Positions 1 to 64,000 of a DNA stretch of 64,000 nt are shown piece by piece (positions within the stretch are counted from its first letter, which is position 1; every line of letters begins with the position of its first letter). The translations under genes and the position numbers were made by a program. Below the pieces are notes generated by a model that did not search any database, was not told the origin of the DNA, and worked only from the letters and a program-made list of their open reading frames with translations. Location: the NCBI RefSeq assembly GCF_025602895.1, contig NW_026516217.1:682001-746000 (forward strand), written 5' to 3'. This stretch comes from Polychytrium aggregatum (taxonomy: Eukaryota; Chytridiomycota; Chytridiomycetes; Polychytriales).

Positions 1-122
1 ATGAAAGGTGGGATCGGCAAGCGATGCGATGGGGGCAAGTTGATCATGGCGGCGGTGAGGGGTGCGGAGACGTAGAGAGGAGCAGCCGGATATCAAAGCC
101 CGGGTTGGTGGATTGGGAACAG

Positions 123-1313
123 CTACGGATGCAAGCGGGGGTGTGGAGAGCACGGACACTCTTTGCGAGCGTCTCGGCAGAGGAGGCGATCTCCAACGTC
201 AATATCCCCCGCACGTCCGGAAAGGCAAGGCGCAACACCCTTCAAAGTCGAGGTCAGACGGGGCCGGACGGGTACCTTCAAATAGCTGGCTTGGAGCTCG
301 TGCCGTTCTTTTTGCAGCTGCCGCAGCGACCGCTCCATCGCGACAATGTCCTCCCGAATCCGATCGACGTAGTCAGGCGGGCCGGAGTAGCTGAACGGAC
401 TGCGGGCTCTCTTGGGGAGGCCGCCTAAGGCGGTCGACTCCGAGAGCAGCGCAACGTCGGGATCGGTCCCATCGCGGTCCTTTGGCTTTTGCGATTTATC
501 GTGCAGGGCCTTCTGGCGGGAATAAAAATCGTGTGCCTCAAAGTCTTCCTGCGGAACCAGCGCATATGATGAGATGGCCGCGTGGAGGGCAGGCTCGGCG
601 ACGGCGTCCGATGTGTCGCTGGCTGGTTTGAGGTCGTCCTTGGCCGGTGAGCTACGGTGAATGAGCTCGGGGGAATCGGCAGCGGACTTGGAAGCCGCCA
701 TGCCAGCGCTGCTGCCGACGTTGCTATTGCTGCCATTGCCTCTGCTGGTGCCGTTGGCTGGGACGACGGGCTGGTCGAGCCTGGTGGGATCCAGAGCGGG
801 GTGGTGCTTTGGACTTTCGGCGGCACCGTTGGAACCGAGCTTTTGTTCGGCTTCAGGGTACACGTATGGCTGGACGAGGTCCGGGGATCCAGAGATCGGG
901 ACACCGGTAACCGGCGAGTAGGAGACGGGCTTGGAGAGAGACCCGAGCTGCTCACCACCCGCGATCGCCTGGGAGGCTTCTGTGGGCTCTTGGTCGATCT
1001 GCTCATAGCTGTGCACAGGCGATTCGGCTCGTGGGGCGCTTGTGAGGGTCGCTGGTGGGGTGGCATCGGCAGCCGGATGGAGAGAGTCGTGATTGGGCTC
1101 GATCGCCATTGGGTCGGAGCCATCGGGCAGCGGGGCCATGGCGGCGACTGAGGCAAACTTGGCAGATGGGGATGGGTCGGCAGCGTGCGGCAGCGCAGAG
1201 AGCTTGCGTGCGGTGTTGGGTGTGGAGACAGGGTACGCTAGAGGCGAGTTGGATGCGGTTCGGCCCGATATCATGATGCGACCGCCGGAGTCGTTGCTGC
1301 CGGCAGCATCCAT
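123..1313 (-). CDS. Disordered Ser/Pro-rich protein with coiled coil, first exon, truncated by window edge
   Basis: I do not recognise this gene. The open frame gives a long Ser/Pro/Ala-rich, probably disordered region, followed by a charged helical stretch (about residues 315-350, around DYVDRIREDIVAMERSLRQL) that looks like the start of a coiled coil. That stretch ends in a plausible splice donor (AAG then GTACCC, near plus position 271). Translation beyond it loses helical character, so coding probably continues in exons to the left of, or near, the window edge. The start is uncertain: the first Met is at 1313 and another, MISGRT, lies about 13 codons in. The evidence that it is real is codon-level order plus the sharp change at the donor site; there is no homology I can name. 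Confidence 0.4.
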   Translation of the reverse strand: MDAAGSNDSGGRIMISGRTASNSPLAYPVSTPNTARKLSALPHAADPSPSAKFASVAAMAPLPDGSDPMAIEPNHDSLHPAADATPPATLTSAPRAESPVHSYEQIDQEPTEASQAIAGGEQLGSLSKPVSYSPVTGVPISGSPDLVQPYVYPEAEQKLGSNGAAESPKHHPALDPTRLDQPVVPANGTSRGNGSNSNVGSSAGMAASKSAADSPELIHRSSPAKDDLKPASDTSDAVAEPALHAAISSYALVPQEDFEAHDFYSRQKALHDKSQKPKDRDGTDPDVALLSESTALGGLPKRARSPFSYSGPPDYVDRIREDIVAMERSLRQLQKERHELQASYLKVPVRPRLTSTLKGVAPCLSGRAGDIDVGDRLLCRDARKECPCSPHPRLHP

Positions 1314-4300
1314 GTGCAGCAGGGAGCAGAAACAGGCTGGTTAGCGGGTCCGCAGCACATGGCTTCCCGTTCTCTCTCCCTCGACGGTGGCGGCGGTTGC
1401 GGACCGGCTCGGGGTGTTGCACGTTTGCGAAGGCCAGAGCACGGCACAGAGGTAGTCCGAGGCCGAACGAGACGGCCGGGGCCGGGGCCGGGCGATTTGG
1501 CCCCTGCAGGCACGAACAGGACGACAGGACGACGAAGGACGGGTGGCCTCGATCCGGTGGCATCATCGCCGTCGTGAAAACCACAGCGCAAAGGCCGGCG
1601 TGGAAACAGGATTCGATGCAGAGCAACAGACACTGCTGGCGGCCGGCCGGACGGCAGAGCTTCTCAAGCAGCCAGCCGAGCTAGACATGGCACAACGGCA
1701 ACAGCCACCCTTACCGTGGAAAAGCAGTCCAGAAGCGGGGGAGCCGTGTCCTGGGTGCGAGGGGAGGGTGATGGTCGAGAGCCTTGGCGGTGCGATCTGG
1801 GGGGGGGGCAGTAGCCGGGAGGAGAGCCGTGCGAGATACGCAACCAGGGAGAGCGATTCGAGCGAAGCCGCACTGGGCTGGACGGGCGACGGCAGATCGA
1901 AGAAAGGATGAGTTACAAAGTCCCCGTTTGACGGCCGTGGCCCAGATTGCTTTGGCGTGTGGCCAGTCGGCCGCTCACAGAAACTCAAAGAATAAGCAGG
2001 AGCCCGGCGGACACAAGGACGTGTTGCAGCGGCCTTGGCCCTGTGGTGAGGAGCGATGGAGCAAGGGGGAGGGGCATGTCAAGGCGATCGTGTCTTGGGC
2101 AGAGGAAGAGAAGGCCGATGCAGTATAGCGATCGATGATAGGAGCAGTCCCAGGGCAGTCGCCAGGGAAGCCAGAAAGCCAGAGAGCAATGCAGCGGGCT
2201 GGTGAGGCAGGGCAGTCAATCAATTCTTGAGCACTCGAACGTCAAGTACCTTGATAGAAGCGCGACGATGTTGTCGATCGCTCTGGGGTGGCGAGTTCTG
2301 TCGAGAGCCGAGGCACTGTCCGAGCAGATGCTGGGGGGGAGTGGGCAAGGGCAGAGAGGTGAAGTGCTGAGGAAGGGAGCGGGGGCAGCTCGGTGGGTTT
2401 TACTGGAGAGGGACTAGCCGAGGTTGATGTAAGCGCGATTGGAGGGCAAGATCCCCCCCGGGCAAGACGGGCTGCTCAAGTGCTAGTATGTGGCTACGTG
2501 GCTCGGCAGGTAGTCGATTCAGGGTGATCGAGTCGGTGTGCAGATCGGCAGAGCAACGGCAATATTCATATACGGGTTGGGAGAGCAGCGACGATGCAGC
2601 TGCCGATCAACAAAGTCAAGCCCAATCACGAATCAGCACAACTGAGCGAGAGGGGACGGAGCCGGGCAGCACCCCGCTGGTACGGCCAGCGAATGCAGCC
2701 CGATTGAGCCGGCGGAGGCAGCGAACCCCCTCGGCCCAGGCGGAGGCAGCGGAGGCAATAGCATGCTTTCCCGACCCGTGGGGGCTTTGTCCGGCCTCAG
2801 AACAGGAACGGCGCACGAAGAAACCGGTGTCGGTGACGATGGGGAGCGCCGCTGTGGGAACGGCAGGCGGCCGGTGCCATGCTCAGCACGGCCGCAAGCA
2901 GTTGGGCCGCAGAAGGCATGACCATGAGCGGTGGGTCCATGAAGGACATGAACATACGCAGTTGGTTCATGGGAGGCACAAGCATGAGCGACATGGCGGC
3001 ATCCAGCACAGAGCAGATCGAGTGACAAAGCCACCAGCAACGGCGGGCCGTCGGCATTGTGGCATGGGCTCAGTGTCCGCCGGCTGTCAGCGACAGGGTG
3101 GGAACCACAAATGCAGCATGGTGTTTTGTTACAGAGGTTTATCTTGATGATAATACTCCCACATCGCTTGCAATGACAACCGCTCCCGTGGAGACAGAGC
3201 AAGGAACGTAGTCCCGTCGCCTGAGTCGATCGAGTATGCTCGTGCGGGAGTGAGTGCCGATCAATTTGATACATCACAACCTCCATCAATTTGATACACC
3301 ACAACCTCAATTTGATACACCACAATCCAACGTCGCGACATGAACATAACCAAAAGCACGATCATGATGTGCAAGTCGATCGGCTCCCAGCGAGATGATG
3401 GAGTGGAGGATTCACGGACGCGCGGACATTTCGACCAAGAACGGCTTGATCAAGCACAACAGCGGTGCATTTGATCGAGTGCGGCCACATCCCTCGCATC
3501 GCTCGCATCTCTCGCATCGCTCGCCCTGTTGCCAAAGCACACGTCGGACACACCCATGCCGCCGCCTGTAGTCATCACGAGCGGCCTGTCTTGCAGGTGA
3601 CTTGAAGCAGCGCCATGGGAACTCGCAAACGGCCCCGATGGACCCCCCTCCTCCGCATCTGCCGCTCGTGCCGCTGTCTACGGAGCCTCGTTTTCTGCGC
3701 AGGAGACGAAGACCAAAGGGAGGCTGGGGGGGGGGAGTCCGCCAGTCCGCCAGCAGCCAAAGTGGCGTCCTCGAAATCTGCGCCGGCACCGAGAGAGTTC
3801 AGGTCTGTTCCCGGCCGAGCCTGCATCCCCCTGCATTTCTCCCCCCCCCCAAGACTCTGCCCCACGGCTGGGTACTGTAAGGTGGGAATTTCTCTCCTTG
3901 GGGGTCTGCCCGCCTCTGCCATGCATCGAGGCCTCAGGAACGACTTGGTCGGAGCAGACGAGGAGGAGGAGGAAGGGAGGGGAGAAAGCGCGGGTTGGCG
4001 CGGAGTTTGGCATGGAGTTTGGCATGAAGTTGAAATGGAGTTGAAATAGAGTTGAAATGGAAATGGCATAGCATTGACATGTCCAACGAAGCCGGAGCAT
4101 GTCCCCGGGACCCTCGGTGGGTCCAGCACGGGCTGGCGGTATCTCGCACCGACGACAGAGGATGGCGGGAAAGGCATTGTGGACCAAATGGTCCTGGCCC
4201 ATGGATGCAGGCTGTTGTCCCTGGCGAGCTTGCCTGCCGAGAAGCCCAAGAGCCCCGCGCAGCGACCATGGGGACGGTGGTCGGAGGATTCAAGCACAGG

Positions 4301-4539
4301 CGGTGCCAGCGAGAGAAGGGGTGAGCAGGGCATGGCGGGAAGGAGAGTGCAGCCCATCCGCTTGCTGAACATGCACTCAGAGTCAGGTTTTGTCCCGGCC
4401 TTTGTCGGCGCCGACCAGCCGCAGTCCTTTCATCGTCCTCTGCCCTGCCGTGCGATTGTCCATCTGCGGTTGTCCATCTGCCCTCGCCCAGGCTCCTCGC
4501 CACCCCACACGCCCTCGCCTTCTCGCCAATCTAACGGAC
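1314..4539. other. No confident gene; GC-rich intergenic sequence
   Basis: About 3.2 kb with many open frames on both strands, as expected of GC-rich non-coding DNA, but none with domain-like composition or convincing splice structure. It contains a three-copy 23-25 bp repeat (3261-3329) and a degenerate GAAATGGAGTT-like repeat around 4009-4070. Untranslated regions of the flanking genes probably take up part of it. Confidence 0.5.
3261..3329. repeat. Three-copy direct repeat, unit about 23-25 bp
   Basis: Three near-identical units beginning AATTTGATACAYCACAACC follow each other with 2-3 bp spacing changes. The unit is AT-richer than its surroundings. There is no coding role on either strand. 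Confidence 0.8.
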
Positions 4540-4794
4540 ATGCCCTCGGACGACCCGGAACAAGCTCGCTCGAGTGCCAAGGATGCGGCCGCAGCTGCAG
4601 TCGCGGCCAACGGTGCCGACGACAATGACGACGAGGATCCCTACATCACCCGCATCAAGAGGAGCGGTTGCTACGACGAACACATTGCCCTGCAGGACTG
4701 CCACTGGGACACCAAGGACTGGCGGCTGTGTCGTCAGCAAATGTCGGCTTTCAAACGATGCATGAGCAACCACAGCGCCTCCGAATCCAAGTAG
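4540..4794 (+). CDS. COA4: Twin CX9C protein, cytochrome c oxidase assembly factor COA4/Cmc3-like
   Basis: An intronless 84-residue protein. After a short acidic N-terminus comes DPYITRIKRSGC and two CX9C motifs: C-YDEHIALQD-C and C-RQQMSAFKR-C. This is the coiled coil-helix-coiled coil-helix (CHCH) fold oxidised by Mia40 in the mitochondrial intermembrane space. The signature RSGC...C..DWR.C....AFK.CM matches COA4 (yeast Cmc3), a factor needed for cytochrome c oxidase biogenesis. An upstream in-frame Met at 4390 would add 50 residues of low-complexity sequence; CHCH proteins of this class normally lack a presequence, so the Met at 4540 (MPSDDPEQ) is preferred. It stands alone, with a microsatellite about 160 bp downstream. 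Confidence 0.88.
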   Translation: MPSDDPEQARSSAKDAAAAAVAANGADDNDDEDPYITRIKRSGCYDEHIALQDCHWDTKDWRLCRQQMSAFKRCMSNHSASESK

Positions 4795-4953
4795 TGATCT
4801 CTCGTTTTGGATCTCCTGCGCGATCCGTCCTTTCAGGCTGCACGCAACACCACCCCGAGTAGAGCTGCGTCGGGCAGCTATCAATCCCCCTAGCGGGATC
4901 GTCATGAGGCAAGATCGTGAGCAAGTTCGAGAACAAGAATCACAGGGCTGAAC

Positions 4954-5047
4954 AACACCAACAGCACCAACAGCACCAACAGCACCAACAGCACCAACAG
5001 CACCAACAGCACCAACAGCACCAACAGCACCAACAGCACCAACAATA
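4954..5047. repeat. CACCAACAG minisatellite (about 10 copies)
   Basis: A nine-base unit repeats with almost no variation just 3' of COA4. The plus frame would read His-Gln-Gln repeats, but the small open frame around it (4917-5123) has no other support, so I treat it as non-coding. Confidence 0.9.
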
Positions 5048-5631
5048 CCTACAACGCCAACAAGAAAGCGATCACTCAGAGCGATGGAACTCTCGCCGGT
5101 GTCTTGCCATCGAATACAAGTGATTTCCCTGCCAGGCCAACGACATGTCCTCGAGCACGCCGTATGCCTGGATTGGATCTGTATTTGGGATGTATTGTAT
5201 CATATTGGACATTGAGAGGCTCGATAGCATGCGGTGGATCCAGCCAGGGGCAAACGCAAGCAAGGCCGTCCCTCGCCCGCTACGAAGGGTTGAGTGCAGG
5301 AGCAAGGCGCAGAGCACAGATTGGAGACAGGGAGAGTGAGCACCGACAGAGCCGGCGAGAAAGCGAGCACGAGGAGAGGGGGGGGAGAGAAAGAATCGGA
5401 TACAGGCCTCAAGGTCGAAAGGCAAACCATGATGAGTTTTAGTACAAAATAAGATTCGAGCGCAGAGAGGAGAAAGTGATGAAACGATTGATTGATTGGC
5501 CGGGCCACCAACTCGTTCTGGAGACATTGCCGTCCATGTGCTGAGGACCGCAGTCGCTCGTGCTGCTTTTCTTTGCAGTTGCGCATGGTGTCGGGTGGGG
5601 TGGGGAGGGGAGGAGGAGATGAAAGGGACGT

Positions 5632-7084
5632 CTAGTTGATTTCACGCAACAGACTCATAGGAGCGGCACCCAAACTGCCTGTCCGCTCGTTGACACCCTA
5701 GAGGGACGAAGGAAGCAGGCCGCATATACGGTGAGTGGTGGTCTCGGCAAGGCAGTGAGGACAAGGCGAGACTCGGCGAGGGAGTGGACGCAAAAGCCAG
5801 AGACTGGTCGGGCGAGGACAGACAAGAGCGGATCACGAGTGCAAGAGATGCACATACCTGCGCCCATCCATCGTTGAAGATCGACAGCAACGTGATGTGG
5901 TCGCCAGCCTTGAACTCCAATTCGTCGTCCCTTCGCGGATCGAAATTCGAGAGGGCAATCCACTGCTTGTTGAAGGCACTAGAGATGTTTGTGGCGCTGT
6001 GGCTCGAGCGTTGCTGCTGGTAGTCGCTGCCCGTGCCCGACGACCCTGGGATCGAGGGACGAGGGGGCAGCGGGCTCGCCGTGTCGCGGAAGCTGCTGGC
6101 GTTGGACTCGGCTCGGGTGTCTCGGGATCCCTTGATCAGGGTAGCCAGCTTCTCGCGACGGCGGCGCACGACGCAGAAAAAGAAGAGCACCCCGAGCACC
6201 AGTAGGAGAGCCACGCCGCCGGCAATGCCGCCGACGATGCCGCCAATGTCGCCACTATCGAAGGCGGCTGGTGTCGGAGAGCTCGACGGACTGGGGCTGT
6301 TGGTGGGCGATGGCGATGGTGGGCTGGAGAGGTAGGCGTTACAGCACGATGGCCGGCTGTTGGATGGGATACCGTTGCAAAAGCGGACGGGTGGTGGGAG
6401 CGGGGCACCAGGGGCAGCGGGACCGCCAGTGCCGCCTCCAGGAGGGCCAATCGAGAATCCTGGGGGGGGGGAATACCAGCAAACAGGAGGCAAGGAGTAG
6501 CTGTCAATACAGGAGCTGGGCGAGTGTCCGTCCAAGGGCTGTATGGGTAGCGGCGTCGTCATGCAGACGACGGACGCAGACGACGGACGCAGACGACCTA
6601 CCGCAGTTTGTGGTGTTGGAGTAGGCCTCGGAGATGCACGTCGGGGTCGTGGGGCTGGCCAAGGACTGGCATGCGGTGGTAAAGTTGCTGTAGCTGAGGG
6701 TAGCCTTGTTTGCTCCACCACAGACGCTGATGAAGTTGGTGATGGAGGTGAGACTGTCGTCGCAGATTTGCTTGCAGATGGGCTGGTATGCAATTTGAGG
6801 ACAGGCCTTGGCGGACTGCTGGATGGCGTTGGCGCAAATCAGTTGCTCGGTAAAGCGAATCGGGGGTGCTGGTGCTTCAGGGGACTGCAGCCCAAAGCAG
6901 AGGGGTGGTGGTGATGGTGAGGAGATGATTGGGAAGATTGTCGCAGAAGACGGGTTGACAGCACGGCGCGGTGGGAGACAGCCGAGTCGGCAGATTGGCG
7001 AGCCGATTGGGGAGAGGAGCAGACGAACGACGCAAGATGAGCAGAGGGTTAGAGAGCTACCCATCAAAGTTGGCGAGCTGGACA

Positions 7085-7117
<33 letters not shown>

Positions 7118-7559
7118 CAACGGCCGACACGACACACGACACAGGGATGTGTGGCTGGGATATTCGCGAATGTGTCGCCGGAACAGATCCAGCACCGGGT
7201 GGATGCCACAGAGCGAGGATCTGGGATACACCGCCGACACCGCCGACACCGCCGACACCGCCGACAGACACACCGCCGCTGGATGAAAAGTTCAGGGAAG
7301 GACAGATACGTACAAAGGTGCCGGTGGCAGGTGCTGGGCAGGTCAGGTTGGTGAGCAGTGCCGTGACGAGGGCCGGTGAGCCGATTGGGCCGAAGAGAAA
7401 GGTGCTTCGAACGCTCACGTATTGCGACAGGCTGAAGGAGGCAGGGTCGGGAAAGAGCGGCTGGATGATGCTTGGGGCTAGATAGAAGCCCTGGCCGCCG
7501 TTGACGACCCAGTCCTTGCAGTTGGTGGCATTGCTTGCGTCAAAGTAGATGCAGCTCAT
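5632..7559 (-). CDS. Single-pass membrane protein: Cys-rich ectodomain, TM segment, cytosolic SH3 domain
   Basis: A four-exon model. Exon A (7314-7559) starts MSCIYFDASNATNCKDW. Exon B (6602-6884) carries the Cys-rich stretch (ICANA, KACPQ, PICKQICDD, CISEAYSNTTNC). Exon C (about 6540 to 5858) has a Pro/Ser-rich linker, a hydrophobic Gly/Ala/Leu TM segment (IVGGIAGGVALLLVLGVLFF), a basic stop-transfer (RRRREK) and most of an SH3 domain (WIALSNFDPRRDDELEFKAGD, then DGWAQ). Exon D (5632-5697) completes the SH3 with GVNERTGSLGAAP. The layout is that of fungal surface sensors and polarity scaffolds (Fus1-like), but I cannot assign a specific orthologue. ATG 7559 is preceded in frame by a stop that forms part of a good acceptor (CTCTCTAG at 7566-7567), so an upstream exon with a signal peptide is likely. 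The B/C junction phase is not resolved. Confidence 0.7.
7085..7116. repeat. CTG/CAG trinucleotide repeat in intron
   Basis: About ten CTG units lie inside the first intron of the SH3 membrane protein gene, between exons A and B. A second nine-base repeat (CCGACACCG, 7231-7266, four copies) is in the same intron. Confidence 0.85.
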
Positions 7560-7565
7560 GGCGGT

Positions 7566-8778
7566 CTAGAGAGCGACAGCAGGAGGATTCGCAGAGTTGG
7601 GACGAGAGCGGGAGGCAGAACAGGAACAAAGCGACAGGAGCGGTATTGGAGTCCGGGACACAGAGAGCCGAGCCGAGCAGAGCGACGAGAGGCAGATGCG
7701 GCAGGAAGGGTGCGGGATAGGGCGGCGCCTGCGAGGAAGCAGCCGGCGACAGACGACTGCAGGAGCAGCAGAGGCTCGGTGCTGGCTGGGGGGAGAGATG
7801 CAAACGGATGAGGGCAAAGACGAGCAAACGACGCCGCGCGGCAAGACGGGACGACGGCCGCCGCGGAACAGAACCGGGAGGAGGCGGGCACACAGCGCCG
7901 GACGACGCAAACAAACGCCCGGCGGGGCCGCGGCACACGGCACAGTGTGTGCTGTTGTTGCTGTTGTTGCTGTTGTTGCTGTTGTTGCTGTTGTTGCTGT
8001 TGTTGCTGTTGTTGCTGTTGTCTGTCGAATGGCACTGTCGCCGGCTCAGCTCTGTGCGCTCCTCCATTCTGCTGCAGGTGCACTGTGACAGTGCCGGACT
8101 CGTCGTCCCACCCCACTGTCGCTGCTGCCATTGCCATTGTCGCTGCTGCCCGCTGGTGCCATGCCGCTTTCGCCGTCGCCGCTCCGCCGCACGCCGTTGT
8201 CTCTGTGCCGTGGCCCTGCTCGCGCGTGCGCGTGCGTGCTGTTGGCTGTTGCTGGGGGGCGGCGGCAAGCCCATTCCGCACCAGCCGCGCGGCGCACCAC
8301 ACAACCGTGGCCGGATCACTGCCCCGGTCCGTCACCCACAAGGCCTGTGGGCCGCCACGTGGTCCCTGTCCCTTCGGCGCCGCTGCGCACCGTCTCGCCA
8401 CAGCGCCGTTCGCCAATCGCCTTTCCTCTTCTGTCCCCCCCCTTCGGCTTGCCATTGGCCCGCGATTGGCCTGCCACCGGACATGCGCATCCCTGTCTGC
8501 GCACAGCCGCGCAAGATCAAGGTGTCTGTCCTTGGTGTCTTTCACGGGCCGGTGCCCCCTGCATCCCTCGTCCGTGTCCGGGGCTCCCACGGCGCGGTGG
8601 CATGAGGCATCGCAATACTGTTTCGGATCACGGCCACGCAGGCAGCCCATCGTTTTGTGACATTGCCGAACCACCCATCGGCCGAGTCGCTTGCTTCGAG
8701 CACCACGTTCCGCCTGTCCACGGAGGCTCCCTTCCACATCCATGCTGCATTGGCTTCCGCCTGGTCAGCAGGGGCAAG
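7566..8778. other. Intergenic, with GCTGTTGTT minisatellite; possible 5' exon of the SH3 gene
   Basis: No gene is recognised here. About eight copies of GCTGTTGTT occupy 7951-8021; the minus strand of this would encode polyglutamine or poly-Asn/Ser in long open frames with no other support. The region lies 5' of the SH3 membrane protein gene and 3' of the CEP95-like gene, so a signal-peptide exon for the former may be hidden here. Confidence 0.5.
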
Positions 8779-11700
8779 TCAGGTGCGCGTTGGTCGGAAA
8801 CGAAACCCGAGCTTCTCGCCAAAGATGCTCTCCTGATCGAGCTTGCGCAGAAACCGCTCCTCTGCGTCCGCGAGGAGCTTTTCTCTGGTCTTGCCGTTCT
8901 CCATGCGGATGCGCTCCTTGGCTTCTCGGGTCCGTCGCCGGGCTTCCTGTGACAGCATGGGGACAGTCGTAGCGACACACCAAAGTCAGCCGGCCTGTGC
9001 ATCCACGATCTGCTCCACCCATCCCCCGTCTGCTCACTGACCTCGCGTTGGGCCTTGCTCACGATTTCCTCTTCGCGTTTCAGTTCTTGGAGCTGCTCCT
9101 CCAGTAGCTGGATCTGGCCCCTATAAGTGCTATCCCGAAAAGCCAGAGTCATCGCAGCCCACCGCGAGGCAGTCAAGTTAAGGATTCGCTTGCGTCGTGC
9201 TTGGGAATCCGGCCCCACGCCCCGCCGCCCCCCACCTCCCGGCATGAACAAGGATATTAATTCTCCTGGGCTTCGCGCGTTACTCGCTCGCGCCGCTCTT
9301 GCTCCTTGCGCTGCTCCTTTTCAAACTTTCGCTCCTCCAGGATCGTCTGTCGCTGGGCCTTGATGTACTGGTCATAGACACCAGAGAGAAGCTGCGGAGG
9401 CCGGAATGGGAGCGAGTCCATGTCAGAGCATCGTGGAGTTGCAGGGCGAAGCGGGACGACGCACATGTGCGAGCAGCAACAAGGTCCAATCCGGTGGAGG
9501 AATCGCAATGCTGTGGAAAAGACGCAAATGCCCAGCGCTGAAGATGGCTTGCTCTGTGGGGGGGGGGACTGTGCAATCCCATGGCAATCGACCAGGCAAA
9601 GTGCCTGGGCCGTGGGCAACGAGTGCCACTGCAGCCGCTGTCCCTGGATTGGCGCTGGCCAAACGTGACCGGGTAACGGGGTCATGACGAGCGAGCCCAT
9701 GACAGCCACGTCGCATGTCGTACCGTCTCGGCCTTTGCAGCTGTGCGCCGCTTGAATCTCTCGCTTTCTTCCTGGGCCTGCTCGAGTTGGTGTGCGATCT
9801 TGATGCTCATGCGATGCCGTTCTTGGAGCTGTGTCTTGGCATCCGTCTGCCCCTGCCTTTCTCTGTGGAGGTGTTGCTGGCATCGCCGTCGACAAAGACA
9901 CGAAATAATCGAGGGGAGGCATCGAAGCCAAGTATGCAGCCAGGTCAGTCCATAGCCTGCCTGTCAATCGGGGCTGCACCTGACCATAGTGTGCCGGCAA
10001 CCAGTGCTCACACATCCACACATTCAATCGCTCATTGACTCATTCACTCACTCATTCACTCATCCACTCATTCACTCATTCACTCACCAGTCGGGCGGTT
10101 TCTTGGCTTTGTTTCTCGAGAAGCAGTGCCTGTCGTTCAGAGTCGAGGCGTTCGTGCTGGATCTGGAACCGCCATTGCATCGGTCTCAGCGAGAGCACAT
10201 CAACACGGCGCGGACTGTACGATGATGCAGTTGTAACGGTAGGCAGCTCCGCCCGCTCTTGTCCACAGTCGAGCCCAAAACACCATGCCTTGGCCCAAAC
10301 TTGTTCAGCCTTCCCGGCCGATATCCTGCCCCACGCTTTGCTGCTCACTTACCGCACCGACTTTCTTTTCATAGAGCCTGCTGTCGAGTGCCCGCTCCCA
10401 CAGACGGATCTGATCGTTCCATGCTTTTGTCTGGACGCTCTCCGGAACAGCTATCCCCGGGAGTTCTCGTCTCGCAGTTCTCTCCAGCACTCCAAAGTTG
10501 TGCTCGGGGATCGACGGACTCTGCGCGGGAACTTTTGCTTGGGGTGGATGCCTCGAGCCTTTGTTCTCGACGATCCAAGGACTGGCGAGCTTGTGTCGGA
10601 AATCTCGAATCTGCAGCGGAGGGCGGAACTCGGGCGTCCGCGGCGCACCGCTGCCGGATTGCTCATGACCAGCCGGATGGCTGCGGCCCAAGGCACCCAG
10701 GGTCTTTTGATGCTCCTTGTAGAGACGAGTGCGACGGAGTTTCAGCGCCTTGGTGTGAGGAGAGTCGTCAGGTTCCAGCCGGAGGACAGGTGGGGTGTAT
10801 GCTTGGACCTAGTGAAGGGAGTTCCCGGACGAAGCCTGAAGTGAGTCAACTTCGACTTCGACTTCGACTTCGACTTCAGCCTCGACATCGACAGGCGCTT
10901 GGCGCGCTGTTCGTTTCAGCAGAAACCAAGAGCCATACCGTGCGATGGACAATGCACTCCTGGCCCATTCCTCTCATATGGTCTCTGCCACTCCGGTAGA
11001 TGCGCATGCGCTTACATTCATATCGAATCGGATTCGCCGCCTCTTGCTATGGGGCGTGGCCCGAGTAAGGTCGACGTTGGTGCCGCTGCTGTCGGACCGG
11101 CTCGAGGCCCTTTGCGCCTCGGCAAACTGCTCCACATCGTCGCTAATTTCGCGCAGCATCGATCCGGTGGGTCGTCGGCGCTTGGTTGGATGAGTATGGG
11201 CGGATACAGCAGAGGAGGACGACGGCGACGACTGCAGCTGCGACTGCGACTGCGACGAGGATATGCGATCCATCGGGTGGTCCGATGGGATTTCGGACGG
11301 AGCAAGAGTCCAAGATCCAGAGCCGCCCTGTAAACTTGCCGGGTCTGCCCTGGACGAATCCAGGACGCGGGCCAGCTCGCTAAAGATCTCAATGATATCC
11401 AAGATGCTCTCGACGTCAAAGTCCACCAAGGCTTCGGCCGACAGATGGGGCAGCTCTGTCTGCAGAATGCCATGGCCGAGCTCTCGAAGCACGATCCGGA
11501 CGTTGCTGATGCTGGCTTCGCGGAGGGCCTGTTGCTCCCGGTCGCTTGCACCCCGCCCTCCATGGGTGGAATATCGATCGATCCCCTTGAGTCGAGTCTG
11601 AAAGAGACCCTCAAAGAGTGTGACCCATAATGCGGGGACGCACTGGTCCAGCCGCTGGATGCGGAGCGGAATCCGGATCCGCTCCAGCAGATCGTTCACG

Positions 11701-11939
11701 AGGTCGATGCTGTCTTTGTGGCGATTGTGTCGGCGGCGGATTGAGCGAGAATTGCCGGTAAAGGTGCAAGGGCAATGTGAGGATGCAAATGTTCGACATG
11801 GCCATATAATGAAGCCGACGGTGTAAATTGATGGAGCCGACGGTATAAGTTCATGGAGCCGATGTCGTTCCTCGTGTCTGTCGAGACGGCCCTCCAAACC
11901 ACCCTCGAAGAGCGACCTACCCGAGACCCGTCTCACCAT
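8779..11939 (-). CDS. CEP95-like centriole/basal body protein (N-terminal CH-like domain plus coiled coils)
   Basis: The N-terminal domain (from about 11713 downward) reads DLVNDLLERIRIPLRIQRL, then QCVPALWVTLFEGLFQTRL and, later, SAEALVDFDVESILDIIEIF. This is the calponin-homology-like module of CEP95/CCDC45 (compare human '[21 protein letters not shown]'). A disordered, nuclear-localisation-like region follows (PTKRRRP, HSKRRRIRF), then several exons rich in Glu/Arg/Gln helices: around 10690-10350, 10210-10090, 9890-9735, 9390-9278, then 9113-9042 and 8946-8779. The last two join in phase 0 and end GEKLGFRFRPTRT-stop. In animals CEP95 is centrosomal; in a zoosporic fungus a basal-body role is inferred. 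The start is uncertain: homology begins after an acceptor at 11714-11715, so a short upstream exon is likely. It is divergent from CLUAP1, 436 bp away. Confidence 0.7.
10029..10088. repeat. CATTCACTCACT-like repeat in CEP95-like intron
   Basis: A degenerate 8-12 base tandem repeat of CATTCACTCACT units, within an intron of the minus-strand CEP95-like gene, next to a splice donor (minus-strand GTGAGTGAATGA). Confidence 0.8.
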
Positions 11940-12374
11940 CCGAATCGGCGACGCTGTGGCGGAGGAGAGAAGTTGCGCTGGATCTATCGAGTCAGGAGGC
12001 TGGCGGCGGCTCGGGTCGCCCTGGACGGCTGCAGCTCGAGTCGGCCACGGAACAAGCCTGGCTTTGGTGTTGGCAAAGGCCCGCCAAAGCCAGGCCAGGA
12101 GCGAGAAGACGCGTCACGTCCTCTCGCGGGGTCTCGCTGGCTCTCGCCGTGAACGCTTCTCGCTTCGAATGACCATCAGGCGACTCTGCCAGAGTATTGT
12201 GTGTGGAGTGGATGTGTGGCTGGCACCCGTCTCGGTGGGAAACGACTATAGTCGTGCCCGCCGTGTGAAATTCCAACCCGGATCCGACGCAAGAGCACAT
12301 TGCCGCGGGTATCTCTCGTCCACGGCCAACCAACAACCCCGCCTCCAGAACAAGCAAAGACACAAGAACCAGCC
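11940..12374. promoter_or_regulatory. Shared divergent promoter region of two ciliary genes
   Basis: A 435-bp interval separates the 5' end of the CEP95-like gene (minus) from the CLUAP1 start codon (plus). It holds no other gene I can support. A head-to-head pair of basal-body and intraflagellar-transport genes suggests co-regulation. I looked for an RFX X-box (two GTTGCC half-sites in inverted orientation) and did not see a clear match. Confidence 0.45.
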
Positions 12375-15300
12375 ATGTCGTTCCGAGAGGTCCGAGGCAA
12401 GTCAAAGTGATGGCCTGGATATATGTTGGATAGCATATAGAGGCAACATGCACCATCCAGCCACGCCGGCCACACCACGCCTCGCACACCCCATCCGTTA
12501 AAGGTCTGACATGATCGCCACGTTGTTTGACTGCCAACACTCAGCTTTCACGGAGAAAATGAGGGCCCTGGGCTATCCCAAGCTGATATCGATTGATAGC
12601 TTCCGAACACCCAATTTTGATCTCGTGGCCGACATACTCCTGTGGCTCATCAAGAGGTAGCGTGCCCGAGCACCAGACAGTGCATCTTGTCGCGCTAGTC
12701 GCGCTGATAGCGGATGGTGGTCGAAGGCGTGAGAACAGTCGCTACTGAGACGAGCGTCGGGGAGGATTCCCAGCTCCGTGTTTGGCTGCAAGCATCTTGG
12801 TCTGACGTGCACATTATGTATATTCGGCGGATGGTGGGGACGCATGTAAAACAGCTATGATCCCAACGTCGATATCAAGGCCGACCTGAGCACCGAGCAG
12901 GATCGAGTACTCTTCATCAAGAGCGTCGCAACCTTCATGGTAACCGGTTTGAGCCTCCGTTCCCCCAGCGTGATCCCGAGACGCGACCAACGGATAGAAT
13001 CGAAGCCTGGAGGAGGAGGGCCTTCGCCAGCCTCGACTGGTCCGGCTTGGTTGCTGATCCCAACATTCCGGCTCTTATCATGTTTGCCGCTCCGGTCTTG
13101 CGATGCGCCCGTGTCCAGGCACCAAAGGCGCACATCAAACTCAACACTCGCAAGCTCTACATGGCTGACGGATACGCCGTCAAGGAGCTCCTGAAGATTG
13201 CCGACATCCTGTACCAGGCGAGCCAAATCAAGATTGTAGACGACGAGGTTGAGTATGGGGTCGAGAGGACGGGCAGTGTATTTGGTTTTGAGGGAGGAGG
13301 AGACTCAAGCGCTCCTACACGGTGGATGGCAGCGTCGGGAAATATGGCTCGAGAGAGGATGGAAATAGACGTGAGCAGTAGATGCTGCAGAGTCCGGTCC
13401 CAATGCCGATTCTGATGGGAAGTCGCTGCGGCCAGCGGGTACATCGCACGCAGTATTGCTGGGCCCTGCTTGCCTCGTGGATGGTGCTGCAAACCTCCTC
13501 ATCCAAACGGCGCTTGTATATTCGTGGTGTGCAGGAAGCCACGACCGTGCCCTCCCTGGACATTGCTTCCAAAGTAGGCCAGCTCAAAATCTGCCGAACT
13601 CTGGCCTCTGAAATCACGGAGAAGGGTGCCACGCTCTATGATCTGCTCGGAAAGGAGCTGGAACTCAGGGTAGGTCAAAGCTGCGCGTCCAGGAATCAGG
13701 GGTCGAGTAACCACTCCCTCGTCTTGGCTATGCTTCTACTCAGAAGTACCCTAACGTGACGACCATCGCAACCCAACCCAACCCAACCCAACCCAACCCA
13801 ACCCAACCCATCCCATCCCATCCCATCCCATCCCATCCCATCCCATCCCATCCCATCCCATCCCATCCCATCCCATCCCATCCCAGGATATCCGAGCCAA
13901 CGTCATTTCTCGCCCCTTTGAGATCCAAAACATGGAAGCAGCCGTCAACGAGTCGATTCATAATCTCCGCGAGCAAATATCGGTTACCAAGGCCGCGATG
14001 GAGAACCTTGGTGCGGACGAATCCAGCCTCATTGCCAAGATTGAGAAGAAGAAGGTGGAGCTGGATCGTGCCGAGAAGCGCCTGAAGAGTCTCCAAGGCG
14101 TCAGGTGGATATGGCTGGCTGAAGTGACGGAGGGAGGGGGCAACGAGGGTGCCAAAGTCGGCAGGCTTGGTATTTGGTGTAAAGTAGGGGGTAGTAGTGA
14201 TAGGTGCGAGTGGGAGCGCTTATGGGTAGTGTGGGTGGTGCGATAGTCGGGATGGGAGTTGAGATCAGTCAGGTCAAGGGTACTGATGCCGATATCGACA
14301 CACAGACCTGCATACATGGATGAGTACGAGAAAATTGAGGTCGAGGTCGGAAGGCTGTACGAGACTTACATGGAAAAGTTCCGCAACCTTGCGTATCTCG
14401 AGTCGCAGCTGGACGAATACAACCGCCAGGAGCAAGACAAGTTCGAGGTGGGACTGTGTTCCGCTGGCTCTCCTTCCGCGTCGCCTTTCCGCCTCAATCT
14501 CCAGTCCAATTCCTCCTTCTCTATTTTTCGTTTCTTTTCTTTTCGTTTCACTCTTTACCTCGATTCTCCACCTTCATGGCACTCAGCGCCATAGGCAAAT
14601 ACTGATGATGCACTGTGTGTGATCACGGACAATAGGAAACAGAGTCGTCTCTCAAGAAGATGCAGAACCGGCTCCGTGAAGAGGAGCTGCGTTTGTTGCG
14701 GGGCGACAAGGAAATCCGCGACACCGTGCGGGCCCACAACGAGGAAAGCGTCGGCCGTCTGAAGCGACCCAAGGGTAACATTCTGGCCACCCGCTACATT
14801 CATAGAGGAAGGGGGGAGGAGGTGCATGTGGCAGACACCATGTGACGACAGAGGGTAGGGTTACTCGAGGCTGACGGATCAATCCACCCATCTGTCAACG
14901 CAAACCGTCCAAAACCATTACAATAGCAGCCGCCGGCCGACGCAACCCGCGATCGATCAACCCAAAGTCCGTTGGCGGAGACTCCCAGGCGGACCAGAGC
15001 AGCAGCGAGAGCGAGCCAGACGGAGTCTCGCTGGGATCTGGGCTTTCGGACGACGACATTATCGACGACGATGCCGGCGAAGATATGGACGATGACGAAG
15101 ACCGGAATGCCGACAATGACGATGAGGAGGAGGAGGATGACGACGAAGGTAGGTCTCGTGGGCGATGGTACAGAGGCATCATGCATCTGAGGACGCGCGT
15201 GGCGAGAGGATTCGTTGATGGGTAGATTGTTGAGAGAGGCATACAAAAATGCAACGTCATGGGAACCGACATTGCCTGCCTGACATATCTCTGATGCGCA

Positions 15301-15479
15301 TGATCTCCTGGTCTTCTCCGAACTGTCCACACCCAGGCAATCTCGACATGGACGACGACGACGACGATGATGATGATGATGACGAAGACGACGACGAGGG
15401 CGACGGCAGCGACATTGGCAACGATGGCACCGGGCCCGATCAGTTTGGGGCGCTGAGTGACAACGACAACGACTTTTAG
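12375..15479 (+). CDS. CLUAP1: Intraflagellar transport protein IFT38/CLUAP1 (qilin)
   Basis: Ten exons give a 448-residue protein: 12375-12396, 12545-12656, 12855-12939, 13119-13247, 13535-13669, 13887-14104, 14306-14447, 14636-14774, 14927-15148, 15337-15479. The frame is kept throughout. Strong identity with animal CLUAP1 runs end to end: [76 protein letters not shown], the coiled coil around [11 protein letters not shown], and an acidic tail ending SDNDNDF, as in human. CLUAP1 is a subunit of the IFT-B peripheral subcomplex that carries cargo along cilia and flagella; its N-terminus is a CH-like domain that helps connect IFT-B parts and binds kinesin-II. Its presence indicates a flagellated life stage. 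Intron 1 uses a GC donor. Intron 5 is filled by a pentanucleotide repeat. Confidence 0.96.
13771..13885. repeat. AACCC then ATCCC pentanucleotide repeat abutting a splice acceptor
   Basis: About eight AACCC units pass into about 15 ATCCC units. The array ends directly in the acceptor of CLUAP1 intron 5: the final unit reads TCCCAG, and exon 6 starts at 13887. The array supplies the whole pyrimidine-rich tract of this intron. Confidence 0.95.
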
Positions 15480-17877
15480 GACCGCCGTGCGGCCATGATC
15501 GCTGATACAAAATGAAACGCCCGCACTGGAGCACCATCGAGAGGAGGGCAGCACTCCTGGGAAACGGGGGGCACAAGCGGCGGAGAGGCAATGGCGACGC
15601 GCGAGGATGGTTCCGATGGGGCCGCTGGCGAGGCCGGAAGGGACAACATGGGACATGGGCCTGGAGGCGGCGACAGGGCGGTCAGGGACAGGAGCCACTG
15701 CCTTTGATAGACACATGTGTGCGGCGGCTGTGCACCAACAGGGGCCGGCTGGCGAGGTGCCTAGTCCACCCCGGCAGAGGCCGATCCAGCGCCTTGCTGG
15801 GCTGACGACCAGAGCAAGTAGTGGGGAGGCTTGACGCCGAGGTCAGGGGCTCGGGCACAAGGGTGCAGCCACAAGGAGCATCCACAAGCGAGCCCGAGAC
15901 ACTGCCGTGCTGGGTGGGCCGCACACAACAGCCGGACCCGTGCCAGAGGCGATGGCCGGGCTGCGGTCTCCTGTCGGATGCGACAGCGCGGTGTGGTGGT
16001 GGTGGTGGTGGTGATGTGGTCGAGAGCAGCACGATACGAGCGGGATGGTCTGCAGAAGGAAGGAAGGGAGGTGCTGTTTCCACGAAAGCTCCGTGGGAAG
16101 TATGCTGTCCAACGGAAGCCGAGGGACCAGCGGCTTGCGTGATCTTGCCCTGGCTGCAAGGTTTGGGATCCTCGGTCGAAGCAGTGCGATTGGACGTGCC
16201 CCTGAGCAGGAGCGAGGCGAGGCAGGAAGGCGGGACCACCCGTCAGGACAAGCTTTCAGTTTGCAGGCGTCTGTTTGGGCGGCGAGGGAGTGATCGGTCC
16301 AGCCGGCCGCAAGAGACGAGCAGCTTTGGGGAGAGGAATGGAAGACAGACACGGCGCTGCAGCAGTCGGCAGAGGAAACAGCATCAGGAACCCATCGCAC
16401 TGCATTGCCTTGGGTCGTGAGGCGATACGCCGTAATGTCCGGCAATGCAGTGCGAGCATCCGTCGTCGACCAGCAGCGCCGTGCCTGTGTGGCCGTGCAC
16501 CGACGGCTCACGTGCTGCGGGTCTTTCTTTCGGCGCCACGGCAGGAAGCATCGGGCTTCCAGCCTTGCGCTTCCACGACCAACCCTATCGGAGGGCCCCC
16601 AGCGCACCGAGGGAGGCCGGCGGCGGCCCCTGACGCTTCTGAAGAGGCCTTCTGTGCCAGCGTCGGGCTTGCCGTCTGCAATCAGCGGCCTTCTGGATGA
16701 GCAGCGGCGACAGGACAACAATTGCCCCTGGGCAGCAGGTGCCGGCAACAATAAATAACAAACACCCGCCTCGCTCTCTTCCGCAGCGTTTCGTGGCCTT
16801 TGCTTCTCCGCCCGTGTGAGGGTATTCGTCCCCCCCCCGACAAACATTGCAATTCCGGCTCCTTCGCTGCCGTCCCTTGTCGACTCGACGCCGATCCTAC
16901 TGCCGCCTGGACAACATAGGGTAAGAAGTCAGTCCCACGGAGGAGGGCAGTAGTTCAGGCAGAAGAGCGCTCACGCGGGAAAAGAGCAAAGTGGTCATCC
17001 GGGAATGAGAGCCACCGGCCGGACGGTGCCGCTGGACGGGGGCCAGGCCGAGGACGGACAGGCGGACGATGGAGGAGGAGTCTTGACGAGGCAACGACAT
17101 ACGTGCTGCCGACAGTCTCGCGAGCCCAGCGTCCGTCGCTGGGGCGGTCCAGCGCTCTTTCGGCCACCACCGCTCCGGCCTTGCTGTCGGGGCCCCGCCA
17201 GCGGATGGCCAGGCCCTGCATTCTTATCGCCGGACGACGACTTTGATTTCCATGCGGATCCCTCTTCATTCCTGCACGCCACCCCGTTCATTAGCGCTTG
17301 TTTTTATCGAATTCCCCACCGCCGCGGCCGACACTGCCTCCCCATTCCCAGCGGTTTCATGAAGCCCTTGTTGCCTGGATGTCACGTCATGGGCGAGCTG
17401 GCGCCGCATTCGTGCCTCCGTTACTTTTTTTTTTTCTGCGCTTGTAATCGCCATCCTCTCGCGTGTGGGCTCACACCGGACCATTCCCTCGCCGCCCACC
17501 CCATGGCACCGATCGCACACTGTGGGACATGCACCTTAATCGGGCATGTCCGTAGCACCCACTCTCGCACCAGCGCTGGTCGGTGTGTTTCTGTCCTTGC
17601 GCCTCCTTCTGGCGACAGCGCCTGGTCGAAAACCTCTTCGGGCGGCGCTTTGTCCTTGTGCGGGGGGTGTGGCTTTCTTGTGTGGGATTAACGGTGCAGG
17701 GGCGGTGGTGGGCTTGTGACGAGGCGTGGCCGCGACAGCAAGGCAACAAGGCAGCAGGCTTGACCACGGGCTTGCTCCTCGGCGTGCGTGCACGGGCCTT
17801 GTGGCTGGTGGCAGAACCACTCGCGCTGTGCAGGACGCCGGGCTCAAAGGCTCACGACGACAGGGAACGCAGCAGCA

Positions 17878-17952
17878 ACGGCGGATGCAACGGCGGATGC
17901 AATGGCAAATGCAATGGCAAATGCAATAGCAAATGCAATGGCGGATGCAAGA
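17878..17952. repeat. 12-bp minisatellite (GGATGCAATGGC type)
   Basis: Six or so degenerate 12-base units alternate GGATGCAAYGGC and AAATGCAATGGC. Not coding. Confidence 0.85.
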
Positions 17953-18280
17953 TGCAAGCAGCAGGCAGCAGCAGCAGGTATCAGACAGTAGCAGGCAGCA
18001 GGCAGCAGGCACACCGCACACCGCACACCGCACACCGCCCGGCAAATGCAAGGTTATCCGTGCCGCTGGGCTGGCGACCCTCGGCAAGGCAGCGCACAGC
18101 CCCGGACAGGTCACGACCGATCACCGCAGACGCACAGAAACCCACCCGCAACCGAGCCGACACGGGCAGCCGGCTGAGCACACTCGCGGTCCACACTGAT
18201 ACAAGACGCGGGCCTCACACAGAGACTTGGGGCGATCCATGGACAATGCGGGCCGAGATCGACGCGGCTGGCTCGGCAAG

Positions 18281-18340
18281 TGGATGGACAAGTCGCCGGA
18301 CAAGTGGATGGACAAGTGGATGGACAAGTGGACGGCCAAG
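18281..18340. repeat. 12-bp minisatellite (GTGGATGGACAA type)
   Basis: About five units of GTGGATGGACAA. Together with the 12-mer arrays at 17878, 18788 and 18878 it forms a local cluster of unrelated 12-base repeats. Confidence 0.85.
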
Positions 18341-18787
18341 TGTGTCGACCGGCTGGCCCGCGACTCTGTCGGCAATCGCACCGATATGTCTTCCCGCAAG
18401 TCTGCGCCGAGGTCCATCCCGCAATCTCAAAGTCGCAACTTTCACCTGCCGAGACGCACTCAAGCATCGCAGGCACAGCGCACGGGAGCGACGCGTGGCG
18501 TGGTCGCCACGGACAGCGCCACAGCGGCCTTTCCGGTTTGCGCGCACGCGTGACCCGCCGCGGCCGCCGCGCACGGCCCGATTCGTCGACGGGGCTGTGG
18601 GGCCTCCGCAAGAGCATGCCCGCCTGTGGTGCGGCGCCAACAAGGCCGCAGCCCCATTGGTCCGCTGCGCTTTGCCTCCGCCGGCAGGACCACTCGAGCC
18701 CTGGGCCGCCTCCTCCCCCTTTGCCTCGGCCGCCTTGCTCGCAGGCGTGCCCGCTGAGGCCGATCCATGTCGAGCCGAGCGCGACAG

Positions 18788-18948
18788 CCAAGCGGAATGG
18801 CCAAGCGGAATGGCCAAGCAGAATGACCAAGCGGAATGTCCAGGCCAAGCAGGGCGGTCAAGTCGAACGGCCAAGAACATTGTTAAGCACATTGTTAAGG
18901 GCATCGTTAAGGGCATTGTTAAACACATCGTTAAACGCATTATCGCTT
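18788..18948. repeat. Two adjacent 12-bp minisatellites
   Basis: The first array (18788-18850) repeats a 12-base CAAGCGGAATGG-like unit. The second (18878-18948) repeats CATTGTTAAGGG-like units six times. The intervening 27 bp are unique. Confidence 0.85.
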
Positions 18949-19490
18949 CGGCAGCGACAGCCGAATCCCTCGTGAACAACAAACCTCGCCCTGCGAACAA
19001 GCCCGCGCGACATGCCCGCCCTCTGGTCTCGTCGCCCTGACCACTCGCCAGGAACCCGCTCCTTGTGCCCCGCTCACACAGTCCCCCCTTGTGGCCCACT
19101 CGAAAAACGGGATCTGTACACGAGCCACAGGCATACGATGGCCAGAGCCACTGGTCGCATGGTACCGCCTCGAGGAGCCTGGCCTTGGACATCCCGCCTG
19201 CTGGCCTTTCCTTTTCCTCCAAAGCACGTCGGCCCGGTGTGCTGATGGATCCGGCCCCAGAAGGACGCTGTCGCCCTCTGCCGATCGCGCCCGTCTCTAT
19301 TGCTGCCTGTCTACTCTGCTCTGCTCTGCCTCTGTCGGTCGGTGGTGTGCCGTCGCCATTGCTGTTGCTGTTGCCATTGCTGCTGCTGTTGCTATTGCCA
19401 TTGCCATTGCTGTTGCCATTGCTGTCGCTCTGCTCTCCTGTCGGCTGTCCTTGCTCCTGTCGGCTGCCTCGGTGCTGCCTTTGCCTTCTG

Positions 19491-19592
19491 CCGCATCCCG
19501 TTGCATCCCGTTGCATCCCGTTGCTTCCCGTTGCTTCCCGTTGCTTCCCGTTGCTTCCCGTTGCATACCATCGCTTCCCGTTGCTTCCCGTT
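19491..19592. repeat. 10-bp minisatellite (TTGCTTCCCG)
   Basis: About ten tandem units of TTGCWTCCCG; the plus strand is strongly pyrimidine-rich here. Not coding. Confidence 0.9.
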
Positions 19593-20584
19593 TGCATCCG
19601 CACCGTCGATTGCGCCAACGGCCCACCTTCGCTTTGCTCGCCGCTTCCCTTGCTTATCCATACCACCGGGTACCGCCTGTTCCTGTCGCTGCTCTCGGGC
19701 AACTGAGGGGTGGCCCCAGTGCGCATCCTTGTCGTGCCTTCCCTTTTCTGTTGGCGTTCGCCATCCCTTCTCCTGCCCCCTCCCCCAACCATTAGTCGTC
19801 TGCCTTTGGTCTCTTGTCTTTCCCTCCTCGTCCACCCGCTGCTGCTCGCGAGACGCTGCCCCGCGGCATCCCTGTGGCTCTCAGCAGCGCCCGTCCCTGC
19901 TTCTCATCCTGGCTGTCCATGCTGATTGCTGAACCCTTATTTATTCACTGCCAGGTGCCCAAGTAACCCGCCCCCTCCTCCTCCGTCCACAAGCACATCC
20001 AAGTCTTGCCTCGTCCAGACTCTGTCGGCCTCGCTCTTGGATCCCATCTCGCAGACTTGCTCGTTGGACTCTCTCGATCTCTACTCCGAGCCGTCACTGC
20101 AATCTCCGCGCCGCCGCCCCCCCCGTCTCCCATCAAGATCAGGGCGTTGTCTCTCGCGCCCAAGTCGCTCTCCAATTCCAACGAATTATCAACTGCCTTG
20201 CCGGTGATTGTCGATCCGCCGCTGAATCGCTGTATCGGCCTCTCTTGTTGGATCGTTTTGTTCCCCATCCACCCTCGCTCCACCAACAGGCTCTGCCCAA
20301 CTCGTGCGCTCTTGCTCTCGCTTTCTTGATCGAGCGTCCTGCGATCTTTCGTCGGTCGTTGTATCGCTTGCTTCTCCACCCGCTGCATTCGCCATTGTAT
20401 CCGCTCGCCGGTGCATCCGCTCCTGCTGCCGTCGGTCCTTCCCGCGGCTCCGCTCCTGCCTGTTGTTCCCCACCTTCCCCACCGTCTCCCACACTCACAC
20501 AAACCCAGCTCAAGGGCACCATTGCCGCTCGATTCTCGACTGCCCCGTGCTCCCCCCCCCACTCGTCGTTTGAGTTCTCACACC

Positions 20585-22752
20585 ATGGCCCAGATGATCA
20601 CATCGCTACCGGTCTCGGTCGGTCAAGCCCCCGTCGTGCCAAAGCCTGGCTCCGATGTCAAGAGCAGTCACTCCACTGAGTGGATCAGCCAGCTGGGCTT
20701 CCGCTCGCCAGCCGGCCAGCCTTCCTCCTCGACACCAACACCCGGCAACCTCGTCAGCTCGGCCCTCTTCAAAGACGATACCAAGGATCTGTCGTTGACA
20801 AAATCCCAGCCGACGACCTCATTTCCATGCCTGCCTCCGCTCCCCGCCGATGTGCCCGCAAATCCCGCCTCGCCATCGGCAGCGATAAAGACCGGCATCG
20901 ACCCAGCCTCCTCCGCAAAGTACGGGCCAAAGACCTTCCAGCCCAAGGCTGCGGTCCCCAACATCTCGACATCGCCAGCCCTGATCTCCCGGCCACCGGG
21001 CTCCACCAAGGTGACCCAGGTCACCGAGGTCACCCAAACCGCTGCCGCCGGCAACGGCGTCATGTCCAACCCGCCCTCAGCAGCCCCATCATCAGCGACT
21101 CCCTATGCCCTCTGCCCGACGCCCTCGGCATCAAAAGTCGGCAACAAAAAGGTCGATCCGCTGTCGCCCGACTTTAAGCTCGAGACCAACGCCAACGGCA
21201 AGCCCGCGCATTCATATGCCACCTTGATCACTTACGCAATCCAGCACAGCCCAAAGAAGCAAATGACCCTCAATGAGATCTACAACTGGATCCTGGACAA
21301 CTTTCCTTACTATCGGACGGCTGGTGGAGGCTGGAAGGTAAGCTGGCCACAGAGTCGAGCAACGGCCGCTGTGAAGCGGAGCGATGCGCTCTGGTGTTTT
21401 CTTCAGACCTGCGCTCCCACTATGTGCGTAGTGGGCATTGGTCAGAGGGACATGGCCAGAGGGACATGGTCAGATCCTTGCGATGCAATCTCCTCGCCGA
21501 CGTTCTGGCAGCACCCCACTATTTCGCTTCCCGTTCCCACTCCGTGGTCTGCTCATGCCTTTGCCCATGCCTTTGCTCATGCCTTTGCTCATGCCTTTGC
21601 TCATGCCTTTGCTCTTGTCCTTCACAGAATTCGATCCGGCACAACTTGTCCCTGAACAAGTCGTTCGTTCGTGTCCCCCGGCCGATGCGCGAACACGGCA
21701 AGGGCGCTTATTGGGCCATCAGCGAGCAAAAGCTCGCCGCCACCGGCAAGCAGTTGTCCCGACCAAGAGCCATCAGCGATCCTGCTCCCTACCGGATGGA
21801 CAGCAAGACACAGCGGCCATACATCCCCGGCCCAAGAAGCGCCCCGGCCCACACTTCCTACAAGAGCCCTGGCTTTCCCTCGGCCGCCCAGTACGGCTAC
21901 CCGATGGGCACCATGCAGGCCCTCCCGATGAACTACCCCTATCACAGCATGCCCTACGGCTCTGGCCTTGGCACCTCCTCCGTCATGACCACGGAGGGAG
22001 ACGTCCTTGATCCCAACATTATGCCCCTCTACAGCTCGGCCATGCCGCCCACGCTCCTCAGCTCCACGGCCTACCCCACAGCCGAGTCCAAGTTTGGCAT
22101 TCCCACGTCGCAGCCCATCTATCCTTACCACAGCCCGTCCCCCGACATGTACACCACCACGGCGAACCCTGCTCTGATGGGCGGCAGCATATATCCGCCT
22201 CAGCCCTCGCAGCTGTACGGTCTGGACTCGGCCGATGTTGCTGCCATGGATCCGTATGCAAGCAGCCTGCCCCAGCCCCCACCGGACCCAAACGCCATCT
22301 TCAGCTACGGCCCAACCACCATGGCTCCCTCGATGTCGGCTGGCCCTTACCCCACCGCTGCCTCTAGCCTCCATCCAAGCTACTTCCAGCCCATGGGCGT
22401 CACCGCTACCGCCCCACGATCGGCTCACAAGCAGGGCATGATGAGAAACGTCCCCGAGCCCTCGCCTCCTCAGAGCTCCACCACGCTGGCATCCAATTCG
22501 ATACCGACCCAGTCGTTTGCTCAGCCCAGGATGTCGCAGTCGGCTAGTGGCCAGTTCTATCTCAGCGAGCAGCCCGGGATGGGCCTGGGACCGATGGAAA
22601 AGTACGGCGCCGCCTCCGTCAGCGACTTTTCACCCTGGCCCGCAACCATCCCCGAGGGATATGGCTCTGTGGCTCAGGATCAGTTCAAGGCCGATGTCGA
22701 CGAAGGCGACGCCCTAGATCACGTTGTCGATTGGTCCTCGATGATGGAGTGA
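20585..22752 (+). CDS. Forkhead transcription factor
   Basis: Two exons (20585-21337 and 21628-22752, phase 0 junction) encode 625 residues. After a disordered N-terminus of about 205 residues comes one forkhead DNA-binding domain: [40 protein letters not shown], then [20 protein letters not shown] and [10 protein letters not shown]. The recognition helix [13 protein letters not shown] is canonical. No FHA domain is seen, so it is not of the Fkh1/Fkh2 type; Hcm1-like or another fungal Fox class is possible. The C-terminal half is Pro/Ser/Tyr-rich and ends with an acidic stretch ([19 protein letters not shown]) that could serve as an activation domain. The intron interrupts the domain just before the recognition helix and contains CATGCCTTTGCC repeats. 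The start MAQMITSLP was chosen as the first Met with sequence resembling coding; an upstream in-frame Met at 20411 is less likely. Confidence 0.88.
21552..21615. repeat. 12-bp repeat in forkhead intron
   Basis: Five to six copies of CATGCCTTTGCY lie 12 bp upstream of the acceptor of the only intron of the forkhead gene, so that the repeat makes up most of its pyrimidine tract. Confidence 0.85.
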
Positions 22753-23399
22753 GGCTGTGTCGCGCTGGATGGCTGTAGCCGTGTGCTGCCCATGAAGTCC
22801 GCCATCGCTCACCTCCTGCCTGCTTCGATCTGTCTGCCTCTCGACTCGTCTCGATCTATGATGCCCGGGTCTGCTCCTCTTCTGCTGCAGCCGTCTCAGC
22901 TCGGGCGCACCTCCCACCACCACCACCACCGCCGCTGCCATCGCCGCCATCGCTTGTGTCTCTACTTCTAGCTACTCTTTCTCTCTCCTTGGTGTGTTTT
23001 TTCTTGTCTTGCCCCCTCGATGTGTCTTTGATGAAGTGATGCCATACCGCCGTTTCCTTCTTGCTACCCACCCCCCATCCCTCTCTTTCATTGTATATAG
23101 TGCACTTTGCTGAAAGTCGATTGTTTTGTCAAACGGCAACGCCGTCCACTTACCCTCCCTCCGTGCGACTGCTTTGGATTGATCCCCCCGCCCCTGGCTG
23201 TTATTGTGCACCTTGGCTTACTGCTGTCTATTCTGCTGCCTTTATTCTCTCTCTGTGCGTTCGTCGATCTGACTGACTGTCTGACTGTCTGACTGTCTGT
23301 CTGTCTGTCTGTCTGTCTGACTGTATCAGGGCCTCCTTTCCTCGCTATCTCGTCGTGGACGTCTCGACGCCGTTGGCTGTAAGGGTGGCCTGATATTTC

Positions 23400-23430
<31 letters not shown>

Positions 23431-23786
23431 CTCTACCTCCCTCTCGATCCGTTTCCTATCTATTTATTTCTTCAGTCTATGACATCCTCCCTCCACATCC
23501 ACCTTTCTCTTACTCGCTGCTTCCGATGCGATTCTGTCGAGTCGCACGCGAGTTTGCGCGAGTATCCATTGATAGATCCACTTGAAAGGAAATATATGAA
23601 GTCCACAAAACCCAACCGGGCTGGCCTCGCTTTTGCTTTCGCTTGTTACAGCGAACCGGACACTTTCACACACCGATGGCTTGTGTGGGGCTATGTGAGT
23701 CGGACGGCACCCGAACCCTTGTATAATCCCTCCCTCGTCCCCGTCGTGCCCACTCGCTCCATGCATCCTCCGCAATCGACCTGCAC

Positions 23787-23840
23787 TGCTCAAAGTACCG
23801 AGCAAAACCGCTGCCTCCTGGGACTGGATGCCTTGCCCTT
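23787..23840 (-). mobile_element. Short remnant related to the transposase/Fanzor element at 48.7-49.7 kb
   Basis: 54 bases match 49035-49087 with about 48 identities and a single one-base indel. Both copies read on the minus strand and share GGAGGCAGCGG and GCTCGGTACTTTGAGCA. In the other copy this segment encodes the start of the Fanzor-like fragment (SSPRRQRFARYFEQ). Here the extra T breaks the frame. No similarity is visible on either side, so this is a dead relic. Confidence 0.65.
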
Positions 23841-24240
23841 GCCTTGATGCCATGCCGCATTTCCAGAGGCGATGACGACCTCGGTCTCCTTGGTCATACT
23901 CTTTGTCTATGGCTGCAATGGGTGGGTGGGTGTGTCCAGGTTCCAGAGAAGAACAACTGTTCTAGCTCAAAGCGGTGCGCCTCATTTCGTTTTGGGAACA
24001 CTCTGTCGAGCCCTTCTTTCCGGTATCGGATCGCCACGCCGCGCCTCCACGACCCTGGTTCGTCCATTCGCACACGCGTTCTGACTGATTCACAGGCGCA
24101 TTGTACCCGGCGAATAATGCTACACACCGACCATCTGACCAATTCCTGCACCTGCCCCTTGTGCTTGCTTGCATCCACCGGGTCCTTTGACCTTCCCATC
24201 AGCAGCAAGCAGGACGCCGGAGCTCAATGGCGACTCGGCC

Positions 24241-24343
24241 AATCTATCGCCATCTCCAGCTCCATCTCCATCGCCATCTCCAGCTCCATCTCCATCGCCA
24301 TCTCCAGCTCCATCTCCAGCTCCATCTCCAACGCCATCTCACC
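24241..24343. repeat. ATCTCC/AGCTCC/ATCGCC hexamer repeat
   Basis: A degenerate hexanucleotide array of pyrimidine-rich units, about 270 bp upstream of the ODAD4-like start codon. Non-coding. Confidence 0.85.
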
Positions 24344-24611
24344 TCTTCCGTAACCTTGACAGCCCTAATCTGACGGTACGTTGTAGTCAGGCATGCACGT
24401 CTTCACAAGTAAACGACGAGCCCCCGACCGGAAACAATCCACATTTTCGCAGCGGGTGTCAATTGCCTCCTGACCATGCCGGACAGCGCCGGTTCGCACT
24501 CACCGCCTCTCGGCCATTATCGGTTCACACGCCCTTGCTGTAAACCCTCGTCTGGCTATCCCATCGGAACGACTCATGGTGTGACCCCCAACATCATATA
24601 GTCTTGATCAA

Positions 24612-25661
24612 ATGCCAAAGTCCCAAGCCCAGAAGGCCTCCAATAGCAGTCTGGGCGATGGCGGCGGCGGCAAGAAGCCTCTGCCGCCCAAGCCGGCCAC
24701 CACCGACTCGAGTGGCGAACCCATCGACCCCAACAAGGCTACGCCCGAAGTCATCTTTAGCACCATGCGAGCCGAGGGAGACTTGCTTGCCCGCCAAGGC
24801 GACTTTCTCAATGCCACCAAGGCGTACACCCTGGCCCTGGAGATCCGGCCCGACGACTTGTGTTCGCTCATTGCCCGGTCACGGTGCTACACCCTGACGG
24901 GCGAGCCCCAGCTCGGTCTCGAAGACGCCGAGCATGCGCTGCGGGTCGATCCGGCCTCGATCCGCGGCCTCTACCAGCGGGCCGAAGCACTCTATACCAT
25001 CGGTGACTTTGAGACCGCCTTGGTACACTACCACCGCGGCCACATGCAGCGGCCCGAGATTGTCGACTTTGAGATGGGCATTGTCAAGGCGTGCGAGGCC
25101 ATCAAGGAAGCCATCGAGCGCATCGACCCCACACGCATGAAGGAGCAGCGACGCAGGATGCTCGAGCAGGAGCGCCTCGCCTCCCCGACCCTCAGCATCA
25201 TCAAGCCGGCAGACTTACATGCCGGGCTGCCGCTGCCTCCGCCCGCCGGCATCCCCAAGAAGTTCCGGGCAAGGAGCGCTGGGAGTAGCAGGGGCAGCAA
25301 CTACGGCAGTCGTATCGGGAGTGCCCGCGGACCCAAGGCCGCCCTTGCGCCCCTCGACGGCAACAGCGCCGAGGTGCAAAAGAACCTCCTCGAAGAGATG
25401 TACGACGACAAGGTCTTCTTCCAGGAGCTCGCCCAGGACGAATGCCTGCTGCGTGCCGGCAAAGGCGAGATTGCCGACCTGATCAACGAAGGGCTTCGGT
25501 ACTTTGATGCCCGCATCGAGTTCTGGCGCCAGCGCAATCCTGCTGGTGTTCATGCCGTCACCGTGCCCAACCCGCTGCGAGATCGGTTCCGAAGCCGCAT
25601 CAACTTTGCCAGAGACGCTCAGGCCATCGCTGTCGACCGGAGGATCATGAGCATGAGGTAA
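24612..25661 (+). CDS. ODAD4: Outer dynein arm docking complex TPR protein (TTC25/ODAD4-like)
   Basis: A single open frame of 349 residues. N-terminal TPR repeats match TTC25/ODAD4: MRAEGDLLARQGDFLNATKA, SLIARSRCYTLTGEPQLGLE, then GLYQRAEALYTIGDFETALV and HYHRGH. The family-specific region that follows the TPRs is also present: LLEEMYDDKVFFQELAQDE, then EIADLINEGLRYFDARIEFW and RQRNP. ODAD4 helps attach outer dynein arms to axonemal doublets, so this is a flagellum gene. Animal orthologues are longer, with a second C-terminal TPR array; here the frame stops at MSMR-TAA, and I see no ORF for such an array in the next 800 bp. The stop overlaps a perfect splice donor (AG then GTAATC), so a further short exon cannot be excluded. 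The start is the first Met of the frame. Confidence 0.85.
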   Translation: MPKSQAQKASNSSLGDGGGGKKPLPPKPATTDSSGEPIDPNKATPEVIFSTMRAEGDLLARQGDFLNATKAYTLALEIRPDDLCSLIARSRCYTLTGEPQLGLEDAEHALRVDPASIRGLYQRAEALYTIGDFETALVHYHRGHMQRPEIVDFEMGIVKACEAIKEAIERIDPTRMKEQRRRMLEQERLASPTLSIIKPADLHAGLPLPPPAGIPKKFRARSAGSSRGSNYGSRIGSARGPKAALAPLDGNSAEVQKNLLEEMYDDKVFFQELAQDECLLRAGKGEIADLINEGLRYFDARIEFWRQRNPAGVHAVTVPNPLRDRFRSRINFARDAQAIAVDRRIMSMR

Positions 25662-26462
25662 TCTATTACGGGCGTCGGTGGTGGCTGTGGCCACACGGTC
25701 AACGAGTCGCTTGGCTGCCGAAGCACTGAACACTCTGATCCAGGAGTCGCTTTGGGGGTGTACTTCCTGGCTGACATCTACTGACATGCTCTCTGACGCC
25801 CTCTCGTTGTGCACAAGTTACATTGGTGTCCCAAAGAAGGCTCCGAGCAAGCAGGTCCCCTCCCAGACGCGGTAATCCGTCAAGCCGGTGTCTCCGATCC
25901 CGGCGTGCCACATCCTTGGAGCTGCCGCGATTGAGGTGGCAGGCCGAGTGCTTGCCTTGCAGAAGTGGTTCAAGTGACCTGACAAAGATATACTCTCTTT
26001 ATATATACCTCTGCTCGTGAGAGGGAGCAGCGGGTGCCTGGGTCTCTCTGCTGCAGCCGCAACAAAGCAGGGCACTCTGGTTGACCAACTCGTGCCTCGA
26101 GAGGGGCTGGATGAATGATGATTGCTCCATGGTCTCTGCGTTTTCCACACCACTGTTGGGGTCTGTGCTTCATGAGGAACGAGCGGGCGTTGGATCTGGA
26201 GGCCATGCTGGCACAGGCGGTGGTGATTATGGGTGCTGCTCGCCGCTACTCGGGATCTGCGAACACACCCATGTGCCATGTCGCCACCAGCGCGCCGGCT
26301 TGGATCGCCGTGTGGCGCATGCGCGTCGGCTCCGCCTGGTCGCTCTGCCGATTTTCCGCCGCCTCTCTCGCCACCACCACCACTCTTCCCCTCGACGCCG
26401 CCCTCGCCAGCATCCAAGCCCGCATCCCCACCCGCACCTTCTTCTCCACCCATACTTGCACC
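25662..26462. other. Intergenic between ODAD4-like and oxidase genes
   Basis: No supported gene. A plus open frame at 25678-25875 might hold a terminal ODAD4 exon, but it has no recognisable homology. Confidence 0.45.
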
Positions 26463-27403
26463 ATGTACACGCACACGAACTGGAGGCGGCAACTGGAGCA
26501 GTCCTTTGCAGGGAACGGCGGTATTCTCAATTGCAGTGGGTGTCACACCACACCTCCCTTCTCGTCTTGGGCCGCAGCCAGCATATCCCTGTTTTGCACA
26601 ATTCCTTCCCTTGACTGATTGTGGATCTCTCCTTGGCTGCCCCTCTTCTTGCCTCGGCCACAGGCTTTGCCCAGCTGGCCACCATCGGTACTGATGGACG
26701 CCCGGCAAACCGAACCGTCGTAATCCGAGGCATCCATAGCGTCTTGGTCTCGGCTTTTCCCGATAGCCCCGCGACAGGGTCCAGGGTATTCTTTGAGGTT
26801 GCAACAGACCGCAGAAGCAACAAATGCAGGGAGATCCTCCATAACAACTTTGGCGAGCTCTGCATGTATGTTTCTTGCTCCCCCGTCCATTCTTCTGTCG
26901 CCTCTCACTGCAAAAGTCGGCATAGGCGACCCTCCACGAACCCCATCGGCGACTCTCTGACCCTCTCTGTTCCCATTCGCACCAGGTACTTTTCTGGCAC
27001 CTGGGAGCAGTTCCGATTCGCCGGGCGGCTCTATCATATCCATAACCAGGTTCCGCAGCATGCCGGCCTGGCTGGCATCTCGCCAGAAGAGCTCGAGGCC
27101 GAGCGGTACCGAGTGTGGAAATATGTAATCAGCGAAAACACCCGCCAGTCGTTCGTCGGACCCACCCCAGGCACGTCCACGAATAATTTTGAGGACCAGA
27201 CGCTGTTGAGCGCTCAAGTCGAGGCAAAGTCATCCCAGACGTCGGCGAGCGATCTCGGATACGAAAACTTTTCGCTTTTGCTGTTTGAGCCCGATCGGGT
27301 TGACTACTTGCAGCTTAGCACCAGACCCCACAGCCGCACCATCTTCAAGAGCTCTCCTGGGTTGGGTGTCGAGCAGTGGTCGTTCGAAAACGTCAATCCC
27401 TGA
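26463..27403 (+). CDS. Pyridoxamine-phosphate-oxidase-like FMN-binding split-barrel protein (Alr4036 family)
   Basis: Three exons (26463-26535, 26664-26865, 26986-27403) give 230 residues with the frame kept at phases 1 and 2. The core FAQLATIGTDGRPANRTVVI and the later ATDRRSNKCREI, ELCMYFSGTWEQFRFAGRL are typical of the Alr4036-type FMN-binding flavin reductase/oxidase family related to PNPOx. RPANRTVV and the FSGTWEQFR strand line the FMN phosphate and isoalloxazine sites in this fold. The C-terminus (LLLFEPDRVDYLQL, then SRTIF and WSFENVNP) is also family-typical. Family members are annotated as pyridoxamine 5'-phosphate oxidases in fungi, but activity on PNP/PMP is often unproven. The start MYTHTNWRRQLEQSF fits the usual short N-terminal helix. 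Confidence 0.85.
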
Positions 27404-27827
27404 GGCCGTTGCGACGAGCGCTTTCTCCGGTGCAGACATTCGATTGTCTCCAATATACCAGTCATATCGGTGATATATTGGGTGCAGCGTTCAGAGATGT
27501 CTCAGTCGAGAGCGGTACCGACCCGGCGTGGACATGCACTCACAGACAGGGCGACATTCCGTCAAAGCAGCCTTCGCCAGCATCAGCCATTCGAAGAGCC
27601 GCGTGTATTGTCCAAGGTTGGCGTGGCGTGCATACTTGTGTTTTGCAGTGACATTCCTGCAAGGAGCGGGGTCCTCAGATCGGCAGGTAGCTTCGCAGAA
27701 TCCGGATCATCACTGAGAGGGAGTTGGGTGGAGGTGACAGTTGGCAAGCGTGAGCATCAGGGGGTAGGACTGGGAGCCCGTATTAATCCGCATGGCGCCG
27801 AGGAGCACGCAAAGAGGTCTGCGGACC

Positions 27828-28145
27828 TCACCCGCAGCCAGATGCCAGAAGATGCCAGAAGATGCCATCTTCCAGCGCCCCCGATGCCTTACGGCGATGC
27901 TCGCGATACGCACCCATTCGCCCCAGCATGCGGGAGAGCACAGGGAGGATGATCGGAGCGACAACGAGGGCCACGGTCTTCAAATCAAAGTCGTCGTCGT
28001 CTTCGTCGGCATCGCCACCGTGGTCCGAGTCGTCGTCAAAGACATCGGTATCGTCGAGGCCTTCCTCGTTCAGGGCAGCGTGCCGGCCGAGATGCAGGGC
28101 TTCCGTCAGGCGGTCGACCAGGGAGGTCATGGCGATCAAAGTCAA
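27828..28145 (-). CDS. Small acidic protein with a hydrophobic C-terminal segment, unknown function
   Basis: I do not recognise this protein. An open frame of 105 codons (preferred start MTSLVDRLTEALHLGRHAAL, five codons in) has an amphipathic N-terminus, a dense acidic block (DDTDVFDDDSDHGGDADEDD) and then a hydrophobic segment, LKTVALVVAPIILPVLSRML, flanked by basic residues. This is compatible with a tail-anchored or small mitochondrial or peroxisomal membrane protein. Coding quality drops after GRMG, where GTGCGT could be a splice donor, so the last 30 residues are doubtful. It is divergent from DSK2 with about 250 bp between start codons. Confidence 0.5.
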   Translation of the reverse strand: MTLIAMTSLVDRLTEALHLGRHAALNEEGLDDTDVFDDDSDHGGDADEDDDDFDLKTVALVVAPIILPVLSRMLGRMGAYREHRRKASGALEDGIFWHLLASGCG

Positions 28146-28398
28146 GTGCTGGGGGCGGCTGGATCAGCACGAACAGAACCGAAACAGCACCGAGACGGCC
28201 GCGAGGGCATCTCGCCATGCTCTCGCCATGCTCTCGCCATGCTCTCGCCATGCTCTCGTCCTCGCGGCCCTGCATTTCTCATCCCCTGCGTCGCATCATC
28301 GATTGCCCGTTGCAGCACATCCATCGCCCATCTCGTCGCCGATCTCATTCATCGATCTCATCCACCGATCCATTCACAGCCGCTGCAGCAGCTCCGCC
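28146..28398. promoter_or_regulatory. Divergent promoter region with ATGCTCTCGCC repeat
   Basis: The 253 bp between the small acidic protein gene and DSK2 contain four to five copies of an 11-base unit, CATGCTCTCGC (28213-28260). No further motif is identified. Confidence 0.5.
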
Positions 28399-29746
28399 AT
28401 GGCCGTCATCACCGTCCACATCAAATCATCCAACGACAACAAGTTTCCTGTCTCGGTCGACTCGGATGCTGCCGTTTCCGAGCTCAAGGCCAAGATCGCT
28501 GAGCAGCTGGCCTCCACGCCCAATCCAACCCCCGCCGAGAGTCTGCGTCTGATCTTTGCCGGCCGGGTGCTCAAGGACGAGCAGACGCTCTCTGAATGCA
28601 AGGTTGCGGACGGCCACACGTGAGTGCTTCTGGGCAGTGTCGGCCTGTCGCCTCAGCATCGTCTCGGCGTATCATCGTGCTCCTCCTGGCCGTCGATATG
28701 CCCTGGGCCAGTATCGCTGCCCGATTGTTGTATCGCCGCATCGTGTACGTGACTTTCAGCGACCGCATGCCGAAAGCCGGCGACTCACCGTCTGCCTCGG
28801 ATGTTCATTTCCTCGCAGCATCCACATGGTTCGTGGCAATGCCCCTCGGGCTGCACCCGCAACCCCAGCATCGGCAGCGGCCCCTGCTCCCGTCCCCGTT
28901 CCCGTTCCCGCTGCTGCTGCTGCTGCTGCTGCTGCTGCATCGACCACTCCGGCTTCAAGCACCGGCATCCCTGCCGCCACCGCCCCTGCTGGATCAACGA
29001 CCGCCCCGGCGAATCCCTTTGCTGCACTTGGGGGCCTGCCGCCCGCGTTTGGCGGAATGCCTGGAGGCTTTGGCGGCATCCTCGGCAGCCCAAGTGGTCT
29101 GCCTGGAAATGCAGGCGGCATGCCCGGCAACATGGACCCCAACCTCATGGCCAACCTGATGTCCAACCCTGCGATCCTGGCCAGCATGGGCCAACTGTTC
29201 TCCAACCCCCAGTTCCTGGATCTCATGATCGCCTCGAACCCCCAGCTTGCCCAGGTCATGACCCCGCAAATGCGGGAGATGATGCACACGGAAGAGTTCC
29301 GCAGAATGATCAGCGATCCGAACGTGCTTCGGGCGACGATGGCTCTCGGAGGCATGAACGGCATGAACGGCATGGGTGGCTTTGGCGGCATGCCTGGCCT
29401 CGGAGGCCTCGGAGGCATACCCGATCCCGCCAGCTATGGCGGCGGCTTCAACCCGAACGCAGCGACCCCAGCGGCCGATCCAACTGCCACCGGCACCGCT
29501 GCCCCGGCCCCTGGCTCCTTCGCTCCTGCCTTCAACCCGGCCCTCCTCCAGATGCTCATGAACGCCAATGCGGCTCCTCCCCAGCCCCAGGGCCCGCCAG
29601 AGGAGATCTACCAGACCCAGCTCCGCCAGCTGCAGGAGATGGGCTTCTACGATGCCGCCGAGAATGTGCGTGCTCTCACCCGGACCAACGGCAATGTCGA
29701 GGCTGCGATTGAATGGCTCTTCAGCCACCCGCCCGGCCGCGGATAA
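28399..29746 (+). CDS. DSK2: Ubiquilin / Dsk2-type proteasome shuttle factor
   Basis: Two exons (28399-28619 and 28819-29746) give 382 residues. An N-terminal ubiquitin-like domain (ITVHIKSS, LRLIFAGRVLKDEQTL, GHTIHMVRG) joins precisely across the intron, because ubiquilins have DGHTIHLV here. A poly-Ala/Pro linker, partly from a CTG run, follows. Next come STI1-type repeats with NPAILASMGQLFSNPQFLDL and MTPQMREMMHTEEFRRMISD. A C-terminal UBA domain (QLRQLQEMGFYDAAENVRAL, then GNVEAAIEWLF) ends the protein. Dsk2 binds polyubiquitin through UBA and the proteasome through UBL, delivering substrates for degradation. Length is close to yeast Dsk2. All expected domains are intact. Confidence 0.95.
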
Positions 29747-30136
29747 GCGCTCGAATGACCCGGCGTTTTCTCGCCTGCAGTGCCATCGGCTCTTTCGCTT
29801 GGCCACCGCTTCTCGACAACGCTCTGCCTCCTCTATCCGCCACATCGTCGATTTGCCCGACCCCTCTATCCATCTATCTATTGATCTGCCAATCTGTCTC
29901 GGCGTGTTTGTTGGCTGTCTTCGGCGATGGCCACCCGTCCTCCTCGGCTAGGCTCCATCTCCTCCCCAGGCTCAAACCGGCGTTTGCGCTCTGGAGCAGT
30001 GCAAGTTGGCGTCCTGACCGATCCGAGGCTCGAATAAAATTGTTGCGCTGCAACCAAGCTGTATTTTGACAAAGTCATCCGGTCGGGCTTGGAGCTGCGG
30101 CAGCGCCGATCCACACCATGGCCAGCCGACCGATTC
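29747..30136. other. Convergent 3' intergenic region
   Basis: The 390 bp between the ends of DSK2 (plus) and the HAD hydrolase (minus) hold no gene. An AATAAA-type signal is seen near 30034 on the plus strand, a candidate DSK2 polyadenylation signal. Confidence 0.5.
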
Positions 30137-30865
30137 CTACAGCGGGGCTGCATCTGCCGCGACATTCGAGCTCGCATCTTGGTGCGGTCGTGCATCAAGA
30201 TCCTTGATGATGTCGTGCACATCTAGCAACTGAATATCGCCATTGATGTGGACTGCATGGATGCCGACTTTGCGAGCGCCTTGGACGTGCTGGATGCTGT
30301 CGTCGAAAAATACGGTCTCCTCCGGAGCGAGCGAGCCCAGTGGACATGCTTCCAGGACGTGATGGAAGGTCTCCTCGTCGGGCTTGCGCATTCCGATCTT
30401 GTGGGAGTAGAAGATGCGCTCAAAGAGCGAGATCCATGTCGGGAGGCCGCCCTCGACGTCCCGCTCGATGATACGGTCGACTTCCTTCTCGTGCACTTCG
30501 TTGATGTTGGAGAGCAAGAAAATGCGATATCCGAGTCCTTGGAGTCGCTGCAGGAAGCGGATGTGGGCCATCGGGATATCCAACAGCATGGCGTTCCAGG
30601 CTGCATCGAGTGCCGAGTCCGAAGCCGATCCCAGCTGCTTCGGAAAGATCGCACGAAGATAGGCATGGATGGTTTGGCCGTCCTCCGAGCCGATGTTGTG
30701 CTGGCCCCGCTCAAAGGCGTTCATGAACCCGGACTGTCGGTGCTGCGAGAATATTTGGTTGAAGTCGTCGATGCCAAAGCTGTCCTTGAAGGCTTTGGAT
30801 GTCAGGTTGTAGTCGAGGTTGAGGATGACCCCGCCGAGGTCGAAGATCACGTTGCGGATGACCAT
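30137..30865 (-). CDS. HAD-superfamily hydrolase (subfamily IA), possibly acquired from bacteria
   Basis: An intronless 242-residue protein with all HAD motifs: motif I VIFDLGGVILNLDY (the second catalytic Asp is replaced by Gly, as in the YihX-like branch), motif II FLLSNINEVH, a motif III lysine near YSHKIGMRKPDEETF, and motif IV ETVFFDDSIQHVQGARKVGI. AWNAMLLDIPMAHIRFLQRL lies in the cap. The pattern 'IRN-IFDLGGVILNLDY', 'AWNAMLLDIP', 'LLSN.NE.H' and 'SHKIGMRKPD' is what I associate with sugar-phosphatase-like HAD proteins of Bacteroidota; the substrate is unknown. The start MVIRNVIF is the natural start of this fold, although the frame is open further upstream. It lies 376 bp downstream of TARBP1, on the same strand. 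Confidence 0.85.
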   Translation of the reverse strand: MVIRNVIFDLGGVILNLDYNLTSKAFKDSFGIDDFNQIFSQHRQSGFMNAFERGQHNIGSEDGQTIHAYLRAIFPKQLGSASDSALDAAWNAMLLDIPMAHIRFLQRLQGLGYRIFLLSNINEVHEKEVDRIIERDVEGGLPTWISLFERIFYSHKIGMRKPDEETFHHVLEACPLGSLAPEETVFFDDSIQHVQGARKVGIHAVHINGDIQLLDVHDIIKDLDARPHQDASSNVAADAAPL

Positions 30866-31240
30866 GGTGCTGTTCCGGCCAGATGACGATGAGCAAAGGA
30901 GCCCGGGGATGATCCGACAGCGACGCCGGATCGAGACGGCGACAGCAATCCGCACACCACAGCGAGCGCAGAAAGCGGTCCAAGCAAATGGCTGCCATGG
31001 CCGCCATGGCCCGCTCGTTCGTCCTCCAGCAGATGCAGCTCTGTGCAGCACAGCATGGCCGTGACGAGCCCATGCGAGGCAGATGATTGGAGGCACCCAG
31101 GCTTCGGCATGCCGATCGAATGAGATGTATATTCGCTCACCCGAGAGCACTTGTACTTCTGAGTACTTGCGGCAGCACCGACTCTCTTCCAACCCTCCTT
31201 CCCCTCCCCCTCCCCTCCCTGAGTACCCAGCGACCCTTGG

Positions 31241-34200
31241 CTAGCCCAGTGCAATTTGCTTGGTGTACTCCCACACAATCAGAGCGCCGCTGACGTGGAC
31301 ATTGAGCGATCTGGACCGGACAGATACGACAAGCGTTAGGAGCGGGGACTGATAACAGCCCAGAGCGCCTCTGCACTCAGACAGCGTCAGAGTCTCGCTC
31401 ATACCTAATCACTCCATACTGCGGGATCTCCAGAATGTGGTCGAGAAGGGGGAGAAGGTTTGGTGTAATGCCTTGCCGCTCCTTACCTGCGTGGATGCGC
31501 ACCCAAATCGAAAAGCATCAGTTGCGACGTTCTCTGGCACAAGGTCATCATCCCAAATGGCGATGGCAATGGTCCGGGGCGTTGTGCTGTTCTTACCGAG
31601 AACCAGAACACTCTTTTTGGGAAAGGCGAAACGCTCGATTGAGACGCTGTTGGTGGCTTGCTCGATGCCAAGCAGCGAGTAGCCCTCCTCCTTCTTCTTG
31701 AGCAGATACTCCGTCAGGCCACTTTCCTTGACCTGGGTCGGGCGAGCCAACAGTGCGAGTAAGATTCCTGCCTATTCCGGCGACGATCACTTGCGGGACG
31801 CTTTTCAGCGGCAACACATACCTCGAGCATCGGCATCCATCGGTCGGCCGTCACCGCCAGTCCTTGGAATATTGGGTCGTCCTTGATCTGAGCGTCGACA
31901 CAAGCGGATCGTTGCTCAGCCGCGACACAGTCGCAATCCGGTCGTCGCCCTGGGAGAACCGTGGTCTGATCCTCGGTGCATTGGCTGCGTAGCTTACCTT
32001 CAAGTTGTCAACGACCAGCAACTCTGCATTGAAAATCTCACAGGTTCTGCACAGTCCACCCAAGTTGGGCGCTTTGGAGATCAAGCTGGCAACCACAATC
32101 AACGGATGGCGGATCTTCTGCATTGCGGGGACATTGCTCATGTCAGCGCTTTCGGGTCCATCCTGCTCACGCCAAATGACTCGCGCATGTGGGAACAGAG
32201 GCCTCCTTCCGGCCCAAACTGTGCATCATGGCCAACCTTTTGTCGATCTTCTCGCTCTCTAGACAAGTCGATGTCGGTCTCCATCATTGCTTCCCATGGA
32301 ACAATCTTTCTTTGGATAGGGCCGTCGATCTCGGCTACACTGTCGTCAGCATGGCCATCGGATCGGCGTTTGTTCTCATATGCCTCACCGTAGCTGGCGA
32401 GGTAGTGTGAATGCATTTTAGCTTGTCATTCCACAGAACTTCCCCAGTCGGATCGAGTCATGCTACTCACATTGCAGCTAGGTCTTGATTCCACCTCTCC
32501 CGAGCGAACCCGGGAGAAGCCAGCGGAAGTGAGCGGCCATCGGCTGGGTTGACGCGCGCGAAGGCGAGCTGATGCATTAAAGTCGTTCGGCCCCGAGGTG
32601 TTGGCGTTGATGACAGGGACGAGGGTCGAATCAGCAATGAATACGACCTCAAAACCGGCATCCGACCCAACACGCCTAGAGCTCTATGTATCCGAAAGCA
32701 GCGGCGATGAAAAGCGCCGTGCGGCGATCGCTAGTTCACCAAAGTTGATGCAGACACAGCTGTGGGTATCCAGTCGAGACACACCATCCATGTCCCTCGC
32801 TGATAGAATGCCTGCTTACTGTACCCACCGCAGCGACTCGCTCCTCCTCGACAATGTCCTGCACAATCATTGATCCCCGGAAGATAAACTCGAGCGTAAC
32901 GTCCTTGAGCGGGTCGAACCCGCCTCCCAAGATATACGACTTGTCGCACTTCTCGCGGTACTTGATACAGTCGGCGTTGTCGGTAATGAACTTTGCCATG
33001 TGCGTCCCAAACATCTGTCCTTCGACGACTTCACGGAGATGCTCGTGCGACGAGCAATACGACCACGCCCGGAAGAGGGCATACTGGCTGAACAGCCGAA
33101 TCGTAAAGTGGTGGCTGGTCGTCCATGGCGATGCAAGCACAAATATCTGAAATAGCGGTACGAGCAGCAGACCCTCATCAGCATGAGGGTTTCGGATGCG
33201 TGGGATAGCTGCAGTCAATACTGACCTTTTCGAAATAGCTCCTCTGGAAGGCCGGGTCCAGGTGATCGCCGACATGGACAGCAACGGTGAGGAGAGAGCT
33301 CACCAGTTGGGCCCGAGCGGATACATTGGCGAGCATGCTGGTTCCGCATCAGAGGTTAGATCCATAAGCCGGCCTCGCAGCTTCAAACTAGCTCCGCGAA
33401 GGAGGCACAAGAGGAGACCGACGGGTTGGTGGACAAGTGCTCGTGGATATAGCGCCAGTCTCGCCGGAAGATGGGGGGAGGGTGTAGACACAAACACTTA
33501 CGTCCAGGCTTGCTCCATGGTCGACGGATAGGCGATGGCGATGCGCATCACCGCCCACTCGATGTAGAAACGGGTCGACACAATGTGCTCTCTCTCCATG
33601 CATTTCAGAAGCAGCCCCATATACCCCGGGGCCTCGCTCTCTTCCACAAAATGCAGGATAACGTGCACAGCAGTCCACAGGCGGACCTACAGATCGTGAG
33701 ATGGAGTCGCATCAGTTGGGCATCATCGAATGGGGTTGTCGAAGCTGCGATCAATCGTCTGGCCATGCATCACATCTGCAGGCTTGATCTCAAGCCGCGT
33801 TGCCCACCTGCTTCTTGTGGTTGAAAGTGTCCATGTGCCTGGCTTCAAACTCCCCACAGACATGTCGCTCCAGCAGTGCCCGGAGGAGCTTCAGAGCCAC
33901 TTGGGCCTCATGTGGGTTGCTGCGGTCCAGGCGCGACAACAAGTCATTCATCTCGACACGGACAATGTAGTCGTTGAGCGAAAAGTTCCAACCAGCCGTC
34001 CTGACCAATTTGGAATAGCAGTCACGGATGTGATCAGAAACGATGCAGACTCGCTCCTCACAAGGGAGAGCGCGTTGCAGCAGATCGGCACCGACTGTTC
34101 TTGGCAGACAAAATGAATAGCAGTTGACAGGCGTGCTCTACCCGCTCATCTCGTCCAGCTCCTCCTTGGCGTGCGTTTCTTGGTTCAGCTTGAGGGCGAT

Positions 34201-37200
34201 GGCTGCATCCAGTTTGTGCTCATCTTTGTCCTTGTCTCTTGCAGGTCCATAGAGAAGTAGGTCCAACACCTCACCCAAAAGCTCCTCGAGCAAACAGAGT
34301 TTGGCACCAGACCGCCGCGACTGCTCGATCGACCGTAGTAGCTGGTGATACAGCAGTGTCGAAAACTTTGGGGCGATGCCTTGTCGAATCTCGCTCCATT
34401 GCAGTAGCACGCGAACAACCTGCATATGCGACCGCAAGAGAAAGCCTGATCAATTCGGTGATATCGTGGGACGATCTATAGATCGTAGCAACAAGAATCG
34501 TGTCTCAACCACCCTACCCTACCTTCTTGACGGGGTTGCCCTCTCCATAGAGACGCTTGTCGTTCAGCACACTGGGTGAGAAAAGCAATTGCAACAGCTG
34601 GTCGAGCAATGCCAAGAAAAATCGCGAATTTGACCAGTTCTCCTCGAGGATGGCGATTGTGTAGGAAACGATGTGATCGATCTGACTCAACACCAGTCGG
34701 TCAGTAACGAGAGTGCCCTCCATCAATTGGCATTTGATGCTTGAGCTGGAAATCAAGCCATGTGCCCCCCTGCCACTAACCTCTTCGACACTCTTGTCTT
34801 CCTGCAAATCGATCGACAGTCGAATGACTTCCAGGAGAGTCGGTGCCGTGACTTCTGTGGCATTCTCCAGCTCGTCAATCAACTGGCCGATAACACGACG
34901 AGGCAACAGAGAGGACATGTACTGTCCAACCAAGAGGAAGTTCAGATGCATCAGTCATGCTCCAGCCGCGCCCCAGCCGCCTCGGCGCCATCAACACACC
35001 CTGCAGATGCTTACTTTGATCTGCAGCTCAACGAGAGCGCGGGCAGCGCCAAACTGCGCGACCGTAAAGGTCTGCTGGATGCTGTTCCAATTCTTTTGTC
35101 TAAGACGGAGGATGCGAATGCAAAAGCAACCATCAGCATCTGCAAGGCGACGCAACAATGCCATTCCGCAGTGGTTCCAAGGGTAATTACGATATATCCG
35201 CATGCTCTTAATACAGAAATGCAGAAGCAGACATACCGGTCCTCGATGTCATTAAAGATCTTTATCATCTTGGTTTCGGTCAAGAACAACTGGATGTCGG
35301 GCAGACTCGCAAGATCCGGCCTGATCCCATGGCGAAGCAGTGTATCTGCCGCGACAGTGAACAGGTTCAAAGCCGCGTACTTGGCCCATTGTCTTGCAGC
35401 CGTTGTCTGGGCTGGGCGATGCGATATGGATGAGAACCCATGTTCCCACACACTCGCCAATCGCACCTTGTGACGAAAGAAATGCAATACTCACGCTCGC
35501 ATGCCAGAATCTGGAGATTGTTGGTGCTAGTGGCGACCCATTTGATGGCATAGCCTGCAGCATCAGCTTCGCATCGGTCGCTTCCAGGCTGGAGCCACGA
35601 GAGACTCAGGATTCGCTTCAAAAATTGCGCTTGCACTACGATCATATCCATGTCTGGAAGATGAAGGGGTGCCGGCCACGAGCACGATTCAATTCACCGA
35701 GCACTCCTACTACAGGAGCATGGGATTATGCATACTCGTGATCAGCGCTGAATGCAACAGAATGCCTGAGCTCACCTCGGTGCTGGTCGTCTACCGTGCA
35801 AAGCTCGGCCTCGAAGTACACCGTAGCGGATTGGAGGACCTCGTGAAAGGTTTCAAAGAGCAAGAAGATTGCTGAAGGGCTCGGCTGTGAGAATAGTCGT
35901 GTGGTACTGCGCGCCGGTACATGGTGTTGTGCATCGCGACTGGCTACTTACGAAATCCGACCTGAAGACCCTCGAGACCCTTGCAGACCTCCTCCATAAG
36001 GATGATGCGTTGGTGCCGAGCAATTCGGGGTGTATAAGGGTGGTGCAGCGTCGATAGTCCGAGAAGCAGTGGGTCAAGCACATGCCGAATCGCCGCGGCA
36101 GACTCTTGCATGGCACTGCCATCTACCAAGAACACAATCATGCGACTGATTCGGCAGGCCATTTCCTGGATGTTTTCTTGAGAAGGCACTGGGATTCAAC
36201 AGCAAACAGTATGGCAGGATCAAAGGATTAGACAACACGAGTGCTGGGCGCCATAGCCGTAACCCAGAACCAGCGCGCAAGATCACGCAATATGATGTGG
36301 ACCAACAACCTACCATCCGCGTTGCTTTGCAATGACAAAAACGATCGCACACTGCTACAGAGCCCCTGAATGAGCCATGTACCCTGCTCTTGGTTCTTTG
36401 TGATATTGGATCGGCAAGCACCATTAGCTATCCGCACATGCATCACAGGCACACTTCAAGGGAGCCGGCTGGTTCTTACTGATGCATCGATCGAGTGAAG
36501 CCACGCTTTGATGGACAAGAACTCTGGGGAACTAAACCCGACGGCATCTTCGTTCATCACGCTCGAAATGACTCTGCGAAGCAGTGATATGTGAGTTACC
36601 CAAGCAAAACGACAGTGGGAGATGGTGCAACGTCGTCAAGTCGAATCACCTCGCGAGATGCTCGTAGGTTGTCTGGGTCGAGTCGGTTAGCCGAGCTATA
36701 GCTGCTATCTCAAGGCGACGAAGGTATTTGCGCGAGTTGAGTTTACTGGACACCAGCAAACAACGATGCAGCCCGAGCAGAGCATGGGAGGAGCACGAGT
36801 GGTAATTTCATCAGTATACAATGCTGTCTGATTGATTGCGCATCACGCATCAAAGAGCGCCTCATATGTTGCGATGACGACCAACCTCCAGACGTTGCTG
36901 GCCTTTTCGCTATCCAGAACATTCATGAGAAGCTGGAGATCCTTTGTAGCCCATGGACGGCACATTTCCGAGATCCGATGCGCCTCGACGGCGTCCATGA
37001 TGCCTTGCAATATAAACAGCGCAGCAAACGGGCAGTTGAATCGAGGAAGGTTGGCGATGGCCATGGAGAGGAGCCGGCCCTGGAAACACATCACGTATCA
37101 GCGGCTGATCACAATACGGCGGACCGACTCGCGATCCGGCCTTACCTGATCGCTGACCGAATACCCGCTCAGGAGGCGTCCAATGAACTCCTTGAGCTTC

Positions 37201-39592
37201 TCTCCCATGGGCGATATGAACAGACCCAAGCCCGGAATGGTGTAGAACATGGTGACGTCGATGTGCTTATGGAAAAAGTCTGTGTATGACAGTGTCCTGT
37301 CAGCGCAGATGTGCATGATAGCGACCAATTGCGGCGGACGGGGTTGCCGAAACTCTACCTGTGAGAAACTTCCACTGCTGGCCCAGAAGGAGGGTCAGAC
37401 TGTCTTCCAAAGACAGGATGTATTCGATGACCTTTTTTCGAATGACCAGTGTAAAGTTCTGGCAGCCCCGCTCAAATAGGAGGCACCACCAGGATACATC
37501 AATCTTGAGAGTCGATCCTCGGCTTTCCTTGGGCTGCATGAACGCAGAGAGCTTGGGAAGGATGGGCTGCAAAGGTTACGAGAAAGATTACACGGGATGA
37601 GTCGATGTTGCCTTGCGCCATGGATCAATCCAACAAGCACAGGGTTTGTTGGAGTTGTATCATCAAGGCGGGTTGATCTCGTACGGGGGGCTTACCACCA
37701 CGAGGTGTGGATAGGACTCTTGCATGGTGTCGAAAAGCAAAAAGAACTCGTCCCACATTGCCGAATACGTCTTTGTATCTGCGCTGCTCCATTGGAAGTA
37801 TCTGGGGGGGAGGCCAAGACGTATAGCGTCCAGAGTCAGCGCCGTGATATGCTGAAGCTGCCTCGGATCCAAATCAGCTGGGCTATCTGAGCAAGCACGC
37901 ACCGAGTCCAGGGACGGTCATTTTGGGAAAGCTTGCTGTGAAACTGTTTTGAAAAGTCGACGACCCGTTTCAGCAAAAACAAAGAGTATTTCATGGCAAC
38001 ATTGTCCGAGCCCTCGAGCGATGTCTGGAAGTGGAAAGAGGGGAGTTCAGCAGCCGTACATCATCGACTTTAGCGGTAGGATGAGCGGCATTGAAATTGC
38101 TCATTAGGAGGCATGTCTCTCCGAATACGCCCAATACAACCAGCTCAAAGTCGACATGTGCAACGAATGGTCATCCGCCTCGCCCAAGCCTGCTGATTCA
38201 GATTGATGGGACCACGACTACTATCGATCTGTCGAGCGCGATCGCTTTGAGGATCGTGTACCTGAATGATCTGAAAGAGCGCAGGTTCTTTGCGCAGATC
38301 AAGGTCTGCATGCCGCACGAGCTGGAGCCGCCCATTGCGTTCCTCCAGCCCGAAGAAATAATCAAACAGGCGACACAGTGCGCCGGGCGCCTCCTTGTAC
38401 AAAACATGCTCTGAGCCAAGCTCTTCATGGATCGTCAGTACTCGGGTCCAGATAGCCTGCATATGTGATGAGAATGAGTCAGCTGTATCGGGAGAGTACC
38501 TCTCCCTTGGCTGTTGGTATCTGCAGGACTGCGTACCTGGCACCAATCTGGGTGTTTGGCAGAGCCCTGTGAGGTGTTCCAAGCGAACATCGCAGGAACC
38601 TGCTCGTTTCCGACCTTGGCCCGAATAACCGGGTCGCCGCATCCCCACAGCCTCAGAATCGAGCTGAAAATCGAGTCCAGGACCTCTTCTTCAATGGAAT
38701 CCAGATGGGTGCTTCTTCGGAAGACCCGCAAGAAGTACTCGAGTCCCCAGACGACGGCCAAGCTGTTCTCGCTCGAGTGCGTGCTGCTGCGGATCATGTT
38801 ATCGGAATCGGTATGCGACTTGAAGACACAGTAGTAGTTCTTGTAGGGTTTGGCGCTACCAATGAACTCGCTGATCCCATGGAGAGCGTCCGCGGTGATT
38901 CTCGAAAAAAACTCGGCGTTTCCTAGGCTGATCTCCACCGCGGTATCGACGACTGCAATTGAGCGACCGTCAAGGGACCCGCCGATGTGAGCCGAAGTGC
39001 GATGACAGCCCATTTCATGTCGCTACGTCTGTGCTCCTGTCGTTACGATCGGTAGCGCCGCAGAATTGGCGAGATCCGCTTACCGCAGCGACAGGCCATG
39101 TCCTGCTTGCAAACGTCGGGCTCCTGCTGCGCCTGCTCGGATAGGTATCGTTGAACCGCAGCTGTGTAAAAGCTCTGCAGTGCTCTCTAGATATGAATGT
39201 CATCCCGTCAGTTGTTAGCTCAAGGCGTCATGCCCTCGATCGTTCCAGGAACAGTATTACGGCGAGGCCTGTGTGGCGCAATACTCCGGCACATACCTCT
39301 CTGATGGAGGCACATCCCGCAGCAATTTTGACCGCAGAGAGATAGGACTTTATGCGAGCAAGTTGCTGAGTTGGATCGGACACGCATTCGCTCTCCCGCT
39401 TGAGGTTGGCCACGATATCGAGGAACGGCTCGGGCCCCGAGGCCTTGCAACAGAAGCCAAATCGAGAGCATCAGCGGCCCATCCGTATTAAACTATGCGC
39501 TTGATGTGACTGTTGTGGCCGTGCACCACGAAGCTTTCGGGCGGGAGGAATACCTTCAGGATCGAGCCGTATATCAGATCAGTCTCAGACAT
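31241..39592 (-). CDS. TRM3: tRNA (guanosine-18-2'-O) methyltransferase, TARBP1/Trm3 family
   Basis: The C-terminal SpoU/TrmH (SPOUT) domain is clear: [20 protein letters not shown] and [15 protein letters not shown] (exon ending near 32000), then [20 protein letters not shown] with SLLGIEQA, then [20 protein letters not shown] joined across introns, and finally [20 protein letters not shown] with [10 protein letters not shown] (terminal exons 31405-31484 and 31241-31310). These are the three SPOUT motifs ([22 protein letters not shown]). The enzyme methylates G18 of tRNA with S-adenosylmethionine. Upstream, about 7 kb of minus-strand exons encode a helical (HEAT/ARM-like) N-terminus as in yeast Trm3 and human TARBP1, for example [20 protein letters not shown]. 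The first coding exon is proposed to begin [20 protein letters not shown] at 39592. The C-terminus is certain; the many N-terminal exons are only approximate. Confidence 0.85.
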
Positions 39593-39943
39593 GGGCCGGA
39601 GTCGAGAAGCGATGCTATTGGTGCTGTCGATTTTCTCAGAGCAGAGGATCGTGACAATCGTGATGTCCCAGGCAATCCAGGCGACCCGGCGATCTCGACA
39701 GCCAAGCAGGCGCCCGCCGGGTGGATGGACTTTTTTTTTTTTTTTTGGGCCAGGGCGCCCCCGTGCACGCACAGAACGGACCAACAGGCGGGCCTGTCCA
39801 TCAGCCTGCCCCGTCCTGGAACCGTGGGTCCTCGCCCGATTTCCGTCTCGCTGCGTCCTTCTCCAGAGAGCCCCAGACGCAGACGCAGGGGCGGCGCCGG
39901 ACACACCCGCGCATAGATTCAGCAAGCGGCGCAAATCAACGAC
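39593..39943. promoter_or_regulatory. Divergent promoter with T16 tract
   Basis: A 351-bp gap between the start codons of TRM3 (minus) and the GCK-III kinase (plus) contains a run of 16 T at 39731-39746. Poly(dT) tracts of this kind commonly mark nucleosome-depleted fungal promoters; here it lies nearly central between the two genes. Confidence 0.5.
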
Positions 39944-44256
<4,313 letters not shown>

Positions 44257-44479
44257 ATAGAGTATTTGCTGACGGCTTGCTTCGATGTTTTGAGCATGGT
44301 ACGAGGACCTGTGGCAGCGCAGTCCACTCCTTGACGTCCCCGTCGATGCGTGTGTACTATGGGAGTACCCAAAGCGAAGTGGGAGATGAGATGGTCGAAG
44401 CGGGAGTTGGCTCGCCATCCACGCCCATTTTCAGGGCGCCATCTTCTCTCACCCAGCCGCGACGGCCGGACCATGGAGA

Positions 44480-47400
44480 ATGCTCACAGATCAAGATATC
44501 GAGGACGCTCTTGCGTTTGCGGCCGTGCTTGCCGGGGATGCCCCAGTCTCGGATCTTTCGTCCCTTCCATGGGCCCGCGGCAGATGGAGCGGTAGGTCGA
44601 CCTTGGATGACAGCCCAACACAGATCACTGCCCTGATCGACCCGGGCCATCCAGACCAGACTCTGTCTATACCGCCTCTCACCGACAGCAACCCTTGCTT
44701 TGCTTGGCCCCGAGCCGCTCAGATCTTATCCTGGATGATTATATCTGTGCCATCCAGCACACAATCCAAGATGCCATCGGATGCTACAAAGTAAAGCTTG
44801 GATCGGCTCAAGCGAGCTCCATATCATGCAACCTCTGTCGGGCAGAATGGGGCGGAATCGAGCCAATGCCGGCTGGACATGCATACCGCCTGTCTGTATT
44901 GCTCCTGCCGTCTTGGGCGCCGCCTTCTATCGCAACCGCTTGCGCTAACGAGACTATGGCTGTGCCGCCGGTGACTGCTGTTCCCCCATCCTGGCATACT
45001 CGGGCATATCCGCCGCCTGCCCCTCTTTCCAGGAATACGGTTTGGACCGATGGTGCACCCAAAGGCTTCCCGATATGCTCAAGAATATTGAATCGATTCT
45101 CGGTGCTGCTCTGAATCTCCCTGGAGAAATCAACCACGACTGGATCCTGGACCAGCTGAGAGGCGAAGCCATCTATGAGCTGTGTCCGTTCCTCCCGCGG
45201 GTGCTTGAGCGCTTGCTGTCTCGTCACGTCACATATTACCAGCGGACCGATCGTCCCGAATATCGATATGGTATGGTATATACTGACAGGCTGGCCTTGC
45301 ATGAGCCGTTGTGGAGCAACAAGCCACCGAATGCATGTTCGATACTGCTCGGGGCTGACTAGGCGACCTGTTCGCCTTTTGATCTGCTCATGCGTCGCCG
45401 CCTGCATGGTCGCCAGTTTCGAATGTCTGCGGCGATCTCAACCGCCTTGGCCTTGGTCTCGTTTTGACGGATCCGGTGGCAACGGTCCTGTTCAAGTCAA
45501 TCGATTCCAAGCTGTCACGGAGCTGCAAGGCCGTCTTCCACAAACGCACACTCGGCCCATGCCTACGATGGATCGACGATTATCTGATCCCCTGGCTTTG
45601 CATTGCTTTTGGATGCGATGGTGAGTATTGCTCTGGCGCATTATGATCCTGCTTCAAGCGGTGGCAGACCGAGGTAAATCGGACCCACTTGACATTACCG
45701 GGAGTGTGTCGGACTCTGATTCAGGCGGTGCTCCTAATTCCATGTGGACAATCCAGACTCGAGTCAAGACGATTTCATCTATCCATGGCGGACGCGGTTG
45801 ATTCGACACTTTCATCGGTGCTTCTTTGGTCTGAGGTAAGTCTCTGCTTCTGCTTGACTCGGCTGGCTTGGATTGGCGGCTTGAGCATCAGCATCAGCAT
45901 CAGCATCAGCATCAGCATCAGCATCAGCATCAGCATCAGCATCAGCATCAGCATCAGCATCAGCATCAGCATCAGCATCAGCATCAGCATCAGCATCAGC
46001 AACATTCTCACCCATGTCATCATCGATAGGGTCAGCGAGCTCTTTGAAATCATTGTCGAGTTTCCGTACTCGCGATGTGCGCTGTTGGATCTCTTGGTAT
46101 GTACAAGCTGCCATTGAGTGCATTTCATCGTCAGACAGCAGCAATGGCAACTCACTAACACTCACTTCCCACACAGGAGTCGCTGAAGGTGACGGATCGC
46201 TCCGAGCTCCTAGTCAGCTCGCTATCAAAATCGTAAGCCGCCGATACACCCCAGCGCAACGATCGATCGTTCAGCATCCATTTCCTCTCCCCAATGACTA
46301 TGTCACAAGTGCTGGATATTCACAATCTTCATCTATCCTTGTCGGCCCTGGCTCGACGGCTTTGAAGCATCGGCAAGCGCTTGCTTCAACCGGGTGCAAC
46401 CACCGCAACGATTGTGGATTTCTACATCGCACTACAGAAGAGCGTACTGCTCCTCGATCCAGTCGGTGCGATGACGCAGACTCTAGGGGACCCCATCAAG
46501 CAGTACCTCAGGTGCGCCTATTGTGCGCTACCCTCTCCCGCTCAGTAGCCCGCTCCCGTTCGCTAGCCCGAAAGCCCGTGGTGATTTTTGATTGGCTTCA
46601 GAACAGTAGCAAGGATGGACCAGGTCCTGGAAGCTCTGCGAGTAGCGCGGATCAGTTGTCTGACCATGGATCTGTGTTCATTCCCAGACAGCGAAGTGAC
46701 ACCGTCAAATGCATCATATCAAAGCTGATCGATAGCCCGGGGAGCGAAGGTGGACAACACGACGACGGGAACAACGACTTGGCTGTCGAATCTGAAGGTT
46801 TGAATCGGCTCCGATCTGGCATTCGTGCATTGGCTTGCCGACCACGCCCTGGAGATTGCCTCGCACCAGGAAGACGAATATCGATTGCGGTGCACTAATA
46901 ATTGTTGATCAAATCGACCCTCCCCTCCCCAGAAGGTCCCCTTCCAGAATCGATCGTCCGAAATCTGCTTAGCATCTACGATACTTACGATGTGTTTGTC
47001 AAAGAGTTTCAAAGTTCTCTCGCGAGCCGGCTGTGCCGTTTGCCCAATTACGACACCGTTCTCGAGGTAGGTTGGGTCGCGTTGCTAGATGCCTGGCTTG
47101 CCATCAAGGTTGTTCTGACGTTTCTGGGCAAATCAGATGGCCCAAGTTGAGCACCTCAAGACTCGCATCGACGAATCAAACCTACAAAACTGCGAAGTGA
47201 TGCTGCGAGACATTTTCGACTCCAAGAGGATCGACAGCCTCATTCACGAAACCGGTTTCTTCAAGGTATTTTTGCCCAGGGATAGATGGTGATGGGCAGC
47301 TCTGATGCTAAACGACCGAGCGGTGGATGGCACTTTGCTGACGATTGAACGCCTAGCAGGTCCCACTCCACAGCAGGATTCTGTCTCGGCAGTACTGGCC

Positions 47401-48410
47401 CCCTTTGGAACAGGAGATGTTCAAGCTACCTGATGCGGTGCAGAGGTACGGACAGTCTTGAGCTGCACTGCATCACTGCATCACTGCGTCACTGCATCAC
47501 TGCATCACTGCATCACTGCATCACTGCGTCACTGCGTCGATCGATAAGCACGTGTTGTTGATGATGCTCCGTCAAGTAAATGACTACGTCTTGTTCAATG
47601 CCCTCTGCGACCATGCTCAAAGTCAAATGGAGGAGTACCAGAAGATGTATGGGGACATCAAACAGGGACGAGCACTCAAATGGATACCGTCCGCTGGAAC
47701 AGTCTCGTTGACACTCGATTTGAAGGATCGCCGGCTCACTCTAGACGTGACACCTTTCCAGGCATCGATCATCTCGTGCTTTGAAAACCAAGGTTGGCTT
47801 GCAGCAAGATCGCTCTGCACGCCTACAATCTCGCCATTGGCCTGGACAACATTAACGATGGCTTGTGGTTTCCCCGTAGCGGAATGGACCCTTGCAAAGC
47901 TCGCGGCCCATCTTGAAACTTCGGATAGCACCCTCAAGAAGAGGATGGCATATTGGATAAAGATGAATGTCATATCAGAGCCGGCCGACGGCGTGTATAG
48001 ACTGATCGAGGAGTTGGATCCTCTTGCTCACGGTAAACTGGCCGCCAGCAACATCCAATTGTGCTTGCTCTCTTCGGCTGGGAATCAACTGATAATGGCT
48101 GCTTGTCTTTGCCACCCACATTGGCACTGAATTGTGTACAGATGCAGAGGTGAAATCCGCGTTTGTCCCTGCCAACGACGCTCATGGGAGGCCGGCCCAA
48201 CGGACCACGGCCGAGCCCGAAGAAATGTGGGCATTCCATATTCAAACAATCATGGGGCTGTTCCCGGCGCTTACGGCTGAGGAGCTGCTGCAGAAGATGC
48301 AAATGATGTCATTTAATGGAAATGTGGATAACGTCAAGGCGCTGCTCCAAGTCCTCGTTGTTGACGGAAAGGTTAAAGCCTGCGGGCAGACATATTCGCT
48401 CAAGCAGTAG
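44480..48410 (+). CDS. APC2: Anaphase-promoting complex subunit 2 (cullin-like APC2)
   Basis: A multi-exon gene. The likely start MLTDQDIEDALAFAAVLAGD is at 44480 (exon 44480-44591, phase 1 to an exon starting at 44660). Recognisable parts: IVRNLLSIYDTYDVFVKEFQ, LASRLCRLPNYDTVLE, HLKTRIDESNLQNCEVMLRD and IFDSKRI (human APC2 has 'CEVMLKDMADSRRI'), SRQYWPPLEQEMFKLPDAVQ, LKWIPSAGTVSLTLDLKDRR, and VTPFQASIISCFENQ. The winged-helix end is KLAAHLETSDSTLKKRMAYW, and the C-terminal APC2 domain is EEMWAFHIQTIMGLFPALTA followed by GKVKACGQTYSLKQ. APC2 with APC11 forms the catalytic core of the APC/C ubiquitin ligase. Several introns are repeat-bearing (45884-46001, 47463-47540). Exon limits in the N-terminal half are approximate. 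Confidence 0.85.
45884..46001. repeat. AGCATC hexanucleotide repeat in APC2 intron
   Basis: About 19-20 perfect AGCATC units directly follow an exon ending in a canonical donor (GGTCTGAG then GTAAGT at about 45836). The array is uninterrupted, which suggests recent expansion or strong length instability. Confidence 0.95.
47463..47540. repeat. ACTGCATC octanucleotide repeat in APC2 intron
   Basis: About nine units of CACTGCRT lie between the exon ending KLPDAVQ and the next coding exon. Few units vary (GCATC versus GCGTC). Confidence 0.9.
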
Positions 48411-48654
48411 CGGAACTTGGAGGGCATGGTGATTCCAAAGTCGCATGTCCGGATTGTATTTTCGTAACCATCCGACTAACAAAATATTATAAGAGCAAAG
48501 CAAACACGGGATGGCCCATGTGCAATGGGCATATAGGGTACAGATGCAACAAATGCTCAATGGAATGGACGGAAGGGGGCAGGGGGCAGGAGTCGAGTGA
48601 GGGCAGGGTCGATGGAAGACATTCTCAGTGTATGGGATGTACACTTTATTCAGA

Positions 48655-48667
48655 AAAAAACGGGACA
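48655..48667 (+). repeat. Left terminal inverted repeat (13 bp)
   Basis: AAAAAACGGGACA, perfect inverted match to 49726-49738. It is preceded by one further A. Inward of the TIR the two ends diverge after one or two bases. Confidence 0.75.
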
Positions 48668-48739
48668 ACATAGCCGTTTCCATGAACATGTAGTATGTGC
48701 TGTGCTTGCGTCAAGCAAAGCCACAAGAAATAAAACAGA

Positions 48740-49126
48740 TCACTTTGGCAGCCTCCGAGTGAAGACCGCCGGTCGCTCTCCGATCTCCACAATCGACCTG
48801 CATACTGTGATCATGTTGCGCGCCGCATTGACGTCGCGATTCCACACTGTCCGGCAGCTGGGATTCTTGCAGCTCCTGACAAAGTGGGAATTCGCAACAC
48901 TGGGCGCATCGAGTCCTTCCAACCGAACTGGCTCCAGGCACTTGGAGCACACTTGCGAGGTGTTGAACTCGTTCGTCGAGACTACCTTGACGCTTCCATG
49001 ATGGTGATTGGGACGGCGTCGGTGGTGCTCGAATTGCTCAAAGTACCGAGCAAACCGCTGCCTCCGAGGGCTGGATGCATAGCCCTTGGTACATGCGATG
49101 CAGCACACCAGAGTGGTTGATGGCAA
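48740..49126 (-). pseudogene. C-terminal fragment of a Fanzor/TnpB-type RNA-guided nuclease
   Basis: Meaningful from about 49087 (KGYASSPRRQRFARYFEQFE). Then VKVVSTNEFNTSQVCSKC starts the zinc ribbon (CSKC, later CKNPSC), followed by RTVWNRDVNAARNM, the RuvC-III motif with its catalytic Asp. The protein ends naturally at RRLPK-stop (48740). This 'TSQ.C..C ... C....C ... NRD.NAARN' signature is diagnostic of OrfB/TnpB and eukaryotic Fanzor proteins. RuvC-I, RuvC-II and the RNA-binding N-terminus are absent, so the fragment cannot act as a nuclease. Fanzors are known from chytrids, and Fanzor genes carried by Tc1/mariner elements have been described. Same strand and frame direction as the transposase part. 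Confidence 0.85.
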
Positions 49127-49667
49127 ATGCAGCCGAGACAGACTTGTGTTTCATGTGATTGCGCTGGCGAAGCGGAGCACCCTTCGGCGAGTATCCGTAA
49201 AGAGGGAAAATGGATTTCCTGATCCCTGTCTCATCGACAAAAACGAATCGCCGCGGGTCGATGGAGCGGACCTGGTCCCTGAACTGTGCCACTCGCTCAT
49301 CCAGTCGCTTGGACTTGTAGAGGTGTGTTGCCCTCTTGTGTGAGAGACCTGCTCGCTGGATGGCAGTGTGGCAGAGTGAGAGTGATACTTTCCTCTGGAG
49401 GATGGACTCGAGCTTGCATCGCAACACAGGACCAGTCTGGAACGGGTCCTGTTCAATCAGGGTGCGAATGACTGGACATGCCTGCTCGAAGAAAGTGGAT
49501 CTGCGAGCTGGGACCCGGGATGGGTCATCCAGCTTGCATCCTCGGTGCCATCGATGGATGGTGCTCTTGGATACACTGAATATGGAGGCGACCTTACGCA
49601 GGCTATGGATGAGGGCGTAGCATCGCAATGCGGCGGTGCGAAAGTCGGATGTGTGGCGAATGGTCAT
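49038..49667 (-). pseudogene. Truncated IS630/Tc1-mariner-like transposase (HTH plus first part of DDE domain)
   Basis: An intact 5' end encodes a helix-turn-helix (ALIHSLRKVASIFSVSKSTI, then HRWHRG), a linker with LSLCHTAIQRAGLSHKRATH, and the beginning of the DDE_3-type catalytic domain, FVFVDETGIRKSIFPLYGYS and PKGAPLRQR, containing the first catalytic Asp-Glu pair (VDE). After GVLHRMYQG (near 49087) homology stops. The remaining residues up to the stop at 49038 are out-of-frame translation of the Fanzor-like segment. The second catalytic Asp and the final Asp/Glu are missing, so it cannot transpose by itself, although the TIR-binding domain may be intact. Start: first Met of the frame, 59 bp inside the right TIR. 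Confidence 0.85.
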
Positions 49668-49725
49668 GGCCAGCGCGCGATAACATTGGGTAACAAAATA
49701 TTCGATGAATGGTCAAAAACCCGGG

Positions 49726-49738
49726 TGTCCCGTTTTTT
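49726..49738 (-). repeat. Right terminal inverted repeat (13 bp)
   Basis: TGTCCCGTTTTTT, the reverse complement of the left TIR. The base just outside completes a TA dinucleotide as read on the minus strand, the usual target of Tc1/mariner-type elements. Confidence 0.75.
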
Positions 49739-49814
49739 ATTGGATTGCCTGTAAGGTGGGGCCAAGATGAAGGGAGCGGGCGCGGCGACAGCCACAGAAA
49801 TGCTATGGTTGTCT

Positions 49815-52800
49815 CTATGATTTCTCGGGAATGAGCACGGCTGCTCCGACGGGACATTCCGCGGTAGGTGAGGCCCGTCGCGGCACCAATTCATCGGTCG
49901 ATAGCATCTCCTGGGGACGGTGGATCATTTTGGCTTGACTTGCAAGGGTGTGAGCGCTTGCGAGTCGCCTGAAAACATCCTCTTCGGGGTTGGTTGGAGT
50001 TCGTCGCAGTGCCGGGCGCGTTGGGGAGAGGTTGTTGGAGGAGCGGTACTGCTCAGCATCTGGAAACGGGCGGGTGATAGTCCCCTGGGGACGATTGCTG
50101 GCCACGGCCTCTTCGTCTTCGCCGCTGGTATCGCTCGCATAACCGATTCGGGGTGAGGGGGGCCCAGCAGCCTGAGGGATGCGGCTCCTGCGCGGAAGGC
50201 TGAGTGCCCGGCTTGGGGGCAAGTCGTCACGAGATGAATGCTTGAAACTCTGTCGGAGAGGCGACGGCGGGCGAGGGGCAGAGGCATCGCTGGTGCTGAC
50301 AAGGGAATCGCCGCTGGCGTTGAGGCTGTGGGTGCGAGGCACATCGCTCCAGGCCTGTCTCCTGCTGCCGCTGCCTTTCTCCGCCTGTTCCTCGGGTTCA
50401 TACGTGAATGACGATGACCGTGGTAGCCGATCCGCCCCGGCGTTCTGCAATACGTAGAGCTTGCCGGAGCTGCGCTTCGACAGCCTCATCTTGTCCTTGA
50501 TGATCCGTAGAACTTCCAGATCCTGATCGGTGAGCTCGTTCTCGTCCGCAACTTCCTCTATCGGTTGGTCAGTCTCGGTCGACACGGAGATTCGCGGAGA
50601 CTGCCGTGATTCCTGCAAGGCTTTCTCGACCGCCACCTGGACAGCTTTCTTCTGGCGAACGAGATCCTCCTCTTGTACTTTTTGGATACGCCCCTCATAG
50701 TCGACTGCGGCCTGGCGGGCGGCATGCTGGATGGTGTCGATCGACGACTTGAGCTCGGCAATAATCCGATCGCGCTCGTTCAGCGCATACTCCTCGTCTC
50801 GCACAAACATCCGCAACTGGATGATATCTTCGAGATAGAGTTCGAGGATTAAGCTGAGCTCTTCACTTTCCAGCGAATGCAAGAAGTTGACAATGTTGTC
50901 CCAGATCTGATCCGTGTCCAGGGGCAAAGATGCCGGTGGCGCATTGGACTGGCTCTTCTCGGTGTCTATTTCCGGCAGTAGTATGATAGAAGAGAATGGC
51001 GTCGGTCAGCAGTCCAAGTCACCAGACGCTCGCCTCGTTCTTTGGCGCGCTCTTGCTCTCCAGCATATCCTGGCACACATCTGTCGGTACTAACCTTGCG
51101 TGCGGCAACGGTTGACATCCTCCATGAACAGGGTCTGGTGCCTGGTTTGATCGACACCATCTGCTTCGGGCGCTGCGCTCCCGAGTTCGTTGCCGCGATC
51201 GAGGGCTGACGGTACCATCGGAGACGACGGGCGCCGCATTGGCCGTTGCCACACCAGGCGCCGTTCCTCGGGGATGCTTTCTTCGTCCTGGGCTGAGCTG
51301 TCTGCGGGGGCACTGGGCTTGGACTGAACGCCACGCTCCTCTTCGACAGCGAGGATCCTCGAGTTGACCATCGCGATTTCGTGATCCAGAACCCAGAGTC
51401 GATCATCCATATACTGTGGCTTTTGAGGATCGAGCGGCAGTCCTGTTGCCTCGGAATCGGCCAAGACCACGCGCTCTCGCTCAGCCAGCAGCTCGCGTTG
51501 CTCGCCGAGCAGACGGTCGCGCTTCTCGTAGAGTTCGTCGAGGGCCATTGCAGCGCGGCGCGCAGAGATGGCGCATGCCATTTCCTGCTCAAGCAGCTGC
51601 TTCTTGAAGCGGGCACGGATAGCCAGCGGCGGCATGTTTTCGTATTCGTCAAGGTCGCCATTGAGTGGATTCGACAGCCGTCCGGTGAGGTCTTCGCCAC
51701 TCTGGTCGTCGAACCAGCCTTGTCGGAGACGACTTGAAGCGGATCCTTGGCGTGAGCCCGGCCGACTCTCGGTGCGTTTCAGCATCGTCAAGACCTTTTT
51801 CAGCTTGCTCTTTGAGTGCCGAATTTCTTCAGATCTCCGGCGGAGGATGATGGTCTGCAACAAGCATGCCAGAGGACGGGCGAGGGCGGGTTGGGGTCAG
51901 TCACCGTTGCCGTGGCTATGGCTATGGCTATGGCTGTGGCGAGTGCTACCAGGGCAGTTCGGTTCGATGGTTGCTTCGGCACTGGGAGTGGCACTGCGCT
52001 CGACGCCCACCTGCATCTCGTGGCTCTTCTCAAGTTCCTGGAGTTTCTTTTTCATCTCGAGGGTTTCGACCTCTCGTCGCTGGAGTTCCTTCTGGGTTTC
52101 AATGTGCAGAGCCTTGTTCTTATCGGCCTCGCGCTTGAGATCACGCATGATCTGCGCCTTTTCGGCTGGAGGTGGCCAGTAGGCAAGAGTAAGTCGAATG
52201 CATTGGCAGTCACAAGCGACAACGGCAGAACTCTTGGTAGCGAAAGCTGCCCCGGGTGGCGTCAATGCCCGAGCAGACACTGGCGCCACAGCGACTCACC
52301 TTTCAGACTTTCGATCGTTTCCCTCAGACCCTTTGTGAGCCCTTCGCTGCGAGATTTCGATGAGCTTTGCAGCCGTCCGTTGTCATTGAGCTTCTTTTTG
52401 TATTCTTGGATCTCCTGCTCCAGTTTGCGCTTCTGCTCCTCATATCGAGCTTTGACTGCCGCCGCGCCCCGGTCCCGTTCCCCTACCGGCGTCTTAGTAT
52501 CCCCGCGAATGCGGCCGAGCGCTTCATCCCTCTCCTGCTGAACTTGGATAAGCTGCGACTGCAAATTGGTCAACTTTTGCTCGTAAGCATCTTTCATGGC
52601 CGCGTAGTCGTTCTGTCTGGCCTGAAGTCGAGCAACGAGTTTCTCGTGCTCGATGATTTCGCTCTGGATCTTGTGAATGAGGGTATACATGTCTTGGGAA
52701 TGATCGGGCTCTTGGGCAGCTGGCGAGGGCTCTGCAGCGGCGCCATCGGCCTGGGGAAGACTTGGCCCCAGGCCGCTCTTGCGCGACGGCCCTGTCTTTT

Positions 52801-55800
52801 GTCGAATCTTGGACTGCGCGTTGGATACGAAGGGGCAGTGCGAATCGAGCAATTAGCACAAACACTTGCATTCGACACATGGGTCTGCCGGCCAACACAG
52901 GTGCCCACGCGCTTGTTTGGTATGTCTGGGCTCGTGGGTGGAAGTTGTGATGCGGGGCGCTGCTAACAGGGTCCGATGGAATGCAAGAGGGGCACTAGAT
53001 CGAAACTGTACGCATTCCATGCGAGCCCGGCTGATGCCGTCTGACACAAGTCTCGACCACATGTCCGTTGGCTCCTGGTCACATCCGCGGCATCACATAC
53101 CAGCTTTGAGTTGACATAATCCTCTGGGATTCCCTCGTTCAGACCGCCGGGCTCTCCCAGCGCCTGTAGTGGCAGAGAAACGGTGGTGAGCGGGTGTTGC
53201 TTAGACTGCGGATGCATGGCTGCACAGCAGTCTCACCTTTCGAAACTCTGGATCGTTTCGCAGTGTATGCAGAAAGTTACGTTCGTGGGCAAGGCCGCCG
53301 GCGCCGGCATCAACATCTTCCGTGAGCATGTTCTTGATTCGCGGAACTTCGGGATGCTCCGGAATCAATAGCTCTGTCGGGCTAGAAAGATTCTCGATGC
53401 TCTGTTCGGTATAGGCCCGCTGCGCAGTCTCGGAGCGGGCTTGCTCGATCAGCTTGGCGACGGTCTCTGCACGGGCAGACAGCATCGAGGACAGCGTCTC
53501 GCCTTTCTTTTTGTTGCCATCGGGCTGGTCAGTAGATTTCAGCTTAGCAACGACGGAGTGGTACCACGTCAGGCGGTCGTGCGCATCGGCCAGGCGAAAT
53601 CGCATATCCGAGATGATGGCCACATACGACTTGATGAGATCGCTCTGAGTCCCCGAGTTCTGGGTGCCGGGATAGCTGGCAAGGTCGGCCTCGACAGTGT
53701 CACTGCCGGGCTCTTGCACAAACCCATTGGATACTGTGGCTGGGCCGCCGGCCGATGCCGGGGGTCTCTTGTGGCCGAGAACTTTCTCGATCAGGGCAGC
53801 GTCGCGCTCCGAGAGAGCTTCGGAAAGATCCCGATTGAGTTTGGAGGCTCGCTCATACAGACGAGTGTTTTTGAATTTTAGACGCTCGATCTCAAAATCG
53901 AGTTTCCTCTGATCGCCTTTGATCTGGGCAACCTCTCCCTTCAGCTCTCGGTTTTCCTGGAGAAGGAGGTCGACTCTTCGCTCCTGCATCGACAGTTCGT
54001 GCTCCATTCTCTGCTTCTGCGACTGCAGATCTGCAACAAGCCCCTCGTCGAGCCGGCCCGATTGCTCTGCCGAGGCGCTGCCACCAGCGGTTAAGCCGGT
54101 CCCAGACCGAAGCGAGGCGATTTCGGCTTGAAGCTCAGCGACCACCATCTTGAGGGAGCGAATCTCGCGATCCTTGTCCTGTGCCGAGCCAGAAGCACCG
54201 TCCCAGTCCTGGTTGATGGCGACGCGGTTCTTGATGTTGCGGGTCCGGTTCGCATAGTTGAGGGTATTGACTGTTTCACCGTAGTTGGAGTCGCTGGGGC
54301 TTACACAGGCCAGCATCAGCGTCTGGCTGTTGCCGCCCAAGCTATCTTGCAGCATCCGCGTCAACTTGGAGTCACGGTACGGGATGTGGACTGCCCGCCG
54401 CGACTCATCGCCCAGAGCCGAGATGACGTTTCCGAGAGCCAGGAGCCCCTGGTTGATTGAAATGCCCTCCTTTTTGCGCTCGCCTGCGGCGTTGGTTCGC
54501 TTAAGTCGTTCTGAGCCAGCCAGATCCACAAAATGGAACTTTGACGAGAGGTGCTGCCATGTGCTCGCGGATGATGCCCCACTGGGTCGTGGTTCCGGGC
54601 CAGAGGAGCTTGCGACCGCGATTGGAGAGGTATCGGACCGAGCGGGCGACTCTGAAACGCCTCCAAGTCGTCTTTGCTTGAGGATTACCGAGAAGATGGC
54701 GTGGGACCGTGAGGACGAGGTATTCATATCTGTTGTGCCAGTGGTGCGGTAAAGGGAGCCTTTCTGAAGAAAGCTGTTGGGTGCGGAAGAGAATTCAGAA
54801 TACACAGCATCTCGAAATATTCGTTCTTCCAGGATGTCGAAATCGACCGACAAGACGAGCGGATTCGATGGGGAAGCACAGTGCGCATATCAAAAGTATA
54901 ATCATCCAGTTTGCCAAATGGACTCGAGCGATGCCACTCATATCCATCTCCAATGAGCTGGTAGGGATCTCACCTCAGCAGCTCTTCTGGAGATTTGACT
55001 TCCTCTTCGCGCACGCCGGTCCAGACAATGTTGCCGTTGCCGTCCTCGCGGATCGACAGCCCGCCCCATCCAGAGCTGCCGGCAGTCCGCGGCCGAGGAT
55101 TCAGCAGGTCCAGTAGGTCCTCGTTGTAGAGCTCGAGAAAAGAAACAAAGACCTGGAATCCAAACTTGTCGGCCAGCCGTGCTTGCGTCTGTTCCAATCG
55201 ATTGTATATCTCGTATATGGCACGCGGAACGATGCCTGACGAATGCCCAGCAACAGTCAGCCAGAGCATCGTCCTCCCGAGCCAACACAGGCGCACAGCA
55301 ACACAGGCGCACAGCAACACAGGCAGCATGCCACCGTGCCCGGGACCAAATCTTCGGCACTCGAACAGGCTACTTCCAGATACACCGGCAGTCTGAAGAA
55401 TGCTGCCGACGGGCCCAGTCGGTACCAACCTTGGTTCTCGTGCGTGCTGGTATCCAGACCCGTTCCCATGCTTTGCGCCGAATCAGGAAGTAAGACCAAT
55501 ATCGCGGCGCAAGGGTCCATTGGTGCAGGATACGTTAGCGTCAAGTCATCAGAGGCCATGTCGACTGGCATGACTGTGTCCAGCCGTCCAATGACCTCGC
55601 CGACAGGTGCACCGCATTGCCGAGTTACCTGTATGTTTTACCCGAGCCTGTCTAAGGCGATCAGTAGAGACAGATGGAGTGGAATGAGCGCATGTGCTTG
55701 TCAGCGATGGTCATCTTCTCTGGTCGATTGAATCGAAACTATCGACCAGGGGAACAGACTGGGAGAGCGGGTGCGGGAAGCAGCCCGGGGAACTGTGTCT

Positions 55801-56103
55801 CGGAAGTTTGATTCGTACCTGGCCGTAGGCAAGAATGGTGGCATTGAAGCCCTCGAGGAATCGGTCGATCAGGTCCAGGACGCACGCCTTGAAGACTTCG
55901 TCCTGGCCGATGCTCGGAGGAAAGACATGGTCGAAGGTGTAGGGGCGCTTCTCGGCTTGGTGGCCATATATGGTGGTCGAGTCAGCACCGACGATGACGG
56001 TGCTGTTGCCGGGATAGGCAATGCAGTCGACCGAGTTGGCGAGGATCTCTTTTGGTGTGATGGGACGCACACGAAGCGCTACTCTGACGGATGTAGTTGC
56101 CAT
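49815..56103 (-). CDS. Kinesin-4-type N-terminal motor with long coiled-coil tail
   Basis: Exon 1 (55819-56103) starts [20 protein letters not shown] and ends AYGQ. A 23-nt microexon (55629-55651) encodes TGSGKTY, the P-loop. Exon 55430-55470 adds [14 protein letters not shown], then [14 protein letters not shown] and [17 protein letters not shown] follow. The exon from about 54750 has [15 protein letters not shown] (switch I), [18 protein letters not shown] (switch II), [20 protein letters not shown] and [38 protein letters not shown] ends the motor, then comes extended coiled coil down to 49815, including a region ([20 protein letters not shown]) resembling KIF4/21/27 tails. Kinesin-4 motors regulate microtubule plus ends in spindles and cilia; which role applies is not decidable. 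The tail end is Ser/Pro-rich and disordered. Tail exon borders are approximate. Confidence 0.88.
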
Positions 56104-56761
56104 TTAGTGGTCAGCCAGGTGCATGTCTTGAGCCGGTGCAAGGAAGCCGAGACCGAAAGGAGGGGTCGAGGGCCGCAAACGGCGCCGGTGGAGAAGGCGA
56201 GGCGGGCGCTGGTCGTTCCGAGCTGGCAGCTGCAGCGTCCAGGATTCAAAGAGGGCAGTGTGTGCTTTGCAAGCCGGGTCGGTGCAAGGCCGGAGACGGA
56301 CGACGAGCAGATCGAGGAATTGCAGACGAAGGCGACTTGGTGATTGCAGGACGGTGGATGGGGATGTGAGACCAAGGCCGCCCGCCCATCCTTGGAAAGA
56401 AGCAGGCACGAAGCGCGGGACAAAGGGGCGGGGAGCAGTCTGATTGGACCGCGGACGTGGCCGACACGCACGACGCGCGGCTGGCTCGGCCACAGCACGG
56501 ACCGGAACGAGCAACGCCGACGGCAGGCAATGGTATCAGAGATATCGACGGCAGGCAGTGATATCGGCGGCAGGCAATGGTATCGATTGTTGGCGGTGCT
56601 GTCGGGAGAACACCGTGCAGCAGTGCGCCGCGAGAGGCACGTCGCAATTCATTCGTTATAATCGAGCCCAACCAAGTCCAACCAAGTCCAGACCCCCTGC
56701 ACCGCTCGCTCGCAGCGGCACGCAACTCCTCGCCGCCATGGGCGAGCATCGAGCCACTCCC
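56104..56761. other. Intergenic between kinesin start and PH-CNH gene end
   Basis: About 660 bp with no supported gene. It should hold the kinesin promoter (transcription to the left) and the 3' end of the PH-CNH gene. A short repeat of GGCAGGCARTGRTATC-like units is seen at 56520-56590. Confidence 0.5.
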
Positions 56762-59700
56762 TTATGCTCGACAGTCGATCTGGCAGAGCTGGCGGCTTCC
56801 GTCGTTCCGGTGGCAGTCCACCAGGAAAAAGTCAAAGTCGGTTCGGACGGGTATCCACCGCAGGATGCTGTGAGGTCTTCGCACGATTTGCAGAATCGAG
56901 CCGTCGGCCAGACTGCGAATCTCAATCACATCTTCCGTGCACACAACCAATGCATCGCCGACGGATTCTGAACGAATCAAAGCAGGGAGATAGACCAGAT
57001 ATCGGCCTGGTCAGTACACGCTCCAATATCATCGTCATCACAGGCCTCATCACCCGTGCTGCACGGCATCGTACTCACTCATTGCGATAGGGCGAGTCAG
57101 CCAGCTCATTTTCCAGATCTTCTTGGTTTGGGACCGCTGCCGCGTGCGGTTGATAAAGACGCCGTAGTCTGCGGATGTCATGACAGCGGCATCAGCCGAG
57201 ACTGCCATCTGTACAGCAGCTTATGGGCGAGCTTATCGACCGGGGGGCATACGTACCGGGGTAGCACAGCAGGTAGTCGCCGTCCGAGAGACGAAATACA
57301 CCCATTATCGTTTGCTTTTCCAGGTTGGTGATAAATTGCAGCTCGGTGTTGGAGTCGCTTATGAGGGCTGGTGATGTCCAGCCGCACGGGCAGAATATAT
57401 ATATACCAGACTGTCAGTACTCGGCAGCTTGTTGAGCTTGTTCATGGCAGCGATCATCATCTGGAACAAGCACACTAACAGCGGGTGGTTACCGCGGTGT
57501 CCAAAACCACATCCCAATACTTACGCCCCATAGCAGCAAGCGCTCCCTTGGCCATATCAATTTGGATGAGGTGAATGCCTTTGTGGCATCCCACAAACAT
57601 GAACTTGCCGAAAAAGTCGATCGACAGGATCTCGGCCGGGAAGAAGCAGCTCTGAGATTGGCCCGCGACCATGTCAGCGATCCCGCAGGTCGGCCGATAG
57701 AGCATTCGCCGTGTCACACGGTGCCATGTCGAGCCAATATTAGACTTACTTCGACTCCTTCAACTCCTTCTGCGGTAATCTCCCAGATGCGAATCGAATG
57801 GTCGATAGGAATCGACCGGAGTGGGTCCTTGACCAGAGCAACCAGGTTACGTCCGTCACAGAGGCCGGCTGTGAAGTGAACCACGTCCGAGTTAACCTTG
57901 ATTTGAGGGAGCTGAGGCGGCACGACTTCTGACGAGCGCATCAGTTCGTCTGGTACCGAATATAAGTACACGATCATGTCTAGTGAACGGGGAGGAGGGT
58001 GGTCAGCCATCGGACATGTCAACACTGACAGTGTGCAGATCACTGATACTGATGGCACTGATGACACGGATGATACTGATGACACTGATGGCATGGACAT
58101 CGCTGATGACACGGACACCACCAAGCCCATTACCGTGCTGGATTAGTAGCATTGTTCCTTGTGGAGTGAAAACCACCTCGACATTGATGATGGCCCCGGC
58201 CGACTTGTCGACGATACACATAAAGTCGTATGGGAAGGTCGCCCGCCGGCCTGGGTCGGACTTGGACATGTCCGCACTTGCCAGGTGTTCAAAGAAGACA
58301 CCGCTCGGCGTGCACACCAACAGACGTTGGTCGATCTTGGAAACAAACAAAATCGACTCGGCCAAATCTGGGGCAACTTGGAGGAAGTTTTTAAGCCGAA
58401 AGGCGCTTGGAACAGCCGATTCGGCGTGGCTCAGATACACCAGTTGTGTCCGGATATCGACGGGCCAATGCGAGGCGCTCTCTGATATAAGCCGCAGCTG
58501 CCCGTGGTTTGGGAGAAAGTGGTCGACGGTCTTGATGATGAAATCGCACCCGATGGTTTCGACCACTTGCTGGCTCGAGTTCTGCCCATAGGTCGTGTTG
58601 TATGAGCTGCACAGCTCGATCAGACTCAGTGGAATGGGCTAGAACGCCAAGAAACGGCCCGATCAAACGAACAGAGCAAACGACGCGAGCGGTAAGAGGC
58701 AGTGCCAGAGCAGATATCGCAAGGACGGTTGGCTCAGGAAACGCAGGGCTGCGATGCGGCGAGCAGCCACGAGCACGGCAATCGACAGGAGCCGTGCTCG
58801 TGAGATAACTGACTATCGGGATTGCTGCAAATCCAACACCAATGTCCGGCATCGCCTCAAATCCGTGCCGATCCAGGCCCGATGCCACCGCTGTTTCTCC
58901 TTTCGACGGTCACGCACCTTGGTATACAGGGTCAGCTTGCCGCTCTGTTCCTTCAGAAACAGCAGTGCTGTTGATGTCAGGACGCCGTACACATACGCCG
59001 ACACCCGGCCTTCGTGGACGATCCGGAGGGGGCCCTGTGTGAGCAGCTTTTGCTCACGCTCCAGCAGCCCCAAGTCCTTTTGGACCCAAAGGTACGCACG
59101 AGGCGAAGCGAGGCAGGGAACATGGGCAGCGTCCGCACGATTGACGGAATCGGCACAGTCAGCATCTGGTGACTTTATCAGTGTTGCAGGGCCGCAGCCC
59201 GGACGAAATGCTGGTGGTGGTGGAGGCGGCATACAGCACCGTCCAGGAAGCCCCACCCCACCCCCAACCAAAGGGAACACATACCACAACCAAGGGAAAT
59301 AGACCGCGGTCGGCCTTCAGGATCTCCGCAAGTGATTCGTAGTTGATATATGTCGGATAGGAGGGCCGCTCTTCCGGCCGGGGCGAGGCTGCCGATAGCG
59401 GCGACGGCGACGAAAGAGGCACCAACAGAGTGGCGAGGCTATGGATGTTGCGACCGAGGGTCCGGATGGTTGAGGCAGGGCCGCCAGCAGCATCAGGTCC
59501 ATCGGTGCGGCCCGCCGGTCGCCTCCAGAACGGAACCAATGGCACCAACGACGGCTGAGCCGACGATGACGACGCCGACGACGACGGTGTCGGCTGGTCG
59601 GAATGCCCAGCGTGTGGATTAGAAGAGCGCATGCGTTTCTCTGGGCGGGTTGGCGAGATGAGGGTGCAGGGACGGCCCCGGGTTTGGAGAGCCAGCGGTG

Positions 59701-59869
59701 CTTTGTTCGCAGCGAGGCCAGGCGTGCGGGATGGCCCTTGGCATTGTGCCAGCAGCAGCGGGCCAGAGCCTGGAGGTCGGCTTGGCTGCAAGGTGCACAT
59801 GGCATGCTGGAGCAGACAACGTGCGGCCAGGTCGCTGAAGACTAAGCCGGGAGCCGCCGGCCGGGGCAA
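56762..59869 (-). CDS. PH plus citron-homology (CNH) domain protein, RhoGEF paralogue lacking the DH domain
   Basis: Exon 1 (from about 59869 to 59262) is Ser/Pro-rich and ends YINYESLAEILKADRGLFPL. The next exon begins at about 59091 with DLGLLEREQKLLTQGPLRIV and YVYGVLTSTALLFLKEQSGK, the PH domain typical of Rom2-type GEFs. CNH-domain exons follow: ETIGCDFIIKTVDHFLPNHG, RLLVCTPSGVFFEHL, NLVALVKDPLRSIPIDHSIR, PAEILSIDFFGKFMFVGCHK, VFRLSDGDYLLCYP, then ALVVCTEDVIEIRSLADGSI and a stop at 56762-56764. CNH domains bind Rho/Rac GTPases and are found C-terminal in yeast Rom2. The order PH-CNH matches the neighbouring RhoGEF, but no DH (exchange) domain is found upstream: only about 340 bp separate this gene from its neighbour. 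It may be a regulatory non-exchange paralogue. The start is uncertain. Confidence 0.7.
58030..58130. repeat. GATACTGATGACACT-like repeat in PH-CNH intron
   Basis: Degenerate triplet-phased units (GATACTGATGGCACTGATGA type) between two CNH-domain exons of the minus-strand gene. Confidence 0.75.
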
Positions 59870-60213
59870 GAGAGAGTCCCGCTGTTCTTTTAAATGCGAT
59901 GTATTGTGGAGAGCACGAACGAATCACTCCCAAGACCAGCTGCATGCGTTGTATCCTGCCCCAGTTCTTCTCTGGCGGCAACAATCATCCGCCGAGCATC
60001 AACGTATATGGCAAACTATGAGACCAAAAAAAAAATAATAGTCGGAACTCATAAGCACAAAATAGCACAAAATAGCACGGAATGAGCAAAGGCGATGGCC
60101 GAGCAAATCCAAGGTCGAGCCAGAAGAGCAAGTACGGGCCAGGGATGAGAAGAGGACAGGCAAAGCCGGGTGGAGAACAAAAAAAAAAAAACATCGCGGG
60201 AGAAGGAGGCGAC
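59870..60213. other. Short intergenic region with A-tracts
   Basis: The 344 bp between two tandem minus-strand genes contain an A10 tract (about 60026-60035), an A12 tract (60180-60191) and AAAATAGCAC repeated two to three times (60057-60078). It probably carries the RhoGEF 3' UTR and the promoter of the PH-CNH gene. Confidence 0.5.
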
Positions 60214-63200
60214 TCACGATCGCGGACAGAGCTTCATGAGCTGCTGGGTGCCGTTTGGCATCAGGCACACAACATGGCCCAGCGCAGGGTTTACCACACG
60301 CCAACTATAGCTGCTCGACGAGATAGGGAACAGCTGCAGCAGCTTGCCGTCAGACAGTCGGCGGACTTCGATCAGCCGGTTGCCAAAGACGATAAGGGAG
60401 TCCTGGATGACGGCTGGACACAAGAGGGGGAGGGCCGTCAGCACCGACAAACCACAGCCACAGGCAAAGATTCGCACAAGGTTCATTGCAGACAATGTCA
60501 GTCCATGGCAGCCACTCACCAAAGGCCTGGGGCTTGGCCAACCACTTAATCTTCCATGGTGGCTTTGTGCTATATCGATTCTTGTCAATCATGACGCCGA
60601 TGTCTGAATGAAACGTGTATGCATTAGACAGGCAGACATTGCTTTACTCAGCCTCGATGGACGCCCATGGCTTTGGCCAATGCTGCGTAAACTCAACGTA
60701 CCGTCGTAGCAGAGCAAAAAGTCGCCGGTACTCTGGTTCTTGAAGATGCCGTGGGTATGCACCGACTCACGTTTTGTGATGAAGGCGAAATTGGGATCGT
60801 CGGGTCGGAGGAGGGCTGCAGAGCGAGGGATGCAGACACACGCAGTTCAGTGAGCAAGTGAGAGACCGCGGTCATAAGCAGAGGAGCGATGGCTACTTGG
60901 GCCATGGCCGCGGCCATCGAAGCGGCGCTTGCGTCAACGTACCACCAGCGCCGGCGCATTCGTTGTTCAGAACGTCGACGCGCAGCATTTCATAGCCCTT
61001 CACGGAGCCCAGACACAGGATCTGGCTCATGAAGTCGACCGAAAGCACCTTCGCGGGATGGAAGCAGTCCTATCGAGAGGAGCCGTGTATCAGCAGCTGT
61101 ATCTGCCTTGACGCAGCTCGGCGTGTGCGGTGTGCAGAGCCGAATGCTGCATCTCTTGCAGCTCAGCTGCAAATGTGCTTTGGTGTGGACTGTACCTCGA
61201 ACTTCTTGGCAGGAACCGTCTCCTTTCTGAACAGGCCCTTCTGAACCTCGGCCTTCTCAGTTGCGTCCCAGATACGGACGGTGTTGTCCTTCAAGGCAAA
61301 TGCAACCTTGGTGAGCACAATCAAGTTTCGGTTGCCGCAGATACCAGTTTGGATCAGGTCCACGTCAGAGTTGAGCTTGAAAGCGGCGCCGGCCATGACC
61401 GAGGGATCGGATGTGGTCTGCTTGGTGACAGGATACAGATATACAGTTTTGTCTGGAGACGACAGCCCACAAGGCCATGTTAGATGACGCTGACACTGAC
61501 AGAGGCTGCGTGTGCAACTTGCCACATCAACGACGAGCAGCAGATGGCTCACCCTGTCGAATAATCATCAGGTCATCGTGTCTTGTCTCGATTGTTTGAA
61601 CAAAGTTGATATCACCGCTCGCGGAGCTGAGAATCTTCTTGAAGCTTGAGCCAAAGACAGAGTTCAGAACGGCTCTGTCTGTCTCGACTGAAGGAGTGGC
61701 GCTGGACTCTGGCCCCATAAAGACACCCTTCTTGGTGGCAACGATGAGCTTGCCGCGCAGCACGCCCGTGCCAACGATCTCATCGTAGTTGACGCCTTCA
61801 TAATTGGCTACTGTGTTGGGCGGAAGATCGCCAAGCTTCTTGGGGACGAGTGTGCCCGGGGTTTGCTCGACCTGCTCGTTGTGTTTTTGGATCTGGTTGC
61901 GAATATCAGTGGCCCATGCAGTGGCATCGATGCTGTGAGAAAACTTCAAGTCGAACCGCTCGCCAGAGTGAGTTTCGAGTGACAAGTGCCCATGTTCGGA
62001 GCTGTGTCCGGCGCGGGTCTGGATACTCTCAGGCTTGATCAGATCCAGTAAAATGGGCTAGGAAAGTATAGTATCATCGCATACGGTGGTTAGACGGCGC
62101 GGACAGTGTGAAATGACGAGCCGGGTGATCGCGGAGCCACTTACATTCTCATAGAGTACCATCTTTTCACGACGCACGGTGGTTAACAGGAGCACATGGT
62201 CAAGGAGATACACGTAGACCTTGATCTCGCCAGCTCGAATCAGCGAGGCGGCACCTTCACGAATCTTTCGACGATCGTCGTCCATCAGGCGCAGATCCTG
62301 ACAATAGAAACGAATACACATCCATCCGTGTGGACTGTTAGCTCGACTGCACCAAGCCCGCAACTCCAGTCGAGTCAAGTCCGACGCCACTCGGCCGTCC
62401 CCAGATCAGCCTCGAGATCGCCACGCACCTGATCGACATCTTCCTCGCACGCCAATTTAGAGTTCAGCGTGCTCAAAGTGAGGCGATCTTGCTGCTTTCG
62501 GTTCTCTTCGTTGATACGCTGGGTGAGATCCTTGATCATGCGGTTAGCCGTCTCGATGTTCTGGAGCTCTTGAGAGTCCTTGGGCGAATACTTGATAAGG
62601 TCCTTGAGGTAGAGGCCGTAACGACCAAGGCGAGTGGTGGGGCTAATCAAGGTACTTTCAAGGGGAAGCGACTTTGACTCTGGGAGGCGGCTAAAGGCCT
62701 GTGGATTGGCACAAACAGACACGTTAGGAGAAGCTGCAAGGCAGAGGCAATCCATACGCACCGGAAACCATGTGGGGTTGCGGGACGGATGCAGTGGCGT
62801 CAGAGGTGCGAGCAGACAGACTTGCCTCAAGACGTGCGCTGAAGGCGCTGTTCTTGCTCTTCTCCTTCTTGAACATCTCAATACCATAGACGTGGCCCGA
62901 GGAATACTGAAAGTAGCACTCGAAGCGGGGAACAAACTCGAGGAAGATATCTCCAATCTCGTGGATGACGTACTTGTCGGCCTGCTGGCGCTCATACAGA
63001 CGCTCATAGAGCTCTTGCCCGATCGTGAAAATCTCAGACATGTTCAAAAACACGTTTCGGATAAAGTTTTCTTTTTCAGAAATGTGCAGATCGTTGCTAC
63101 TGCGCAAGGGCTCGACAAATCCCTGTGCCGGAGAACGAGCGAATATGGCATACGTGGTAAGCATTAGGCCATCCTGGGTGGCGATTGGTGACGCGGTTCT

Positions 63201-64000
63201 ATACCTCGAGTGCCAAGCGCAGGGAGTTGATGTAGTTTCGCTCTGTCGCGATGATCTCGTGGATCATAAACTGTCGCTTCTTTTCTTCCTTTGGCATGCT
63301 GTCAAAGACGGTGCGAGACACGCAGGTCTCCCAAGACTAGTGCAGAGCCGCAATAACACCGGCTAGGTGAGCATCGAATTTGTAAAAGCAGTGCGATCGG
63401 TAATGCAGTAGCTGGTGGAGTGACTTACATCCTGCTGAAGATCCAGATGGGTTTCGGAGTGCTCCAGGAAGCGGCGCATACGGTTGACCTGCTGGGCCCG
63501 GTATGGGCACGAATAACTGTAGCAGGTGCTGTTTTCGGGACAAAACCTGGCATAGCACTTGGTCAAGGGAGTAAGGATACCCTGGGGCAAGTAACTGGCC
63601 GCAGAATCCGCGACGGGCGACTGGACAGACTCCCCGGAGGCGACGCGATCCAAGATTGATGACTCAAGCTGGTAGATTTCACTGGCACTATCCTTCAGAT
63701 GCCCGAGATGCAAGTATCCAACGTCGTGGAAGAAGCGATGCTGGCTGAGGATCTTGCCAACCATCAGGGCTAGTGAGCGATCGGTGGTCTTGAGAATGGT
63801 CATCAAAGTTGTCACGGCCGCACGGCCGTTGAAGGAATCGGGATACGAGATACCGCTCATCTCGTTCTCCGAAAGGCTGATTTTGTTTTGGAAGACTAGA
63901 GCGATCTGCGAGAGGGCCGCGGGATTGATGTCGTGGTCTTTGTAGCTGTAGGTACGCAGAGATCGCTGCGAGTCCACCCTGCTCACGCGGGTGTCATTGG
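60214..64000 (-). CDS. Rho guanine nucleotide exchange factor, Rom2 type (DEP-DH-PH-CNH), 5' end beyond window
   Basis: Reading from the right edge: a DEP domain (FNGRAAVTTLMTILKTTDRS, LMVGKILSQHRFFHDVGYLH), a short Cys-containing linker, then the DH domain (IHEIIATERNYINSLRLAL, NVFLNMSEIFTIGQELYERL, STLISPTTRLGRYGLYLKDL), then PH (DLRLMDDDRRKIREGAASLI, KVYVYLLDHVLLLTTVRREK) and the CNH domain (GKLIVATKKGVFMGPES, NLIVLTKVAFALKDNTVRIW, and finally AVIQDSLIVFGNRLIEVRRL with PRS-stop at 60214). This is the architecture of yeast Rom1/Rom2 and fission yeast Rgf1-3, which activate Rho1 to drive glucan synthesis and cell-wall integrity signalling. The DH core helices look intact, so it should be an active exchange factor. 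The start lies outside the window; intron borders inside are approximate. Confidence 0.9.

Follow-up and report, generated by a model that had tools for sequence, protein, structure and literature searches.

A deletion derivative of a Fanzor1-carrying Tc1/mariner-type transposon in Polychytrium aggregatum and an oriented TTA rule at its insertion sites

Introduction

Inverted repeats in a 64-kb window of the Polychytrium aggregatum genome (the whole stretch of DNA analysed here) enclose the 5' half of a transposase and the 3' end of a TnpB/Fanzor protein, and the locus raises the question of how the two came to lie together and what the Fanzor does for the element. Fanzors are relatives of CRISPR nucleases. 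MITE-like internal-deletion derivatives of Tc1/mariner elements keep their ends, lose their coding capacity and are multiplied in trans. The genome described here amounts to a natural experiment, holding many near-identical Fanzor transposons, derivatives with a candidate guide end, and a second Fanzor behind a near-identical transposase (one copy read), and the layout of these copies can serve as a natural test of a Fanzor's use to its transposon.

Results and discussion

Boundaries and contents of the element

Comparison of flanks with other copies places the true outer ends beyond the repeats first noticed: homology stops outside TA|CACTTTATTCAG...CGGGACA and TGTCCCG...TTGCCTG|TA, giving a whole element of 1,110 bp that is read on the minus strand. 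The perfect 13-bp inverted repeats around 1,084 bp of the preliminary description are real, being the only two matches in the window at up to one mismatch (shuffle expectation 0.04; two matches reached in 0 of 100 shuffles), and each forms the inner half of a 26-bp end. The Fanzor-side end reads CACTTTATTCAGAAAAAAACGGGACA and the transposase-side end CAGGCAATCCAATAAAAAACGGGACA. The features are as follows.

48642-49751, minus strand: whole element, internal-deletion derivative of a Tc1/mariner-type transposon carrying Fanzor1 (limits set by where homology to other derivatives and to 19 parents stops)
48640-48641, no strand: TA target duplication, Fanzor side (TA in 31 of 32 bounded copies)
49752-49753, no strand: TA target duplication, transposase side, forming TTA on the minus strand together with 49754 (TTA at 61 of 61 independent sites)
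48642-48667, plus strand: Fanzor-side end, 26 bp, its inner 13 bp the same as in the other end (276 genome matches of TA plus end at up to 3 mismatches; control 0)
49726-49751, minus strand: transposase-side end, 26 bp (one match in the window; 394 genome matches of a longer form at up to 3 mismatches; control 0)
48642-48739, minus strand: 3' noncoding region past the Fanzor stop, candidate guide-RNA (reRNA) scaffold (low diversity in 21 full-length copies; predicted hairpin)
48743-49088, minus strand: Fanzor C-terminal fragment, 115 codons, with Ealt, zinc finger and RuvC-III Asp; stop at 48740-48742 (PF07282 match; alignment to full-length copies)
49089-49667, minus strand: transposase 5' fragment, 193 codons, with the HTH and the first of the catalytic Asp residues; the deletion removed the second Asp and the Glu (DDE_3 match; alignment)
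49088/49089, minus strand: deletion junction, identical in the 16 derivative copies read save one base that is C or T, and with indels in L016 (16 genome matches of the junction pattern)
48620-48639, minus strand: predicted guide of this copy, the flank directly past the TA on the Fanzor side (by analogy with Fanzor1 reRNAs as a passage of PMC10711439 describes them)

Reading inward from the transposase end, the element holds 193 transposase codons, the junction, the last 115 Fanzor codons, a stop and 98 nt of noncoding sequence. Both coding pieces lie on the minus strand, and so in one orientation as the preliminary description had it; the join it placed near 49087 exists, its exact position being 49088/49089, and comparison with the parents reveals no clear microhomology there. 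Because the halves are in different frames, a fusion protein is not made, and since the transposase piece lacks the second Asp and the Glu and the Fanzor piece lacks RuvC-I, neither piece should work. In the profile searches that had been called for, the Fanzor fragment matches PF07282 (Cas12f1-like_TNB) above the cut-off (9.3e-11), while the transposase fragment, as a fragment, falls under the curated cut-off of Pfam DDE_3 (6e-4), which a full-length copy matches at 3.5e-22. TA stands on both sides in all bounded copies scored except L040, which has TT (the end of L050 was moved one base by hand before scoring). The element has the ends of coding parents present in this genome and no working frame of its own, which makes it a non-autonomous (MITE-like) derivative.

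Copies and parents

The genome searched comprises 64.7 Mb in 418 contigs and scoring was confined to the best 40 candidates, so the copy counts are lower bounds. Among these, at least 16 copies align across at least 1,045 bp of the element and at least 24 further loci carry the transposase half only. The junction pattern has 16 matches in the genome, 15 of them among the 16 aligned copies and one extra at C1:722220; together with L016, this makes at least 17 derivative copies, occupying about 13 sites, several having common flanks.

The idea of an internal deletion in a larger transposon with transposase and Fanzor in tandem is borne out by the parents. Twenty of the 24 transposase-half loci were fetched, and 19 of them are 3,606-3,757 bp long, bounded on both sides by the same ends, and contain transposase followed by Fanzor sequence on one strand; the twentieth, L041, is broken. 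Two further full-length copies measure 3,634 bp (L052) and 3,476 bp (L053). The proposed search for copies of 2.5-5 kb sharing these ends thus recovered relatives, with both halves in one element, alongside the 17 derivatives. A Fanzor frame of more than 600 aa is present in 17 of the 22 loci with a transposase half read, and 48 of 56 scored Fanzor matches, all at 93% identity or more, have no internal stop. Nineteen transposase frames were read, eight of which are 310 aa long with a common C-terminus; the 310-aa transposase and a Fanzor frame of at least 788 aa occur together in five copies (L040, L042, L047, L049 and L050), L042 and L047 occupying one common site. The element is therefore confirmed as a non-autonomous member of an abundant family that encodes a 310-aa Tc1/mariner-type transposase and a ~790-aa Fanzor1. 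Transposase-side ends outnumber Fanzor-side ends genome-wide (394 and 276, reversed-pattern controls 0), a surplus that fits the second Fanzor family described below, whose end is similar. Shorter derivatives fall into three deletion types of 283, ~310 and ~384 bp (six loci read), so that four deletion types are seen in all. No relatives were found in viral contigs and phages. In a subgroup of full-length copies (L031, L035 and L036) the transposase is cut to 268 aa by a ~130-bp deletion and the Fanzor frame is open.

The Fanzor1 and transposase proteins

For the full-length ~790-aa Fanzor, Pfam gives only the TnpB/Cas12f zinc-finger domain PF07282 (1.7e-9). Residues were mapped by alignment of ten copies and the second family, with numbering in L034, and comprise D547-P-G (547-549), E723, T726 and S727, C730/C733/C756/C761, and R767 and D768 in L034 and most aligned copies, L042 having Arg at position 730. 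The Ealt Glu723 stands six residues ahead of C730xxC733, and FGNAS occurs ~50 residues upstream. The Fanzor1 motif as given in a section of Bao & Jurka 2013 (PMC3627910), D-X(125,275)-[TS][TS]-XX-C4 zinc finger-X(5,50)-RD, is found in L034 and most aligned copies, as is the fingerprint stated in part of Yoon et al. (PMC10711439), DPG at RuvC-I and a Glu six residues before the zinc finger, with a DPG-Glu gap of ~173 residues versus 120-160 in those authors' strict expression. A profile search of the PDB to E 5 returned two matches only, both Fanzor1: SpuFz1 of Spizellomyces punctatus (8gkh; E=0.002) and, without significance, GtFz1 of Guillardia theta (9cer; E=0.59). The Ealt region aligns with both, and only the C-terminal part aligns by sequence; single-sequence search gave non-significant matches to SpuFz1 (0.18) and LaTranC (0.41). 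Judged from these sequence features, the family's protein is a Fanzor1. Its frames are under purifying selection, with a dN/dS of 0.32 across 14 copies with frames longer than 780 aa.

In the full-length transposase the catalytic Asp, Asp and Glu are visible, with 34 residues between the second Asp and the Glu. The DDE transposase, the terminal inverted repeats and the TA duplication identify the transposon as Tc1/mariner (IS630-Tc1-mariner).

An oriented TTA at the insertion sites

Readable transposase-side flanks of this type were available for 68 copies, and merging those with the same last 14 flank bases (7 dropped) left 61 sites. Excluded from the site counts were L011, L013 and L016 (transposase end cut), L041 (no bounds) and L014, whose transposase end belongs to a neighbouring relic and which is counted on the contrast side instead. 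All 61 independent sites read TTA|element in a single orientation; 26 of them are copies bounded by this family's Fanzor-side end, and the other 35 come from the genome-wide matches of the transposase-side end and were read at that end alone. In the window, T precedes TA at 372 of 2,700 positions on both strands, which puts the chance of the pattern at ~3e-53 for 61 sites and ~4e-23 for 26. The base ahead of TTA is A or T at 48 of the 61 sites (p = 5e-7), and no constraint is seen on the base that follows TA at the Fanzor side. As TA is palindromic, a one-sided T means that the elements are fixed in orientation relative to TTA.

Support for the T before TA being host or target sequence comes from L004, where the element lies inside a relic reading GCGTTTA|element|TATGG and an uninserted relative on contig C63 has GCGTTTCTGG at that place. 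We considered whether the fixed T might be part of the element itself, which is unlikely, as this uninserted relative has the T and the second family has other bases there. The sibling loci L004 (contig C399) and L014 (C384) have one Fanzor-side flank in common. At its transposase side, L014 has the end of the host relic instead of its own, as might result if two similar ends had recombined or the DNA between them had been lost.

A second Fanzor behind a similar transposase

A second Fanzor family, ~65% identical over 130 compared residues, occupies at least 150 places among the matches listed, with open frames of up to 1,011 aa (for example at L039:4001-4523 and C63:30803-34587). The element from C63:30803 to ~34587, read in part (30803-32080 and 34440-34660), is a chimera: over its first 1,012 bp it matches the first family at 97% identity, its 310-aa transposase likewise being 97% identical; homology then ends and the other Fanzor follows.

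Seven independent transposase ends could be tied to the second Fanzor by strand and spacing, and four of them read TTA, the other three being ATA, GTA and TGA; adding four unlinked CAGCC ends and the relic at L004 gives TTA at 6 of 12. By Fisher's test the linked 4 of 7 differ from 61 of 61 (7e-4) and from 26 of 26 (6e-3), and the wider 6 of 12 from 61 of 61 (5e-6) and from the 26 checked sites (3e-4), a contrast limited to seven linked sites and to one second-family copy in which the transposase was read. The ends of the contrast set differ too, six being CAGCC and one CAGTC against mostly CAGGC in the first family. How strictly TTA is kept thus seems to depend on which Fanzor half is present and not on the transposase, as would be expected were TTA the Fanzor's target motif; the difference in strictness of the base before the insertion site points at the Fanzor and not the transposase, and we infer that TTA would be the motif. 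A second-family Fanzor at C2:784954-785337 has an 812-aa frame, and the 701 bp around its predicted transposase-side end (L112) contain no match to that end; this family may have another architecture.

Different forms of the element at one site

Eighteen loci were queried with their joined flanks in a search that scores the best candidates. Siblings turned up for 10 of them, every one occupied by an element; these siblings may be haplotypes or duplications. This lack of empty sites fits homing and equally fits old insertions. Eight derivative sites have a sibling, and in five of these the sibling holds another form: derivative and full-length copies share a site in L005/L052, L007/L046 and L008/L053, a derivative and a 310 bp form in L009/L051, and in L006/C375 the difference was judged by spacing only. 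At the other three all forms are derivatives (L002/L003, L004/L014 and L011/L013/L016). Of 35 copies, only L005 and L052 start with GAGGTAATCC, which has two end variants, meaning that this site kept its outer end while the inside changed. Outside the junction there is no near-fixed difference between derivatives and full-length copies, and of 703 pairs of sites compared within the 5' part, 256 show all four gametes (L014 and L015 left out). The form differences between siblings, the shared end variants and the polymorphisms common to the forms indicate ectopic gene conversion, which argues that the derivative did not spread by simple transposition alone, transposition having first placed the elements.

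A candidate guide-RNA end

Fanzor1 reRNAs contain the end repeat and target duplication and reach ~15 nt into the flank, according to a passage of PMC10711439. The preliminary description suggested that the sequence next to the Fanzor 3' end may hold a guide-RNA region, an idea that fits the near-invariance of the 3' noncoding stretch. Diversity in 21 full-length copies is 0.0048 over the first 40 nt past the Fanzor stop and 0.019 over the whole 98 nt, compared with 0.085 at Fanzor fourfold sites and 0.036 at those in the final 300 bp of the Fanzor; when 40 fourfold sites were drawn at a time, no draw out of 10,000 gave a value as low as that of the first 40 nt. The noncoding sequence before the transposase is also low (0.021), and low diversity near the ends could partly reflect conversion among copies. 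Six shorter derivatives retain 165-214 nt at the Fanzor side and down to 97 nt at the other.

Predicted folds are suggestive at most, with z-scores of -1.0 to -2.5 for four end pieces and -0.8 to -3.1 for the hairpin alone. RNAalifold on nine end sequences across families returned no structure, and in a hairpin defined by hand one compensatory pair appears in 4 sequences, its covariation score being equalled by 74 of 500 shuffles. An Rfam scan of 48500-49900 gave only Xist_exon4 (E 0.28; score 18.6, gathering score 100), which we regard as a chance match. The Fanzor-side end contains AATAAA, which may be a poly(A) signal; that it could act as a guide-capture device is a side idea only, the motif being absent from the second-family ends read.

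Origin, spread and a putative role for the Fanzor

We propose that a single internal deletion of ~2.6 kb would have arisen once, and that the derivative would then have reached its ~13 sites by cut-and-paste mobilisation in trans together with ectopic gene conversion of full-length copies in place. It encodes no working protein and retains its two ends together with the 3' part of the Fanzor unit. A transcript running out of the Fanzor-side end would have as its scaffold the 3' noncoding stretch, the end repeat and the TA, and as its guide the flank beyond; Fanzor from other copies would load this RNA and cut only element-free sites with TTA just before the guide match, and repair templated by an occupied copy would then bring the element back or duplicate it, so that the derivative would act as a stand-alone guide unit. 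This model, with its mobilisation in trans, gene conversion, putative guide RNA and cutting of empty TTA sites, we regard as somewhat probable. That the family is a split homing system, in which full-length copies would give transposase and Fanzor, and short derivatives would be guide-RNA units recording their own site at which the Fanzor cuts empty TTA sites, is a tentative suggestion that we rate as rather unlikely. Were homing at work, only TTA-first insertions would persist, empty alleles would vanish, breaks and repair would shuffle full-length and deleted forms, and a swap of the Fanzor half with the transposase kept would alter the site rule.

Three other accounts have to be weighed against the proposed model. 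The out-of-frame halves are all that speaks for a chance junction or an assembly artefact joining unrelated repeats, an account we reject and to which we give practically no credence, given the same junction in 17 copies on many contigs with TA on both sides, and parents with both halves in one element. Spread solely by transposition, with the same-site pairs arising from independent insertions into one TA, would predict the TTA/TA frame that the bounded copies do show; it is nonetheless very improbable, as five of the eight sibling-bearing derivative sites hold another form, the two end variants of L005 and L052 are absent from the other 33 of 35 copies, and polymorphisms are shared across forms.

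A stronger contender is an ordinary non-autonomous mariner derivative in which the Fanzor is a passenger, TTA reflects the transposase's own choice of target and the Fanzor-side end is retained simply as transposase-binding DNA. The transposase alone could explain mobility and could itself favour TTA in a fixed orientation, TTA is common in the second family too (4 of 7), and only four types of deletion were seen. Set against this, a one-sided fixed T beside a palindromic TA needs an oriented target complex, in the second family ATA, GTA and TGA also occur, beside a 97%-identical transposase (one copy read), the Fanzor frames are under purifying selection, and at least 165 nt are kept on the Fanzor side versus 97 nt on the other. 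We consider the passenger account plausible, if short of probable.

Relation to known systems

Mariner-borne Fanzor1 with TA duplications, and 3' halves exchanged behind one and the same transposase, were already reported in 2013, in sections of Bao & Jurka (PMC3627910) describing PGv-1 and PUl-1. Like the present family, these combine a mariner-type transposase and Fanzor1 in one element with TIRs and TA duplications, and related elements there share the transposase half and have differing 3' halves, as here. Unlike the PGv-1 group, described in that part of the paper as single-copy, one genome here has hundreds of ends and many open Fanzor frames, and unlike PGv-1 and PUl-1 it has several deletion derivatives and the one-sided TTA rule. 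This family is a new, unusually rich case of mariner-borne Fanzor1, a type described in 2013. The derivatives read here also differ from MITE-like Tc1/mariner derivatives in retaining the candidate guide-RNA end of the Fanzor unit.

Among the published Fanzor1 motifs are CATA and TTAA; in a portion of PMC11423790, cleavage tests assign TTAA to GtFz1, and one sentence reverses the order. The GtFz1 motif resembles the TTA suggested here. A model of gene drive by TnpB of IS200/605 in plasmids, in which the RNA-guided nuclease removes element-free copies of the site, is presented in part of PMC11870625; that system is bacterial with a different transposase, and the likeness is one of analogy only.

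Surroundings of the copies

In the window, tandem minisatellite-like repeats at 47349-47561 (frames HHCITASLRHCITASL) lie directly before a cullin-domain frame (Pfam Cullin 1.4e-8), and the last open frame of this cullin-side region stops ~230 bp left of the element. Elsewhere, about five copies of a ~71-bp tandem repeat adjoin derivative L015 (C122:20383-20757). Older relic Fanzor-side ends were seen at L092:1-97, L093, L038:33-181 and about a dozen other places; at L092/L093 a derivative lies tail to tail with such a relic end, the terminal TA being common to both.
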